A stretch of DNA of 64,000 nucleotides, from NCBI RefSeq assembly GCF_900215485.1, contig NZ_OCMZ01000002.1, positions 1 through 64,000 on the forward strand. Reading direction: 5' to 3'. A program made the position numbers and the translations under genes. Under the pieces are notes generated by a model that did no database searches, was not told the DNA's origin, and saw only the letters and a program-made list of their open reading frames with translations. How positions within the stretch are numbered: position 1 is the first letter of the stretch; each line of letters starts with the position of its first letter. The DNA comes from Nitrosovibrio sp. Nv4 (GTDB lineage Bacteria; Pseudomonadota; Gammaproteobacteria; Burkholderiales; Nitrosomonadaceae). Positions 1 to 64,000 of the stretch are shown one piece after another.

Positions 1-1
1 G

Positions 2-220
2 ATACGCCAGTTTCTACGCCGCAACAATATCGGCGTGCAAGGCGCGAGCTACGAAATGCCGGGCGGGATGCGTGAAGTTGCGCAACCCACAGGTGAACTC
101 GGCAAGGACGGCAAGCCGGTTTTCCGCCGCTTTCTGAAAACAGGCACGATCAAGCTGCAAGATAACTGCGCCCGTGCGATGTACAAAGACATGAAACGCC
201 ACGGGCAGGTGCCGGCATGA
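2..220 (+). CDS. Phage hypothetical protein, C-terminal end only
   Basis: The reading frame is open from base 2 to the TGA at 218-220, so only the last 72 residues of a longer protein are visible. The segment is basic and polar, with a GGM-R-E motif and a Lys/Arg-rich tail, and I do not recognise the family. Its stop overlaps the start of the DUF2800 gene in an ATGA junction, which implies translational coupling inside the phage replication operon. The true start lies upstream of the window. No function is assigned. Confidence 0.6.
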   Translation: MRQFLRRNNIGVQGASYEMPGGMREVAQPTGELGKDGKPVFRRFLKTGTIKLQDNCARAMYKDMKRHGQVPA

Positions 221-1304
221 CGGCCCATTCCAAAATAGGCGCAAGCTCGATGTACCGGTGGAGCATGTGCCCTGGAAGCGTTAAAGCTTCCGAAGGCATT
301 GAATCACGCTCATCGAAGTACGCGGAAGAGGGCACCAAAGCGCACGACATGGCCGCCGATTTTCTGGAAGGCAAGGGGGTAGCCGCTGACGACGAGGTAA
401 TGCACGAAGCGGTGCTTGAATATGGCTACTTCGTGCGCGATCACGTCGATCCGGGCGATACGTTGCTCGTTGAGCATCAATTCGACCTGACGAAGATACA
501 CGCCGGTTGCTTCGGGACCGCCGATGCAGTTATCTGGAAACCCGCGACTAAACGCTTGATGGTAATTGATTTCAAGTATGGCGCTGGTATCCAGGTCGAG
601 GTTACGGATAACCCGCAGCTAATGTATTACGCCCTGGGTGCTCTCGTGACGTGCGGCTTCAGCCCGATGACGGTTGAGATGGTAATCGTTCAACCGCGTT
701 GTGCCCATCCGGACGGCCGATTCGTTCGCAGGTGATTGATGCTATCGACTTGTTGGACTTCAAAACCGACCTGAAGGACTACGCACTCGCCACCGAAAAA
801 CCCGACGCGCCGCTTGTGCCGGGTAGCTGGTGTGGATTCTGCCCCGCGGCGGGTACTTGCCCCTCGCTTCAGAACAAAGCTCAAGCCGTGGCGAAGATGG
901 AGTTCAGCCCCGTTCTATCGTACGACCCCGCGAAGCTGAAACTGGCCCTTGACTCCCGCGAAGTTGTCAAGGCGTGGCTGAAAGCAGTCGATGAGTTTGC
1001 CTACGCTGAAGCTGAAGCAGGGCGCACGCCGCCCGGTTACAAGCTGGTGGCGAAGCGAGCGACACGCAAATGGCGGAATGAAGGCGACGCCATGACCGCG
1101 TTGCAGGGCAAAGGGGTGGCGACTTCCGCTTTTATGGAAACCGCCATTAAATCCCCCGCGCAGTTGGAAAAGCTGTTAGGCAAAGGGTTTATAGACGAGT
1201 TGGTGGTAGCGGAATCCAGCGGCCACACACTCGCGCCGGAAAGCGACAAACGCCCGTCGGTCAAGCCGAACGCCAAAGAAGAGTTTTCGGTAGTTGAAGG
1301 GTAA
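217..1304 (+). pseudogene. DUF2800 Cas4/RecB-like phage nuclease, frameshifted
   Basis: Two consecutive reading frames together make one DUF2800 protein. The first, 217-735, carries a Cys near the N-terminus (MCPGS) and PD-(D/E)XK-like features (GTADAV followed by VIDFKYG). The second, in frame from about 700 to 1304, carries a Cys-rich iron-sulfur-type motif (WCGFCPAAGTCP). The expected continuous reading is HPDG-PIRSQVIDAID. At about 715-722 the bases ggccg force a switch of frame, as if one base had been lost. Frame 1 then stops at 733-735. DUF2800 proteins are usually a single chain of about 370-390 residues and are thought to be exonuclease-like recombination proteins beside phage SSBs. 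Possible explanations are a real inactivating mutation or an assembly error. I see no slippery heptamer for programmed frameshifting. Confidence 0.8.
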
Positions 1305-1361
1305 CAAGCGATACCCGGACGCTTTCCGGGCAAACTGTTGTAAATGATTGAAGAGGTATGT

Positions 1362-1937
1362 ATGGCAAACGTTTTAACCCCTGAATTCCGTGTCTCCTAC
1401 GCACACGTTTTCAAACCGCAGAAAAACGATCTTAACGGCAACATGGAATATTCCGTCGTCGCCATTTTCGATAAGGGCGCGGACCTGTCGGCGTTGAAAT
1501 CCGCCGCAGAAGATGCACTGATGGAAAAGTTCGGCGCAAATAAAGCCAACTGGCCCGCCACCCTGAAAAGCCCCTTCCGTAAGTGCAAAGAGCGGTGGAG
1601 CTTTAAGGACGGCAAGCAGGTTATCCCGGCTGGCTACGAAGATCCCGACGCAGTGTTCATGACTTTTAAGCAGAACGCTGACAAGGGCAAGCCCGGCCTG
1701 GTGGACAATCAGGTCCAGGACATCATCGAACCGCAACACTTCTATTCCGGCTGCTACGCTCGCGCTTCGGTTCGTGCGTTCGGCTACGACCAGAAGGGCA
1801 ACCGCGGCGCGTCGTTCGGCCTGGGCAACATACAGAAGATGCGCGAAGGCGAACCGTTGGGTGGGCGCACTGCTCCATCGCAAGACTTCACCCCTGTTGG
1901 TGAGGTAAAGACCAGCGCAGGCGTTTTCGACGACTAG
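1362..1937 (+). CDS. DUF2815 phage single-stranded DNA-binding protein
   Basis: A protein of 191 residues starting MANVLTPEF and typical of DUF2815, the ssDNA-binding protein family known from Enc34-like phages. It should coat ssDNA during phage replication and recombination. I chose the ATG at 1362 over the in-frame ATG at 1344 because AAGAGG at 1351-1356 is correctly spaced for it. The family-typical segments SYAHVF and FSPRK-like SPFRKCKERW are present. It sits between the DUF2800 nuclease and the polymerase, the usual order for this module. Confidence 0.85.
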   Translation: MANVLTPEFRVSYAHVFKPQKNDLNGNMEYSVVAIFDKGADLSALKSAAEDALMEKFGANKANWPATLKSPFRKCKERWSFKDGKQVIPAGYEDPDAVFMTFKQNADKGKPGLVDNQVQDIIEPQHFYSGCYARASVRAFGYDQKGNRGASFGLGNIQKMREGEPLGGRTAPSQDFTPVGEVKTSAGVFDD

Positions 1938-2010
1938 GCGTTGTGATATTCTCAACATATTGAGGTAATGAGGGACGCTGTAAAGCGTTCCTCTTTTTGA
2001 TGGAGTAGAA

Positions 2011-2343
2011 ATGCAAAAACTGAATATTAGAATCGCGGCGGCGATGTCGGGCCTTCGCGGAGCGAAAAAGCGGTTGGCCGCAGTGAAAACTGAGGTTCAG
2101 GCGAAGTGCAAACACCATCGAGTAGCTGAGACGCCTTGGAAGTCACTGGCTTTCAGTGGGGGCCTGAACCCCCTGCGAATATGTTTGTCCTGCGGCTACG
2201 AAGAAGAGGGCAGTCATTGGTCTGGCGGAAACCAGTGGAGCGAGAAGGACTATAAAGACGCTGTGCTTGGGAACAAGCCAGAGCGGGACGTCCTATTGGT
2301 AAACGATCGGGATAGCTTCTACATGTTGAGGCTGCCGATATGA
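2011..2343 (+). CDS. Small phage protein with a CxxC zinc-type motif
   Basis: A protein of 110 residues preceded by a GGAGT ribosome-binding site (about 2001-2005). The N-terminal third is basic and helical. The middle carries C-x-H-H followed about 30 residues later by CLSCGYEEEG, so a zinc-ribbon is likely. I do not recognise a named family. Its TGA overlaps the polymerase ATG (2340-2343), so the two are probably translationally coupled. A DNA-binding or regulatory accessory role in phage replication is inference. Confidence 0.65.
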   Translation: MQKLNIRIAAAMSGLRGAKKRLAAVKTEVQAKCKHHRVAETPWKSLAFSGGLNPLRICLSCGYEEEGSHWSGGNQWSEKDYKDAVLGNKPERDVLLVNDRDSFYMLRLPI

Positions 2344-4400
2344 GCGAAGCCCTTCACGTCGATTTTGAAACGCGCAGCACGATCGAACTGCCAGCCGTAG
2401 GAATTGATATCTACTCGCGCCACCCCGACACCGATGTTTGGTGCATGGCTTACTGCTTGGGCGCCGGTGATGTGCAAATCTGGCGGATGGGCGAACCATT
2501 CGGCGAGTTCGCTAACTTTACCGGCTTTGTGGCTATGCACGTTCAAAGCGGCGGTATCGTTATGGCCCACAACGCCGCCTTCGAGCTTGCGATCTGGAAC
2601 AACATAATGGTTCCCCGCTACGGGTGGCCGGAACTCAAGCCCGAGCAAGTGCGTTGCACGATGGCTATGGCATACAGCATGGCGCTACCCGGCAGCCTCG
2701 AAAAAGCGGCGGCCGCCGTCGGTATCAGCGAGCAAAAGGATATGAAGGGCTCGCGGCTCATGATGCAAATGTGCCGCCCGCGCCAAATGCCTGAAGATCC
2801 GAAAGGGCAGGGCGGCACGTGGGCGCACGAAAAAATCCATTGGTGGGACGAGCCGGAAAAGCTGGAAACCCTTTACGCTTATTGCAAGCAGGACGTGCGA
2901 GTGGAGCGCGAACTTGAAAAGCGGGTGTTGCAGCTTTCCGATTCCGAGCAAAAGCTTTGGGCGCTTGACTACAAGATAAACAACAGGGGGGTCTATGTTG
3001 ATAAGCCAGCAATCGAAGCGGCGATTAGAGTGGTTGAGTACGAGCAAAAACGTTTGGCCGTGGCAATACGCGAAACTACTGGCAACGCGGTATCCGTCCC
3101 ATCAGAAGTCGCGGCGCTTACGCGGTGGGTTGCGGCTAACGGTGTGGAAGTTGGATCTCTTGCGAAAGCGGATATATTGGATTTACTCGCCTTGGACACT
3201 CTGCCTGAAAAAGTACGTAAGGCACTATCGATAAGGCAGGAATACGCCAAGTCATCCACGGCAAAGCTGAAATCCATGCTTTCCGCCATTTCCCACGATG
3301 GCCGCGTCAAGAACATTCTGCAATATCACGGTGCCGGTACAGGCCGGTGGGCGGGCCGCCGAATCCAGCCGCAGAATATGCCCCGCCCGAAGCTATCCCA
3401 GGAAGAGATCGATGAAGTGCTTGAATTCCTGCCGCGTCTGAATCCTGAAGCCGCAATACAAAGAATCGAACTACTCTACGGCCCCGCCATGTCGGTTATA
3501 TCCGATTGCCTGCGGGGAATGATTACCGCAGCGCCAGGCCATGAGCTTATAGCCGCCGACTTTGCAAACATCGAAGGCCGCGTATTGGCATGGCTCGCCG
3601 GGGAAGAGTGGAAGCTGAACGCCTTCCGTGAATACGACGCGGGTATTGGGCCGGATCTTTACATTCTCACGTATGCAAAATCGTTCGGCCTCGACCACAA
3701 GACTATCAACAAGAAGGACCCGCGCAGGCAAGTGGGTAAGGTGGAAGAGCTCGCGTTCGGTTTCGGCGGCGGCGTCGGTGCCTGGCGGACGATGGAGAAA
3801 GCCTACAACCCCCCGAAGATGAGCGACGACGAAGTGGACGACATCAAGAACAGATGGCGTGAAGCCCACCCACGTATCAAGCAGTATTGGTACGACCTGG
3901 AAAACGCAGCCACCGACGCGGTAATGAATCCCGGCCACACGCTTACCGCAGGGCCGAAGGGCCGCGAGATCAAGTTCAAGGTCAAAGGCTCGTTCCTGTT
4001 CTGCCAATTGCCGAGCAAGCGTGTTCTCACCTACCCGTACCCGAAGCTGAAGCCGAAGGAAACGCCCTGGGGCGCGATGAAAGAATGCGTTCACTACATG
4101 ACCGTGGATGGCACAACAAACAAGTGGGTTGAGACACACACCTACGGCGGAAAAATTTCGGAAAATGTTACGCAGGCTCTAGCCCGCGACGTGTTGGCCG
4201 AAGCGATTGTGCGGTTGGAAGAAACGAACCTGCCAGTAATTTTACATGTTCATGATGAGGCCGTCATCGAGATACCGGACGAGTATGCAACGGACGGGAT
4301 GCTGGACGCAGTGAACGAACACATGGCGAAAACCCCATCATGGGCCGAAGGGCTGCCGGTTGCAGTCGAAGGATGGAGAGGAAAGAGGTATAGAAAATGA
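2340..4400 (+). CDS. Phage family-A DNA polymerase with 3'-5' exonuclease
   Basis: A protein of 686 residues of the bacteriophage-type DNA polymerase I family. The N-terminal DnaQ-like exonuclease shows the DFETR motif (residues 8-12, Asp and Glu metal ligands) and a YCKQDV motif at about 178-184. The polymerase half has GTGRWAGR at about 336-343, motif A DFANIEGR at about 407, a motif B region RRQVGKVEELAFGFGG at about 463-478, and motif C HVHDEAV at about 636, with its catalytic Asp. It should replicate phage DNA with the adjacent PrimPol-helicase and SSB. It is coupled by ATGA to the gene before and to a small gene after. There is no 5'-nuclease domain, as usual for phage members. Confidence 0.93.
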   Translation: MSEALHVDFETRSTIELPAVGIDIYSRHPDTDVWCMAYCLGAGDVQIWRMGEPFGEFANFTGFVAMHVQSGGIVMAHNAAFELAIWNNIMVPRYGWPELKPEQVRCTMAMAYSMALPGSLEKAAAAVGISEQKDMKGSRLMMQMCRPRQMPEDPKGQGGTWAHEKIHWWDEPEKLETLYAYCKQDVRVERELEKRVLQLSDSEQKLWALDYKINNRGVYVDKPAIEAAIRVVEYEQKRLAVAIRETTGNAVSVPSEVAALTRWVAANGVEVGSLAKADILDLLALDTLPEKVRKALSIRQEYAKSSTAKLKSMLSAISHDGRVKNILQYHGAGTGRWAGRRIQPQNMPRPKLSQEEIDEVLEFLPRLNPEAAIQRIELLYGPAMSVISDCLRGMITAAPGHELIAADFANIEGRVLAWLAGEEWKLNAFREYDAGIGPDLYILTYAKSFGLDHKTINKKDPRRQVGKVEELAFGFGGGVGAWRTMEKAYNPPKMSDDEVDDIKNRWREAHPRIKQYWYDLENAATDAVMNPGHTLTAGPKGREIKFKVKGSFLFCQLPSKRVLTYPYPKLKPKETPWGAMKECVHYMTVDGTTNKWVETHTYGGKISENVTQALARDVLAEAIVRLEETNLPVILHVHDEAVIEIPDEYATDGMLDAVNEHMAKTPSWAEGLPVAVEGWRGKRYRK

Positions 4401-4528
4401 GCAAAGAAACTTGGTTTGTGGTGGGGAATATCTGGTTGGCCGCATCTTACGGGGTGAACGATATCGCGGCCATTGTGGTTTGTGTGCTATTCGGTGTCGC
4501 GGCTTTCGCGATTGCCAGTGGGAAATAA
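4397..4528 (+). CDS. Small phage membrane protein
   Basis: A 43-residue reading frame starting at the ATG that overlaps the polymerase stop (ATGA, 4397-4400), with AGAGG-like purines upstream. The protein begins MSKETWFVVGN and is strongly hydrophobic from residue 7 to 41 apart from a short polar turn, which suggests one or two membrane segments. Coupling to the polymerase and close spacing to the next gene support expression. No family is recognised. It could be a small regulatory or superinfection protein, but nothing in the sequence decides this. Confidence 0.5.
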   Translation: MSKETWFVVGNIWLAASYGVNDIAAIVVCVLFGVAAFAIASGK

Positions 4529-4530
4529 TC

Positions 4531-4767
4531 ATGGCTGACGAAATAGATCAAGGCAACGAAACCGCCGAATTTTTCCTGGACCTTGCGTTGAGGAAACAGC
4601 AACAACAGGACGTTTCCACACCAAAGGGAATAGGCATGTGCCTGAGTTGCGAGACGGATATTGACGACGATCGGCGGTGGTGCGACGCCGCGTGCAGGGA
4701 CGACTACCAGAAAGCGCAATGGCAGGCGAAGCAAATAGCGAGGTGTGACGACGATGAAGAGTATTGA
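4531..4767 (+). CDS. Small phage zinc-ribbon protein
   Basis: A 78-residue protein, MADEIDQGNETAEF onwards. It has an acidic N-terminus and a zinc-binding module with Cys pairs (CLSC, then WCDAACRD). Phage proteins with this CxxC...CxxxC arrangement are common beside replication genes and resemble small treble-clef or DksA/TraR-like fingers, but I cannot assign a named family. It starts 2 bases after the preceding stop and overlaps the start of the PrimPol gene by 14 bases, so it belongs to the same operon. Confidence 0.7.
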   Translation: MADEIDQGNETAEFFLDLALRKQQQQDVSTPKGIGMCLSCETDIDDDRRWCDAACRDDYQKAQWQAKQIARCDDDEEY

Positions 4768-6913
4768 TTACGCCGTAAAGCTGGCGAAGATGGGCTTTCA
4801 CATTTTCCCTTTGCTGTCCGACCGCAAGACGCCGCCCAAGGGCATGCACTTCAAGGAGAGCGCGACACGGAGTGTTACGGCGCTGGTTGGTTGGTTCGAT
4901 AACACTGACGCGAACATAGGAATATTCACCGAAAAGTTCGGCGACGATAAGGCGCTTATCGTTGTCGATGTTGACGTAAAGGATGGAAAAAATGGAGAAC
5001 AAACATTACTCAAGCTCGAACTCGAGGGATTTGAACTACCAGAAACCCTCGCTCAAAGGACTGCAAATGGAGGTAGACACCTTATATTTGCGAGCGACGC
5101 ACCCGTCCGCCCAGGCGCGAATGTACTTGGTAAAGGCCTCGATATCCGAAGCGGGGGATCTTACATTGTCGGCGCAGGAAGTGTTATCGGAAGCGGAGCG
5201 TACACAATTGACGACACCCCAATCGCTGACGCCCCCGACTGGCTCATTGAGCGGTGCCGGGCAGTAAAGGAAAAATCCACCGTCGAAGCATCAATCGTGG
5301 AAGGCGTGGATCATGATCGCGCCGCCACCCGAGTAATCAAGTATTTGGAAACCGAAGCGCCATTGTCCATCGAAGGGCAGGGTGGCGACGAGACAGCGTA
5401 CCGGGTTGCTGCGCGCTGCAAGGACTTGGGAATAAACGAGAGTGGTTGCGCGCAGTTAATGTATGACCACTGGAACGAGCGCTGCTCCCCACCGTGGGCG
5501 TATGTCGCGCTTCTCGTCAAGGTGCGCAACGCGTACGAGTACGGCCACGAGCCGCAAGGGATAGCCGCGCCCGAAGCCGAGTTTAAACCGGTTCCCACCC
5601 CGCCAGGTGCGCCCCAACTGAAGGACCCCATCGAAGCCTTGAACGACCGTTACGCTTTCGTGCTGGCGGGCGGCGGGGCGCAGGTGCTTTGGGAAACGAC
5701 CGACGCGAACGGGAAATACAAGCTCGATCACCTATCGCTCGGGGCGTTCCACGCCGACTTCGCCAACAAAAAGATGGTCGTCGGGAAGAAAGAACAATCA
5801 ATCTCGCAGCTTTGGCTTGAGTCGAAGGGCCGCCGCAGCTACGCGGGAATCGTGTTTATGCCGGGGCAACAAGCTCCGGATCGCTTTTATAACTTATGGA
5901 AAGGATTTCAATATGAACCAGCCGAACGATACACCAACCACCCCGCCGTCGAGCAATTCATCGAACACGCCCGGGATAACGTTTGCCGTGGTGACGTTGT
6001 GCTTTTCAAGTGGCTCATCGGTTATTTTGCGCACCTTGTCCAACGACCATGGGAGAAACCTCTTGTTGCACTTGTGTTCCGCGGAGGGAAAGGAGTCGGG
6101 AAGAACGCTCTCGTCGAACGAGTCGGCACTTTGCTCGGAGGTCATTTCCTTCTTACGTCGAACCGCCGATATCTTATCGGAAACTTCAACGGGCACTTAG
6201 AAAACTGTCTGCTCTTCACCCTCGATGAAGCCTTCTGGTCCGGAGATAAACAGGCGGAAGGCATTATCAAAGACCTGATTACCGGGCGCGAGCACATCAT
6301 CGAGCACAAGGGCGAGAAGCCCTACTCAGTGGATAACCGTACGCGGGTTTGCATTATCGGTAATGAAGAGTGGCTTGTGCCTGCCACCCATGACGAGCGC
6401 CGTTTCGCTGTGTTCGATGTGGGCGACGGCCGTAAGCAGGACCGGGAATATTTCCAGTCCATGCGTGAAGGTATGGAGAAAGACGGTTACCCCCATCTGC
6501 TGCGCTACCTGATGGACTTCGACCTTACAGGAATTGATATCAATCTCGCGCCAGTGACGAACGCCCTGCTCGACCAGAAGAATGAATCACTGGACCCGTT
6601 GCATCAATGGTGGCTGGACTGCCTGGAAGAAGAACGCATTGTAGGTTCCGAGTTCGGCGGCTGGCCGGAAGATATCGAGTGCGAACGCTTCCGTGCGGCA
6701 TTCAAGAGGTATGTAAAAGATCGCAATGTTCGAAGCCGCGTGCCCGAGGACAGAGCAATAGGGCGGCTCATCAAGCAATGCGCGCCTGGTATCACGAAGT
6801 CAAGAGCACGGCGGGGTGATGAACTGCCCTACGTTTACCACGTCCCGAGAGTTGAGATTTCCCGAACAGATTGGGAGAAGTTCATCGGGCATAAAGTAAG
6901 GTGGGAACAATGA
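4754..6913 (+). CDS. Phage primase-polymerase/helicase (PrimPol + DUF5906)
   Basis: A 719-residue protein combining replication priming and unwinding. The N-terminal bifunctional primase-polymerase (AEP) fold shows VVDVDVKDG (Asp72, Asp74), the GGRH motif (His109) and LDIRSGG (Asp130). The C-terminal half is a superfamily-3-like primase-helicase of the DUF5906/VirE class, with Walker A GGKGVGKN at about 442-449 and a Walker B-like LFTLDEAFW at about 485. I prefer the ATG at 4754 to the GTG at 4745 because GAGGTG at 4740-4745 is well placed as its ribosome-binding site. Its stop overlaps the methyltransferase ATG. With the polymerase, SSB and nuclease it completes an autonomous phage replication module. 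Confidence 0.9.
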   Translation: MKSIDYAVKLAKMGFHIFPLLSDRKTPPKGMHFKESATRSVTALVGWFDNTDANIGIFTEKFGDDKALIVVDVDVKDGKNGEQTLLKLELEGFELPETLAQRTANGGRHLIFASDAPVRPGANVLGKGLDIRSGGSYIVGAGSVIGSGAYTIDDTPIADAPDWLIERCRAVKEKSTVEASIVEGVDHDRAATRVIKYLETEAPLSIEGQGGDETAYRVAARCKDLGINESGCAQLMYDHWNERCSPPWAYVALLVKVRNAYEYGHEPQGIAAPEAEFKPVPTPPGAPQLKDPIEALNDRYAFVLAGGGAQVLWETTDANGKYKLDHLSLGAFHADFANKKMVVGKKEQSISQLWLESKGRRSYAGIVFMPGQQAPDRFYNLWKGFQYEPAERYTNHPAVEQFIEHARDNVCRGDVVLFKWLIGYFAHLVQRPWEKPLVALVFRGGKGVGKNALVERVGTLLGGHFLLTSNRRYLIGNFNGHLENCLLFTLDEAFWSGDKQAEGIIKDLITGREHIIEHKGEKPYSVDNRTRVCIIGNEEWLVPATHDERRFAVFDVGDGRKQDREYFQSMREGMEKDGYPHLLRYLMDFDLTGIDINLAPVTNALLDQKNESLDPLHQWWLDCLEEERIVGSEFGGWPEDIECERFRAAFKRYVKDRNVRSRVPEDRAIGRLIKQCAPGITKSRARRGDELPYVYHVPRVEISRTDWEKFIGHKVRWEQ

Positions 6914-7935
6914 CCGCCTACTACAACGAGTTCGACCCCATCGCAGCCGAGTGGCTGCGTAACCTTATTAAAGCCGGGCACATAGCGCCAGGTGATGTTG
7001 ACGAACGGAGCATACTGGATGTTAAACCTGACGACCTCAAGCGCTACACTCAATGCCACTTCTTCGCCGGTATCGGCGTGTGGTCCTACGCCCTGCGCCG
7101 CGCCGGGTGGCCCGATGACCGCCCCGTGTGGACCGGTTCCTGTCCTTGCCAACCTTTCAGCGCGGCAGGCCGACATGCTGGATTTGATGACGAGCGGCAC
7201 TTATGGCCTGCGGCCTTCCACCTCATCGAAGAGCGCCGACCTCTCGTCGTCTTTGGCGAGCAAGTTGCGAGCAAGGACGGATACGCTTGGCTCGACCTTG
7301 TTCAAGCTGACTTGGAAGGTACAGGTTACACCGTCGGGGCGATCGTTGCCCCTGCTGCGGGCTTCGGGGCGCCCCATCAAAGACACAGAATGTATTGGGT
7401 GGCCGACGCCGACGAAGAGCAACGGGGACGGGGGACAGGTAGGGAATTACAGCCCTACGGGACGGCGGCCGGACGGCAGCAAGGCCACGGTATCGCTAAA
7501 CCATATTGCGAAGCTGGCGGGATGGCCGACTCCTACGCTAATGGACAGCGAACAGGCGGGTGGGCAGGGTTGCATATCCAGGGGGAAGCGCGGGCATTCG
7601 CTGAACAGTGCGGCGAACTTGGCACCTTGGGCAACCCCGGCGGCACGGGATTGGAGAAGCAATTCGGCGAGCGAAGAACACCACCTAAAACGGATGCTGG
7701 AACCGCGGGGAAAACCATTGAGCGAGCAGGTGCATCAAATGGTTTCTGGTCCGCAGCCGACTGGATCTACTGCCGGGACGAAAAGTACAGGCCAGTTGAA
7801 CCCGGCACATTCCCGCTGGCTCATGGGGCTGCCGCCCGAGTGGGACGCCTGCGCGCCTACGGAAACGCTATCTGCGCTCCGCAAGCGGAAGAGTTCATTA
7901 AAGCCTACTTAGCTTGCGACTCAGTTGCGACTTGA
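6910..7935 (+). CDS. Phage DNA (cytosine-5)-methyltransferase
   Basis: A 341-residue C5-methyltransferase that should transfer methyl groups from S-adenosylmethionine to cytosine, probably protecting phage DNA from host restriction. Motif I is FFAGIG (51-56) and motif IV is GSCPCQPFS with catalytic Cys80. Motif VI is a variant, FGEQV (115-119), in place of ENV. Motif VIII is [11 protein letters not shown] (156-166) and the C-terminal motif X region is YGNAICAPQ. The ATG overlaps the PrimPol stop (ATGA) and AAGGTGG lies just upstream. The recognition domain between motifs VIII and X is low in complexity and rich in Gly/Arg, which fits the constraint from a second open frame over the same DNA (next entry). 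Confidence 0.9.
6995..7912 (+). CDS. Overlapping +1-frame ORF within the methyltransferase gene
   Basis: A second frame is open for about 305 codons on the same strand, wholly inside the methyltransferase gene. From about 7130 on, its product is not random. It has [16 protein letters not shown], then three W-x-TP motifs ([24 protein letters not shown]) and a C-terminal [16 protein letters not shown]. From memory these match a family of phage hypothetical proteins found beside or overlapping methyltransferases, some of which I recall as free-standing genes. No clear ribosome-binding site precedes the GTG at 6992 or the ATG at 6995, so the start is uncertain and a downstream start is possible. 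The alternative is a shadow frame that seems conserved only because the methyltransferase is conserved. Confidence 0.5.
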
Positions 7936-7975
7936 CGTTTTTTCGAAGTGATAGTATTGTTCGCTAAGTTACTGA

Positions 7976-9805
7976 TTAATTTCCCCGCATGAACATCTTG
8001 TCGAGATCCGTGAGGCTGATTTCGAACCATGTTGGTCTGCCGTGATTGCATTGGCCAGCACGTTCAGTTATCTCCATTTCGCGTAGCAGCGCATTCATTT
8101 CCGGAACGGTGAGGGTGCGATTGGCGCGAACCGCCCCATGGCAGGCCATGGTCGAAAGAAGTTCGTTGCGTCTGCTGGTCAATACCTGGCTGGCTCCAAA
8201 CTCACGGATCTCGCTCAATACATCGCGTGCCAGTTTTACCACATCGGCATCCTTGAGCGTGGCTGGAACTGAGCGCACGCCCAGCATCGTTGGAGAGAGC
8301 GCAGAGATCTCGAACCCGAGTTCGTTCAGCAGGGCGTCGTTTTCTTCGGCGGTAGCAATATCCAGGCTATCCGCCTGAAATATCGCGGGGATCAGCAAGG
8401 GCTGCATGGAGAGAGTGTGGTTATCCAGCGCGGATTTGAGTTTTTCATACAGAATCCGCTCATGCGCCGCGTGCATATCCACGATAAGCAAGCCCCGTTC
8501 GTTCTGCGACAGAATATAGATGCCGAGGAGCTGCCCCAAGGCGAAACCCAATGGCGGAATATCCTGTTTCTGAGTACCTGTTGGTGTTATTGACACATCC
8601 GATGACTTTGGGTCGGGATTATTGGGACAAAAGAGTGTCGAATAAAACGCCTGGGATTGGGCTACCCCTGTAGCAGACACAGGGGGAACAAGCGGCATGA
8701 AGGTTTGCCGCGAGTAGACCGAAAGCGTATCGGTGTTCTTTGACAACGCGCCCGCCATGGTGGAGGAGTTGCTGGTTTCCTGCCGGCTCCCAATCGCGAT
8801 TGAAGCCGCTGATGCGGATTGAGGCGATGCCAGTGCCTTGTGGACCGCATGAAAAATGAACTGATGCAGTGCACGCGAATCACGGAATCTCACCTCGGTT
8901 TTAGTGGGATGCACATTGACATCCACGCCCTCGGCATTCATTTCGAGAAACAGCACAAAAGCGGGATGGCGATCCAGATGAAGTATGTCGCGATAGGCCT
9001 CGCGTAGCGCATGGGAAACCAGTTTGTCGCGTACGAAGCGGCCGTTGACAAAGAAATACTGTGCGTCGCGAGAAGATCGCGAGTATGCGGGCAACGCCGC
9101 TGAGCCCCATAGCCGTAAATCCACTGCCTGCTCATCAACGAATACCGAGGTCTGCGCGAACTCATCGCCCAGTAAGGCCGCGATGCGCTGCCTTGCGTCC
9201 GCCGCACGTAAATGACTGCGCACGATGCCGTTGTGCTGCAGCGTGAAAGCGATATCGGCGCGCGACAACGCAATGCGCTTGAATGTTTCTTCGCAATGGG
9301 AAAATTCAGTGGCTTCGGTTTTCAGAAATTTACGTCGGGCGGGTGTGTTGAAGTAGAGATTATGCATTTCCACCGTGGTGCCATTGGCAAGCGCCGCAGG
9401 TTCTGGCCCTGATAGACGGCTCCCTTCCACTTCTATCCGCCAGGCATGCTTCCCCTCGGGCGTGCGGCTTGCCAGCGTCAGCCGCGAAACTGCGGCCATA
9501 CTGGCCAGTGCCTCACCACGGAATCCCAGACTTGCTACTTTTTGCAAATCTTCCAGCGCATTGATTTTGCTCGTGGCATGGCGGGCAAGCGCCAGGGGCA
9601 GATCATCTTTGGAAATTCCTGCTCCATTATCCGCGACGCGTATTTGTTTGATTCCGCCCTGCAAAATTTGCACCGCTATTTCGGTCGATCCGGCATCAAC
9701 ACTGTTCTCCAGCATTTCCTTGAGGGCAGAGGCGGGGCGCTCTACCACCTCTCCAGCGGCAATCTGGCTGATGAGCAGATCGGGTAACAGTTTAATCGCG
9801 TTCAT
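7976..9805 (-). CDS. mutL: DNA mismatch repair protein MutL
   Basis: A 609-residue MutL. The N-terminal GHKL ATPase is intact, with EMLENSVDAG near residue 30, DNGAGI near 60, TSKI near 77 and GFRGEAL near 93. The C-terminal dimerisation domain carries DMHAAHERILYE, which fits the DQHA-x2-E-x4-E metal-binding endonuclease motif. This MutL should therefore nick DNA itself, as in bacteria without MutH. The typical family ending HGRPTWFEIS...MRGN is present, so the 3' end is undamaged. The gene is convergent with the phage methyltransferase, 40 bp away. Confidence 0.97.
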   Translation of the reverse strand: MNAIKLLPDLLISQIAAGEVVERPASALKEMLENSVDAGSTEIAVQILQGGIKQIRVADNGAGISKDDLPLALARHATSKINALEDLQKVASLGFRGEALASMAAVSRLTLASRTPEGKHAWRIEVEGSRLSGPEPAALANGTTVEMHNLYFNTPARRKFLKTEATEFSHCEETFKRIALSRADIAFTLQHNGIVRSHLRAADARQRIAALLGDEFAQTSVFVDEQAVDLRLWGSAALPAYSRSSRDAQYFFVNGRFVRDKLVSHALREAYRDILHLDRHPAFVLFLEMNAEGVDVNVHPTKTEVRFRDSRALHQFIFHAVHKALASPQSASAASIAIGSRQETSNSSTMAGALSKNTDTLSVYSRQTFMPLVPPVSATGVAQSQAFYSTLFCPNNPDPKSSDVSITPTGTQKQDIPPLGFALGQLLGIYILSQNERGLLIVDMHAAHERILYEKLKSALDNHTLSMQPLLIPAIFQADSLDIATAEENDALLNELGFEISALSPTMLGVRSVPATLKDADVVKLARDVLSEIREFGASQVLTSRRNELLSTMACHGAVRANRTLTVPEMNALLREMEITERAGQCNHGRPTWFEISLTDLDKMFMRGN

Positions 9806-9828
9806 GAGCGTTTTCGATGAAATATATT

Positions 9829-9856
9829 ATTATACTCCCGCCCCCGGAGCTCCCAA
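9829..9856 (-). promoter_or_regulatory. Predicted sigma-70 promoter of mutL
   Basis: Read on the minus strand, TTGGGA (9856-9851) and a perfect TATAAT (9834-9829) are separated by 16 bp. The TATAAT lies 23 bp upstream of the mutL ATG at 9805, giving a short leader of about 17 nt. The -10 box is strong and the -35 is a partial match. Confidence 0.55.
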
Positions 9857-9958
9857 GGTTAAGGGAGGATGCTCCTTAGCCGTGCGCCGGATACGGACGC
9901 CCTCCGAAAGTGGTCAGGTCGACATTCCATCGCCCCTGGCAGCCTCAAGGTCATGTTC

Positions 9959-10885
9959 TCATGAACGTTCTTTCATCGCGGCGGTAACCGTGCCGTGGTC
10001 AAGGTGAGGAGCAAACATTTCGATAAAATCATAAACATATCCGCGTAGATAGCCGTTACGGCTTATACCGATTCTAGTCGTGCTCGGCTCGAACAGGTGG
10101 CTGGCGTCGATAGACCGCAGATGTCTGTCGCGTTTGGGCTCGAACGCCATCTGCGCCAGGATGCCTACCCCCAATCCCACTTCTACATAGGTCTTGATCA
10201 CATCCGCGTCTATGGCCGTAAGCACCACGTTGGGCGTCAACCCCTTCGCTTCGAATGCCTGGTTGATCTTCGAGCGACCGGTAAAAGCAAAGTCGTAAGT
10301 AATGATCGGATATTCGGCGAGCGCCTCCAGCGTCAGTTTCTGGAGTTTAAGCAGCGGATGCCTCGGCGGGACAACGATGCAGCGGTTCCATTGATAGCAC
10401 GGGAGCATCACAAGTTCAGCAAATAGTTCGATAGCCTCGGTGGCGATCGCAATGTCGGCTACGCCCGAAGTGACCAGCTCGGATATCTGGGTCGGATTGC
10501 CCTGATGCAAAACTAATTTCACATTGGGGTAGCGTGCGGTAAAATGCTTTATTGCGGCGGGTAGTGCGTACCGTGCCTGAGTATGGGTCGTAGCAATAGT
10601 GAGAGAACCGCTGGCTTCGTTCGCGAATTCCTGGCCAACCTGTTTCAGGTTTTTTGCATCTCTCAGCATTCTTTCGGCAATTTCAAGAATAGCCCGTCCA
10701 GGCGGCGTGGTTTCAACCACGCGTTTGCCGTTGCGTACAAAAATATCCACTCCCAGTTCGTTTTCCAGAAGGCGAATCTGCTTGCTGATTCCCGGCTGGG
10801 ACGTGTGCAGGATTTCTGCCGCTTTGGATAAATTCAGACCCTGATTGGCGACTTCACAAAGATAACGCAATTGTTGCAATTTCAT
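9959..10885 (-). CDS. cysB: LysR-type sulfur-assimilation regulator CysB
   Basis: A 308-residue LysR-family regulator of the CysB/Cbl type. The helix-turn-helix is at about 18-50 (LSKAAEILHTSQPGISKQI), followed by a linker helix and a periplasmic-binding-protein-like effector domain from about 90. CysB proteins activate sulfate-assimilation genes and respond to O-acetylserine/N-acetylserine and sulfide or thiosulfate. The gene is divergent from cysI-cysH-cysD-cysN, which supports this role and fits autoregulation from the shared region. CysB and Cbl cannot be separated by eye. The context favours CysB. Confidence 0.92.
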   Translation of the reverse strand: MKLQQLRYLCEVANQGLNLSKAAEILHTSQPGISKQIRLLENELGVDIFVRNGKRVVETTPPGRAILEIAERMLRDAKNLKQVGQEFANEASGSLTIATTHTQARYALPAAIKHFTARYPNVKLVLHQGNPTQISELVTSGVADIAIATEAIELFAELVMLPCYQWNRCIVVPPRHPLLKLQKLTLEALAEYPIITYDFAFTGRSKINQAFEAKGLTPNVVLTAIDADVIKTYVEVGLGVGILAQMAFEPKRDRHLRSIDASHLFEPSTTRIGISRNGYLRGYVYDFIEMFAPHLDHGTVTAAMKERS

Positions 10886-10911
10886 AGTTGGGTTTTCTAA
10901 AGAAGATTAGG

Positions 10912-10930
10912 TTATGTTAATCTAACATAA
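10912..10930. promoter_or_regulatory. Palindromic candidate CysB operator
   Basis: A perfect inverted repeat, TTATGTTA-atc-TAACATAA, lies 27 bp upstream of the cysB start and 5 bp upstream of the predicted -35 box of cysI. LysR regulators bind imperfect dyads in such positions to activate the divergent operon and repress themselves. No other operator is visible here, so CysB binding is an inference from position. Confidence 0.5.
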
Positions 10931-10935
10931 TATTC

Positions 10936-10965
10936 TTTCACGATATATATGTTCGTTGCTATTAT
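10936..10965 (+). promoter_or_regulatory. Predicted promoter of the cysI operon
   Basis: TTTCAC (10936-10941) and TATTAT (10960-10965) are spaced 18 bp apart. The weak -35 adjacent to the upstream palindrome is typical of an activator-dependent promoter. The leader to the cysI ATG would be about 245 nt. In 10970-11200 I see no convincing gene and no strong hairpin. Confidence 0.4.
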
Positions 10966-11217
10966 TGCGTTTTCGAGGCACCATGCGGGGTTTGACTGCG
11001 AGGGGTGTCATGGTAGGAGCAGGAGTCGCAGAGCCTGATGGACCGGACGTTGAAAGAAGAGTAGATTTTTTGGTTTGCCCGCATTACGGATACTACCTCG
11101 CCAGAAGTCAGACCGAGTGCCAATACCAGTGGAAACGCGAGCCGGCGTGGAGCAGATGATCCATTCCTGGATTTTTAGGGCATCAAGCTGATACGGCCAT
11201 AAATGTGGAGGATGCAG

Positions 11218-13329
11218 ATGAGTTATTTGGATAATCTCGCGAATGACGAGGAAATAAATTTGTACGCCCAGTCGGTACAGGAGTATCGAGACCTGAACAT
11301 GGACGTTTCGCGCTTTACCGCAGGCCGGCTGCAAATGGGTATCTACGGTCAGCGGCAGGAGGGTGTCAACATGGTGCGCATCAAGCTTCCGGGCGGACGT
11401 GTGACGGCGCGGAAATTGAGGACGATCGCCAGCGCCCTGGAGACATATTCGCGTCATGACGTTGTGCATATCACCACACGCCAGGATATTCAGATGCATT
11501 ACGTGCCACTCGAGCAGACGCCGGCTGTGCTCCGTCACCTGGCCGCGGGTGGATTGACGACTCGTGAGGCATGTGGCAATACCATACGCAATATCACGAC
11601 CTGTCCTCTATCCGGCGTATGCCCCCGCGAGCATGTGGACGTGACGAAGCATCTGGAGGGCACGGTACAGCATCTTCTGCGAAATCCGCTGACTCAGCAA
11701 ATGCCGCGCAAATTCAAAATCAGTCTATCGGCGTGTGAATCCGACTGCGCACAGGGCATGATGCACGATCTGGGCGTTGTCGCAGTGCGGAACGGCGACC
11801 GGTTCGGTTTCAAGGTTGTGGCTGGGGGCGGTCTCGGCCACAAGCCGCATGAAGCGCTCGTCATTGAAGAATTTATCGAAGAAAAAGACCTGCTGTCCGT
11901 GATGGAAGCGGTCATCCAGTTACATAACCGCTACTCGGACCGGCGCAAACGCGCAAAATCGCGGATCAAATTCCTGGTAGACAAGTTTGGTCCCGAAGGA
12001 TTTGTCGAGAAATATCGTGAAGAACTGGTTCGGACGACATCGGCACTGGCGACCTTGGACTATCCAAAAGGCGAATGGAGCGCCGGCGCCGACAGCGAGG
12101 TTCCCGGCCTTGGGGCGCCGCGTCATATTTTCGCGCAGAAACAGCCGGGCTATTACGTATTCCCGATCAGCGTGCCCATGGGTAACCTGAATGTAGCGCA
12201 ACTGAATGGTCTGGCCGATATTTGCGAAACCTTCGACTTGCCTGATATTCGCACCACTCAGGATCAGAACATATTTTTTACGAACGTGCCGGAAGCCAGA
12301 ATTGAACCTCTGCGCGCCGCGCTGGCAGAACTGGGTCTGGGAGTACCTGAGGCAGGCGATGATGTGGTGGCTTGTCCCGGCACTTCGACCTGCCGTTTGG
12401 GGATAACTTCAAGCACGATCCTCGGGCCCAAGCTAAGTGGCGGCAAGCATGACCTGAAAATTCGTGTTTCAGGATGTCATAACGGTTGCGCCCAGCCCGA
12501 GGCTGGAGATATTGGCATATACGGCGAAGGCAAACGCATGCACGGCAAACTCGTGCCGCATTACCAGTTGCATTTCGGCGGGAATGCGATGGCGCGCGGA
12601 GCCTTGGCGTTTAAAGGCCCGTCGATACCCACGGCGCGGATCGAGGAAGCGGTGGAACGAGTGCAGTCTGCCTTTGCGACTGAACGTGAGTCGGGCGAAA
12701 CGTTCTTTTCCTGGGCGCATCGGATGGATAAGACCTATTTCACCGAGCTGCTTGCGGACCTGGTTGAGGTTAAGCCGGAAGAACTGGCGTCAGTCTTGCG
12801 CGATCATGGCAACGATAACGATTTCAAAGTGCTGCAACTGGGCGGAGGCGAATGCGCAGGGGTGAGCCAGATAAAGATCGGCACCATTTTCTTTGAAGCG
12901 GCCCATGAACGGAATTATCGGAATGCGCTCAAGTTTCAGCAAAAATTTGTGGACTCAGTCGCGTGTGCGGAGGAGATCGCACGCTTGATCGGTCAGGGCG
13001 TGACTGAAATGCTCGGTGGTGTGAAGCACGACGATTTGGCCACGCAGGCGGAAGAATTGCGCCGTGTGTTGCCTACCAAGCCGCATCTCTCCAGGCAATT
13101 GGGTAGATTCGCGGAGAATTTTGCGAGCCCGGGCGAAGAGTTGAACGATGCTCATCTGACTGAATGGTTTTCCGACCTGGATGCGTGGACAATGGAGATT
13201 GCGGAGTTTTGCCTGAACTTCGACCGGCAGCTCGACCTGACGGGTGCGCTACCGGAGCCGCTGACGGTTTCCGTCAAATCGCCGTCGTCATCATTGTCTG
13301 AACCAGCCCGGTCATCTGTCATAGTCTGA
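11218..13329 (+). CDS. cysI: Siroheme nitrite/sulfite reductase (CysI-like)
   Basis: A 703-residue siroheme and [4Fe-4S] reductase that should reduce sulfite to sulfide by six electrons. Two ferredoxin-like/siroheme half-repeats are present, with TTRQDIQMHYV near residue 85 and TTQDQNIFF near 345. The cluster ligands are CPGTSTC and the later GCHNGC, at about 387-425. I chose the ATG at 11218 because GGAGGA at 11207-11212 precedes it; in-frame ATGs at 11203 and 11212 overlap that site. It is longer than the usual CysI of about 560 residues, with a helical C-terminal extension of roughly 140 residues of unknown role. Genes for APS reductase and ATP sulfurylase follow, so sulfite rather than nitrite is the likely substrate. 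Confidence 0.88.
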   Translation: MSYLDNLANDEEINLYAQSVQEYRDLNMDVSRFTAGRLQMGIYGQRQEGVNMVRIKLPGGRVTARKLRTIASALETYSRHDVVHITTRQDIQMHYVPLEQTPAVLRHLAAGGLTTREACGNTIRNITTCPLSGVCPREHVDVTKHLEGTVQHLLRNPLTQQMPRKFKISLSACESDCAQGMMHDLGVVAVRNGDRFGFKVVAGGGLGHKPHEALVIEEFIEEKDLLSVMEAVIQLHNRYSDRRKRAKSRIKFLVDKFGPEGFVEKYREELVRTTSALATLDYPKGEWSAGADSEVPGLGAPRHIFAQKQPGYYVFPISVPMGNLNVAQLNGLADICETFDLPDIRTTQDQNIFFTNVPEARIEPLRAALAELGLGVPEAGDDVVACPGTSTCRLGITSSTILGPKLSGGKHDLKIRVSGCHNGCAQPEAGDIGIYGEGKRMHGKLVPHYQLHFGGNAMARGALAFKGPSIPTARIEEAVERVQSAFATERESGETFFSWAHRMDKTYFTELLADLVEVKPEELASVLRDHGNDNDFKVLQLGGGECAGVSQIKIGTIFFEAAHERNYRNALKFQQKFVDSVACAEEIARLIGQGVTEMLGGVKHDDLATQAEELRRVLPTKPHLSRQLGRFAENFASPGEELNDAHLTEWFSDLDAWTMEIAEFCLNFDRQLDLTGALPEPLTVSVKSPSSSLSEPARSSVIV

Positions 13330-13361
13330 TGAATTTCGATGCCTATTCTTGAGCCGGTAAT

Positions 13362-14141
13362 ATGAGCCTGGATCACAAGATTGCTGAAGTGCGAACACTT
13401 TTGGATACGGTGCAGAGAGATTATGCTCCCGTCACCTTCGCCTGCAGCTTTGGCGCCGAAGATATGGTGTTGATGGATCTCATTGCGCGGCATTATCCCG
13501 GTATCGCGGTATTTACACTGGATACAGGGCGACTGCCTGAAGAAACCTACAGCCTCATGAGGGAAGTGGCGGATCGTTACGGCATTCATGTGCCAGTGTA
13601 TTTTCCAGAGCCCGCCGCGGTGGAGGCGTATGTCGCGCAGAACGGGCCCAATGGCTTCTACGACAGCGTGGATTTACGTAAAAAATGCTGCCATATTCGC
13701 AAGGTCGAACCCCTGAAACGCGCGCTGAGCGGCAAGCGCGCATGGATCACCGGTCTGCGCCGCGATCAGGCGCCGACCAGAACGGATTTGGCGGTATCGG
13801 AATTCGATGCCGGTAATGGTTTGCAAAAAATCAGTCCGCTGCTGGACTGGAACCTGTCCGAAGTGTGGGCTTATCTCAAACAGTTCAATGTGCCCTACAA
13901 CGCATTGCATGATAAGGGATACACGAGCATCGGCTGCGCACCCTGTACCCGCGCCATTACGCCTGGCGAAGATGTTCGCGCCGGCCGGTGGTGGTGGGAA
14001 GATCCGGAAATCAAGGAGTGCGGTTTACATCCTGACAAACGGCTCGTTACGACAGCAGTTCCCGCGGCGGTAACAAATCCGGCTGCTGCCGGACAAGGTA
14101 AAGATATGCAACAAAAGGAGCATGGGTCAGGTTCGGGCTAA
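13362..14141 (+). CDS. cysH: Assimilatory adenylylsulfate (APS) reductase
   Basis: A 259-residue reductase that should convert APS to sulfite and AMP using thioredoxin. It has the nucleotide-binding SFGAEDMVLMD segment, the CC pair in KKCCHIRK and CAPC in GCAPCTRAI. These are the four ligands of the [4Fe-4S] cluster that marks APS-using rather than PAPS-using enzymes. The catalytic Cys is in KECGLH. Lack of an APS kinase in the operon fits APS as the substrate. It lies 32 bp after cysI and 32 bp before cysD. A short Gly/Gln-rich C-terminal tail is probably disordered. Confidence 0.93.
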   Translation: MSLDHKIAEVRTLLDTVQRDYAPVTFACSFGAEDMVLMDLIARHYPGIAVFTLDTGRLPEETYSLMREVADRYGIHVPVYFPEPAAVEAYVAQNGPNGFYDSVDLRKKCCHIRKVEPLKRALSGKRAWITGLRRDQAPTRTDLAVSEFDAGNGLQKISPLLDWNLSEVWAYLKQFNVPYNALHDKGYTSIGCAPCTRAITPGEDVRAGRWWWEDPEIKECGLHPDKRLVTTAVPAAVTNPAAAGQGKDMQQKEHGSGSG

Positions 14142-14173
14142 AGGCCGAGCCAGGAGATTATGAGGATCGATCG

Positions 14174-15163
14174 ATGGAAATATTGAACGAAATGGAAGAG
14201 TCTGTTAGTCCTGATCCAGGTTTTCTCACGAAGACCGAGCCAGTAGCCATCAAGCGCCGTATTGCAAGGCACTTGGGCCATCTGGACGCGCTGGAAAGTG
14301 AAGCCATCCATATCATGCGAGAGGTTGCCGCGGAATGCGCCAATCCGGCTCTGCTGTTCTCCGGAGGAAAGGACTCCATCGTACTGCTGCGCCTGGCGGA
14401 AAAGGCCTTCCGCCCGGGGCGTTTTCCATTTCCCTTGCTGCATATTGATACCGGTCATAATTTTCCCGAAGTGATCGAGTTTCGCGACCGCCGCGTCAAA
14501 CAATTGGGTGAGCGGTTAATCGTGCGCAGTATGGAAGACTCCATCAGGCAGGGAAGAGTCGTGCTGCGTTCGGAAAACCAGAGCCGGAATCCATTTCAGT
14601 CAGTGACACTGCTCGACGCCATCGCTGAATTCCGTTTTGATGCCTGTATTGGTGGTGCCCGGCGCGACGAAGAAAAAGCGCGCGCCAAGGAACGTATATT
14701 TTCTTTCCGCGATGAATTCGGTCAATGGGACCCGAAGAACCAGCGCCCGGAATTATGGGATATCTACAACACCCGTGTGCATCCGGGGGAAAATATTCGT
14801 GTGTTTCCCATCAGCAACTGGACCGAACTTGATGTGTGGGAATATATTGCCCGCGAGGAACTGGAGGTCCCCCACATTTATTTCGCTCATACCCGCGATG
14901 TAATCAGGCGTGGTACCGGACTTTTACCGTTATCCCACCTGGTTCAGCCCCTGGAAGGGGAGAAAGTGGAGAATCTCATGGTTCGCTTCCGGACGGTAGG
15001 TGACATGAGCTGCACCTGTCCGGTGGAATCCTCGGCGGTCAGTGTCGTCGAAATTATTGCTGAAACCGCGATCACACGAATTACCGAGCGCGGCGCGACG
15101 CGCATGGACGACCAAACATCCGATGCATCCATGGAGCGGCGCAAGAAAGAAGGATATTTCTGA
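14174..15163 (+). CDS. cysD: Sulfate adenylyltransferase small subunit CysD
   Basis: A 329-residue PP-loop ATP sulfurylase subunit. With CysN it makes APS from sulfate and ATP. The PP-loop LLFSGGKDSIVLLRL is at about 57-71, followed by HIDTGHNFPEV and GGARRDEEKARAKER, all typical of CysD. The C-terminus MERRKKEGYF is the family ending, so the gene is complete. It precedes cysN by 179 bp, which is wider than in most cysDN operons. Confidence 0.96.
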   Translation: MEILNEMEESVSPDPGFLTKTEPVAIKRRIARHLGHLDALESEAIHIMREVAAECANPALLFSGGKDSIVLLRLAEKAFRPGRFPFPLLHIDTGHNFPEVIEFRDRRVKQLGERLIVRSMEDSIRQGRVVLRSENQSRNPFQSVTLLDAIAEFRFDACIGGARRDEEKARAKERIFSFRDEFGQWDPKNQRPELWDIYNTRVHPGENIRVFPISNWTELDVWEYIAREELEVPHIYFAHTRDVIRRGTGLLPLSHLVQPLEGEKVENLMVRFRTVGDMSCTCPVESSAVSVVEIIAETAITRITERGATRMDDQTSDASMERRKKEGYF

Positions 15164-15270
15164 AACGTATCTTTACAGATACAGGTCATGTCGTTGATAG
15201 GGTTCTTGTCAATTTATACCTTGCATAAGCGACGTGAGTGACGTAACGCAAACCTTCTTTCCCGCTTTGG

Positions 15271-15304
15271 CACGTGGGATTTCATAGCACTTGGGATTTC
15301 ATAG
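15271..15304 (+). repeat. Tandem 17-bp duplication upstream of cysN
   Basis: CACGTGGGATTTCATAG (15271-15287) is followed directly by the same 17 bases with one change, G to T (15288-15304). It lies 39 bp before the cysN ATG. It could be a replication-slippage product or a doubled regulatory site. Nothing else in the 179-bp gap stands out apart from a weak TTGATA...TATACC promoter-like pair near 15196-15222. Confidence 0.7.
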
Positions 15305-15342
15305 AAATATCCCGGAAACCAGAATTTCAAGAAGAGTATTAA

Positions 15343-16626
15343 ATGTCAGCCATTGATAGCATTTCATTTGATCATACCGAACTGTTACGGTTTATCACGG
15401 CCGGTAGCGTGGATGATGGCAAGAGTACGCTCATCGGGCGCTTGCTGCACGACTCGAAGTCCATTTTCGAGGACCAGTTGAGCGCCATTACCCACACGTC
15501 GCGCAGGCGCGGGATGGAGAGTGTCGATCTTTCGCTGCTCACCGACGGTCTGCAAGCGGAGCGTGAACAAGGTATTACCATCGATGTAGCCTATCGTTAC
15601 TTTGCCACGCCCAAACGCAAGTTTATCATTGCCGACACGCCAGGCCATGAGCAATATACGCGGAACATGGTTACCGGCGCTTCCACCGCCAATCTCGCCA
15701 TCATCTTGATCGACGCACGCAAGGGATTGCTTACCCAATCGCGTCGGCATGCCTACCTTGCCAGCCTGGTAGGCATTCCTCATCTGGTGGTAGCGGTCAA
15801 TAAAATGGATCTGGTTAGCTATTCCCGCGATGTATTCGAGCGGATTTGCAAAGATTTCAGCACCTTTGCCAAAGGACTCAAGCTGAACAATATCGCCTAC
15901 ATCCCGATGTCTGCTTTAAATGGCGATATGGTGGTGGAGCGGGGAGACAAGCTTGACTGGTATGAAGGCATGACGCTGATGGACTTGCTGGAGAGCGTCC
16001 CTATCGACCACGACATCAATCTTGAAGATTTCCGGTTTCCAGTGCAATGGGTGTGCCGCCCGCAAACCGAGGAATTGCCTGATTTTCGGGGTTATATGGG
16101 TCGCATCGAATCCGGTTTCATCAGCGTAGGCGATGCGGTGAAAATTCTGCCTTCAGGGCTGACTTCGCGTATCAAGGAAATCGTCACGTATGATGGCGTC
16201 GTCGATGATGCGGTTGCACCCCAGTCGGTAACCCTGACCATCGAAGACCACGTGGATATTTCCCGCGGTGATATGCTGGTAAAACCAGTTGAAGTTCCAG
16301 TGGTCGCGAACGAGTTCGATGCGATGCTATGCTGGTTATCCGAGCAGAGCCTTGACCCGAGGCGTAAATATCTCATCAAGCATACGACGCGGACTGTAAA
16401 GGCGTTGGTGTCACGGATAGATTATCGCGTCGATATTAATACACTGAATCATGAAGCGGCTGATACGCTGAAAATGAACGACATCGGGCGGGTATCGCTG
16501 AAAGTGCACCAGCCTCTGGCGTGGGACCCGTATCAGCGCAATCATGCTACGGGCAGCTTTATTGTCATTGACGAAGTCAATAACAATACCGTTGCGGCAG
16601 GCATGATCTGCCCGGTAAAAGATTAG
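15343..16626 (+). CDS. cysN: Sulfate adenylyltransferase GTPase subunit CysN
   Basis: A 427-residue EF-Tu-like GTPase that drives APS synthesis with CysD. The G-domain motifs are GSVDDGKSTL (about 22-31), DTPGHEQY and NKMD, followed by two beta-barrel domains. It ends without the C-terminal APS-kinase (CysC) domain that makes CysNC about 640 residues. That agrees with the APS-type CysH in the same operon. AGAAGAG lies about 9 bp upstream of the ATG. Confidence 0.96.
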   Translation: MSAIDSISFDHTELLRFITAGSVDDGKSTLIGRLLHDSKSIFEDQLSAITHTSRRRGMESVDLSLLTDGLQAEREQGITIDVAYRYFATPKRKFIIADTPGHEQYTRNMVTGASTANLAIILIDARKGLLTQSRRHAYLASLVGIPHLVVAVNKMDLVSYSRDVFERICKDFSTFAKGLKLNNIAYIPMSALNGDMVVERGDKLDWYEGMTLMDLLESVPIDHDINLEDFRFPVQWVCRPQTEELPDFRGYMGRIESGFISVGDAVKILPSGLTSRIKEIVTYDGVVDDAVAPQSVTLTIEDHVDISRGDMLVKPVEVPVVANEFDAMLCWLSEQSLDPRRKYLIKHTTRTVKALVSRIDYRVDINTLNHEAADTLKMNDIGRVSLKVHQPLAWDPYQRNHATGSFIVIDEVNNNTVAAGMICPVKD

Positions 16627-16711
16627 AGATTGGACTCGCACTTGGCCGGATTTCTGACGGTTCAGCGAAAACCGCTTGAGGCGCATAGTAGCGTTTGGCC
16701 AGAATGTGTGA

Positions 16712-16758
16712 GGAAAGGCGGACAAGGCGAAAAGGGCCTTTCCGCTTTTGTACTTTTT
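16712..16758 (+). terminator. Candidate terminator after cysN
   Basis: A perfect 8-bp stem, GGAAAGGC (16712-16719) with GCCTTTCC (16736-16743), has a 16-nt loop that can itself pair partly. It is followed by T-rich sequence (ttttgtacttttt). It lies 86 bp after the cysN stop. Confidence 0.4.
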
Positions 16759-16999
16759 AGCGGGGAAAAGCACAAAATGAAAAGGGTTATAAACTTTCAT
16801 CTGAATTTGGCAGTACTGAACTTACATAAAAAGTGAAGGTCAAGTGACGCAAAAAGTCTTCGTGCGTCCTGGCGTTGATTGAAAAAAAAGCGCATTCACT
16901 CCGAATTAAGGTACGAGTACAGTCTCTAACAATTAATTGGGGTAACGTTTTTGTCTCCTCCTTTTTTTGATTCACTTCTATAAATATGATGACTTTATC
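16759..16999. other. Intergenic region before the oxidoreductase gene
   Basis: About 240 bp without a supported gene, AT-rich towards its end. It holds one copy of a roughly 45-bp hairpin-bearing repeat (near 16842-16885) that recurs at about 29028-29072. No strong promoter pair or ribosome-binding site is obvious before the following gene. Confidence 0.5.
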
Positions 17000-19900
17000 A
17001 TGACAAGTTTACAATTGGCGCCCCATCCCGTATCAGCAACCGCTACGCCTTCTCCCATCCTTGGATTCGGCATGGCTTTTGCGGATCTGTATCGCCGCGA
17101 AGGGCTCGTGAGACTGGATCAGGCATTTCTTGAGTTTCTGGGGGAAGGAGAACCCGTACTGCGCGCCAGCCTGGATCATGCCCGTGCCTATCCCGATAGC
17201 CTGGATCGCAAAGCAGAAGCCGCGCTACTGATTGAAGTTGCCCCGTGGATGGAAGATTTCATCGCCCGTTTGTTCGGTATAGAGGAAGAGGTCGGCGTCC
17301 TTGCTGCCCGCCATCACCGGCTTGCCCCGCTTTATTCCTGCAAAAGACAGTTTGTGCAACGTCGCGCGATGAGCAAGGTAAGCGAGGCAGAGGCGGTGGC
17401 AGTGGATGGGATTGCGCTGGAAGAAAAATTGGCGGTCGAATTCGAAGCGCCTTTCTCCGAGCTGACTTTTGCAACCAAAATCTCGCAGTGGTTAGTGAAC
17501 GAGGATGAAAACGAAGAACGGGTCAAGGCGGCATTGCTTTACGCGGCCTGGGCGCTCAAGACTCCTGAGGGGAAAGAACGTAACAGGGACGGCATATTGT
17601 TCAAGGTCCCCGCCAAGCTCGATTTCCTGAAGCTCTTGTCGACGGATACCGACAATGTGGCGGGCTATACCATTCACAGTCTTCACCATATACGCCGTCG
17701 GGAGGGTTTCGCCCTCACCGATCCGGGAACCGATCTGACAGGCGCCCTGGATGAGGCGAACTACTGCATCTGGTGTCATGAGCAAGGAAAAGATTCATGC
17801 TCGAAAGGATTGAAGGAAAAACCGAAGACGCCGGAAGAAGTCCCGTCTTTCAAAAAAAGCCAGCTTGGCGTCCTGCTGACGGGGTGTCCGCTCGAAGAGC
17901 GCATCTCCGAATTCCACAAACTGAAGACTCAAGGCGTTGCTATCGGTAGCCTGGCCATGATTGTGATCGACAATCCCATGTGCGCTGGCACCGGCCATCG
18001 GATTTGCAACGATTGCATGAAGTCCTGCATTTACCAGAAACAGGAACCGGTCGATATCCCTCAGGCTGAAACGCGCACCCTCAAGGACATATTGGAGCTG
18101 CCCTGGGGTTTCGAAATTTACAGCCTTCTTACCCGATGGAATCCGCTTGATCTGCGCCGGCCTGTACCGAAGGCACCGACGGGCCGGAAAGTGCTGGTAG
18201 TGGGAATGGGCCCGGCCGGCTATACCCTGGCGCATCATTTAATGAACGACGGCCATGCGGTGGTTGGCATCGACGGTCTCAAGATCGAGCCGTTGGCGCC
18301 CGAGATTGCAGGGGTGAATCAACAGGGAGAACATGTTCCGTTCAAGGCCATCCGCGATGCCGATGAACTTGCCGAGAATCTGGATGAGCGTATGCCCGGT
18401 GGATTTGGTGGTGTTGCGGAATACGGCATCACGGTGCGCTGGAACAAAAATTTTCTCAAGCTGATCCGGCTACTCCTGGAGCGGCGAGAAGAGTTTGCAC
18501 TTTTCGGCGGAGTCCGTTTTGGCGGAACGCTTACCGCCGATGACGCTTTCGCGCTGGGATTCGATCATGTGGCGCTTGCCGCGGGCGCCGGACGTCCCAC
18601 TGTACTGGATCTGCCCAATGGTCTGGCGCGAGGGGTTCGCGCCGCATCCGATTTCCTCATGGCGCTGCAGTTATCCGGCGCAGCCCAGACCAACTCTGTC
18701 GCCAATATGCAGCTGCGCCTGCCAGTAGTGGTAATCGGCGGAGGTTTGACAGCTATCGATACGGCAACTGAAGCACTTGCTTATTATCCTGTGCAAGTGG
18801 ACAAATTTCTTCGCCGTTACGAAATTTTGACAGCGGTGCAGGGCGAAGCGGCTATCCGTGGAGCATGGGATGAGGAAGAGCGGGAAATTGCCGAGGAGTT
18901 TCTCAGTCATGCCCGCGCCATCCGTGCAGAGCGCAAGGAAGCGGAGCGGGAAGGGCGGGCGCCACATATCCTGGAATTGCTGCAGTCATGGGGAGGCGCC
19001 ACTATCGCTTATCGGAAACGGCTCATCGACAGTCCTTCCTACACGCTCAATCACGAAGAAGTCGAAAAGGCATTGGAAGAAGGTATCCGGTTCGCCGAGG
19101 GTCTTACGCCGATGCGGGTGGACACTGACAAGTGGGAACACGCAAAGGCTGTGCAGTTCGCGGTACAGGTTCTGGACGAAACGGGATCGTGGCAAAAAAC
19201 GGGGCAAGCCGTATTGCCTGCCCGTGCTGTTCTGGTTGCGGCGGGAACCCAGCCCAATACGGTGCTTGCCAGAGAAGACGATAAGCACTTCAAGCTGCAC
19301 GGCCGTTACTTTGCGGCTTGCGATGAAAATGGCGATCCAGCCAATCCACCGCGCGCGAATCCCAAGCCTGAAACCCCTAACGTACTGCTGAGTCGCAACG
19401 ACGATGGACGATTCATCAGCTTTTTCGGTGATCTGCATCCGTCCTATTCCGGAAATGTCGTAAAAGCAATGTCCAGCGCAAAACAGGGTTATCCGGTGGT
19501 AAGCCGGGTGCTTGAACGCATGGCGCCGGCATCCACCAAACCAGCGTGGTTGTTTTTCGCAGAAATGAATGGACAACTGCGCGCCACAGTACATAAGGTC
19601 GAGCGGCTTACTCCCAACATCATAGAGGTAGTGGTACATGCGCCGATGGCGGTGGAACGCTTCCATCCCGGCCAGTTCTATCGCTTCCAGAACTTTGCGA
19701 CGCTCGCAACCACCGCGGGCGACACAAAATTGGCGATGGAGGGTATCGCACTAACGGGAGCCTCAGTGGATGTGCCGCGGGGACTGGTATCGCTGATTGC
19801 ACTGGAAATGGGGGGATCAGCGGATTTATGCGCCAGGCTCAATCCTGGTGATCCAGTAGTGTTGATGGGTCCCACCGGTACGCCCACCGAAATCCTGCCG

Positions 19901-20551
19901 GATGAAACCGTCGTGCTGGTAGGCGGGGGACTCGGGAATGCGGTGTTATTTTCGATAGGTGCGGCAGCACGAGCCGCCGGGTCAAAAATCTTGTATTTTG
20001 CCGGTTACAAGAAACTGATCGATCGCTACAAGGTTGCGGAAATCGAAGCCGCGGCGGACGTGGTGGTGTGGTGCTGCGATGAGGCTCCCGGTTTCAAACC
20101 CTCGCGGCCCGGTGACCTCAGCTACGTGGGAAATATCGTGGAGGCGATGGCCGCTTATGGCAGCGGTGCACTGGGTCCTCAGAAAATCCGATTGGCGGAA
20201 GCCGATCGTATCATTGCCATCGGCTCCGACAGAATGATGGCGGCGGTGGGCGCTGCCCGTCATGCCAAACTTCAACCTTATCTGAAAACAGATCATTTCG
20301 CGATTGGCTCCATCAATTCGCCCATGCAATGCATGATGAAAGAGATTTGCGCCCAGTGTCTGCAACCCCATAAGGACCCGGCAACGGGAGAGATTACTTA
20401 CGTGTTTTCATGCTTCAACCAGGATCAACCGCTTGATCAGGTTGATTTCGGCGGACTGGCTTCACGTTTACGCCAGAACAGCGTCCAGGAGAAGCTGACC
20501 ACTCGCTGGATTAGTCATTGCCTGAAAGAAACGAGTAAAGTCGGAGCCTGA
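17000..20551 (+). CDS. Fused flavo-iron-sulfur NAD(P)H oxidoreductase (Nfn-like)
   Basis: A 1183-residue cytoplasmic protein. Residues 1 to about 390 form an all-alpha-looking domain with two Cys clusters, CIWCHEQGKDSC (from about 256) and CAGTGHRICNDCMKSC (from about 328). From about 395 there is a GltD/NfnB-like pyridine-nucleotide oxidoreductase, with FAD-binding VVGMGPAGYTLAHHL and a second dinucleotide motif VVIGGGLTAIDTATEA near 582. From about 860 to 1150 there is a PyrK/NfnA/SudB-like ferredoxin-reductase module, with FHPGQFYRFQ, VGGGLGNA and C-terminal cluster Cys (CMMKEICAQC, then FSCF). I infer NAD(P)H-linked electron transfer to or from a ferredoxin-like partner, perhaps bifurcating as in NfnAB. 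The neighbouring transhydrogenase supports pyridine-nucleotide balancing. The start is uncertain: the ATG at 17000 is the first plausible one and lacks a strong ribosome-binding site. Confidence 0.7.
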   Translation: MTSLQLAPHPVSATATPSPILGFGMAFADLYRREGLVRLDQAFLEFLGEGEPVLRASLDHARAYPDSLDRKAEAALLIEVAPWMEDFIARLFGIEEEVGVLAARHHRLAPLYSCKRQFVQRRAMSKVSEAEAVAVDGIALEEKLAVEFEAPFSELTFATKISQWLVNEDENEERVKAALLYAAWALKTPEGKERNRDGILFKVPAKLDFLKLLSTDTDNVAGYTIHSLHHIRRREGFALTDPGTDLTGALDEANYCIWCHEQGKDSCSKGLKEKPKTPEEVPSFKKSQLGVLLTGCPLEERISEFHKLKTQGVAIGSLAMIVIDNPMCAGTGHRICNDCMKSCIYQKQEPVDIPQAETRTLKDILELPWGFEIYSLLTRWNPLDLRRPVPKAPTGRKVLVVGMGPAGYTLAHHLMNDGHAVVGIDGLKIEPLAPEIAGVNQQGEHVPFKAIRDADELAENLDERMPGGFGGVAEYGITVRWNKNFLKLIRLLLERREEFALFGGVRFGGTLTADDAFALGFDHVALAAGAGRPTVLDLPNGLARGVRAASDFLMALQLSGAAQTNSVANMQLRLPVVVIGGGLTAIDTATEALAYYPVQVDKFLRRYEILTAVQGEAAIRGAWDEEEREIAEEFLSHARAIRAERKEAEREGRAPHILELLQSWGGATIAYRKRLIDSPSYTLNHEEVEKALEEGIRFAEGLTPMRVDTDKWEHAKAVQFAVQVLDETGSWQKTGQAVLPARAVLVAAGTQPNTVLAREDDKHFKLHGRYFAACDENGDPANPPRANPKPETPNVLLSRNDDGRFISFFGDLHPSYSGNVVKAMSSAKQGYPVVSRVLERMAPASTKPAWLFFAEMNGQLRATVHKVERLTPNIIEVVVHAPMAVERFHPGQFYRFQNFATLATTAGDTKLAMEGIALTGASVDVPRGLVSLIALEMGGSADLCARLNPGDPVVLMGPTGTPTEILPDETVVLVGGGLGNAVLFSIGAAARAAGSKILYFAGYKKLIDRYKVAEIEAAADVVVWCCDEAPGFKPSRPGDLSYVGNIVEAMAAYGSGALGPQKIRLAEADRIIAIGSDRMMAAVGAARHAKLQPYLKTDHFAIGSINSPMQCMMKEICAQCLQPHKDPATGEITYVFSCFNQDQPLDQVDFGGLASRLRQNSVQEKLTTRWISHCLKETSKVGA

Positions 20552-20737
20552 TTTGAATAAAGTCAGGTGTAACTTGCCAGGGATCAGGCTGTTTTCATCA
20601 ATCGGGCAATGCATCATGGTCAGGTTCATTTATAATCCGGGCTTCGTGATGAACAGGCCATCACAGGGGTAGTGTCGGCTGATTTTCGCCGGTTTGCCGG
20701 AAAAATAACCATATTGGAAACATAAGGGGGAATACCA

Positions 20738-21865
20738 ATGCACATAGGGGTACCCGCAGAGATCCGCGGGGGAGAGACCCGGGTTGCGGCCACGCCGGAA
20801 ACGGTGAAGAAATTTACCGCCAACGGTTTGAATGTTGTTCTGATACAGTCCGGCGCGGGCGCCGGTGCGAGCATACCGGATGAGGCATACCAGGCTGCCG
20901 GGGCCAGCATCGTGGCGAACGCGGCAGAGCTGTATGGTCAATCTCAAATCGTGCTGAAGGTACGTGGTCCGGAATCAGGCGAACTGGCGCTGATGCGCAA
21001 GGACGCCGTATTACTGGGATTACTTTCTCCGCATCAGGCGGAAGGCATAGAAGCGCTCGCGCGTCATGGCATTACTGCCTTCTCGATGGAAAAACTGCCG
21101 CGAATTTCTCGTGCCCAGAGTATGGACGTGCTGTCTTCCCAGGCAAACATCGCCGGTTACAAGGCAGTGCTGATGGCCGCCAACGTCTATCAGAAATTCT
21201 TCCCCATGCTCATGACCGCCGCTGGCACAGTAAAGGCGGCAAGAGTGCTGATTCTGGGTGCGGGAGTGGCCGGCTTGCAGGCGATCGCTACGGCTAAGCG
21301 GTTGGGCGCGGTGATCGAGGCATTCGATGTGCGTCCAGTCGCAAAAGAACAGGTGGAGAGTCTCGGGGCCAAGTTCGTCGAGGTTCCGCTGAGCGAAGAA
21401 GAAAAGGCGCAGGCGGAGACAGCCGGCGGTTATGCGCGGGAAATGTCGGATGATTACAAGCGCCGTCAGGGGGAGCTGGTGCATCAACGCGCCGCCGCCG
21501 CCGATATCATCATTACCACGGCACTGATTCCCGGCCGGCCGGCGCCGGTTCTGATCAAGGAAGAAACCGTTCAGGCCATGAAGCCCGGATCGGTCATCGT
21601 TGACATGGCGGTAGAGGCGGGTGGCAACTGCCCCTTGTCGGAACTGGACAAGATCGTAGTGAAGCACGGCGTCCATCTTATCGGTATTGCCAATCTGCCG
21701 GGGCTGGTGGCGGCTGACTCCAGCGCCCTGTACGCTCGTAATTTAATGAATTTCCTCAACCTGATGCTAGATGCGAAGAGCGGCGAATTCAAGGTGAACC
21801 GTGAAGACGAAATCATCGCCGGGACGCTGGTCTGCGCAGACGGGGAAATTATCAGGAAAGCTTGA
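20738..21865 (+). CDS. pntA: NAD(P) transhydrogenase subunit alpha part 1
   Basis: A 375-residue soluble NAD(H)-binding subunit (PntAA). It resembles alanine dehydrogenase, as known for the family, with GVPAEIRGGETRVAATPE at the N-terminus, GAGVAGLQAIATAKRLGA as the dinucleotide fold, and RQGELVHQRAAAADI as the mobile-loop region. GGGGGA precedes the ATG by about 7 bp. The split into PntAA, PntAB and PntB is the usual three-gene form. With the other two genes it couples hydride transfer from NADH to NADP+ to proton entry. Confidence 0.95.
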   Translation: MHIGVPAEIRGGETRVAATPETVKKFTANGLNVVLIQSGAGAGASIPDEAYQAAGASIVANAAELYGQSQIVLKVRGPESGELALMRKDAVLLGLLSPHQAEGIEALARHGITAFSMEKLPRISRAQSMDVLSSQANIAGYKAVLMAANVYQKFFPMLMTAAGTVKAARVLILGAGVAGLQAIATAKRLGAVIEAFDVRPVAKEQVESLGAKFVEVPLSEEEKAQAETAGGYAREMSDDYKRRQGELVHQRAAAADIIITTALIPGRPAPVLIKEETVQAMKPGSVIVDMAVEAGGNCPLSELDKIVVKHGVHLIGIANLPGLVAADSSALYARNLMNFLNLMLDAKSGEFKVNREDEIIAGTLVCADGEIIRKA

Positions 21866-21979
21866 AAAATCACGGGTAAACGCCAAAAACGGAGAAGCAG
21901 AGGATGTTTCTTCATGCTACGTTACTGCTGATAGCTCAAGATTCGTAGAATAGATAAACAAGGATTAGAAGGAGCAATC

Positions 21980-22285
21980 ATGATTGGTGAAATTGACCCA
22001 ACCATCATTAATCTCACTGTGTTCGTGCTGGCAGTGTTTGTCGGCTATCACGTAGTGTGGAATGTGACGCCGGCCTTGCATACGCCGCTGATGTCGGTAA
22101 CCAATGCAATTTCCGGCATCATTCTGGTGGGTGCCATGCTGGCCGCCGGGCCGGCCGAAACAGACTGGGGCGTATGGCTGGGGGCGGTAGCGGTGACGCT
22201 GGCCGCGGTCAACGTCTTCGGCGGGTTTCTTGTCACTCAGCGGATGCTGGAAATGTTCAGAAAAAAAGATAAAAAAGGAAGCTAG
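21980..22285 (+). CDS. pntAB: NAD(P) transhydrogenase subunit alpha part 2
   Basis: A 101-residue membrane subunit with three predicted hydrophobic helices (about 10-25, 33-55 and 62-85) and a Lys-rich C-terminus. The [19 protein letters not shown] segment is diagnostic for this part of the proton channel. An AGAAGGAGC ribosome-binding site lies 6-8 bp upstream. It sits between pntAA and pntB, 3 bp before the latter. Confidence 0.95.
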
Positions 22286-22288
22286 TAA

Positions 22289-23668
22289 ATGTCGGCAAAT
22301 TTGGTCGCACTTGCGTATCTTATCGCATCGGTTTTCTTCATTCTGGCGCTAAAAGGCTTAAGCTCGCCGGTAGCTGCTCGTCGCGGTAATTTGTTTGGCA
22401 TGGTGGGGATGGCAATCGCCGTTGTCACGACGCTTACCGTTACCAAGAACTGGGCGCTGATAGTCGGGTGTATCGCCCTGGGAGGCGCGATAGGCGCTGT
22501 TGTTGCGCGGCGTGTGCAAATGACGGCGATGCCCGAGCTGGTTGCGTTCATGCACTCGCTGGTGGGTTTGGCGGCGGTCTTTATCGCAATCGCTGCCGTC
22601 AATAATCCCGCTTCATTCGGCCTGCCTGTACAGCTGGCGATGGGTAGCAAGCTGGAGCTGTTCCTCGGCACGTTCATCGGCGCCATGACCTGGTCGGGCT
22701 CCGTGATCGCGTTCCTGAAGTTGTCTGGCCGCATGAGCGGTGCGCCCATTACCTTCGGCGGGCAGCATATGGTCAATCTTGTTCTGGCGATCGTGATGGT
22801 AGGATTCGGCCTGTGGTTCTTCTTCAGCGAGACCACCAACTGGACAGCTTTTGCCACGATGACCGCGATTGCCTTCGTTCTGGGTTTTCTCATTATCATC
22901 CCGATCGGCGGCGCGGACATGCCGGTGGTCATTTCCATGCTCAACTCATATTCCGGGTGGGCGGCGGCGGGAATAGGATTTTCTCTCGGGAATCCCATGC
23001 TCATCATCGCCGGTTCACTGGTGGGCAGTTCCGGCGCCATTCTCTCTTACATCATGTGCAAGGCCATGAATCGTCCGTTTCTTTCGGTCATACTTGGTGG
23101 CTTCGGGGGTGAGACGGGAACCGCGGCGGCAAGTGATGGAACGCAGAAAACTTATCGCAGCGGCAGTGCGGAGGATGCATCATTCATGATGGGTAATGCC
23201 GACAGCGTGATCATCGTGCCGGGTTACGGCCTGGCGGTGGCGCGAGCGCAGCATTCAGTCAAGGAACTCGCGGAAAAGCTTCACGAAAAAGGCGTGAATG
23301 TGCGTTTCGCGATTCATCCGGTTGCGGGACGCATGCCGGGACACATGAACGTATTGCTGGCGGAAGCAGAGATACCTTACGAGCAAGTGCTGGAGATGGA
23401 TGAGATCAACAGCGATTTCTCCAATACCGATGTGGTGTTGGTGCTGGGCGCGAACGACGTGGTAAACCCTGCGGCCAATGTTCCGGGGAGCCCGATATAT
23501 GGCATGCCCATTCTGGACGCCCACAAGGCGCGTACGGTGATGGTGGTCAAACGCAGCATGGCGGCAGGGTATGCGGGTCTCGACAATGACCTGTTCTACA
23601 TGGACAAGACCATGATGGTTTTTGGCGACGCCAAGAAAGTTGTAGAAGACATGGTCAAGGCGTTATAA
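22289..23668 (+). CDS. pntB: NAD(P) transhydrogenase subunit beta
   Basis: A 459-residue PntB. About nine membrane helices (residues 5-260) are followed by the NADP(H)-binding domain, with VIIVPGYGLAVARAQH near 310, HPVAGRMPGHMNVLLAEA near 335 and GANDVVNPAA near 390. These are the classical dIII motifs. It completes the proton-translocating transhydrogenase that supplies NADPH. It starts 3 bp after pntAB with AAGGAAG upstream. Confidence 0.97.
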   Translation: MSANLVALAYLIASVFFILALKGLSSPVAARRGNLFGMVGMAIAVVTTLTVTKNWALIVGCIALGGAIGAVVARRVQMTAMPELVAFMHSLVGLAAVFIAIAAVNNPASFGLPVQLAMGSKLELFLGTFIGAMTWSGSVIAFLKLSGRMSGAPITFGGQHMVNLVLAIVMVGFGLWFFFSETTNWTAFATMTAIAFVLGFLIIIPIGGADMPVVISMLNSYSGWAAAGIGFSLGNPMLIIAGSLVGSSGAILSYIMCKAMNRPFLSVILGGFGGETGTAAASDGTQKTYRSGSAEDASFMMGNADSVIIVPGYGLAVARAQHSVKELAEKLHEKGVNVRFAIHPVAGRMPGHMNVLLAEAEIPYEQVLEMDEINSDFSNTDVVLVLGANDVVNPAANVPGSPIYGMPILDAHKARTVMVVKRSMAAGYAGLDNDLFYMDKTMMVFGDAKKVVEDMVKAL

Positions 23669-23998
23669 CCCATTTCGCATAAGAAAACAGTTAACTACCC
23701 AGCGTTTAACCCAAAAATAGATTGCGATATTCATATAAACAGTAAACGTGAAGGCTTAAAAAGCCAAAAGTTTAGCGGCTGAATGTACTGGCTCCACTTG
23801 ATCTGATAGAGGAGCGTTTCCGCCTGACCTGCGGGGATAAGGCCGTACTGGCTACGGCCGCGCAACATTAAACTGGCCCATCGTTGCAGCAAGTACTCCC
23901 GAAGTTTATTTCCAGCCGCTTGATACATGGATGATTATGCTGGAACAAACCGTTACAAAAATCCGGAGCATCAATAGGAATAATAGGAGACGCGCGCG
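23669..23998. other. 330-bp intergenic region, no gene supported
   Basis: It holds a short GGCTT-aaa-AAGCC hairpin at about 23754-23766 just downstream of pntB, which may end transcription weakly. The second half (about 23770-23925) reads openly on the minus strand for 65 codons but has no ribosome-binding site and no recognised motif. It could be a decayed gene. The last 20 bp carry TAGGAGA, the ribosome-binding site of the next gene. Confidence 0.5.
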
Positions 23999-24751
23999 GT
24001 GAGCGCGATAAAAGGCTTTTCCGAGGAAACGTTTACGGCAGACGATCGTACGTTTACGCTCTTCAGGAAAGGAGAAGGGCCTGGCGTTATTCTCCTGCAC
24101 GAGTTGCCAGGTCTTACTCAGGAAACTGTCGAATTTGCAGAGTGGATTGCCGATCGCGGTTTTCACGTTGTCATGCCGCTCCTGTTCGGCAGGCCGCTTC
24201 AGAATCCCATACTCGGTCTCCTGAAGGCGCCATTCGTCTGCATTCGAAAGGAATTCAACATTCTTGCGGCGGGTAAATCCAGCGCCATCACGGTGCCGCT
24301 GCGGGCATTATGCGGAAAAGTGCATGCCGAGCGAGGCGGACCGGGCATAGGGGCCATAGGCATGTGCTATACCGGCGGCTTTGTTTTCGCGATGATGCTG
24401 GAAGCATCGCTTCTTGCGCCCGTAGCGGCGCAACCCAGTCTTCCATTATTTCAACCCGACGCGCTCGATGTCGAGCCGGAGGTACTGGCATTCGCCTCCA
24501 GTCGCGAAGACACGATGTCGTTACTCGGACTCCGCTTCAAGGACGATTTTCGTTGTCCTGCGGCACGTTTCCAGCGGCTGGAAAAATCGCTCCAGAACGC
24601 GGCAGGATCAGCGAGGCCGCGCTTTCGTTCCATAACCGTGCCCGGAAAAGCGCATTCAACCCTTACGCTCGATTATCAGACCGCTCTCGACCAGGGAATC
24701 GATACACGAGAGCTGGTGCTCCAGCACTTGCGCGCGCAGTTGCACGATTGA
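23999..24751 (+). CDS. Dienelactone hydrolase family protein
   Basis: A 250-residue alpha/beta hydrolase of the dienelactone hydrolase family. VILLHELPGL marks the oxyanion region near residue 32, GMCYTGGF near 123 supplies a Cys nucleophile typical of the family, and KAHSTLT near 218 carries the likely catalytic His. A GTG start at 23999 is supported by TAGGAGA 8-14 bp upstream. The substrate is unknown. Neighbours give no pathway clue. Confidence 0.85.
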   Translation: MSAIKGFSEETFTADDRTFTLFRKGEGPGVILLHELPGLTQETVEFAEWIADRGFHVVMPLLFGRPLQNPILGLLKAPFVCIRKEFNILAAGKSSAITVPLRALCGKVHAERGGPGIGAIGMCYTGGFVFAMMLEASLLAPVAAQPSLPLFQPDALDVEPEVLAFASSREDTMSLLGLRFKDDFRCPAARFQRLEKSLQNAAGSARPRFRSITVPGKAHSTLTLDYQTALDQGIDTRELVLQHLRAQLHD

Positions 24752-25010
24752 ACGGCCGGGTGTCCCGATGATAGTGTAAAAGGTTCAAGCGGAATGCTAA
24801 TTTTCCAGCGATTTTGCCATTGGGTTGTTATACTCAAGGCTGAATGATGGCGCAAAAGGACGGAGCTACCCGTGGAGGCAATCGCGGCGTGAACAGCAGG
24901 CTCCTGGTCGAATTCACCCCTGATTGAAGCGCGTGAGAGTATCCACGAACCTTGTAATTCGTGTCATTTTCGCGACAAGATAACGTTACTCGTCAATAGT
25001 CGGGAATAAT

Positions 25011-26135
25011 ATGCTGGTTGGATTACCCAAAGAAACCAAGGATCACGAAGACCGGGTCGGCATGACGCCCAGTACGGTCAAAGCCCTGACACGGCGTGGA
25101 CATCAGGTACTCGTGCAGAGCGGCGCCGGGGAGGGCAGCTTCCTTTCAGATGCAGAATATCGATCAGCCGGAGCAGTAATTGTCCCCCAGGCTGAAGACG
25201 CCTGGGCAGCTCAAATGGTGGTTAAAGTCAAAGAACCCACCCCGGCCGAATACCGTTACCTGCGCGAGGACATGATTCTTTTCACTTATCTTCATCTGGC
25301 TTCGGACATGTCTCTAACCGACGCTCTGCTGAAAAGCGGTGTCACAGCCATAGCGTACGAAACGGTCCAGACCGAAGATGGGAAATTACCCCTGTTAACG
25401 CCCATGAGCGAGGTTGCAGGCCGCATGGCTACTCAAATCGGCGCGACCTATCTGCAAAAAACGCACGGCGGCCGAGGTGTATTGATGGGTGGTGTTCCTG
25501 GTGTCCCATTCGCTAATGTCGCAATTCTTGGCGGCGGCATCGTCGGTACGAATGCCGCTCGTGTCGCTGTCGGATGCGGGGCCCAGGTTACTGTCCTGGA
25601 CGTGAGTCACGATCGCCTGAAATACCTGGATGACATTTATCGGGGGCAATTACAGACGCGCTTCAGCGATGAATACAACATCGAAGAGATAATCTACAAT
25701 GCCGACCTGGTAATCGGCGCGGTATTGATTCCCGGTGGGCGGGCCCCCTGGCTTGTGACAGCCGGGATGTTGCCCAATATGCGAAAGGGTTCGGTAATCG
25801 TCGATGTGGCAGTGGACCAGGGCGGATGTGTGGAAACAACGCGGCCTACGACTCACAGCAATCCAACCTATGAGCTGGATGGCGTGGTGCATTACTGTGT
25901 CGCCAACATGCCGAGCGCAGTCCCACGCACCAGTACCTTCGCACTTAACATCCAGACGGCCGTTTATACGTTGCAGTTGGCGGACGAAGGATTGGATGCC
26001 TTGCGAAAAAATCAGGCATTACAAAATGGTCTCAACACGCATCGCGGATCGGTGACCTATCCTGCTATCGCAGAGGAATTCGGTATGGAGTATATCGATC
26101 CGATGCAGGCATTAGCGCACGCTATCAACTACTAA
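25011..26135 (+). CDS. ald: Alanine dehydrogenase
   Basis: A 374-residue NAD-dependent alanine dehydrogenase that interconverts alanine with pyruvate and ammonium. It starts with [14 protein letters not shown], has [14 protein letters not shown] with substrate-side residues, and the dinucleotide fold [16 protein letters not shown] near 170. Length matches the family (about 370). In an ammonia-oxidising organism it could take part in ammonium assimilation or release, which is inference. The gene stands alone after a 259-bp gap. Confidence 0.95.
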
Positions 26136-26158
26136 TCGATAATCAGGAGCCCGGAAAA

Positions 26159-27088
26159 ATGAAATTCACATATTCCACGTTTTCACAAGCATTGCTCGCC
26201 TCTTTGCTTGCCCCGTTGCTCGTTGCGAGCCAGCCCGCTTTAGCCAATGTCGATATCGTCTTTGATTATCGATATGACAGTTCCAGTTTTTTCAGCGGCG
26301 CAAATAGTCCCCGTCAGAACTTATTGAATGCAGCCGCCTCTGTATTCGAGACCCGTTTCCAGGACGATCTGACCGCAATCTCGTCATCGGGTTCTAACGG
26401 GTTTCACGCACGTCTTTATCAGCCGGACAACGGTAAGATCATTAACATTCCCAACTACAGTGTCGCCGCTGATCAGATTGTAGTTTTTGTCGGGGCCTAT
26501 AATATTCCTGGCAGTTTGGCAGTAGGTGGTCCGGGTGGGTTCTCCAGCAGTGGCTCCGCCGATTTCCTCGCCAATGCTTCCAGTAGAGGGCAGCCCGGAG
26601 CGCTTTTATCCACGCAGACGGATTTTGGTCCCTGGGGTGGCAGGATTTCTTTTAATAATACGTCCAACTGGTATTTCGACTCCGATATCAAGACAAATGA
26701 ATCTTTCTCAGGTCAGTATGATTTTTATTCGGTAGCTGTACATGAACTGGCTCATGTTCTGGGTTTCGCCAGCGCTCAATCTTTTACCAATCTAAGTTCC
26801 GGCGGCGTGTTTACCGGCTCCGCCGTTAATGACCTGCTTGGTTCGAATCCTTCCCTTGCCAGCGACGGACATTGGGTATCTGGACTCAGCTATGATGGAC
26901 AGGCAGCAGCGATGACCCCAGGCATTTCCGCTAACCAGCGCAAGCATTTTACGGAACTTGATTTTGCTGCAATGAAAGATATAGGGTGGGAAGTTTCTCC
27001 AATACCGGAGACGGAAATCTGGGCCATGATGCTTGCCGGGTTGGGACTGCTGGGCTGGCGCTTTCGCGCTTCTCAACGCAGAGGCTGA
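26159..27088 (+). CDS. PEP-CTERM zinc metalloprotease
   Basis: A 309-residue exported protein. The N-terminal signal peptide (about 1-30, cleavage after LALA-like PALA) leads to a catalytic domain with HELAHVLGF at about 198-206. This fits the HExxHxxGF zinc site of metzincin-like proteases. The C-terminus IPETEIWAMMLAGLGLLGWRFR is a PEP-CTERM-like sorting signal (variant PET), recognised by exosortase. It probably acts at the cell surface or in the extracellular matrix. AGGAGCCCGG precedes the ATG. It follows ald by 23 bp but is unlikely to be functionally linked. Confidence 0.85.
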   Translation: MKFTYSTFSQALLASLLAPLLVASQPALANVDIVFDYRYDSSSFFSGANSPRQNLLNAAASVFETRFQDDLTAISSSGSNGFHARLYQPDNGKIINIPNYSVAADQIVVFVGAYNIPGSLAVGGPGGFSSSGSADFLANASSRGQPGALLSTQTDFGPWGGRISFNNTSNWYFDSDIKTNESFSGQYDFYSVAVHELAHVLGFASAQSFTNLSSGGVFTGSAVNDLLGSNPSLASDGHWVSGLSYDGQAAAMTPGISANQRKHFTELDFAAMKDIGWEVSPIPETEIWAMMLAGLGLLGWRFRASQRRG

Positions 27089-27275
27089 GCATTTGGATTG
27101 GGATGCACCAATTATTTCATAACTGATCTGCTGATTATCAAAGTACCGTAAAACGCATCTTCCGACACCGTAATTGCATTCTCGTCAAATCAGGGCACTG
27201 CACGATCGGCGATAAACCCGTCAGGTCTTGGGCCGTGGTCAGCCCTCTGTACGCGGCAAACATGCGGCAAAACAC

Positions 27276-28979
27276 ATGCCCCACAGTTTTACCCTGATCA
27301 CCACCATTGCGGTCAGCTTCGGTCTTGCCCTGCTGATGGGGCTCATCGCTCACCGGCTGAAGTTGCCGGTATTGCTTGGCTATCTGGTTGCGGGAGTAAT
27401 TCTCGGTTCCAATACGCCGGGCTTCGTAGCCGACATTGAGTTGTCGGGCCAGTTGGCGGAAATCGGGGTTATCCTGCTGATGTTCGGAGTCGGACTTCAC
27501 TTCTCGCTAAACGATCTGCTGGCTGTCAGACGGATTGCCTTGCCTGGTGCGATTGTGCAGATCGGGGTGGCTACCACTTTTGGCGCCATCGTCGCTGTTT
27601 CATGGGGTTGGAATCTGGCTGTGGGCATTGTATTCGGTGTGGCGCTTTCCACAGCGAGCACAGTCGTGCTGCTGCGGGCGCTGGAGCAGCGCGGCCTGCT
27701 CAAGTCCGTCAATGGATCAATCGCGGTTGGCTGGCTTATTGTCGAGGACCTGGCGATGGTTCTGGTTCTTGTTCTATTGCCTCCGCTTGCGGGTTGGTTG
27801 GGTACCAATTCGGACGGGTCCGCGGGGGAAGCCAATTCCGATTTACTGACAACGCTACTGTTCACCTTCGGGAAGGTATCGCTTTTCATCGCTCTAATGC
27901 TTGTTGTCGGGAAACGTGTATTTCCCTGGCTGCTTTGGCACGTCGCCAGCACTAATTCGAATGAGCTCTTCATCTTGAGCGTGATCGCGGTGGCGATAGG
28001 TATAGCCTATGGGTCCGCAATGCTCTTTGGCGTCTCTTTCGCACTAGGTGCTTTTTTTGCTGGCATGGTCATGCGGGAGTCCGATTTGAGTCATCGGGCG
28101 GCGCAGGAATCCTTGCCTCTCAGAGACGCTTTTTCAGTGCTGTTTTTTGTTTCCGTAGGAATGCTGTTCGATCCGGATGTGCTGATAGAGCAACCGCTCC
28201 ACGTTCTCGCTACACTGGGGATTATTATCGTAGGCAAGTCGCTGGCAGCCTTTTTACTGGTACTCGCTTTCCGCTATCCTTTGAACACGGCGCTCACCGT
28301 GTCCGCCAGTCTCGCGCAGATTGGCGAATTCTCGTTCATCCTCGCAGCGCTGGGCGTTTCGCTCGGGCTGCTGCCGGTTGAGGCTCAAAGCCTTATACTG
28401 GCAGGGGCTTTTATCTCGATTACCCTAAACCCGCTTGTATTTCGGGTGATCGAACCCGCGCAAGCCTGGATACGTACCCGCTCCAGGCTCGCCCGCATCC
28501 TGGAGCGCTCCGACGATCCGCTGGCGGAACTGCCGACGACCGTTACGTCAAGCTATGTCACAAGTCATGTGGTGATTGTCGGCTATGGCCGTGTCGGCGG
28601 GCATATAGGTGAAGCCCTAGCCGAGCAGGGATTACCACTCGTCGTGGCGGAGCAAAACCGGGAGATAGTGGAAGGATTACGCAAACGTGGAATTCATGCT
28701 GTAGCAGGCGACGCCGCCGAACCTGCCGTATTGATACAGGCGCATATCGCGCGCGCCGCTATCCTGGTAATTGCGGTTCCCGATACACTACGGGCTCGGC
28801 GGATGATCGAAACCGCGCGTATGCTTAATCCCCCGATTGAGATTATCGTGCGCACCCACAATGACGAAGAAGCGGCGTTGCTACGGAGGGAAAGCGGGGG
28901 AGCGGTGTTTCTGGGCGAGCATGAGCTCGCTCTTAGCATGACTCGGCATGTACTGACGAAAATCACGGCCAGCAAATGA
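27276..28979 (+). CDS. ybaL: YbaL-type cation:proton antiporter (CPA2 with TrkA-N)
   Basis: A 567-residue inner-membrane transporter. Residues 1 to about 390 form a CPA2-type antiporter with about 12 helices, including LGYLVAGVILG and LLMFGVGLHFS. From about 420 a Rossmann-type TrkA-N/RCK domain follows, with VIVGYGRVGGHIGEAL and VAGDAAEPAVL. The arrangement and sequence closely resemble E. coli YbaL (RosB), a KefB relative thought to exchange K+ for H+. I start at the ATG at 27276 (MPHSFTLITTI), where similarity begins, although no strong ribosome-binding site is visible. Confidence 0.9.
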   Translation: MPHSFTLITTIAVSFGLALLMGLIAHRLKLPVLLGYLVAGVILGSNTPGFVADIELSGQLAEIGVILLMFGVGLHFSLNDLLAVRRIALPGAIVQIGVATTFGAIVAVSWGWNLAVGIVFGVALSTASTVVLLRALEQRGLLKSVNGSIAVGWLIVEDLAMVLVLVLLPPLAGWLGTNSDGSAGEANSDLLTTLLFTFGKVSLFIALMLVVGKRVFPWLLWHVASTNSNELFILSVIAVAIGIAYGSAMLFGVSFALGAFFAGMVMRESDLSHRAAQESLPLRDAFSVLFFVSVGMLFDPDVLIEQPLHVLATLGIIIVGKSLAAFLLVLAFRYPLNTALTVSASLAQIGEFSFILAALGVSLGLLPVEAQSLILAGAFISITLNPLVFRVIEPAQAWIRTRSRLARILERSDDPLAELPTTVTSSYVTSHVVIVGYGRVGGHIGEALAEQGLPLVVAEQNREIVEGLRKRGIHAVAGDAAEPAVLIQAHIARAAILVIAVPDTLRARRMIETARMLNPPIEIIVRTHNDEEAALLRRESGGAVFLGEHELALSMTRHVLTKITASK

Positions 28980-29027
28980 AAAACAACATGAGATATGCGG
29001 TAAAGTGATATGGAAGATGAAGATTGA

Positions 29028-29072
29028 GTGACGCAAGAAAGTCTTGCGTGCGATGGCGCTGAACCGAAGAAT
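29028..29072 (+). repeat. Dispersed short repeat with hairpin, copy 2
   Basis: It contains a perfect inverted repeat, ACGCAAGA-aag-TCTTGCGT. The flanking bases also match the region near 16842-16885 (gtgacgcaa, aaagtctt, cgtgcg, tggcg). It lies between ybaL and the arsC-family gene. The two copies suggest a small repeated element or terminator-like sequence. Confidence 0.45.
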
Positions 29073-29171
29073 GGAGGGTCGACCGCCGATTCAGGTTGAA
29101 CGGCAGCTCGAAGTCGTCTTGAACTCTCCACGCGGCTTGGCGCGCCATAGATTGACATTGGAGGAAATTGG

Positions 29172-29525
29172 ATGAGTGACAAAATTCTCGTTTATCAGAA
29201 ACCTACGTGCAGTAAATGCAGGGCCACACTTGCTCTTCTCAAGAGTAGCGGGAAAGAGTTCGATGCTGTCAATTACTACGAAGTGCCTTTGACGGTGGAG
29301 CGATTACGTGAATTGATTGGTAAGCTGGGCTTGCCGGTACGGGACGTGCTGCGCAGCGACGAACCGCTGGCACGCGACTTGGGACTTGCCGGGCGGCAGC
29401 TATCCGATGACGAATTGATACGGATCATGGTGGAAAACCCGGATTTGATTCAACGGCCTATCGTTGTGCGTGGTGATGAGGCGGTGTTGTGCCGCCCGCC
29501 GGAGAATGTGAAGAAATTTTTATAA
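29172..29525 (+). CDS. arsC: ArsC/Spx-family glutaredoxin-like reductase
   Basis: A 117-residue ArsC-family protein. It has the thioredoxin-like N-terminus KPTCSKCRATLALL with CxxC, and the conserved C-terminal IQRPIVVRGDEAVLCRPPE. Family members include glutaredoxin-dependent arsenate reductase and YffB-like proteins of unknown substrate. The CSKC motif replaces the C-G-T/S-R-N motif of plasmid ArsC, so arsenate reduction is not assured. No other ars gene is nearby. A GGAGGA ribosome-binding site precedes the ATG. Confidence 0.8.
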   Translation: MSDKILVYQKPTCSKCRATLALLKSSGKEFDAVNYYEVPLTVERLRELIGKLGLPVRDVLRSDEPLARDLGLAGRQLSDDELIRIMVENPDLIQRPIVVRGDEAVLCRPPENVKKFL

Positions 29526-29751
29526 TGCTTATACCCCGATAATGGAAAATGCGTGCAGCTTATGCCGTCTCTATGCGACGCCTGAGTGTCGCCCTGATCG
29601 CATTTGTTCAGGCGATATGAATAATATGCTCTTGCACTATCTCAAATATTTGAAACAGTTACCCGCAAGCATTAAACTCTTACAGGGCTGAACGGGCTGC
29701 AGGCAACGAGCGTCGGCGAGTCGAAGCGATATGAAAATCAGATAAGAAGGA

Positions 29752-30138
29752 ATGACAGTGAATACGATAACGGCCGCTATTTTACGGTTAATTACTCCAA
29801 TTGTTCTTGCTACCATGCTGGGAGCCTCCGCTACTGTTGCGCAGGCAGAATGCGCCGGATGTTTATGTCCCGGGAATCCCTGCAAGTTGTGTTCATTGCC
29901 GCCCATGGAAAACACTCCGCCTGCCCCCGACGAATCTGCGACATGTCTTAAAATCAGGGAGAAAGTACCTGCCGTTTCGAAAAAAACGGAGCCGAATGAG
30001 CATTATGCAAGTTTAAATAAGTCAATCATGGAATGTGTAAGAAACGGCGGTGATGTTGTGATGAATTCGCGCCGAAACAAGGAATTTCCTTCCAAGCATT
30101 ATTGCAAGCCCTACGTCGCTTCACCGGCAAGAAATTAG
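29752..30138 (+). CDS. Secreted Cys-rich hypothetical protein
   Basis: A 128-residue protein with a signal peptide (about 1-32, cleavage after VAQA). A short Cys-rich segment follows (CAGCLCPGNPCKLC) and two further Cys lie near the C-terminus. AAGAAGGA is properly spaced before the ATG. I do not recognise the family. The Cys pattern suggests disulfides or a bound metal in the periplasm, but nothing decides this. Confidence 0.65.
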   Translation: MTVNTITAAILRLITPIVLATMLGASATVAQAECAGCLCPGNPCKLCSLPPMENTPPAPDESATCLKIREKVPAVSKKTEPNEHYASLNKSIMECVRNGGDVVMNSRRNKEFPSKHYCKPYVASPARN

Positions 30139-30372
30139 AATCAGGGGCAGGTGACAGAGGGTGGGCGCGCTTCCACGGAAGGATCGAGTAAGCAGGTCAA
30201 ATAAGCAGATCAAGTTTGTGCGTCATATTTCGCGCAAGTCTTCAGCAGTTTTATTACTTTATTATCCCAGGTTTCAAAGTTTTCTAAACATGATAGTCAA
30301 CGTGAGTGTGGGGCCAGCGACGCGAATAGAATTAGAATCGTTCCCGTTTTGGACTATATCCGAAGGAAAGAA

Positions 30373-31878
30373 ATGATTGCTCGCGGAGACACCGTCAGGC
30401 AGGACAGCGGAACTGGCGGAAGTTCTTTCTCACGTTTGCGGCGCGATCCCAAGTCTTTCCTCAAATTGATCCTGCTTGGGTTCGCGCTTGTAGGTTTGCC
30501 GCTGATCATCGCACTTGTCAACAGCGCGTTTTCCATTGACCGGTTGGCGGATCAGAGCCGAAAGGCCGTGTATCAGGCCGCGCAAATCGCGCATAGTAGC
30601 CGTGCTCTGGCTGATGAGATTGCAACCATGGAGCGCGCTGTGCGGCAAACCCATATTCTTGGCGACACTTCCCTGCTCGAAAATTATTTTCGTGCGCATA
30701 CTAAATTCGAGGGCATGGCGGCAAGCCTTTCCGAACTCTCATTGCATACTGAACAGAAGGAATTGCTGACGGAACTGCAATCCTCCGAAGCCTCGATTTT
30801 CCAGAAAATATCGGCTGTAAAACAATCGCCGGAACAACTGCGCGATCTGATTGGGAGCTTCGCATTGCTGCGGGATTCAGCACGAACCTTTTTTTCGGTC
30901 GGTTATACCTTGATCGAGCGCGAGGTGGATGAAATGCAGGACATGGCAGGGTACGCGCGCTTTACCGTCGGGTGGCAACTGCTCGCTCTGATCCCATTTG
31001 CAATTTTGCTCGCGTTCTTTTTTTCAGTGCGGATTGCACGCCCGATTCGTCAGATTGACGAAGCCATCCGCAACATGGGGCAAGGTGAACTGTATAAGCC
31101 GATACGTGTGGATGGTCCTCAGGATCTGGTGTATTTCGGCGAACGCCTTGACTGGATGCGCCGCCGCCTGCTGAAGCTCGAAGAGCAGAAAACCCGGTTT
31201 TTGCAGCATGTTTCTCATGAGCTCAAGACGCCCCTCACGGCAATGCGCGAAGGTGCGGATTTGCTTGCGGAAGGTGTGGCCGGGGAATTGACCGAAGAAC
31301 AACAACGTATTGCGAGAATCCTTCACAGCAATAGCATGCAACTCCAGCGACGCATCGAGGATTTATTGAGCTATAGCGCTCTCCAGGCGGAGAAAGCCGC
31401 GCTGGTGAAAAATGAGGCGAATCTGACAAAAATTCTGGAGGCGGTACTACAAGACCAGAATCTTATTATCATGAGCAAAGGCTTGAGAATTGATTTATCT
31501 TGCCCGGAATTGATAATCGACTGCGACGAACAAAAAATCAAGGTAATCGTGGATAACCTGCTATCGAATGCGGTGAAATTCTCTCCTTCCGGCGGTTGTA
31601 TTCGCATCTGGACAAGCAAGACGGCCGATGTGGTTCAACTGGATATTGTGGATGCTGGCCTGGGTGTTGACGAGGCGGATCGGGAGAAAGTATTCGAACC
31701 GTTTTACCAGGGGCGGAGAGTCCTTGACAGCCATGTGAGGGGCACTGGACTCGGCCTATCCATTGCGCGCGAGTATGCGCTGGCGCACGGGGGTAACATA
31801 ATGCTTATATCGCAAGTTGGCGTTGGCGCCCATTTCCGTCTCACCATACCTGTTTGCGATCCGGAGGGCTCCACATGA
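30373..31878 (+). CDS. glrK: Sensor histidine kinase GlrK (QseE)
   Basis: A 501-residue inner-membrane sensor kinase. A helix near 23-47, a periplasmic helical sensor domain of about 140 residues, a second helix near 200-222 and a HAMP segment (RPIRQIDEAIRNMGQGEL) lead to the kinase core. There FLQHVSHELKTPL carries the phosphorylated His (about 281), and the N, G1 and G2 boxes are DNLLSNAVKF, DAGLGVD and GTGLGLSIA. I chose the ATG at 30373 because GAAGGAAAG lies just before it. It is coupled by ATGA to a QseG-like lipoprotein and followed by glrR, the glrK-qseG-glrR order known from enterobacteria. Confidence 0.9.
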   Translation: MIARGDTVRQDSGTGGSSFSRLRRDPKSFLKLILLGFALVGLPLIIALVNSAFSIDRLADQSRKAVYQAAQIAHSSRALADEIATMERAVRQTHILGDTSLLENYFRAHTKFEGMAASLSELSLHTEQKELLTELQSSEASIFQKISAVKQSPEQLRDLIGSFALLRDSARTFFSVGYTLIEREVDEMQDMAGYARFTVGWQLLALIPFAILLAFFFSVRIARPIRQIDEAIRNMGQGELYKPIRVDGPQDLVYFGERLDWMRRRLLKLEEQKTRFLQHVSHELKTPLTAMREGADLLAEGVAGELTEEQQRIARILHSNSMQLQRRIEDLLSYSALQAEKAALVKNEANLTKILEAVLQDQNLIIMSKGLRIDLSCPELIIDCDEQKIKVIVDNLLSNAVKFSPSGGCIRIWTSKTADVVQLDIVDAGLGVDEADREKVFEPFYQGRRVLDSHVRGTGLGLSIAREYALAHGGNIMLISQVGVGAHFRLTIPVCDPEGST

Positions 31879-32405
31879 GTACGGGTCGAAAATTATGGAT
31901 TCTGCCGGCAATGATGTTGACGTTGCTCACTGCCTGCTCGGTCATTCCGGGAATTCAGCCGATAGTGGCGTCACGATCAACTGATCTGGTTGTAACCGGT
32001 CAGATGGATGATATGATGGAGTTTTACGAATCCATACGTAAACTGCCGGCGCCAGAACTCGGCCAGGTATATGAAACGGTAAAACAGAAATTCGTACGGA
32101 ACAAAAGCGACGCAAACCGAGCCAGACTGGTATTACTTCTCATCCTGCCCAATACTTCCTTTCGCGACATAAACTCGGCACTCCACCTGCTGAATGAGTG
32201 GCCGCGGGAGGCGCAACCGACAACCAATTTGCAAAATTTCAGAAACCTGCTCGCGGCTCTTCTTGCGGATCAACAGCGACTGCATCATAGCGTGGAAGAG
32301 TTGTCGCAGAAGTTGAAAGATGAGCAAAAACGTGTAGAGACGCTTAAAAGTCAAATTGATGCCATAAAAAGCATGGAAAAGAATCTCATTCTCAGAGAAC
32401 TATAA
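31875..32405 (+). CDS. qseG: QseG-like outer-membrane lipoprotein
   Basis: A 176-residue lipoprotein. The signal peptide ends in LLTAC, so the lipidated Cys is at about residue 22. A helical domain and a coiled-coil C-terminus follow (about 135-170, Glu/Lys/Leu rich). QseG activates the partner kinase in E. coli. GGAGGG at 31862-31867 and the ATGA overlap with glrK support this start. The sequence is weakly conserved and the call leans on position between kinase and regulator. Confidence 0.75.
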   Translation: MSTGRKLWILPAMMLTLLTACSVIPGIQPIVASRSTDLVVTGQMDDMMEFYESIRKLPAPELGQVYETVKQKFVRNKSDANRARLVLLLILPNTSFRDINSALHLLNEWPREAQPTTNLQNFRNLLAALLADQQRLHHSVEELSQKLKDEQKRVETLKSQIDAIKSMEKNLILREL

Positions 32406-32417
32406 ATTCAAATAAAT

Positions 32418-33788
32418 ATGTCCGATTCCAAGCCAAGAATACTCATTGTCGACGACGATACAGATCTGCTTGAATTACTCGTCATCAGGCTGACAGCCGC
32501 TGGCTACAAGGTAGAGGCTGTGCAAAGTGCAGAGGCAGCGCTGAATTATCTGGATGTGTCTCGCCCGCAACTGGTCATAAGCGATATGCAGATGAGCGGT
32601 ATGGATGGCATGGCGTTATTCGAACACATCCATCGCGCGCTGCCGACATTGCCAGTAATCATACTAACCGCGCATGGCACCATTCCCGACGCTGTTGCAG
32701 CCGTCCAGCGAGGCGTATTCGGTTATCTGGCCAAACCATTCGATAGCAAGACTCTGCTGGCTAACATTAGCCAGGCTCTCAGGTTTGTTCCCGGGGCGGT
32801 ATCGCAGGTCGAGATATCGCAGGCCTCCTGGCGTAAAAATATCATCACCCAAAGTGCCATCATGGAGGATTTGCTCACCAAGGCCGGGCTGGTAGCCGAA
32901 GGGGACGCTAGCGTGCTGATTTACGGCGAAAGCGGTGTAGGCAAGGAATTATTCGCGCATGCCATACATGAAGCCTCCAAGCGCCGTCATCACCCGTTTG
33001 TGGCGATAAACTGCGCCGCAATTCCGGAACAACTACTGGAATCCGAGCTGTTTGGACACGTCAAAGGTGCGTTTACCGGCGCTGTCCGGGATCACAAGGG
33101 ATTATTTCAGCTGGCCGAGGGCGGGACGCTGTTTCTCGATGAAATTGGCGATATGCCACTTTTGCTCCAGGTCAAGTTATTGCGTGTTCTGCAGGAAAGA
33201 CATGTGCGCCCGGTTGGATCCACCCAATCGATTGCCGCGAATGTTCGCATTATTTCCGCAACTCACCGTGATCTCAAGGCAGAAATCGCTGCCGGCTCTT
33301 TTCGGGAAGACCTTTACTACAGACTGGACGTGGTGGCATTAACCATTCCGGTTTTGTCCCAGCGGCGCGAGGATATTCCCTTGCTGACAAATTATTTCCT
33401 CAGCATGTTTTCGGAGAAGTATCAGAAAAATATCAATGGGTTTTCCCCCGAGGCCATGGAGATGCTGGTTAGCGCATCCTGGCCGGGTAACGTGAGACAA
33501 CTGATGAACGTTATCGAGAGATGTGTTGCACTGAGCACGGCTCCGCTCATATCGCCCGTACTGGTTTATGACGCCATGCACCGGGAAGAGGAGCAGCTCG
33601 TCTCTTTCGAGGATGCGCGTAAAAGTTTTGAAAGAGATTATCTGGTGCGCGTGCTGAAGATAACCGGCGGCAACGTAACACAGGCAGCGCGCCTGTCCAA
33701 ACGCAATCGCACCGAGTTCTACAAGCTGCTTCAGAGATACCAGCTAGACCCCTCCGTTTTCAAGCAGCCGCAGAATTCACAAGGCTGA
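32418..33788 (+). CDS. glrR: Sigma-54 response regulator GlrR (QseF)
   Basis: A 456-residue transcription activator. The receiver domain has the acidic pair VDDD near residue 11 and the phosphoacceptor Asp in VISDMQMSGMDG near 55. The AAA+ domain shows Walker A GESGVGKE, GAFTGA (contacts sigma-54) and the Walker B region GGTLFLDEIGD. The C-terminal Fis-type helix-turn-helix is NVTQAARLSKRNRTEFY. It should respond to GlrK. In enterobacteria the target is the sRNA gene glmY; the target here is unknown. It is convergent with the downstream oxidase gene, 19 bp away. Confidence 0.93.
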   Translation: MSDSKPRILIVDDDTDLLELLVIRLTAAGYKVEAVQSAEAALNYLDVSRPQLVISDMQMSGMDGMALFEHIHRALPTLPVIILTAHGTIPDAVAAVQRGVFGYLAKPFDSKTLLANISQALRFVPGAVSQVEISQASWRKNIITQSAIMEDLLTKAGLVAEGDASVLIYGESGVGKELFAHAIHEASKRRHHPFVAINCAAIPEQLLESELFGHVKGAFTGAVRDHKGLFQLAEGGTLFLDEIGDMPLLLQVKLLRVLQERHVRPVGSTQSIAANVRIISATHRDLKAEIAAGSFREDLYYRLDVVALTIPVLSQRREDIPLLTNYFLSMFSEKYQKNINGFSPEAMEMLVSASWPGNVRQLMNVIERCVALSTAPLISPVLVYDAMHREEEQLVSFEDARKSFERDYLVRVLKITGGNVTQAARLSKRNRTEFYKLLQRYQLDPSVFKQPQNSQG

Positions 33789-33807
33789 AGGCTGATGTCG
33801 ATCCAGG

Positions 33808-35367
33808 TCAAGTCTGGCCCGCTATCGGATTACGCTCGTCCTCAACGAATTTATCGTCCTTTTTAACGATAAAGCCAAGTTCAGTCCACCACCGGACCAT
33901 ATCGCCATAGTCTTCTATGCCTCGTGAGAACGGCTGAATCTCTCCTGAAGCGGTGACGACATCGACGGGACGTTGCGCAGGCCACCAAAGTTCGCCACAG
34001 GCCAGAAAGTCGGCCTGCCATGGCAATGCCATGCGCTCGGTCAGAAAACCAGGGGGCAGGGTATGCTTGATCCGGAACGAAGATTCATAGGTTGCGGCCT
34101 GTGCGATTACATACGTTACCTCAATGCCAGGAAAGAAGGGGGCGCCTATACAACCTTCCAGTGCTGCTCGTGTCAAAGCCTCGGGTTGCTGATCCAGGGG
34201 TAATTCGTTGAAAGGGACGGGCTTGGGCTCAGCCGTCCAGTCGGCATGGAAATCCCCCTGTGCCCATTTTTCCATCATGGTGTACTGGTACTCCGTCAGC
34301 GCGGTGTACTCGCCACGCTCAGGGTTGTCCGGATCCACTCCGCTATTCACTTTCGGCATGCTGGGCGGAGTTTGACGGGGAGGGGTATTGGGATCGACAG
34401 GGGTATTGGGTTTCATCAGCCACGTCAAAACCATTTCACGTGCGGCTTTTCCACTCTCAGTCTTGTCTGCCAGTTTGCTCAGCCGTGCGGGATTAAGAAA
34501 ATTTCCAGCATCGCCGTGATGACGGTTTCTTTGCTCGACCACCCAATGAATCATGACGACCCGCTTCAGGATCGGGTAGATGTCCCGCGTAAAGGATGGT
34601 ACATCTTTTATATGACGTGGAGAGAAATTCCTGGTGGCAACATTCACGGCCTGGTCATACCAGGTCGTTACGTTTTCGATGCCGGGCGCGTAAGAGGGCG
34701 GAGCGACAACAACCCAGGCGCCGCCTTCCGCGCTGCCGGGCGTTTCTCCCTCGACCTCTACGACAGCATTTACCGGCCCATCGGCGACTCCGTCGTACCA
34801 ACCATCATTGTTTGCAAAATTATCCAGACCTCGACCAATGGGCGAGGCCGATTTACCTGGCCCGCCAACGACGATCAGCCGTCCTTCTCCGTCGGTGAGA
34901 AGCGTCCCAAGCTCAACCTTTGCACTGCCTTCGACGTTGCCGTTCTTAATGAAATTGATTTCACCGCTTAGCGTGCCAATGGTCTGGTTCTTCCCGGATA
35001 TGGATTGTAATGAGGCATCCATGATTAATCCCGCCCTATCGTACTCGGCGTTTCTGGGCGAAGAAGACGGTCCTCCCGGGGGGAAATTCCCTCCCGCTGC
35101 TTTCCTGTTGACGAGATGCACACTCCACGTGATTTTCGTCTTTTCATCCATGACAAGTTCGCTGTCGAAAGTCTCTTTGCCGAAGTCATCGCGAATAAAT
35201 TTATAAATCCGGAATCGAACCCCTTGCGGCTTTATTTTTCCTGAAGTATCGCGATACGGTCCTTCGGGAACAACTCCTGGGGATTCCGGCCCCAGGAAAT
35301 AACCAGTTTCACTGTTTCCTATCCGCGCAACACCTATTGCAGGATAAATCCGATAGATCGTTTTCAT
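33808..35367 (-). CDS. LodA/GoxA-like CTQ-dependent amino-acid oxidase
   Basis: A 519-residue protein of the LodA/GoxA family, which oxidises lysine or glycine with a cysteine tryptophylquinone cofactor made from its own Cys and Trp. The family start IYRIYPAIGVARIGNS is present, as are GCIGAPFFPGIE (likely cofactor Cys) and ALPWQADFLAC (likely cofactor Trp). I chose the ATG at 35367 because AGGAGA precedes it; upstream in-frame codons lack family similarity. No signal peptide is seen. Maturation normally needs the flavoprotein LodB, usually encoded next door, but neither neighbour is one. It is shorter than LodA (about 700 residues). Confidence 0.85.
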   Translation of the reverse strand: MKTIYRIYPAIGVARIGNSETGYFLGPESPGVVPEGPYRDTSGKIKPQGVRFRIYKFIRDDFGKETFDSELVMDEKTKITWSVHLVNRKAAGGNFPPGGPSSSPRNAEYDRAGLIMDASLQSISGKNQTIGTLSGEINFIKNGNVEGSAKVELGTLLTDGEGRLIVVGGPGKSASPIGRGLDNFANNDGWYDGVADGPVNAVVEVEGETPGSAEGGAWVVVAPPSYAPGIENVTTWYDQAVNVATRNFSPRHIKDVPSFTRDIYPILKRVVMIHWVVEQRNRHHGDAGNFLNPARLSKLADKTESGKAAREMVLTWLMKPNTPVDPNTPPRQTPPSMPKVNSGVDPDNPERGEYTALTEYQYTMMEKWAQGDFHADWTAEPKPVPFNELPLDQQPEALTRAALEGCIGAPFFPGIEVTYVIAQAATYESSFRIKHTLPPGFLTERMALPWQADFLACGELWWPAQRPVDVVTASGEIQPFSRGIEDYGDMVRWWTELGFIVKKDDKFVEDERNPIAGQT

Positions 35368-35647
35368 TGGTATTTTCTCCTTGTCCCTAATTCCCTGACT
35401 TCCCGCCAATATTTGCCGTTCCAGGATCATAGAGGAAACTCTCTCCCCGCCTATGTTCGGCAGCGCACGGAAACAACATCGACTGACGACAAAAATAGTT
35501 GGAGGAGGCTGCATTCGCGATTTTCCATACACAAGCTGCTGGGTACGCCCAAAAATCGATAATTGCCGGGTACATGTTGTAGCAGGGTGGTTGTAGCAGG
35601 GCGCCTACCGTATTAACGTACTAGCACTGAATTCTGCGAGACAAATT
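35368..35647. other. Divergent intergenic region between oxidase and hydrolase
   Basis: 280 bp that must hold promoters for both the leftward oxidase and the rightward hydrolase operon. I see no gene and no long inverted repeat. A short direct repeat (tgtagcaggg, twice near 35577-35602) is the only visible structure. Confidence 0.4.
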
Positions 35648-36319
35648 ATGAGTAAACCCTTAAATAGCCATAATCCCGAAACGACGCCCGTTAAAATCCC
35701 GGCCGGAGAGGTGCTGTTGAGCGCAGATCTTACCGTACCGTCAGAGGCGAAGGCTATTGTCGCTTTCGCTCATGGAAGTGGTAGCAGCCGGCATAGCACT
35801 CGTAATCGTTATGTGGCGGAAATGCTGAACGGATACCAGTTCGCAACGCTGCTCGCCGATCTTTTGACAGAAGAGGAAGAAGTTGTCGATATGCGGACAA
35901 GGCATCTGCGCTTCGATATTCCCATGCTGGCGGAGAGGCTGATACACGTCGCGGCATGGCTGCAAAGTGAACCGCGAACAAGGCATTTGAAAATAGGCTG
36001 GTTTGGTGCGAGCACAGGCGCTGGCGCCGCACTGATTGCTGCAGCGCGGCGACCGGAAAACGTCATGGCCGTCGTTTCAAGAGGTGGACGGCCGGATCTG
36101 GCGGGGGATTACCTACCGGATGTCCTGGCGCCCGTGCTTCTTATCGTAGGAGAAAATGACCCTCAGGTTCTGGAATTGAACAAATCAGCGCTCGCCAGGC
36201 TTAACGTCCAATCCAAACTGGAAATCGTGCCGAATGCGACCCATTTATTTGAAGAGCCTGGCACCCTGGAGGCGGCCGCGCTTCTGGCAGCCGAGTGGTT
36301 TCAGGGGAATTCGGATTAG
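35648..36319 (+). CDS. Alpha/beta hydrolase (dienelactone hydrolase-like)
   Basis: A 223-residue cytoplasmic alpha/beta hydrolase. FAHGSGSSRHS near residue 40 gives the oxyanion region. The nucleophile is Ser in GASTGAG near 120, the acid is probably Asp in GENDPQV, and the His is in NATHLFEE. Together with the phosphoribosyltransferase and erythromycin-esterase-like genes downstream it makes a trio that recurs in bacteria and is sometimes fused. A joint function is likely but unknown. Confidence 0.85.
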   Translation: MSKPLNSHNPETTPVKIPAGEVLLSADLTVPSEAKAIVAFAHGSGSSRHSTRNRYVAEMLNGYQFATLLADLLTEEEEVVDMRTRHLRFDIPMLAERLIHVAAWLQSEPRTRHLKIGWFGASTGAGAALIAAARRPENVMAVVSRGGRPDLAGDYLPDVLAPVLLIVGENDPQVLELNKSALARLNVQSKLEIVPNATHLFEEPGTLEAAALLAAEWFQGNSD

Positions 36320-36346
36320 CCCCAAAAAAAAGACAAAGGTTATTTA

Positions 36347-37027
36347 ATGGCAAGCACCGTTCACTATTTCGCAGACAGGGCGGAAGCCGGAAAGATGCTC
36401 GCTGAAGCATTATCCGCCTACGCCGGTAGAACCGATGTCCTCGTTCTGGCGCTTCCCCGCGGCGGTGTGCCGGTAGCTTATGAAGTCGCAAAGACGCTGG
36501 CTGCGCCGATGGACCTATGGCTGGTCCGCAAGCTTGGCGTGCCTGGCCAGGAAGAACTGGCGATGGGTGCAATGGCGGGGAAAGATACTCGCATTCTCAA
36601 TCAGGAAATCATCAACATTCTGAATATTGATCAAGCCGCCATTGATGCCGCCGTAGCCAGGGAACAGAAGGAACTGGAAAGACGCAACAGGCATTACCGT
36701 CAAGGCAGGCCGCCGCCCGATATCGAGGGAAAAACCGTCATTATTATCGATGACGGTCTTGCCACCGGCGCGACCATGCGCGCTGCTATTGCCTCCCTCC
36801 GCCACGTGGGCGCCAAACGGATTATTGCCGCTGTGCCGGTGGGCGCCGCGGCAACCTGCAGCAAAGTTCAGAAGGAGGCGGATGAGCTTGTGTGCCTGTT
36901 TACACCCGAACCTTTTTACGGCGTAGGACAATGGTATAGCGATTTCTCGCAGACCTCGGATGAGGAAGTGCTGGCGCTCCTCGGCCCAGCCGCCACAGCC
37001 GGTAAAAACCGTGCTTCATGGATGTAA
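36347..37027 (+). CDS. Phosphoribosyltransferase family protein
   Basis: A 226-residue type I phosphoribosyltransferase. The PRPP-binding loop is VIIIDDGLATGAT at about 129-141, preceded by LPRGGVPVAYEVA and LGVPGQEELAMGA. Its substrate base cannot be told from the sequence. It lies 27 bp after the hydrolase gene and 99 bp before the erythromycin-esterase-like gene, so the three are likely co-transcribed. Confidence 0.88.
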   Translation: MASTVHYFADRAEAGKMLAEALSAYAGRTDVLVLALPRGGVPVAYEVAKTLAAPMDLWLVRKLGVPGQEELAMGAMAGKDTRILNQEIINILNIDQAAIDAAVAREQKELERRNRHYRQGRPPPDIEGKTVIIIDDGLATGATMRAAIASLRHVGAKRIIAAVPVGAAATCSKVQKEADELVCLFTPEPFYGVGQWYSDFSQTSDEEVLALLGPAATAGKNRASWM

Positions 37028-37126
37028 GTGGCCTGGGAGGTACGGAATAGGTACGGAATGAAAAATGGAAAGCTTCTGGAGATTTACTGAAACCGGATTT
37101 CCGCCCAAAAGCGAAGAGGTTCGAAT

Positions 37127-38500
37127 ATGCCTGATCTAGACTCCCGCCACCATCTGATCGATACACTGGAAAAGCAAGCGCAACCATTGCTGGAAGCCGG
37201 CACCGATCAGGGGGGATTAATACAAACCCTGCGCGAGCATGTCAAAGGAAAGAAGTTCGTCCTGATCGGTGAAGCCACCCATGGCACCGCTGAGTTTTAT
37301 CAGCTTCGCGCTGAAATGACTCAGCATCTCATCGTGGAAGAAGGATTCGACGCTGTCGCGGTTGAGGCCGACTGGCCCGACGCCTACAGGGTTAATCGCT
37401 ATGTATCCGGCCGATCGGAGGATACGAACGCCGATGCTGCCTTGTCCAATTTTGAACGGTTTCCCACATGGATGTGGCGTAATACCGTAGTCCTCGACTT
37501 TGTTACATGGCTGCGCAATTACAACGAAGAGGCCAGGAAATATAAGGGTCAGCAGGAATCGGTGGGGTTCTACGGCCTTGACTTGTACAGCATGACAACC
37601 TCCATGGAGGCGGTGCTCGCGTATCTGGACAAGGTCGACCCGCAAGAAGCCGCTGCCGCGCGGGCGCGTTATGGCTGCTTTGGCCAGTTCATCGGCAATC
37701 CCCAGGCGTATGGTTATGCCATTGCCTCGGGCCGGTGGGATTCATGCGAGGAGGAAGTCATCTCACAGCTCATGCAACTGCAACGCAAGGCGAGGCTCTA
37801 TCTTGAAAAGGACGGTGTCTTTGCCGGAAACGAATATTTCTCTGCGCAGCAGAATGCCGAACTGGTAAAAAATGCCGAGGAATATTACCGCGCCATGTTC
37901 AGGGGCCGGCCCAGCACATGGAATTTGAGAGACAGGCATATGTTCGAAACGCTCGAAAAACTTGCCAGTCATCTGGAATCCCGGTTGGGACGCGAGGCGC
38001 GAATCATTGTCTGGGCACACAATTCCCATCTGGGCAATGCTGCTGCAACCGATATGGGACAGCGCGGTGAAGTCAATATCGGCCAGCTGGTCAGTGAAAA
38101 TTATACCGATAAATCGCTTCGCATCGGATTTTCGACCAGCTGCGGAAAGGTGACGGCGGCCACGGATTGGGACGGACCCGCCGAAACGAAAACTATTCGT
38201 GACCCGTTGCCTGATAGCTACGAAGAGATTTTTTCGCAGCTCGAAAAGAAACGTTTCTTTTTTAACCTGAGGACCGGAAGCGAAGCGGTTGACATGTTAA
38301 GAGCGAAAAGGCTACAGCGGGCGATCGGCGTGATCTATCGGCCCGAAACCGAGCGGGTCAGCCATTACTTCTACACCTCTCTGCCAAGACAATTCGACTT
38401 CATGATTCACATCGATAGAACGGAAGCTCTGCAGCCATTGCCGGCGTTTGTCCAGAAAAGGCCCGGCGAATTGGACGAGACCTATCCGTCTGGCTTGTAG
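37127..38500 (+). CDS. Erythromycin esterase family protein
   Basis: A 457-residue member of the EreA/EreB-like family. Conserved segments are LIGEATHGTAEFYQLR near residue 47 (catalytic-type Glu and His), VEADWPDAYRVNRYV near 80 and VWAHNSHLGNA near 293 (His). Chromosomal members next to phosphoribosyltransferases are not proven to act on macrolides, and a housekeeping or stress role is likelier. Macrolide resistance should not be inferred from this sequence alone. Confidence 0.88.
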   Translation: MPDLDSRHHLIDTLEKQAQPLLEAGTDQGGLIQTLREHVKGKKFVLIGEATHGTAEFYQLRAEMTQHLIVEEGFDAVAVEADWPDAYRVNRYVSGRSEDTNADAALSNFERFPTWMWRNTVVLDFVTWLRNYNEEARKYKGQQESVGFYGLDLYSMTTSMEAVLAYLDKVDPQEAAAARARYGCFGQFIGNPQAYGYAIASGRWDSCEEEVISQLMQLQRKARLYLEKDGVFAGNEYFSAQQNAELVKNAEEYYRAMFRGRPSTWNLRDRHMFETLEKLASHLESRLGREARIIVWAHNSHLGNAAATDMGQRGEVNIGQLVSENYTDKSLRIGFSTSCGKVTAATDWDGPAETKTIRDPLPDSYEEIFSQLEKKRFFFNLRTGSEAVDMLRAKRLQRAIGVIYRPETERVSHYFYTSLPRQFDFMIHIDRTEALQPLPAFVQKRPGELDETYPSGL

Positions 38501-38748
38501 GTTGCTAACTCCATAGCACTTTTCTCCCCATCTCCGTTTTTCGGAGTACCAGAAATTTTGTGCGGGCCGTGCGGCCTGTCCGTGGAAGACGATCCAATTC
38601 AGTCTACCGCTAGACCTATGCCCCTCTTTTCCTCCGGCCACCACTAATCCCTTGCTTTTTAAAAAATCTCACCTATTTTTAATAATGCCGTCTCTCCGGC
38701 AGCACAAAAAGAAGTCGTGAATAGCGGAATCCGTGATCCCTTTAGGAG

Positions 38749-41700
38749 ATGCAGATGAAAAATACAAAGAAAAATTATCAAGCTAAACATATCAGGCCAG
38801 CCCGAAGCTATTTCCGAATATTGCCGATCGCGGCAGCGATGGCTGCGTCCGGCTTCATTCAGCCAGCTCTTGCCGTCGATCGAACGTGGTTTGGCGGTAC
38901 GGGAGACTTTGGAGTCGATACGAACTGGTCACCTGCTGGTGTGCCGGGCAGCGGCGACAAGGCGATCATCAATGGTGGCAACTCAACACTATCGTTTAAT
39001 AGCGGGATAGCGGGTCTTGATTTTCTCGGTGGAAGCCTCCGAGGTGATGGCGACTTGGCGGTAAGTGGTTTGACCACTTACTCTGGTGGACAGATAGGGG
39101 GTGATGGCGGCAATGTCATTGCCAATGGCGGGTTGAATATCTCTGGCGCCAACAACAAGATACTTGGGCATTCGAACGGTACGGGGTCAAGCGGTATTGT
39201 CAACAACGGTGCAGGCACCTGGACTGGCACGGGCGACATCAGGAGCTGGGACAGTGGGCGCTTCACCAACAGCGCAGGCGCCACCCTTGATATTCAAACT
39301 GATGCAGACTTCGTTAACGGCACCTTCATCAACCAGGGCACGCTGACCAAATCGATTGGTGCGACCGACGGCTCCGACAAGACGGTAATCAGTGCGCTAT
39401 TCAATAATTCCGGTTCAGTCAATGTAACGCAAGGGGTTCTGTCATTAACGGGTGGAGGCACCCATACTGGCAGTTTTGCCAGCGACAGCGATGGCTGGAT
39501 TGAATTTGCCGGGAGTTCCAGCAAGCCCACGCACGATTTGAATGCCGGTGCCAGCGTAACTGGCAATGCGCGTATGGTGAGCAGTTTTGGAGAGCTGGTT
39601 GTTAACACCGGCGCGACCTACAATGCCAGCAAGACCGAAATCATAGGCAATGGCAAGTTTAGTGTGGCTTCTGGTGTGACGGCCAACACGGGCACGCTTA
39701 CCATGTCCAGTGGCGATCTCCATGGAGTTGGCGATCTGGCGGTAAGTGGTTTGACCACTTACTCTGGTGGACAGATAGGGGGTGATGGCGGCAATGTCAT
39801 TGCCAATGGCGGGCTGAATATCTCTGGCGCCAACAACAAGATACTTGGGCATTCGAACGGTACGGGGTCAAGCGGTATTGTCAACAACGGTGCAGGCACC
39901 TGGACTGGCACGGGCGACATCAGGAGCTGGGACAGTGGGCGCTTCACCAACAGCGCAGGCGCCACCCTTGATATTCAAACTGATGCAGACTTCGTTAACG
40001 GCACCTTCATCAACCAGGGCACGCTGACCAAATCGATTGGTGCGACCGACGGCTCCGACAAGACGGTAATCAGTGCGCTATTCAATAATTCCGGTTCAGT
40101 CAATGTAACGCAAGGGGTTCTGTCATTAACGGGTGGAGGCACCCATACTGGCAGTTTTGCCAGCGACAGCGATGGCTGGATTGAATTTGCCGGGAGTTCC
40201 AGCAAGCCCACGCACGATTTGAATGCCGGTGCCAGCGTAACTGGCAATGCGCGTATGGTGAGCAGTTTTGGAGAGCTGGTTGTTAACACCGGCGCGACCT
40301 ACAATGCCAGCAAGACCGAAATCATAGGCAATGGCAAGTTTAGTGTGGCTTCTGGTGTGACGGCCAACACGGGCACGCTTACCATGTCCAGTGGCGATCT
40401 CCATGGAGTTGGCGATCTGGCGGTAAGTGGTTTGACCACTTACTCTGGTGGACAGATAGGGGGTGATGGCGGCAATGTCATTGCCAATGGCGGGCTGAAT
40501 ATCTCTGGCGCCAACAACAAGATACTTGGGCATTCGAACGGTACGGGGTCAAGCGGTATTGTCAACAACGGTGCAGGCACCTGGACTGGCACGGGCGACA
40601 TCAGGAGCTGGGACAGTGGGCGCTTCACCAACAGCGCAGGCGCCACCCTTGATATTCAAACTGATGCAGACTTCGTTAACGGCACCTTCATCAACCAAGG
40701 CACGCTGACCAAATCGATTGGTGCGACCGACGGCTCCGACAAGACGGTAATCAGTGCGCTATTCAATAATTCCGGTTCAGTCAATGTAACGCAAGGAGTT
40801 CTGTCATTAACGGGTGGAGGCACCCACACTGGCAGTTTTGCCAGCGACAGCGATGGCTGGATTGAATTTGCCGGGAGTTCCAGCAAGCCCACGCACGATT
40901 TGAATGCCGGTGCCAACGTAACTGGCAATGCGCGTATGGTGAGCAGTTTTGGAGAGCTGGTTGTTAACACCGGCGCGACCTACAATGCCAGCAAGACCGA
41001 AATCATAGGCAATGGCAAGTTTAGTGTGGCTTCTGGTGTGACGGCCAACACGGGCACGCTTACCATGTCCAGTGGCGATCTCCATGGAGTTGGCGATCTG
41101 GCGGTAAGTGGTTTGACCACTTACTCTGGTGGACAGATAGGGGGTGATGGCGGCAATGTCATTGCCAATGGCGGGCTGAATATCTCTGGCGCCAACAACA
41201 AGATACTTGGGCATTCGAACGGTACGGGGTCAAGCGGTATTGTCAACAACGGTGCAGGCACCTGGACTGGCACGGGCGACATCAGGAGCTGGGACAGTGG
41301 GCGCTTCACCAACAGCGCAGGCGCCACCCTTGATATTCAAACTGATGCAGACTTCGTTAACGGCACCTTCATCAACCAGGGCACGCTGACCAAGTCGATT
41401 GGCGCGACCGACGGCTCCGACAAGACGGTGATCAGCGGAGCGTTCGAAAATTCGGGCTCGGTTAACATACAGCAGGGCACGCTGGAAGCCACCAGATCGT
41501 TCAATAATCAAGGCGTGATCAACGTCGCTACAGGAGCGGTATTCCATGGCAGTAATGCGAACTTCGCGAATGACGGAATCCTTCAAGGCAACGGAACGAT
41601 TCAAACCGACACCAACAACGACCTGGTCAATACCGGGGAAATCAATCCCGGAGATGCCATTGGTCATCTTACTATCGACGGTGATCTCAATCAGGCTTCA

Positions 41701-42066
41701 GGCGGTGTAATCAACTTCGAGCTAGCCAGCCTGAGCAGCTTTGACCAACTGACGATTACCGAGGATGTAATGCTGGGCGGTGAAATTGCCATATCGAATT
41801 TCGGCTATACGCCTGTGGTCGGCGACACCTTTGTGGTGGCAACTTTCGATGAGCGTCTGGAAAATTCGACATTCGCCTCCGTCAGCACTCCTGGATTTGG
41901 CTCGGCTGTGGACTTCGACGTACTCTACCATGAACACGATGTAACGCTAGCGGTTACCGCGGTGCCCGAGCCCGAACAATACCTGATGTTTCTCGCCGGA
42001 CTCGGCCTGATGGGTGCCATGGCTCGCCGGCGGAAGACCTGCATTGGGGGTGAGGAAACTATCTAG
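38749..42066 (+). CDS. Large PEP-CTERM surface protein with internal repeats
   Basis: A 1105-residue secreted protein. A long N-terminal signal (Lys-rich start, hydrophobic stretch about 22-43, ending ALAVD) leads to a WFGGTGDFGVDTNWSP segment seen in autotransporter-like beta-helix proteins. Then come three full and one partial copy of a 227-residue Gly/Asn/Thr-rich unit. The C-terminus VPEPEQYLMFLAGLGLMGAMARRRK is a canonical PEP-CTERM signal for exosortase handling. The repeats probably form a beta-solenoid exposed on the cell surface or in the matrix. AGGAG at 38743-38747 is close to the ATG. Promoter elements in the 248-bp upstream gap are not obvious. Confidence 0.88.
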   Translation: MQMKNTKKNYQAKHIRPARSYFRILPIAAAMAASGFIQPALAVDRTWFGGTGDFGVDTNWSPAGVPGSGDKAIINGGNSTLSFNSGIAGLDFLGGSLRGDGDLAVSGLTTYSGGQIGGDGGNVIANGGLNISGANNKILGHSNGTGSSGIVNNGAGTWTGTGDIRSWDSGRFTNSAGATLDIQTDADFVNGTFINQGTLTKSIGATDGSDKTVISALFNNSGSVNVTQGVLSLTGGGTHTGSFASDSDGWIEFAGSSSKPTHDLNAGASVTGNARMVSSFGELVVNTGATYNASKTEIIGNGKFSVASGVTANTGTLTMSSGDLHGVGDLAVSGLTTYSGGQIGGDGGNVIANGGLNISGANNKILGHSNGTGSSGIVNNGAGTWTGTGDIRSWDSGRFTNSAGATLDIQTDADFVNGTFINQGTLTKSIGATDGSDKTVISALFNNSGSVNVTQGVLSLTGGGTHTGSFASDSDGWIEFAGSSSKPTHDLNAGASVTGNARMVSSFGELVVNTGATYNASKTEIIGNGKFSVASGVTANTGTLTMSSGDLHGVGDLAVSGLTTYSGGQIGGDGGNVIANGGLNISGANNKILGHSNGTGSSGIVNNGAGTWTGTGDIRSWDSGRFTNSAGATLDIQTDADFVNGTFINQGTLTKSIGATDGSDKTVISALFNNSGSVNVTQGVLSLTGGGTHTGSFASDSDGWIEFAGSSSKPTHDLNAGANVTGNARMVSSFGELVVNTGATYNASKTEIIGNGKFSVASGVTANTGTLTMSSGDLHGVGDLAVSGLTTYSGGQIGGDGGNVIANGGLNISGANNKILGHSNGTGSSGIVNNGAGTWTGTGDIRSWDSGRFTNSAGATLDIQTDADFVNGTFINQGTLTKSIGATDGSDKTVISGAFENSGSVNIQQGTLEATRSFNNQGVINVATGAVFHGSNANFANDGILQGNGTIQTDTNNDLVNTGEINPGDAIGHLTIDGDLNQASGGVINFELASLSSFDQLTITEDVMLGGEIAISNFGYTPVVGDTFVVATFDERLENSTFASVSTPGFGSAVDFDVLYHEHDVTLAVTAVPEPEQYLMFLAGLGLMGAMARRRKTCIGGEETI
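39057..41430 (+). repeat. 681-bp tandem repeats, 3.5 copies
   Basis: Copies start at 39057, 39738, 40419 and 41100. The first three are full length and the fourth ends near 41430, where divergence sets in. I could find only a handful of substitutions between full copies, for example gggttg/gggctg, caaggggtt/caaggagtt and gccagcg/gccaacg. The unit is a multiple of three (227 codons), so copy number can change without breaking the frame. The long minus-strand reading frames repeated here are shadows. Confidence 0.97.
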
Positions 42067-42196
42067 ACTGCGCTCGATTTTATTTGGTTGCCCTGATCTC
42101 AAAAAAACACTCGCGCCGCAGGATGTTCCTCCAGGCCGATAGCCCACAAGAGGGGAAGTGGATGTGATCTCGTTAACTGTTGGATGGGAGGAAAAA

Positions 42197-42976
42197 ATGA
42201 AAATATTACCTTATGTTTTACTGATCGGAGCAGTCGCGCTTAGCGCACCTGCCTTTGCCGAGAATGATGGAGACCGTGGAGGCGACCGTCCTGCAAGCCG
42301 CGCCGTGAATATCTCTCTTGGCAGTACCGGCGGGGCGCTGGATAACGCTGCATTGAAATCAGTCCGCAAGTTGGTAGGAAAAGCGATTACGGCGGACACC
42401 GTTGATACTTTCGCTGTTTATAGCCCCAGGGTAGGCGGTCCGGTTCCGATCGAAGGTGGATTGAGCGCATGCGCGGAAGCAGGTTTTAGCTCTACACCCA
42501 CCCAGTTTAATGCCTTCATCAAGCAGTTGCGGGACATTCGGCCCAAGGCGGGGACCTTCCTCAACGTGGAGCTAACGGATCAATGCAAGCCGATTGATAA
42601 TGCTGGGTCTGCAGTCTGTGGCGGTATTGCGGGAACAGCCTGTCCTGACGCAAAACAGTTTTGTGATTTTGATATCGGTAAATGCAAGGTGCCGGACGCA
42701 CAAGGTACGTGCAAGACCAAGCCCTCCATTTGTACCAGGGAGTTCCGGCCTGTTTGTGGTTGCGACGGCAAAACCTATGGGAACGCATGCACCGCAGCAG
42801 CGGCGGGCGTATCCATCGAGCATGAAGGGGAATGCAAGAAGTCCGAACCCAAAGCATGCGGTGGAATTGCGGGGATTCCATGCCCTCAAGGCAAAACCTG
42901 TATAGACGATCCTTCTGATGACTGCGATCCGAAACGCGGTGGAGCGGATTGTCCGGGGATCTGCGAGCCTAAATAA
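42197..42976 (+). CDS. Secreted Kazal-type protease inhibitor domain protein
   Basis: A 259-residue exported protein with a signal peptide ending AFA-EN near residue 22. After about 130 residues of unknown fold, a Kazal domain follows: FRPVCGCDGKTYGNAC, then AAGVSIEHEGEC, with the expected Cys spacing. It is flanked by two CGGIAG-x-x-CP Cys-rich modules. Kazal domains inhibit serine proteases. A role in protecting surface proteins or resisting predators is inference. GGGAGG at 42186-42191 supports the ATG at 42197 rather than an upstream one. Confidence 0.85.
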   Translation: MKILPYVLLIGAVALSAPAFAENDGDRGGDRPASRAVNISLGSTGGALDNAALKSVRKLVGKAITADTVDTFAVYSPRVGGPVPIEGGLSACAEAGFSSTPTQFNAFIKQLRDIRPKAGTFLNVELTDQCKPIDNAGSAVCGGIAGTACPDAKQFCDFDIGKCKVPDAQGTCKTKPSICTREFRPVCGCDGKTYGNACTAAAAGVSIEHEGECKKSEPKACGGIAGIPCPQGKTCIDDPSDDCDPKRGGADCPGICEPK

Positions 42977-42982
42977 CAGCAG

Positions 42983-43018
42983 TCCGGGAGGTCCCACAGA
43001 TTCTTATGGAGACGTCCC
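42983..43018 (+). other. Stem-loop downstream of the Kazal-protein gene
   Basis: CCGGGAGGTC pairs with GACGTCCCGG with one mismatch across a loop of about 16 nt. It lies 7 bp after the stop codon. There is no U-tract, so it may stabilise the mRNA end rather than terminate transcription. Confidence 0.4.
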
Positions 43019-43065
43019 GGCTAATGTTAGGCAGCGCACAGAGATGCTCATGATGAGGTGTTAAA

Positions 43066-43160
43066 AATTGGCAAATTCGCCCCGTCGGGGCGAGAGTGTG
43101 CAGTAAATTGGAGTAATACCAATTTGCATAGCCGGGTGGGCCAATTTTTTAAGGGGGAGC
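43066..43160 (+). promoter_or_regulatory. Structured leader before small acidic gene
   Basis: Two adjacent hairpins are visible. CGCCCC-gtc-GGGGCG lies at 43078-43092. GTAAATTGG pairs with CCAATTTGC at 43103-43127. Further AATTGG/CCAATT segments at about 43066-43071 and 43139-43146 could pair instead, so alternative folds are possible. A GGGGGAG ribosome-binding site follows. The location at the head of a heat-shock cluster makes an RNA thermometer worth considering, but there is no direct evidence for it. Confidence 0.35.
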
Positions 43161-43165
43161 ATATT

Positions 43166-43432
43166 TTGTCAAGTTCATCAAGCAAGCCCGGTGTCGGTGT
43201 AGAGGAAGACTCGAATAATGACGGCTCTGTTGAGCGCCCCGGGGATTCTTTGCCGGACATGTCAACGACAGCAGAGATAGACCAAGAATCAGTCGAGCAT
43301 GATATACAAGATCATCACATTATTTCGAGTGCCTTTTATTATGACTTGGCCGGATACGGTTATGACGAAGCGCAGGATGGGCTGGAGGCGGACGCGGAAA
43401 CAGATGGCGTATATCCCGAAGCGAATTTCTGA
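43166..43432 (+). CDS. Small acidic hypothetical protein
   Basis: An 88-residue reading frame with a TTG start at 43166, chosen because GGGGGAG lies 6-12 bp upstream. The product is Ser-rich at its start and very acidic (Asp/Glu throughout), with a YYDLAGYGYDEAQDG segment. It is probably disordered. No family is recognised. It lies 109 bp before the first Hsp20 gene. Confidence 0.45.
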   Translation: MSSSSSKPGVGVEEDSNNDGSVERPGDSLPDMSTTAEIDQESVEHDIQDHHIISSAFYYDLAGYGYDEAQDGLEADAETDGVYPEANF

Positions 43433-43541
43433 TCGCCGAAAAGATTCAGACCGAGAGTTGCTTACGCGATCAGGTGAGGGGTAGTGGTAAAGATAGTCGA
43501 ATTGATAATCGAATTTTTAATATTTCAAAGGAGAAGACATC

Positions 43542-43991
43542 ATGGCAAATATTGCTCGGCGTTCACCGCTTTATGGTGACATTGCTCGCTTCGATCCATT
43601 CGCTAATTTTGATGACCTGTTCAGAAATTTCGGAATGCGTCCCTTTTCGATGGAAGGGGAGACGGCTCCCACCATCAAGATCGATTTGAGCGAAAACGAT
43701 ACGGCCTATACCGTACGTGCAGAAATCCCCGGGGTGAAGAAAGAAGACGTGAAGGTGCAAGTAGAGGGAAATCGAGTTTCCATCAGTTGCGAGACAAAGC
43801 AGGAAAAAGAGGAAAAAGAAGGCGAAAGAGTGATTTGTCGCGAATGCCATCAGGGATCGAGCTACAGGAGCTTTACTTTGGGGGGCGACGTGGACGAGAC
43901 CAAAGCTGAGGCAAAGTATGAAAATGGGACGCTGGAACTGACGCTACCAAAGAAAGAGGGCAAGACCGCCAAACGGATCGAGGTTAAATAA
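43542..43991 (+). CDS. Hsp20/alpha-crystallin small heat-shock protein
   Basis: A 149-residue small heat-shock protein. The N-terminus is Phe/Asp-rich and the alpha-crystallin domain spans about 45-145, with AEIPGVKKEDVKVQVEGN and the closing YENGTLELTLPKK. It binds unfolding proteins as an ATP-independent holdase. AAAGGAGAAG precedes the ATG. The GroEL homologue downstream and the second Hsp20 gene make this a stress cluster. No clear sigma-32 promoter could be picked out. Confidence 0.95.
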   Translation: MANIARRSPLYGDIARFDPFANFDDLFRNFGMRPFSMEGETAPTIKIDLSENDTAYTVRAEIPGVKKEDVKVQVEGNRVSISCETKQEKEEKEGERVICRECHQGSSYRSFTLGGDVDETKAEAKYENGTLELTLPKKEGKTAKRIEVK

Positions 43992-45873
<1,882 letters not shown>

Positions 45874-46089
45874 GGAATATATAAAAGGCGGCCCAGGCTG
45901 ATAAATGGTCTCTTGAGAAAAAATCAAAGGGGAAGATTAGCGAGAATCGATCAGAGTGCGCGTCAGTTACAACCTTGCCAACTACGATTTCAACGATGGT
46001 CCGTGATGAAGCGCACTATGTATAACAAGACATCCCGGACTTTTCATCCTTAGCGAATAACCAGTGATTCACATAAAAGGAGTCTTATC

Positions 46090-46593
46090 ATGGGCACCCA
46101 AACAACTCCGCCAGGCTTCCGCCAGATTTCGCGCCATGACAAACTCTTCAAGGAGCGCGTACATGATGCCTATCGGGCAAGACAAAAGCTTCCGGAGCCT
46201 AGCGTATGCCCGCAATGCGGCGCGGTATTCCAGGAAGGGCGCTGGCAGTGGCTTGAGGCTCCCCCCGGGGCGCACCAGCAAATTTGCGCTGCCTGTCAGC
46301 GCATCCAGGATGATTATCCGGCCGGTTTTATCACCCTGGATGGGGAATTCTATAACGCGCACCGAAGCGAGATCATGCACCTTGTAAATAACATAGAAAA
46401 ACGTGAGAAGACCGAGCACCCATTTAACCGCATCATGAAAATCGAAGAAAAAGATGGCGCAACGCTGGTTACAACAACGGATATCCATTTGGCGCGAGGC
46501 ATTGGTGAAGCGGTACACGACGCCTATCAAGGCGATCTCGAATTTCACTATAACCCTGATGAGTATCTGCTGCGGGTGACTTGGACCCGCTGA
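46090..46593 (+). CDS. BCAM0308-type zinc-binding protein
   Basis: A 167-residue protein. A basic N-terminus (RHDKLFKERVHDAY) is followed by a zinc-ribbon (VCPQCGAVF, then ICAACQRI) and an alpha/beta domain resembling the NMD3-like BCAM0308 family. Function is not established; the family often sits with chaperone and stress genes, as here. AAAAGGAG lies about 8 bp before the ATG. It follows groEL after 216 bp in which I see no gene. Confidence 0.8.
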   Translation: MGTQTTPPGFRQISRHDKLFKERVHDAYRARQKLPEPSVCPQCGAVFQEGRWQWLEAPPGAHQQICAACQRIQDDYPAGFITLDGEFYNAHRSEIMHLVNNIEKREKTEHPFNRIMKIEEKDGATLVTTTDIHLARGIGEAVHDAYQGDLEFHYNPDEYLLRVTWTR

Positions 46594-46714
46594 ACGCCAA
46601 TGTCGACCAGAATGGGCGATTCCGCTTATTTTGGCTTAACAGCTATTAAAGAATCATGCATGGCGTTGCCTTAAATACTTTGTACCGAACATGTAATTTA
46701 AAACGGAGGGCGCT

Positions 46715-47164
46715 ATGCCTATCGGAGAAATTTGCAATCGCGATGTGGTTTTTTTACGCCGTGACGATACCGTTCTGGAAGCGGCCAAACTCATGCGTAA
46801 GCATCATGTCGGCGATGTAGTCGTCGTCGAGGAGCGTGATGGTGTCCGGGTTCCTGTCGGGATTGTCACCGATAGGGACCTGGTGGTAGAAATCATGGCC
46901 ACCGAGCTCGACCATACCGTTATCACGGTAGGCGATATCATGGAGCAGGAATTGATAACAGTGAAAGAAAGTGTGGGAATCTTCGAGGCGGTTCAGTATA
47001 TGCGCAGCAAGACGGTGAGGCGCTTGCCTATAGTGGACGAAACCGGCGCGCTCCTGGGGATACTGACGCTCGATGACCTATTGGAACTGTTATCGGAAGA
47101 ATTGCTTGCCATTTCCAAGTTGATCAGCTATCAGCGGCAAAAGGAGACGAGGCGGCGTCACTGA
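46715..47164 (+). CDS. Tandem CBS-domain protein
   Basis: A 149-residue protein made of two CBS motifs (about 1-63 and 68-130), with VGIVTDRDLVVEIMA and GILTLDDLLELLSEE closing each. Such pairs bind adenosine nucleotides and act as energy or stress sensors. GGAGGGCG precedes the ATG. It sits between the BCAM0308-like gene and the second Hsp20 gene. Confidence 0.92.
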   Translation: MPIGEICNRDVVFLRRDDTVLEAAKLMRKHHVGDVVVVEERDGVRVPVGIVTDRDLVVEIMATELDHTVITVGDIMEQELITVKESVGIFEAVQYMRSKTVRRLPIVDETGALLGILTLDDLLELLSEELLAISKLISYQRQKETRRRH

Positions 47165-47319
47165 TAGCCTGGTATTCGCATCCAAAAGCCTTTGGTCGAG
47201 ATGCATTACTGAACATACGGAGATGAGGCCGAACACTATGGCAAAGTTGGTCAGGGGCCAATTGTTGATCTTGTCTGGCATCCACCCAATTCTTTCCAAT
47301 AATGAGAAGGAGCATGATC

Positions 47320-47832
47320 ATGATTGAGTCTTTGAAACACGCCAAAACAAACATCAGCCGTGGGCTTGGCCGAACCTGGGACCATATTTCAGAGGGCTGG
47401 CGTGAACTGGCCCATCACAGTAGCGATGCGCTTACTCACTTCGTGCATCGCAAGGATGAGGTGGAGAAGGTGCGGGAGACAGGCGGCATGGTTCCCGCTT
47501 TTCGAACCTGGAGCCTGCTGGCGGGAGAGATGGAAGAAACAGACAAGGAGATTCTCGTACGGATAGAAGTACCTGGAATGGAAAAAGAAGACTGTCAAAT
47601 TACAATCGACGGCAATATGCTTTATTTGAGAGGCGAAAAACGTTTTGAACGGGCCAGGAACGATAGCACCTACCATGTCATGGAGCGCGCCTATGGAGTG
47701 TTCCAGCGGGCCATTCCATTGCCGAGCAATGTGGACGCCGATCACGCGGAAGCGGACTACAGGAATGGCGTGCTGACCGTTCACCTGCCCAAGCTGGGTG
47801 GGGAGAAAGGACGCCTCATTCCGATATCATGA
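47320..47832 (+). CDS. Second Hsp20 family protein
   Basis: A 170-residue small heat-shock protein with an unusually long N-terminal region (about 75 residues). The alpha-crystallin domain follows, with VRIEVPGMEKEDCQITIDGN and YRNGVLTVHLPK. I chose the ATG at 47320 because AAGGAG (47307-47312) is spaced 7 bp from it; upstream ATGs are too close to that site. It differs clearly from the Hsp20 at 43542, so this is not a recent duplication. Confidence 0.9.
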   Translation: MIESLKHAKTNISRGLGRTWDHISEGWRELAHHSSDALTHFVHRKDEVEKVRETGGMVPAFRTWSLLAGEMEETDKEILVRIEVPGMEKEDCQITIDGNMLYLRGEKRFERARNDSTYHVMERAYGVFQRAIPLPSNVDADHAEADYRNGVLTVHLPKLGGEKGRLIPIS

Positions 47833-47848
47833 TAAACAGGCCCGATAG

Positions 47849-48508
47849 ATGAGCGCACGGCCCTATTCCGCTGCATGCATACGAAGTGCTGCCCTGCTGG
47901 GCATCAGCCTCATCTGCCTGCTGGCGGGAACGGCTGTCACGGCTGTAATGTCTGTGGCGGTTGCGGCTGAAACGGGCTCTTTCACGAAACAGAAGGAAAG
48001 AAAGCAGACAAAGGAGAATAAGGAGAAACCCGCCATGCCCATGAACATCACATCTTCATCGTTTTCTCACCAGGGGGCGATCCCGGCACGTCATACTTGC
48101 CAGGGGCACGATACCTCACCGGAGCTTTTCTGGACGGATGTACCGGAGGGTACAAAAAGCCTGGCATTAATCATGGATGATCCGGATGCGCCTGATCCTG
48201 CCGCGCCCAAGAGAACCTGGGTGCACTGGGTCTTGTACAACATTCCGACCACTGCCAGCGGTTTGGCCGAGGCAATTCCAGCGACAGAGCTTCCATCCGG
48301 AACACAAGAGGGGCTCAATGACTGGGAGCGCACCGGCTATGGCGGACCCTGTCCGCCGATCGGCAATCACCGGTATTTCCATAAACTCTACGCGCTGGAT
48401 ACCGTGCTTCCGAACCTGAATCAGCCCACCAAGGCAAAGCTGGAGGAAGCGATGCAAGGTCATGTCATCGGATATTCCGAGCTGATCGGGCTGTACAAGA
48501 AGCACTAA
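47849..48508 (+). CDS. YbhB/YbcL-type (PEBP, Raf-kinase-inhibitor-like) protein
   Basis: A 219-residue protein. A signal peptide or N-terminal helix (about 12-41) and a Lys/Glu-rich linker precede the PEBP fold. Conserved PEBP segments are SLALIMDDPDAP, WVHWVLYNIP and GYGGPCPPIGNHRYFHKLYAL. A role in binding small anionic ligands is known for the fold; bacterial function is unclear. The signal makes it periplasmic. It lies 16 bp after the Hsp20 gene. Confidence 0.88.
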   Translation: MSARPYSAACIRSAALLGISLICLLAGTAVTAVMSVAVAAETGSFTKQKERKQTKENKEKPAMPMNITSSSFSHQGAIPARHTCQGHDTSPELFWTDVPEGTKSLALIMDDPDAPDPAAPKRTWVHWVLYNIPTTASGLAEAIPATELPSGTQEGLNDWERTGYGGPCPPIGNHRYFHKLYALDTVLPNLNQPTKAKLEEAMQGHVIGYSELIGLYKKH

Positions 48509-48589
48509 GCTCCGCAACGGCGAGCAACTCTATGTCAACAACCTCTTGAGAAGTGGCCATGCTCGAATCAGGGGGAAGCTGAGCTGCGT

Positions 48590-49627
48590 ATGGCCGATCT
48601 GGTTGTTGCAAGAAAGGAAGGGCTTTTTTGCGTACCGGGGCAGTTCTACATCGACCCGTGGCAACCAGTGGAGCGTGCGGTCATCACGCATGCGCATGCA
48701 GACCATGCCCGTCCCGGTCATGCTCATTACCTTGCCGCGCTTCCCGGTGCGGCCATCCTCAAATTGCGGCTGGGCGATATCAACCTGGATACGCTGGCGT
48801 ACTGCGAGCGTCTCTCGCATAACGGTGTAACCATTTCCCTTCACCCGGCGGGCCACGTGCTGGGTTCCGCCCAAGTCCGCCTCGAATACAAGGGTGAAGT
48901 ATGGGTTGTTTCCGGTGATTACAAGCTGGAGCCGGACGGTACCTGCGATGCTTTCGAGACCGTTCCTTGCGACACGTTTATCACCGAATCAACGTTTGGC
49001 CTGCCCATTTATCGCTGGCAGCCTGCAAGCGCCATTTTCAAGGATATCAGCGAATGGTGGCGGCGCAATGCCGAACAGGGGCGTCCCAGTGTTCTCTTCT
49101 GTTATGCATTCGGCAAAGCACAGCGCATCCTGAGCGGTATCGACAGTACTATCGGTCCGATTATCTGCCATGGCGCTGCGGAAACGCTCAACCGTATTTA
49201 TCGCAAGGGCGGCATATCGTTGCCAGCTACGCTGAGTGTCAGCGACGTAAATCATAAATCCGGCTTTCGCGAAGCGCTTGTTATTGCCCCGCCATCGGCC
49301 GCGGGGTCCCCATGGATGCGCCGGTTTGGCGAGCATAGCGACGCCTTCGCAAGCGGCTGGATGCTTCTGCGCGGTGCGCGCCGGAGACGCGGGGTGGATC
49401 GGGGATTCGTGCTGTCTGACCATGCGGACTGGCCAGGTCTGATGCGCGCAATTACAGCAACCGGTGCACAACGCGTGATTGTCACGCACGGGCATGTAGA
49501 CGTCATGGTACGGTGGTTGCAGGAAAACAGCCTGAATGCCTCGGCTTTCGAGACCGAATACGGTACGGATGAAGAGGACAACACAGCCGCCAACGAAGCT
49601 ATTGCTTTCAAGGAAAGTCATGCGTGA
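48590..49627 (+). CDS. Ligase-associated MBL-fold DNA exonuclease
   Basis: A 345-residue metallo-beta-lactamase-fold nuclease. The metal-binding THAHADHARPG is at about 34-44, HPAGHVLGSAQ near 85 and SGDYKLEPDGTCD near 110. The HGHVDV motif near 304 closes the site. Proteins of this type are annotated as ligase-associated exonucleases because they lie beside an ATP-dependent ligase, as here (8-bp overlap). A DNA-repair role is likely. The ligase-associated helicase often found with them is not in the window. Confidence 0.9.
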   Translation: MADLVVARKEGLFCVPGQFYIDPWQPVERAVITHAHADHARPGHAHYLAALPGAAILKLRLGDINLDTLAYCERLSHNGVTISLHPAGHVLGSAQVRLEYKGEVWVVSGDYKLEPDGTCDAFETVPCDTFITESTFGLPIYRWQPASAIFKDISEWWRRNAEQGRPSVLFCYAFGKAQRILSGIDSTIGPIICHGAAETLNRIYRKGGISLPATLSVSDVNHKSGFREALVIAPPSAAGSPWMRRFGEHSDAFASGWMLLRGARRRRGVDRGFVLSDHADWPGLMRAITATGAQRVIVTHGHVDVMVRWLQENSLNASAFETEYGTDEEDNTAANEAIAFKESHA

Positions 49628-51284
49628 TTTTGCGCGACTTTACAACGAGCTGGACGCAACCACCGCAACCCTGGGCAAGCTCGATGCATTGAAGCGGTAT
49701 TTCAGCCATGCTCAACCAGCCAATGCTGCATGGGCGGTTTATTTTCTGGCCGGTGGAAAACCGCGTCAGACAGTCTCGACAAAATTCTTGCGGCAATTTT
49801 CAACCGAAATGTCCGGTATTCCGGAATGGCTGTTTGATGAGTGCTATCAGGCGGTAGGGGACCTGGCCGAAACGATTGCGCATATCCTGCCGCCGCCATC
49901 CCATGAAATCAACATTTCCCTCGCAAACTGGATGGAAGAGCGGATTATCCCGCTACGGAACGAAACACCCGAAAAGACCCGGGAGGCATTGTTCAGCTAC
50001 TGGAATGAACTGGAAACGCAGGAGCGTTTTGTGTTGATAAAGTTGATCAGCGGCGCGTTTCGTGTCGGCGTATCGAAGCTGCTGGTGGTTCGGGCATTAA
50101 GCGAACTTACCGGGCTGGATGTCAAAATCATAGCCCAGCGAATGATGGGATGGACCGACAGTGCGCTGCAACCCAGCGCGGAACGCTATAAGCTGCTGAC
50201 TGCTGCGCAGTCGGAGTTTGAACACGCGAACAAAGGCGGCCAGCCTTATCCGTTTTTTCTGGCCCACCCTTTACAAGCCAATCCACAAGCCGATCCACAA
50301 ATGTTGGGCGATATCAGGCAGTGGCTGGTTGAGTGGAAATATGACGGGATTCGCGCTCAATTGGTGCAACGCGGCGGGCAAAGCTGGCTATGGTCGCGTG
50401 GCGAAGATCTCATCACGGACCGCTTTCCGGAGGTCAGCGGTATTTCTCTTCCCGACGGCACGGTCCTAGACGGGGAAATTCTGGTGTGGAAGAACGACGG
50501 GCCGGCCTCGTTTGCAGAACTGCAAAAACGCATCGGCCGCAAAACAGTGTCATCCCGCATATTAAACGAGTTTCCCGCGGTATTTATCGCATTCGATTTG
50601 CTGGAGCAAGGCGGACACGATATCCGGCATCTTGTCCAGTCGGAGCGTCGCAAGAGACTGGAGGATGTCGTGCTCAATATCAACGCCCCTGGTTTGATCC
50701 TGTCGCCTCTGATCGAGACTCCCGATTGGCATATGCTGGGCATTATGCGGGACAGTTCGCGCTCCCGCGCCGTTGAAGGCATGATGCTCAAGTCGGTTAG
50801 CGCGCAATACGGGATAGGCCGTACCAGGGAGAGCGGTATCTGGTGGAAATGGAAAATCGATCCCTATACAGTGGATGCGGTACTGGTGTACGCGCAAAAG
50901 GGACATGGCCGCCGCGCCTCGCTTTACACCGATTACACCTTTGCAGTATGGGATAGCGGCTTGCAGGGCGAGCGCAAACTTGTGCCATTTGCAAAGGCTT
51001 ACTCAGGTCTGACGGATCGCGAAATCGCCCAAGTCGATGCGGTCATCCGCAGAACAACGGTTGAGAAATTCGGGCCGGTTCGCAGTGTAACGCCCACCAT
51101 GGTTTTTGAAATCGGGTTTGAAGGGATTGCGCGGTCTGCCCGCCACAGGGCAGGGGTGGCCGTACGATTTCCTCGAATGCTGCGTATTCGCGACGACAAA
51201 AAAGTCGACGAAGCCGATACTCTTGAAACATTGAAGCTCATGCTGCCTGACCCATCCCAAAAAGCCGTGGACCCGTCCGCATAG
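49620..51284 (+). CDS. ATP-dependent DNA ligase
   Basis: A 554-residue DNA ligase. An N-terminal helical DNA-binding domain (about 1-200) is followed by the nucleotidyltransferase core with EWKYDGIRAQL (adenylated Lys at about residue 241), DGEILVWK and WWKWK. An OB-fold C-terminal domain closes the protein. It joins nicks using ATP rather than the NAD+ of LigA. The ATG at 49620 overlaps the exonuclease gene and has AAGGAAAG upstream. It lacks the primase and nuclease domains of LigD. Confidence 0.93.
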   Translation: MRDFARLYNELDATTATLGKLDALKRYFSHAQPANAAWAVYFLAGGKPRQTVSTKFLRQFSTEMSGIPEWLFDECYQAVGDLAETIAHILPPPSHEINISLANWMEERIIPLRNETPEKTREALFSYWNELETQERFVLIKLISGAFRVGVSKLLVVRALSELTGLDVKIIAQRMMGWTDSALQPSAERYKLLTAAQSEFEHANKGGQPYPFFLAHPLQANPQADPQMLGDIRQWLVEWKYDGIRAQLVQRGGQSWLWSRGEDLITDRFPEVSGISLPDGTVLDGEILVWKNDGPASFAELQKRIGRKTVSSRILNEFPAVFIAFDLLEQGGHDIRHLVQSERRKRLEDVVLNINAPGLILSPLIETPDWHMLGIMRDSSRSRAVEGMMLKSVSAQYGIGRTRESGIWWKWKIDPYTVDAVLVYAQKGHGRRASLYTDYTFAVWDSGLQGERKLVPFAKAYSGLTDREIAQVDAVIRRTTVEKFGPVRSVTPTMVFEIGFEGIARSARHRAGVAVRFPRMLRIRDDKKVDEADTLETLKLMLPDPSQKAVDPSA

Positions 51285-51480
51285 CGGACACGGAGAGAGA
51301 CGCTGCTTGCCAGCCTTGCCGAGTTTGGAGAAGCGGTGCCCAAATATTGGAGTGGCGTGCATGTCAAAGAGCTTTTCGCACATTTTTTGGCACTTGATGG
51401 AAATAGCATAACTCCTGAACTATACTGAAACTGGCAGCAGTCAGGGATAACTAGGGGTAATCAAGACTGGCAGGGAGTAG

Positions 51481-53369
<1,889 letters not shown>

Positions 53370-53377
<8 letters not shown>

Positions 53378-53729
53378 TCCGTCGGGAGAGAATCACCCCG
53401 AAGAGAAGCATTCAACGAATGAGCCGGAATTAAGCCGGCGGGTAGGGGCTCGGGCGGCACGCAAGTTACAGGCACAACGGGCGGAGCCCCATGTCAAGCG
53501 CACCGCCTGGTCAGGGTTGACCATGATCGGTCTGGTTGGCTGGTCGGTGGTCGTGCCAACGCTGTTGGGGGCAGCACTCGGCGTCTGGCTGGACCGGCGT
53601 TACGCCATGAATCATTCCTGGACGCTAACGCTGCTGTTTGCAGGCCTGGTCGTTGGTTGCTTGAATGCCTGGCATTGGATCGTCAAAGAAGATAGGGAAA
53701 CCCATAAGCAACAGGAGAATCATGAATGA
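53370..53729 (+). CDS. atpQ: N-type ATPase subunit AtpQ (AtpI/AtpZ-like)
   Basis: A 119-residue protein with a polar charged N-terminal half and two membrane helices (about 48-73 and 82-101). It belongs to the AtpI/AtpZ-like proteins specific to N-ATPase operons. The GTG start at 53370 overlaps atpC by 8 bp. A role in c-ring assembly or Mg2+/ion handling is suggested for the family. It precedes atpR with an ATGA overlap. Confidence 0.88.
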
Positions 53730-54073
53730 GCGAAATCTCGAACCAGGCGCTGATGTTGGGGCTGGTAGCAGGCTTCCTGCTGGGCGTGATATTTTTCGGC
53801 GGCCTGTGGTGCACCGTTCGCAATGCAGTTGCAGCTCGCAGACCAGCGCTGTGGTTTATCGGCAGCATGATGCTGCGCATAAGCATTGTCACGTGGGGGT
53901 TCTATTTACTCCTCGACTTGCTTGGCAGCAGCTGGAAAATCCTGCTTGCAGGTCTGCTCGGATTTTTCATCGCACGGCTGGCGGCGACGCGGCTTTTGCC
54001 TGTTCCCCTATCGAACGCCGTGCCCATCGCGGAAACATCGGTGGAAAAAGCAGAACTGGACCAACCGGGATAG
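53726..54073 (+). CDS. atpR: N-type ATPase subunit AtpR
   Basis: A 115-residue membrane protein with three hydrophobic helices (about 7-30, 42-65 and 68-90) and basic residues between them. AtpR is found only in N-ATPase operons, just before atpB, as here, and is proposed to interact with the c subunit. It is translationally coupled to atpQ. Identification rests on position and topology more than on a motif. Confidence 0.85.
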   Translation: MSEISNQALMLGLVAGFLLGVIFFGGLWCTVRNAVAARRPALWFIGSMMLRISIVTWGFYLLLDLLGSSWKILLAGLLGFFIARLAATRLLPVPLSNAVPIAETSVEKAELDQPG

Positions 54074-54085
54074 AAGGGGCCTGGC

Positions 54086-54760
54086 ATGCACCTTAGTCCT
54101 GACGACATCATCTTCTGGGAATATGGCTTCATCAAACTTAACGCCACGATTGTCTATACCTGGGGACTCATGTTTGTGCTCGCCGCCGGTTCAAAGGCCA
54201 TTACCCGCAAACTTTCTGTTGGGCTGGAACGTGCCCGCTGGCAGAATCTGCTGGAAATCATCGTCAGTGCCATCAAGAAACAGATTGAGGAAGTGGGTTT
54301 GCGCCAGTCCCGAACGTATCTGGGTTTCGTGGGCACACTGTTTGTGTTTGTTGCAACGGCGAGTCTCTTCACCGTCATCCCCGGGTATGAGCCGCCTACT
54401 GGATCGCTCTCGACTACAACGGCGCTGGCGATTTGCGTGTTTATCGCCGTGCCACTGTACGGCATAAAAGAGCAGGGGTTGGGCGGCTATCTTCGTTCCT
54501 ATCTCGAGCCTACGCCCCTCATGCTTCCGTTCAATATTATTGGCGAGTTCTCCCGTACACTGGCTCTGGCTGTCCGTCTGTTTGGCAACATGATGAGCGG
54601 AACGATGATTCTTGCAATCCTGTTAAGCATCACGCCATTTTTCTTTCCAATCGTCATGAGTGCGCTTGGCCTGCTGACCGGCATGGTACAAGCCTATATC
54701 TTCAGCATCCTTGCCACGGTTTATATCGCTGCCGCCGCGTCTGGCCACGGAGGCGGTTGA
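54086..54760 (+). CDS. atpB: N-type ATPase subunit a
   Basis: A 224-residue F0 subunit a with about five or six membrane helices. The conserved NIIGEFSRTLALAVRLFGNMMSG segment (about 150-172) contains the essential Arg in the ALAVRLFGNM motif that faces the c-ring. It is shorter than housekeeping AtpB (about 270 residues), typical of N-ATPases. Confidence 0.94.
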   Translation: MHLSPDDIIFWEYGFIKLNATIVYTWGLMFVLAAGSKAITRKLSVGLERARWQNLLEIIVSAIKKQIEEVGLRQSRTYLGFVGTLFVFVATASLFTVIPGYEPPTGSLSTTTALAICVFIAVPLYGIKEQGLGGYLRSYLEPTPLMLPFNIIGEFSRTLALAVRLFGNMMSGTMILAILLSITPFFFPIVMSALGLLTGMVQAYIFSILATVYIAAAASGHGGG

Positions 54761-54851
54761 AGCCGGAGATCCGTTGGATTTGAAAGAGAAAGAGGTAATC
54801 AAAGCAGGGCTTGATATTCAAGAAACAGGATCAGATAGAATAGGAGAGACT

Positions 54852-55133
54852 ATGGACAGCATGACCCTGATCGCAATCGTATCGATTCTCACCGCCGGTT
54901 TGACGATCAGCATCGGCGTTATCGGCCCGGCATTGGGGGAAGGGCGGGCGATTGCTACGGCTTTGAGCTCCCTGGCGCAGCAGCCGGACGCATCCGCGAC
55001 CATCACCCGCACATTGTTCGTTGGCCTGGCAATAGTCGAGTCCATGGCCATCTACTGTTTCGTGGTTTCCATGATTCTGATTTTTGCCAATCCGTTCTGG
55101 AATCACGTGATTTCCGAGGCTGCGGGGAAGTAA
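54852..55133 (+). CDS. atpE: N-type ATPase subunit c
   Basis: A 93-residue proteolipid with two hairpin helices. GPALGEGRAIATAL in the first helix carries Glu30 where Na+-type c subunits have Gln. The second helix has IVESMAIY, giving Glu63, Ser64 and Tyr68, residues that match the Na+-coordination pattern in part. The ATG at 54852 is preceded by TAGGAGAG; upstream in-frame codons overlap atpB and are unlikely. Ion choice (Na+ or H+) cannot be settled from sequence. Confidence 0.94.
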   Translation: MDSMTLIAIVSILTAGLTISIGVIGPALGEGRAIATALSSLAQQPDASATITRTLFVGLAIVESMAIYCFVVSMILIFANPFWNHVISEAAGK

Positions 55134-55136
55134 TTC

Positions 55137-56015
55137 GTGCTGATCGACTGGTTCACTGTCGTAGCGCAAGCTGTCAATTTTCTGGTTCTGGTATGGTTGT
55201 TGAAGCGTTTTTTTTACCAGCCCATTCTCAATGCCCTCGATGCGAGAGAGAGACGAATCGCTGCGGAACTGGCCGATGCCGATGCGAAAAAAATGGCGGC
55301 CGAAAAGGAGCGCAACGAGTTTCAGCACAAGAACGATGAGTTTGACCGGCAGCGGACCGCGCTTTTGAGCAAGGCCTCGGGCGAGGCGCAAGCTGAACGC
55401 CAGCGGCTGCTTGCCGTCGCGCAAAATGATTTCGACAACCTGCGCGCGAGCCGGGAGAAAGCATTGAGCCGCGAATATCGGAGCCTGAGCGAAGCGCTTA
55501 CCCGGAAGACATGCGCGGAGGTATTTGCCATTGCGCGAAAGGTGCTGACCGACCTCGCCAGTACCACCCTCGAAGCGCATGTCGTAGAAGCTTTTATCAG
55601 GCGCGTGCGGGAGTTGGGCGATGACGAAAAGGCGCAATTGGCTTCGGCGTTTCAGTCGGGGACGGTGTCAACGCCAGCAGCGTCAACGGCCACGCCGATG
55701 CTGGCAACGGTAACGGCGGTAGCGGAGGAGGTTCTGGTTCGCAGCGCGTTTGAATTATCTGTTGCCCAGCAAAATGCAATAGCGGCTGTGCTGAAGGAAA
55801 TGCTGGGAGTGAAATCCTCAGTCCGGTTTGCGGTCGAGCCAGAACTGGTCAGCGGCATTGAGCTTGTCACCAATGGCCACAAGGTGGCGTGGAGCATTGA
55901 GAATCACCTTGCATCGCTTGAAAAGGAGATCGGGAAACTTCTGGAAAATCAAACCGAATATGGATCCGGTCCTGGATCTGCACCCACTGTTGAAATTCCG
56001 CCAGAGAGCCGATGA
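55137..56015 (+). CDS. atpF: N-type ATPase subunit b with delta-like C-terminus
   Basis: A 292-residue b subunit starting at a GTG. One N-terminal membrane helix (about 5-25) and a long charged coiled coil (about 30-170) form the stator. The last 100 residues ([16 protein letters not shown]...[16 protein letters not shown]) resemble the C-terminal half of subunit delta. N-ATPase operons have no separate delta gene, which this extension explains. It overlaps atpA by ATGA. Confidence 0.92.
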
Positions 56016-57577
56016 AGATGGCAGCAAACAATCTACAAGGCATATTCGACAGTGCTTTCGCACAAATGGAGCAGGCGCGCCAAGCCTGGGCGCCGCAAAT
56101 AGCGCAGTGCGAGACAGGTATTATTACGAGCATCGCCTCCGGTATTGCAAAAGTGTCTGGCCTCCCTGGCGTTGGCTTCGAGGAGGTGCTGAGATTTCCC
56201 GGCGATTCATATGGCATAGCATTCAATGTCGAAGAAGACGAGATCGGCGTGATTCTGCTGGATGACTACTCACAATTACATACAGGTGATGAAGTTGAAC
56301 GGACAGAACATGTAATGGATGTACCGGTAGGTGACGGGTTGATCGGAAGAGTCATCGATCCATTAGGCCGGCCCCGGGACGGAAAAGCGCCGGTTATTTC
56401 CACAGCACGATTGCCTATCGAGCGTCCTGCTCCCCCGATCATGGACCGTGCGCCGGTCACGGTGCCCTTGCAAACCGGCATCAAGGTTATTGATGCGCTC
56501 ATTCCGGTGGGCCGTGGTCAGCGCGAGTTGATTCTGGGGGACCGCCAGACAGGCAAAACCGCCATCGCCTTGGATACGATACTGAATCAACGAAATGAAA
56601 ATGTACTATGCGTTTATTGTGCTATCGGGCAGCATGCGTCAGGGGTGGCCAAGCTGATCGCAACCCTGTGCGAAAAAGACGCAATGCACTACACAATAGT
56701 TGTCGTAACCGAAGGCAACGATCCTCCCGGCCTCGCCTATATTGCGCCTTATGCCGCAACCAGCATCGCCGAGTATTTCATGGAACAGGGACGCGATGTG
56801 CTGATAGTGTACGATGATCTCACGCACCACGCGCGCGCCTATCGGGAATTGTCTCTGCTGCTGCGCCGCCCGCCAGGCCGCGAAGCCTATCCTGGCGATA
56901 TTTTCTACATTCACTCGCGGCTGCTGGAGCGCGCGACGCATTTGCGCGATTCGCTCGGCGGGGGCTCGCTGACAGCGCTGCCGATCGTCGAGACGGAAGC
57001 GCAGGATATTTCCGCCTACATCCCGACCAACCTGATTTCCATCACCGATGGTCAGATATACCTCTCTCCATCGCTGTTCGAATTGGGTGTGCTGCCGGCT
57101 GTCGATGTGGGTAAATCCGTTTCGCGTGTCGGGGGCAAGGCCCAGCGTGCTGTCTATCGTGCAGTTGCAGGTGATTTGAAACTGGATTACGCTCAATTTG
57201 AAGAGCTGGAAACCTTTGCCCGGTTCGGCGCGAGGCTGGATGAAGACACACGTAAAATTATCGAGCACGGCCGCCGCATCCGCGCTTGCCTCAAGCAGCC
57301 CGAGTCCGCGCCGGTTTCAGTGCCTGAACAAACAGTCATACTGCTGGCGCTGACCGCCAGGCTTTTTGACAATGTTCCGTCAGAGCACATGGCCGATGCC
57401 GAGCAGGCGGTTCGCAGGGCGGCTGCGGATATTTCAGCCGAAGTATGGACGCGCATCATGACTGCTGATAATTTGGGTGACGAGGATCGTGAAATGATAA
57501 TTCGGATAGCCGGCAAAACACTTGCCGGTTTTCAACTCCCCCCGGAACCTGATGCCGAAAGTTCTGGTGGGAAGTAG
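56012..57577 (+). CDS. atpA: N-type ATPase subunit alpha
   Basis: A 521-residue alpha subunit. Walker A is GDRQTGKT at about 176-183 and [19 protein letters not shown] is the Walker B region. [19 protein letters not shown] follows as in the family, and [11 protein letters not shown] replaces the common IGQKRSTVA. The gene is complete to residue 521. The expected next gene, atpG (gamma), does not follow; 196 bp of non-coding sequence and then polysaccharide genes come instead. Confidence 0.96.
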
Positions 57578-57773
57578 CAGCCGCTTGCGCGTCCTCGCCG
57601 CTTGGTATCTACGTATCGCTTCGCGAATCTTTCTTAACCATCTTACAGGTGCCGGAATGACCGTTATGGGCGGTGAACGGGGGAAGATCTCTTTTGCCGA
57701 GTGGGTAGCGCCAAAGTATCGCTCTGGTTCTTTCTAGTGTTCACCTGTTGACGAGCAGTTATAGCTGACATTC
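57578..57773. other. Gap where N-ATPase atpG would be expected
   Basis: 196 bp after atpA. All frames were read for gamma-type segments (N-terminal long helix, C-terminal helix) and none was found. One 71-codon open frame covering atpA's end and this gap has no ribosome-binding site and no recognisable content. A deletion junction may lie here. Confidence 0.6.
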
Positions 57774-58742
57774 ATGAAAACATCCCTAAAGCGGCCTAAT
57801 GATCGCTCATCCGAGTGGCCGATGAAGTGGTCGATCAAAGCACTATTGAAAGACTTCAAATATGTTCGCGATTTATCCTTCTATTTGCTTACAAGGAAGA
57901 AGATAAGCGAAAAACCATTGGTAAGGCTGTGTGAAGAAGGATTTGTAACGCCCGATTACGACAGACCGGTGTGTCTTTTTTGTAGCTACGACGGAGAAAA
58001 TATTGTCAGGGAGAATGTATACCATTATCTTGATGAGCTCGCGCTCGCAGGATTCAACATCATATTCATCAGCTCGAGTGACACGATTTCGGATGCAGAC
58101 CTGAAGAGACTTTCGAAATGCTGTGTAAGAATTATAAATCGGGAGAATAAGGGATACGATTTTTATGGATGGAAAATAGGTCTGGAAATATATTCTCAAT
58201 ACAAGACACACGCCGGTCTTCTGTTGGCTAATGATAGTGTTCTTGGGCCGCTTTTCAGTATCAGGGATATCATCACGAGACTTGAAAATTGCGGTGCCGA
58301 TATCATTGGCATGACGGACTCTTTTCATATCCATCCGCACCTGCAATCTTATTTCCTCTATTGCAAAAAAAATGTTTTGTTATCTGAGGAATTTATCCGC
58401 TTCTTCCAGGAAGTCGATGTGCTGGAACTCAAGATTGCCATTATTCGGAAATACGAGGTCGGGTTTTCCCGGCTATTCCGTCATCGATTTCGGCTTTCCG
58501 CACTTTATGGTTTAGAGCCGGTCCTGGCTCGAGTTCATTACCATCAAAGACCTGCCACATGGATTGAGCCAACTTTTCACTTATGGAAGCCGCTTATTAC
58601 AGAGTTCAAATTCCCGTTTCTCAAAAAAAGCCTGTTGACGAGAAAAGGCGTGAGCGTGGAAGAAGTGTCAGCGGTGCTTGCGGAAAGCGGCTCTCCTTAT
58701 AATATCGGCATCCTCAGCGATTGGATTCCGCCCAAGAAGTAG
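57774..58742 (+). CDS. Rhamnan synthesis F (RgpF) family protein
   Basis: A 322-residue protein matching the RgpF family of polysaccharide glycosyltransferase-like proteins. Visible features are CLFCSYDGENIVRENVYHYL near 62, INRENKGYDFYGWKIGLE near 120 (N-x-GYDF is typical) and LLLANDSVLGPLF near 146. It probably modifies a surface polysaccharide or lipopolysaccharide. The DNA is visibly more AT-rich than the N-ATPase operon, which suggests separate origin. Confidence 0.8.
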   Translation: MKTSLKRPNDRSSEWPMKWSIKALLKDFKYVRDLSFYLLTRKKISEKPLVRLCEEGFVTPDYDRPVCLFCSYDGENIVRENVYHYLDELALAGFNIIFISSSDTISDADLKRLSKCCVRIINRENKGYDFYGWKIGLEIYSQYKTHAGLLLANDSVLGPLFSIRDIITRLENCGADIIGMTDSFHIHPHLQSYFLYCKKNVLLSEEFIRFFQEVDVLELKIAIIRKYEVGFSRLFRHRFRLSALYGLEPVLARVHYHQRPATWIEPTFHLWKPLITEFKFPFLKKSLLTRKGVSVEEVSAVLAESGSPYNIGILSDWIPPKK

Positions 58743-58924
58743 AACGGATTTGGTTCTTCTCATTCCACATCTATTCGCGGATTTAATCCAAACGATTGCG
58801 TTAGCCACATGCTACGCAAAAATTAAAAATATTCGGGATTAAAACAAATAAACGAGATATCCTTCGGCATCCGCTTCTATCTTTTTCTCTTCATCGGTAT
58901 TTTACAGCTCGCATACACATATAC

Positions 58925-59698
58925 ATGTCTTCATTTTTTACAAATATTCTGTCGGGGTTTGTTGTAGCGCTTTATGGACTAAAAGGCGGCTACACAAAGG
59001 TAAACGTCAAGGGCCAGTCCATACGTATCGCGGTGGATAATTTCCGGACTCTGCAACGGGCGAAAACTTATTCGATTAAGGAACCTGATACCCTGGATTG
59101 GCTTGACAGTTTTGAAGCCGGATCGTGCTTCTTTGATCTGGGAGCGAATATAGGTCAATATTCCTTATATCCGGCCAAAAAATACGGAGATGACATTCAG
59201 GTATATTCGTTTGAGCCTCAGTGTATCAATTATTATCTGCTCAATAAAAATATCTACTTGAACAGGCTGGAAAAAAATATTACTGCCTATGGCGTGGCTG
59301 TATCCGGACAGGTGGGATTTTCAAAACTGTATATCCCCAAGTTTATCGGCGGGGGAAACCGCTCACAGTTCGGTAAGGAAGATTTGAAGAACATGAAAAA
59401 ACCTGCCAGTCATATTCAAGGCATGTTTGGGGTGACATTGGACGATTTATGTGCGAACTGGGGATTCCCTTACCCCAACTATATCAAGATTGATGTCGAT
59501 GGCATAGAGATACCCATAATCAAGGGAGCGGAGAACGTTCTGAAACATCCAGCGCTAAAATCAGTTATCGTCGAGTTGGGAACGGTTGAAGAGCAGAACG
59601 AAGCCGTCCATCTGATGGAGCAGGCGGGGCTGAAAGTGAAATTCAAGACAACCAAAAACTGGGGCGAAACCTGTTTCGTATTTGAAAAAACAGGTTAA
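58925..59698 (+). CDS. FkbM-family methyltransferase
   Basis: A 257-residue SAM-dependent methyltransferase. The SAM fold shows FFDLGANIGQYSLYPAKK near 76-93 and YSFEPQ near 103. IKIDVDGIEIPIIKGAENVL near 190-209 is the FkbM family signature. Such enzymes often methylate sugars in surface polysaccharides, which fits the RgpF-like neighbour. It ends 60 bp before the convergent ABC transporter. Confidence 0.88.
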   Translation: MSSFFTNILSGFVVALYGLKGGYTKVNVKGQSIRIAVDNFRTLQRAKTYSIKEPDTLDWLDSFEAGSCFFDLGANIGQYSLYPAKKYGDDIQVYSFEPQCINYYLLNKNIYLNRLEKNITAYGVAVSGQVGFSKLYIPKFIGGGNRSQFGKEDLKNMKKPASHIQGMFGVTLDDLCANWGFPYPNYIKIDVDGIEIPIIKGAENVLKHPALKSVIVELGTVEEQNEAVHLMEQAGLKVKFKTTKNWGETCFVFEKTG

Positions 59699-59758
59699 CC
59701 GGTTGCGATCCCCGAACGTTGCCGATGGGCGTAGCGTAACCCGGGGTCTGAGTGGCGC

Positions 59759-61519
59759 TTACCTTATCGGGAAGCCCGAAGTTGCTTCCTTGCGTAATAT
59801 GGATTGTGCATCTGAAGCATCCTCAACCTCGGACGTGCGTTGCAGTCGCTCCACCTTACCGTTTAAAAGAGTGTATGTGTTATCGGCCGCATTGATTAGC
59901 GCAGGCTGATGAGATACGGCAACCACGGTGAGGTTCTGTGCGAGCTTCTGCAGGGTTTGGCAAACCAGCCGCTCACTTTCGGGATCGAGAGCGCTGGTCG
60001 GTTCATCCAGCAGCAGGAAAAGCGGTTGATGAGCCAGCGCTCTGGCAATTGCGATACGCTGACGTTGGCCGCCTGAAAGGAGTCCTCCACGCTCGCCGAC
60101 CACAGTGTTCAAGCCGTCCGGGAGCGCGCAAACGAAATCCCACGCGCCTGCCTGGCGCAGCGCCCTTTCTGCATCCGCTTCAACCAGATCGGGCGCGCCT
60201 ACGATTATGTTGCTGAGGACGGTATCGTGAAGCAGGATATTTTCTTGGGACACATAACCGATCATGCGTCGCCAACCGCGGGGATTGATTTCGCGCAGAG
60301 GTACGCCATCTATGAGAATTTCCCCTGATTTGGGTTCAGCCAGTCCGCACAGCAGGTCTAGCATGGTGCTCTTGCCGACGCCTGATGGCCCTGCAATCGT
60401 GGTAAACGATTTGACGGAAATATCGAGGTTGAGACCTTCGAATATGGGCTTGGCGCCGTAATCGAAATCGATATTGCGCAAGCTGATTCCCTTTTGAAAC
60501 GTGGGTTGCCGCGTCCCGGTGGTTCTTTCCGCCGCAGCGCGCGCCTCGTCAATCGCTGTACGCAAGGCCCAGTAAGCGCTCTCCTGCGCCATGAGATTCT
60601 GATATTTCCGCTGGGTTTTATTGAGCAAGCTCAGGAGACGGGTAAGCAGGAAGACCATGACCATCACCGCAGCCATTGAAAGGTCCCATACCACGAGGGC
60701 CAGATACAGGCCGATTGCTATAAGCGTGGCGAGTATGGGCTCCTGCAGGGCCATCAGCGCTTCGCGCGCCATGATTTCACGCCGGGTAGCTTTTTCCAGT
60801 TGCCGGGTTTGATCATGCAGAATGGCATCTGCAACATTGTCTCGCGCCATCGCTTTCAGCGATTTTACCGAGCCCAGCACATCGGAAAGATACGTCAACA
60901 GGAGCCGCAGCAGTTGGGTCTGCTTACTCCCTGCCCGACGGGTGGCGCGGATCAGTTGATTCAGCAGCCGCAGCATCACGATGCCGACAAGGAAGGAGGT
61001 AAGCGTTGCCTGCCATGAAACGAACATGGCCACGGTCCCATAAACGAGTACCTGAATCGCCAGCGCGAGCACGGTGACGCTATGCTCAAACCCATTAGCT
61101 GCCCGTAACGCCTCGGTGGCGACCGAATTCGCCAGGGAACCCATGGGTTGACGGAGATAATACTGCCACCGGCTGGCCAGCAGTGCATCGATCAATTCGA
61201 GGCGAAGCGCGGTTGCGACATGTGCAACGGTATAGCCAACCTGCCTGTTGGCCAGCAGCAGTATGAGGCTCTTGACGATCATGCCACCGACGATAATCAG
61301 CAGCATCACGCCGATACTCGGTTCAATTCCAATACTGTGGAGCGCTGCCACGATTCGCCGCCCGACATCGGAGTTGGCGGTATCGCCCACGGCAGTCGAA
61401 AGCAACGGAAGAAGCGCCGTCAGACTGAGCCCTTCAGCAACGCCGGCCGCCAGCAGCGCAAGCAGGACATAAGCCGTGCGCCGGGGAAAAAGCATGCAGT
61501 AGGTATATAGGGTTCGCAT
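59759..61519 (-). CDS. ABC exporter, fused permease and ATPase
   Basis: A 586-residue type I ABC half-transporter. Six membrane helices (about 15-310) are followed by the nucleotide-binding domain with Walker A GPSGVGKS at about 379-386, YVSQEN (Q-loop), LLSGGQRQR (signature), LFLLLDEPTSALD (Walker B) and a switch His in AVSHQP. It should work as a homodimer. Lipid or oligosaccharide export is likely given the neighbouring polysaccharide genes, but substrate cannot be read from sequence. Confidence 0.9.
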   Translation of the reverse strand: MRTLYTYCMLFPRRTAYVLLALLAAGVAEGLSLTALLPLLSTAVGDTANSDVGRRIVAALHSIGIEPSIGVMLLIIVGGMIVKSLILLLANRQVGYTVAHVATALRLELIDALLASRWQYYLRQPMGSLANSVATEALRAANGFEHSVTVLALAIQVLVYGTVAMFVSWQATLTSFLVGIVMLRLLNQLIRATRRAGSKQTQLLRLLLTYLSDVLGSVKSLKAMARDNVADAILHDQTRQLEKATRREIMAREALMALQEPILATLIAIGLYLALVVWDLSMAAVMVMVFLLTRLLSLLNKTQRKYQNLMAQESAYWALRTAIDEARAAAERTTGTRQPTFQKGISLRNIDFDYGAKPIFEGLNLDISVKSFTTIAGPSGVGKSTMLDLLCGLAEPKSGEILIDGVPLREINPRGWRRMIGYVSQENILLHDTVLSNIIVGAPDLVEADAERALRQAGAWDFVCALPDGLNTVVGERGGLLSGGQRQRIAIARALAHQPLFLLLDEPTSALDPESERLVCQTLQKLAQNLTVVAVSHQPALINAADNTYTLLNGKVERLQRTSEVEDASDAQSILRKEATSGFPIR

Positions 61520-61765
61520 AACTTGGTTTTTGCAGGCTATCGATTATCGCTGCACCTGCCGTAGTCTCTCTTTACGGTAAATCGATACCGATTAGCTTGG
61601 GAATGCGGCAATACTCTTCAGTCGGTGAATGCTTCAGTGAAGCGCAGATGATTTTATCGATGTTGGTCAACGCAATCGAAAAAGCAGAATAACAGAATAT
61701 GGCAAGCGTTGACCGCGGTATTCGCGCTGGTTTTCCGCTACCGTTTCACGGAGCGACCTGAATTT

Positions 61766-62284
61766 TCACGTTGTTGCCGATGCGGCGATTTTATCACTTT
61801 GCGCGACGTAAATAAGCACCAGGACGATAGAAACCACAAACCGGAACGCGGATTCCTGGCCATTCCAGTCCGGCGACTGCCACATGCAGAACCATTCCCC
61901 TCCAATCACCATAAAACCGAAAAACCACAATCCAAAGCCGCAGGACAAGCCCAGGACGGACAGAAATTTTGCCTTATCAAACGCCGCGGCATCGCTTTTG
62001 ATATGCTGAAGAAGTCGCAACGCGCCTGAAAGGCACGATATGGCAATTACGAATTCCGTAAATATGATTAATCCGTAGGTTATGGAATGTAGAAGAGGTT
62101 CAGTGATAGCGCGATGTTTCAGAACATTTCCAGGATAAACGGTATCCATCGACATCACATGCTGAACAAACAGGAAGTTTGACTGATAATCAACCACATT
62201 GTTAAAAGCAACCACCAGAGTCAGGCAGCCGATACCGGATACCAGGAAAATTTTGCTTCCTCGAATTGCCAGTGATTTTTCCAT
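61766..62284 (-). CDS. DUF2165 small membrane protein
   Basis: A 172-residue inner-membrane protein with four hydrophobic helices and the DUF2165 pattern (VVAFNNVVDYQSNF, FVQHVMSMDTVYPG, GGEWFCMWQS). I start at the ATG at 62284 (MEKSLAIRG); GGGAAG lies upstream on the minus strand, while the codons before it lack support. The role is unknown. 247 bp without a visible gene separate it from the ABC gene. Confidence 0.85.
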   Translation of the reverse strand: MEKSLAIRGSKIFLVSGIGCLTLVVAFNNVVDYQSNFLFVQHVMSMDTVYPGNVLKHRAITEPLLHSITYGLIIFTEFVIAISCLSGALRLLQHIKSDAAAFDKAKFLSVLGLSCGFGLWFFGFMVIGGEWFCMWQSPDWNGQESAFRFVVSIVLVLIYVAQSDKIAASATT

Positions 62285-62374
62285 ATTTTGAACTTCCCTT
62301 TGCATGAACAAGGGAGCATCGGTGGAAAAAGAGAGAACGGCGCTGTTATTGATGACCCGGCACTTGTGCTTTCT

Positions 62375-62602
62375 TTACTCGGTTTTTCGAATGCCGCGAA
62401 CATTAAGCGTGGCCAGAGCAACTTGCAGGCCAATAACCGCGAGGGCTTGAACATGCCATCCCCAGAGAATCCACAAGCCATTGCTGAGGAGCGAGCACAG
62501 AAATCCGGCATGACGCTTATGCCTGGATTGATACGTCAGCAGCCAGACCGAAAGTATGTTGATTACCATAGCGGGCCATTGTAGCAGGTTAAAATAATCC
62601 AT
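62375..62602 (-). CDS. Small two-helix membrane protein
   Basis: A 75-residue protein with two or three hydrophobic helices, MDYFNLLQWPAMVIN, then LLSNGLWILWGW, and ending LNVRGIRKTE. Similar small proteins with an N-G-L-W...GW pattern and an RG-x-R-K tail are annotated as hypothetical in many proteobacteria, which supports a real gene. AGGGA lies about 9 bp before the ATG on the minus strand. Function is unknown. Confidence 0.65.
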   Translation of the reverse strand: MDYFNLLQWPAMVINILSVWLLTYQSRHKRHAGFLCSLLSNGLWILWGWHVQALAVIGLQVALATLNVRGIRKTE

Positions 62603-63104
62603 ATTATTCAGTCCCTAGAAAAGTATTTGCAAAATGTACTCGACGGTATTCGGCCCTTGGCCGATGAAATCGGCGTCATCTTCGGTGATGCCCGATCGAA
62701 AATGAACAATGTCTCATTCGGGAGCTGATCGTTCCGTACGAAAGAACACACTAGCAGCCTGTCGGACCTAAAGGAAATCGGCTGCAAAAGCGTCTGGCTG
62801 GTCCATATTTCGCCGCTTTTTCGGCTAATAGAATAACTATTGGCCTTCAAAATCCTCAAAATCTGTCCTCACCCAGTCACTTTTTCGCTTCGATTCTTCA
62901 AGTCCGACAGGCTGCCAGGGCAATTAACCTTGGTACGCGACCGCACAGACATCAAGGTGCGGATAGACCATTATCATTTCTGACAGCCGAAGAGGTGTGT
63001 TTAAAGGCGCTTAAGGCGCGGTGGCTGGTTAGCGGTATCAGTATCAACGCGTTTGATCGGTACCTGATTTTGGTTTGGGACGTTATCTTTACTGAAACGA
63101 AACA
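62603..63104. other. 502-bp intergenic region with MITE-like insert
   Basis: No supported gene. It includes the 168-bp inverted-end element described separately. Nearer the Ku gene is a small dyad, CCGCAC-(10 nt)-GTGCGG, at about 62940-62965, which could be a regulatory site. No strong sigma-70 promoter is obvious before Ku. Confidence 0.5.
62751..62918. mobile_element. MITE-like element with 17-bp terminal inverted repeats
   Basis: CTAGCAGCCTGTCGGAC (62751-62767) and GTCCGACAGGCTGCCAG (62902-62918) are inverted with one mismatch. Together they frame 168 bp that has no transposase gene. The ends look like those of short non-autonomous elements and IS relatives that I recall from betaproteobacterial genomes. 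I see no clear target-site duplication. A minus-strand open frame of 83 codons across it is not supported as a gene. Confidence 0.6.
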
Positions 63105-64000
63105 ATGGCTACTTCAACTACAAGCAGTCGGTCGTTATGGAAGGGCGCTATCAGCTTCGGCCTGGTGCATATACCTGTAGCCCTTCATTCCGCCACTTCA
63201 GAACAGGGACTGGATTTCGACTGGCTGGACAAGCGCAGCATGGATCCAGTTGGGTACAAGCGCATTAACAAGAAAACCGGGAAAGAAATCGACAAGGAGA
63301 ATATTGTCAAGGGAATCGAATATGAGGATGGGCAGTATGTGGTTCTGAGCCAGGAGGAGATCGCGGCTGCTTATCCAAAAACCACTCAAACGATTGAGAT
63401 TGAAATGTTTGTGCCGGCCACTGACATTCCGTTCGTTTATCTTGAGCGACCCTACTATATCGTTCCGATCAATAAAGGCGGCAAAGTTTATGCGCTTCTG
63501 CGTGAGGCTCTCCTCAAAACCCGGCGAGTTGGTATTGCCCGGGTGGTTATTCAGACCAAGCAGCATCTCGCTGCGCTCGTGCCATCAGGTCCCGCGCTCG
63601 TGCTGAATCTGTTGCGATGGGGGGACGAAATACGCAGCTGGGAAAAATTGAGTTTTCCTCCAGAGGGAACCGAAGAGGCGGGCATTAACGATAAAGAACT
63701 GAAAATGGCTGAGCAATTGGTGATGGACATGAGCGGCAAATGGCATCCCGAGCAATTTCGTGATTCGTTCAAGGATGAAATCATGAAGCTTGTGCATGAG
63801 AAAGTCGAAACGGGCGACATCCAAACTGTTGCTCAACCAGAGGAAGCCGAGGCCGCGCGTGGCAGCGCACAAATTCTGGACCTTACCGAATTGCTCCAGC
63901 GTAGTCTGAAGAAGGGCGGAGACAAAGATGAGGAAGATAGGGGCACGACCACCGGGAGAAGGTCGGCGAAGGCTGGAGCAGATACCGTACCGGGCAACGC
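63105..64000 (+). CDS. ku: Ku DNA end-binding protein, truncated by window end
   Basis: The frame is open from the ATG at 63105 to the last base, giving at least 298 residues. The family start LWKGAISFGLVHIPVALHSA is present, followed by YKRINKKTGKEI and the Ku core beta-barrel (PFVYLERPYYIVPI, TRRVGIARVVIQTKQHLA). The C-terminal part after about 265 is Lys/Arg/Asp-rich, as in long bacterial Ku tails that bind DNA. Ku bridges broken DNA ends for non-homologous end joining with LigD. No ligD lies in the window; it may follow beyond 64000. Confidence 0.93.
   Translation, partial: MATSTTSSRSLWKGAISFGLVHIPVALHSATSEQGLDFDWLDKRSMDPVGYKRINKKTGKEIDKENIVKGIEYEDGQYVVLSQEEIAAAYPKTTQTIEIEMFVPATDIPFVYLERPYYIVPINKGGKVYALLREALLKTRRVGIARVVIQTKQHLAALVPSGPALVLNLLRWGDEIRSWEKLSFPPEGTEEAGINDKELKMAEQLVMDMSGKWHPEQFRDSFKDEIMKLVHEKVETGDIQTVAQPEEAEAARGSAQILDLTELLQRSLKKGGDKDEEDRGTTTGRRSAKAGADTVPGN

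Follow-up and report, generated by a model that had tools for sequence, protein, structure and literature searches.

A conserved protein gene nested in the +1 frame of a C5-cytosine DNA methyltransferase gene in Nitrosovibrio sp. Nv4, probably encoding a second subunit of the same enzyme

The stretch of Nitrosovibrio sp. Nv4 DNA analyzed here (64,000 nucleotides, referred to as the window) carries two overlapping genes, alpha and beta, which use different reading frames of one DNA segment. Alpha encodes a C5-cytosine DNA methyltransferase, and beta lies inside alpha on the same strand, in the +1 frame. Comparison with phage relatives indicates that both are conserved protein-coding genes and that beta is equipped with start signals of its own; that beta is a conserved protein is near certain on these grounds. 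The locus is best read as a single heterodimeric C5-cytosine methyltransferase (probability roughly 0.77, considering sequence comparison, structure prediction and analogy with known enzymes), in which beta would probably be the recognition and motif-IX subunit. An initial annotation had placed a methyltransferase gene at 6910–7935 with a +1 frame open for about 305 codons, encoding repeated W-x-TP motifs and a C-terminal motif. These coordinates and motifs are right, and the very long same-strand overlap that it proposed is real, with both frames under selection. The features are as follows.

6910–7935, + strand: alpha, C5-cytosine DNA methyltransferase, putative catalytic subunit (motifs I, IV, VI, VIII and X; PF00145, phrog_363, AlphaFold)
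7006–7010, + strand: Shine-Dalgarno-like CGGAG, 8 nt before ATG 7019 (start and Shine-Dalgarno enrichment in relatives)
7019–7912, + strand: beta, putative nested +1-frame protein of 297 aa (open frame, synonymous-site constraint, start and Shine-Dalgarno enrichment, phrog_1008)
7063–7077, + strand: alpha motif I, FAGIG, AdoMet site
7144–7152, + strand: alpha motif IV, PCQ, catalytic cysteine (PCQ in 103/104 representatives)
7154–7909, + strand: constrained core of beta, starting at LSARQA and ending with the last codon (sharp onset of synonymous constraint at alpha residue 85)
7255–7266, + strand: alpha motif VI, GEQV (pattern in 103/104 representatives)
7378–7389, + strand: alpha motif VIII, QRHR (pattern in 101/104 representatives)
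7400–7411, + strand: beta WPTP repeat 1
7447–7707, + strand: alpha residues 180–266, without predicted structure at the expected position of the target-recognition domain (AlphaFold)
7523–7534, + strand: beta WPTP repeat 2
7628–7639, + strand: beta WATP repeat 3
7796–7843, + strand: beta [16 protein letters not shown], motif-IX-like helix (3/391 alpha fourfold sites change)
7861–7872, + strand: alpha motif X, GNAI (GNA[IVL] in 104/104 representatives)

The open reading frame of alpha extends from ATG 6910 or GTG 6901 to 7935 and matches PF00145 above the family cut-off (E 9.6e-17) as well as phrog_363 (E 2.9e-87). The motif I pattern is found in 99 of the 104 representatives, and alpha holds motifs I–VIII and X, but motif IX is unrecognizable. 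When one motif-IX pattern is scored alike everywhere, it is found in no alpha of the window's family (F1, 0/104) or of a second family (F2, 0/75), in 56/60 and 60/75 of the respective betas, and in 12/26 and 45/79 canonical C5 enzymes. This pattern is loose, and its stricter form (D, E or A after the proline) is seen in 5/60 F1 and 1/75 F2 betas. The GN pattern of motif X, which sits in alpha, is absent from the betas of both families (0/60 and 0/75). In the AlphaFold model of alpha, whose residues are counted from 6910 (residue numbers for constraint, +1 stops and starts count from codon 6901), pLDDT amounts to 85–98 per ten-residue block over residues 1–170, except for 69 at 81–90, and to 91–93 over residues 321–340, with 41–45 at 301–320. 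It drops below 50 at residues 180–182 and 190–266, and neither helix nor strand is predicted at residues 174–283. As far as model and motif search indicate, alpha's own chain appears to lack a folded target-recognition domain and motif IX.

The maximal +1 frame runs from GTG 6992 to 7912 and spans 306 codons. Beta matches phrog_1008 ("DNA methyltransferase"; E 2.6e-30, profile positions 13–286 of 329), a name which probably derives from the overlap with alpha, and has no match in Pfam, NCBIfam or PDB sequences. Its own AlphaFold model is poor (pLDDT 63, pTM 0.29), and a search of predicted viral structures with this model gives four matches with E <0.001, corresponding to an Edwardsiella phage methyltransferase, a FoX4 homologue and two unnamed proteins. 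The beta alignment comprises 64 listed representatives minus two with a +1 stop (L058 and L147), and two more were left out for structure prediction. Altogether, 190 phage records match beta; most of the 60 beta-matching records listed show one annotated feature at this place, usually named methyltransferase.

The best-supported start of beta is ATG 7019, preceded by CGGAG, and the start assumed in the initial annotation is probably too early. A start codon with a Shine-Dalgarno sequence is present in the likely start zone (alpha residues 28–45) in 91% of 104 relatives, as opposed to 32% in shuffles, which indicates a start and a ribosome-binding site belonging to beta itself. Strong synonymous constraint is seen only from about 7154, and later starts at ATG 7175 or 7187 are possible. 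Since start and Shine-Dalgarno signals are also enriched at residues 88–97 (0.60 vs. 0.37 in shuffles), where phage N15 has its internal start, a second, shorter beta could possibly be initiated there. Phage N15 has a +1 stop at residue 67, and its beta must therefore begin later. In the second family, beta starts at codon 2 of alpha: 72 of the 75 genes have the sequence ATGAATG, in which the two start codons are spaced by 4 nt.

Of 71 distinct relatives, taken from the top 80 among 527 viral loci retrieved by alpha only, 70 keep the +1 frame open over 258 codons or more, and the remaining one reaches 176 codons; +1 stops in most related genes, which the initial annotation had named as evidence against a second product, are thus not seen. 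In synonymous codon shuffles of 128 distinct genes, among them those of the window and of four annotated phages, the open stretch acquires 3.7 stops on average, and the probability of obtaining no stop is 0.02 on average and 0.20 at most for any single gene. Over alpha residues 98–324, 104 genes contain six +1 stops where about 282 are expected, and depletion is also observed nearer the start (observed vs. expected: 9/31 at residues 41–50, 0/10 at 51–60 and 1/12 at 61–72). The codon-level comparison proposed in the initial annotation gives alpha-synonymous changes at 213/635 fourfold sites before the overlap vs. 509/4469 at residues 85–324 (Fisher P 3e-41), and at 3/391 sites under [11 protein letters not shown].

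Beta is found together with alpha throughout the loci examined. Alpha lies in the expected frame, with an overlap of at least 100 codons, at 354 of 354 viral loci with beta (contigs recur between searches), and likewise lies in the expected frame at 20 of 20 beta places in 17 genomes, including the window's own; as the beta profiles were built partly from the same loci, these counts describe co-occurrence and are no independent census. A stand-alone intact beta is present at none of these loci or places. The mention of homologues outside a methyltransferase in the initial annotation holds only in part: alpha is present at all these loci and places, and in the split pairs described below most of beta extends beyond the end of alpha. 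Two of 15 plasmid records matching beta were examined: one, from a Citrobacter plasmid (L545), has a broken alpha together with an open beta that is a decayed, truncated copy, and in the other record (L546) both frames are broken up. Both frames are present in phages N15 and epsilon15 and in BASEL phage Bas75, and Bas77 gives a weak match only (E 0.07). The literature searched, with subscription papers mostly outside reach, contained no paper on a nested two-frame methyltransferase pattern in phages.

A different arrangement is seen in phages LHTSCC (gp81/gp80), Catdawg, EmyBug and Upyo, where alpha ends after motif VIII and the homologous +1 beta carries PTP repeats, motif IX (EWMMG..GW/GH) and a GN motif X. 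The 22 loci of this actinophage type comprise 20 split +1 pairs, with beta mostly downstream of alpha and open frames sharing 182–260 nt (17 pairs measured), and two single-ORF loci (L457 and L463) in which motifs I–VIII, IX and X follow one another as in a single-chain enzyme. The frame of L457 is disturbed once more at motif X, possibly owing to errors in the sequence. In L463, motifs IX and X are in alpha's own frame while a beta-matching +1 frame is still present, and alpha may therefore need no partner in some lineages. Profile comparison of 18 distinct split betas yields E 6e-25 with F2 beta and E 2e-11 with F1 beta. Compared with motifs IX–X of canonical enzymes, the split betas reach E 4e-5 and a probability of 71% (reversed controls E 0.22–0.45), while direct comparison of F1 and F2 beta with canonical enzymes is non-significant (E 0.09 and 0.44, respectively). 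Motif IX of beta thus appears to be linked to its canonical counterpart through the actinophage-type split betas. The alignment of F2 beta with the split betas does not reach motif IX, and some of the similarity among betas coincides with conserved motifs of alpha. In a third family (Rhynn type), the +1 frame is open over 75% of alpha in 27 of 34 genes, the +2 frame is long too (median 101), and the selection signal is weak, with 4 independent pairs only. Catalytic and recognition halves in two frames may well be a standing architecture of phage C5 methyltransferases, a reading we regard as reasonably likely, which would recur in several alpha families (window/N15, ATGAATG, Rhynn and LHTSCC-type), the recognition half shifting its place from nested to downstream to part of a single ORF.

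In the proposed enzyme, alpha would bind AdoMet, perform catalysis (motifs I–VIII) and contribute motif X, without a folded target-recognition domain or motif IX, while beta would supply the region for target recognition, with its WxTP repeats, as well as the motif-IX helix. Both proteins would be made from one mRNA by separate initiation, and the part of alpha that separates motif VIII from motif X would consequently be chiefly a linker, its sequence being set by beta. The few neighboring genes examined include no restriction enzyme, and the prophage enzyme would hence probably shield phage DNA from restriction. If beta is a specificity subunit, studies of alpha by itself would overlook activity or specificity; if the architecture is indeed a standing one, the way specificity evolves in the beta frame would determine the linker of the catalytic subunit. 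The pair would represent a clean test case of two interacting proteins evolving in one DNA stretch, and is to our knowledge among the longest conserved same-strand overlaps in double-stranded DNA phages.

Long extra frames are frequent in GC-rich genes, and the open +1 frame could in principle be a by-product of the alpha protein, of its codon usage or of an RNA element, without any second protein being made. Antisense frames among the relatives also reach medians of 99–156 codons, five windows within the overlap core retain fourfold change of 0.21–0.25, and the amino-acid changes in the +1 frame are conservative to a degree just modestly above chance expectation (mean BLOSUM −1.14 vs. −1.39 expected inside the overlap, −1.49 vs. 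−1.57 outside). This explanation is nevertheless strongly disfavored, as shuffles keeping protein and codon usage destroy the frame, start signals and stops are positioned as a gene requires, and +1 identity (0.30–0.76 by region vs. 0.16–0.37 in the shuffle null) is higher than in any of 40 shuffles for all four regions compared. The frame is moreover missing in canonical enzymes: among 79 phage C5 methyltransferases related to one such enzyme, it is open over 75% of the gene in none and over 50% in one, no beta profile match occurs and fourfold rates are 0.31–0.49 throughout, and when the top 30 PF00145 loci from related genomes are considered, 26 of the 27 C5 enzymes that were read lack the long frame. 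Selection in the beta frame therefore exceeds what the alpha frame explains. Programmed frameshifting, which would fuse the N-terminus of alpha to beta, might account for the abrupt onset of constraint at CCT TTC (alpha residues 85–86; CCT in 95/104 and TTC in 102/104), which resembles a shift site. It is very unlikely, however, and this candidate site was set aside, because +1 stops are depleted already upstream (residues 41–72) and start signals are enriched at residues 28–45; in addition, the second family begins beta at alpha codon 2, and fusion at residue 85 would drop motifs VI–VIII.

It is less improbable, yet still unlikely, that beta is a real protein with a job of its own, e.g., an anti-restriction factor, a regulator or a DNA-binding protein, which is merely nested in alpha. 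Beta is strongly selected yet has no functional family match, its frame in Edwardsiella phage eiAU continues into an N6-adenine methyltransferase gene and is thus not tied solely to the C5 enzyme, and a beta-like frame persists in L463 beside a seemingly complete alpha. Against this stand the lack of an intact beta without alpha among the loci examined, the motif X borne by the homologous LHTSCC-like ORF exactly where alpha stops after motif VIII, and the predicted lack of a folded recognition region in alpha. The initial annotation had offered a partner, a specificity factor or an anti-restriction protein as roles for the second product, and the comparative evidence favors a partner or specificity subunit. 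The setting also recalls mycobacteriophage ShiLan, where an out-of-frame HNH element lies within a phage methylase gene (PMC11855218), but a hidden homing endonuclease is hardly credible here: the ShiLan element is a discrete insertion of scattered distribution, whereas the present overlap recurs at all 354 viral loci examined, and searches of Pfam, PHROGs and NCBIfam reveal no HNH domain in beta.

A heterodimeric enzyme encoded in two frames, the reading preferred here, has counterparts of several kinds. GenBank records with both frames annotated exist for Escherichia phage K1ind3, whose ORF30/ORF29 ("Mte8-like") likewise form a nested +1 pair, for fKuEco01 and PhiXhv-28, and for Paenibacillus phages Bloom and Lily, the latter with a "g62 internal gene"; these records offer annotation only and state neither function nor selection. 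The small subunit of M.EcoHK31I (YGGCCR) is likewise encoded in an overlapping alternative frame. Together with M.AquI, M.EcoHK31I is described as a natural two-polypeptide C5 enzyme, with motifs I–VIII and X in the large subunit and only motif IX in the small one (PMC3404938), and both proteins are required according to a 1995 title cited there. Judged by this description, alpha resembles the large subunit in having motifs I–VIII and X without IX, while motif IX of beta is reached just via the split betas. The recognition domain of M.EcoHK31I is predicted in the large subunit (PMC3404938), whereas here the beta repeats look like the recognition part, and thus only the motif-IX part of the proposed role of beta has a precedent. 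EcoHK31I is furthermore listed as a Type II restriction-modification system (PMC6456624), as opposed to the prophage gene of the window. M.AquI (CYCGRG) is split after the catalytic half, its small subunit comprising the distal variable region and motifs IX–X (PMC3404938). LHTSCC-type pairs share this layout; in F1 and F2, beta does not combine motifs IX and X, and the window differs in keeping motif X in alpha and in having a nested beta instead of a downstream one. ShiLan shares with the window a second frame within a phage methylase, but its element is described as a patchy mobile insertion encoding a nuclease (PMC11855218), in contrast to the conserved, putative second subunit proposed here.

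The first 7.9 kb of the window comprise, in order, genes for DUF2800, an Enc34-type ssDNA-binding protein, a family A DNA polymerase, Prim-Pol/DUF5906 and a methyltransferase, and look like a phage replication module. Because the window opens at base 1 of contig C2 (genome of 3.27 Mb in three contigs), the remainder of this prophage lies outside it. The DUF2800 gene is divided between two frames (217–735 and 699–1304, + strand) covering profile positions 1–184 and then 185–368 with an exact join, for which frameshift mutation, assembly error or a programmed shift are options. The methyltransferase gene (alpha) contains a nested +1 open frame (beta):

Features at the methyltransferase locus
ATG 6910 (or GTG 6901) to 7935, + strand: alpha, C5-cytosine methyltransferase
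6992–7912, + strand: beta, +1 open frame with WxTP repeats, a motif-IX-like stretch and a short basic tail
7976–9805, minus strand: mutL, directly adjoining the phage-like module (1–7935)

The initial annotation had pointed out two protein-like frames over this gene, and the +1 frame indeed proves to be held open among related methyltransferases: between alpha residues 98 and 324 (numbered from codon 6901), 104 genes contain 6 stops where about 282 are expected. Stops are abundant at both flanks, occurring at residues 21–30 in 80 and at residues 325–340 in 76 of the 104 genes. A tblastn search with beta matched 190 phage records; of the 60 listed, the majority lie over genes annotated as methyltransferases. 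When viral contigs were searched with alpha alone and the best 80 of 527 loci were kept (71 distinct genes), the +1 frame was open for at least 258 codons in 70 of the 71 genes (median 315), the lone exception, L147, having 176; median lengths were 59 codons in the +2 frame and 156, 128 and 99 in the antisense frames. Combining alpha-found and beta-found loci with the window and four annotated phages gave 128 distinct genes, all with the identical +1 relation, the +1 frame being shortened in L058 and L147; synonymous-codon shuffling introduces a mean of 3.7 stops into the normally open stretch.

C5 enzymes of related genomes and canonical phage C5 enzymes served as negative controls. Among the 30 best PF00145 loci from 121 related genomes, 27 C5 enzymes were read, of which 26 lack a long +1 frame (open median 0.196 of gene length versus 0.199 when shuffled); the remaining enzyme, L405, is of phage type and has beta. 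A second set holds 79 different canonical phage C5 enzymes, all related to one enzyme. None of them has a +1 frame free of stops across 75% of the gene and one has it across 50%; beta profiles find no match, fourfold rates are 0.31–0.49, and position 3 changes more than position 1 in each window.

In 103 of 104 representatives, an ATG, GTG or TTG follows the last upstream +1 stop and precedes alpha residue 60. A start with a Shine–Dalgarno site occurs at residues 28–45 in 91%, versus 32% in shuffles (SD 4.6%), and at a stricter energy in 39% versus 8%. The counterpart in the window is ATG 7019, with CGGAG 8 nt upstream. N15 departs from this: its +1 frame is interrupted by a stop at residue 67, and a strong GGGAGG site precedes a TTG/ATG at residues 95–96.

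Selection on both frames, which the initial annotation had suggested checking, emerges from the codon-wise analysis: alpha fourfold change is low inside the overlap and beta identity exceeds that of shuffles. Across 47 independent pairs (nucleotide difference 2–30%), changes at alpha positions 1/2/3 are 0.065/0.045/0.301 at residues 1–32, 0.095/0.053/0.167 at 50–175, 0.353/0.273/0.283 in the recognition region (176–288) and 0.091/0.043/0.117 at 289–335. In the recognition region, alpha position 1, which is the third position of beta, is the fastest in 32 of the 47 pairs versus 9 (P = 3e-5). Alpha fourfold change is 0.30–0.36 at residues 1–36 and 0.20–0.30 at 37–84, falls to 0.10 at 85–96 and 0.05–0.065 at 133–156, and is 3/391 at 301–312; five 12-residue windows within the core keep 0.21–0.25, and past the end of beta it is 0.22–0.23 (pooled contrast 213/635 ahead of the overlap versus 509/4469 in its core, residues 85–324). 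For 400 pairs among 47 divergent representatives, the four regions compared have beta identities of 0.482, 0.557, 0.299 and 0.755, versus 0.366, 0.294, 0.163 and 0.328 in shuffles. In the block CCTTTCAGCGCGGCAGGC (window 7153–7170 and relatives), alpha-synonymous sites are mostly kept, marking a sudden onset of constraint about 45 codons past the likely beta start; this block may have a meaning beyond its LSARQA peptide.

The arrangement extends beyond the family of the window and N15 (F1). In a second family (F2), 74 of 75 genes keep the +1 frame free of stops across 75% or more of alpha, and 72 of the 75 begin with ATGAATG, placing the two starts four bases apart; F2 beta is constrained only in parts, since fourfold change is 7/226 at residues 201–220 but 0.42 at 81–100. 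One F2-type pair (L261) lies in the same genome as the window (C2, approximately 1,089,500–1,090,400, minus strand). In a third family (Rhynn type) the +1 frame reaches this extent in 27 of 34 genes, with too few pairs for a robust test of selection. By profile, a +1 beta overlaps alpha by at least 100 codons in 354/354 viral loci, drawn from five sets (80, 80, 79, 80 and 35) in which contigs recur and part of which supplied the profiles. Beta is present in 17 of 398 genomes drawn from the phylum, at 20 places, all with alpha in the expected frame.

Several single loci depart from this pattern. In Edwardsiella phage eiAU (L438, 1384–2805), the stop-less beta frame enters the downstream N6-adenine methyltransferase gene, possibly as a natural fusion. 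Pseudomonas phage PMG1 (L164, approximately 2300–2400) has the N-terminal part of alpha shifted out of frame while beta remains open, and its sole annotated frame is that of beta, as similar to Mte8-like protein. A frameshift has swapped the frames in L356 (approximately 1500–2260), leaving one frame with both methyltransferase and beta profile matches. A Citrobacter amalonaticus plasmid locus (L545, 1384–2283) is decayed, with several stops in alpha and an open, truncated beta.

The nature of beta is suggested by phages LHTSCC, Catdawg, EmyBug and Upyo, where alpha ends just past motif VIII and the +1 frame goes on alone with PTP repeats, EWMMG..GW/GH and GNGVV or a variant. Judged by these motifs, the lone frame is a recognition region with motifs IX and X, and they belong to beta because the alpha frame is closed there. 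Loci of this kind number 22, 18 of them viral and 4 annotated, and 20 are split +1 pairs; the open frames share 182–260 nt in 17 measured pairs, and L456, L459 and L443 are further split pairs. L463 (557–2279) and L457 (969–3210) are relatives of the split pairs in which one frame carries motifs I–VIII together with a beta-like segment holding IX and X, as a single-chain enzyme would. In L463 the +1 frame still matches beta as well; L457, which may contain sequence errors, shows another disruption of frame at motif X.

When the 18 distinct split betas were compared by profile, the E value was 6e-25 against F2 beta, 2e-11 against F1 beta and 4e-5 (probability 71%) against canonical motifs IX–X; reversed controls gave 0.22–0.45. 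Part of the split-beta similarity, over alpha motif VIII, could be induced by alpha; of the two alignments, only that of F1 extends as far as LNP...WLMG. Direct comparison of F1 and F2 betas with canonical enzymes is not significant, the best alignment falling on motif IX. An AlphaFold model of alpha (60 F1 and 5 F2 rows; numbered from 6910) is confident at residues 1–170, with a dip at 81–90, and in the motif X helix; it shows no folded part at 174–283 and two short strands at 284–296. The simplest reading of these sequence comparisons is that alpha and beta would be two subunits of one enzyme.

Natural two-polypeptide C5 enzymes described in PMC3404938 include M.AquI and M.EcoHK31I, the latter having a large subunit with motifs I–VIII and X and a small subunit with motif IX. 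Among the papers searched, the name "Mte8" in this sense occurs in one, PMC5582158, whose passage on it does not describe the overlap. Both frames are already annotated in the records of K1ind3, fKuEco01, PhiXhv-28, Bloom and Lily. The small subunit of M.EcoHK31I is also encoded in an overlapping frame. In that case the pair in the window would be a further member of the M.EcoHK31I kind, and what is new would be the breadth among phages and the evidence of selection.
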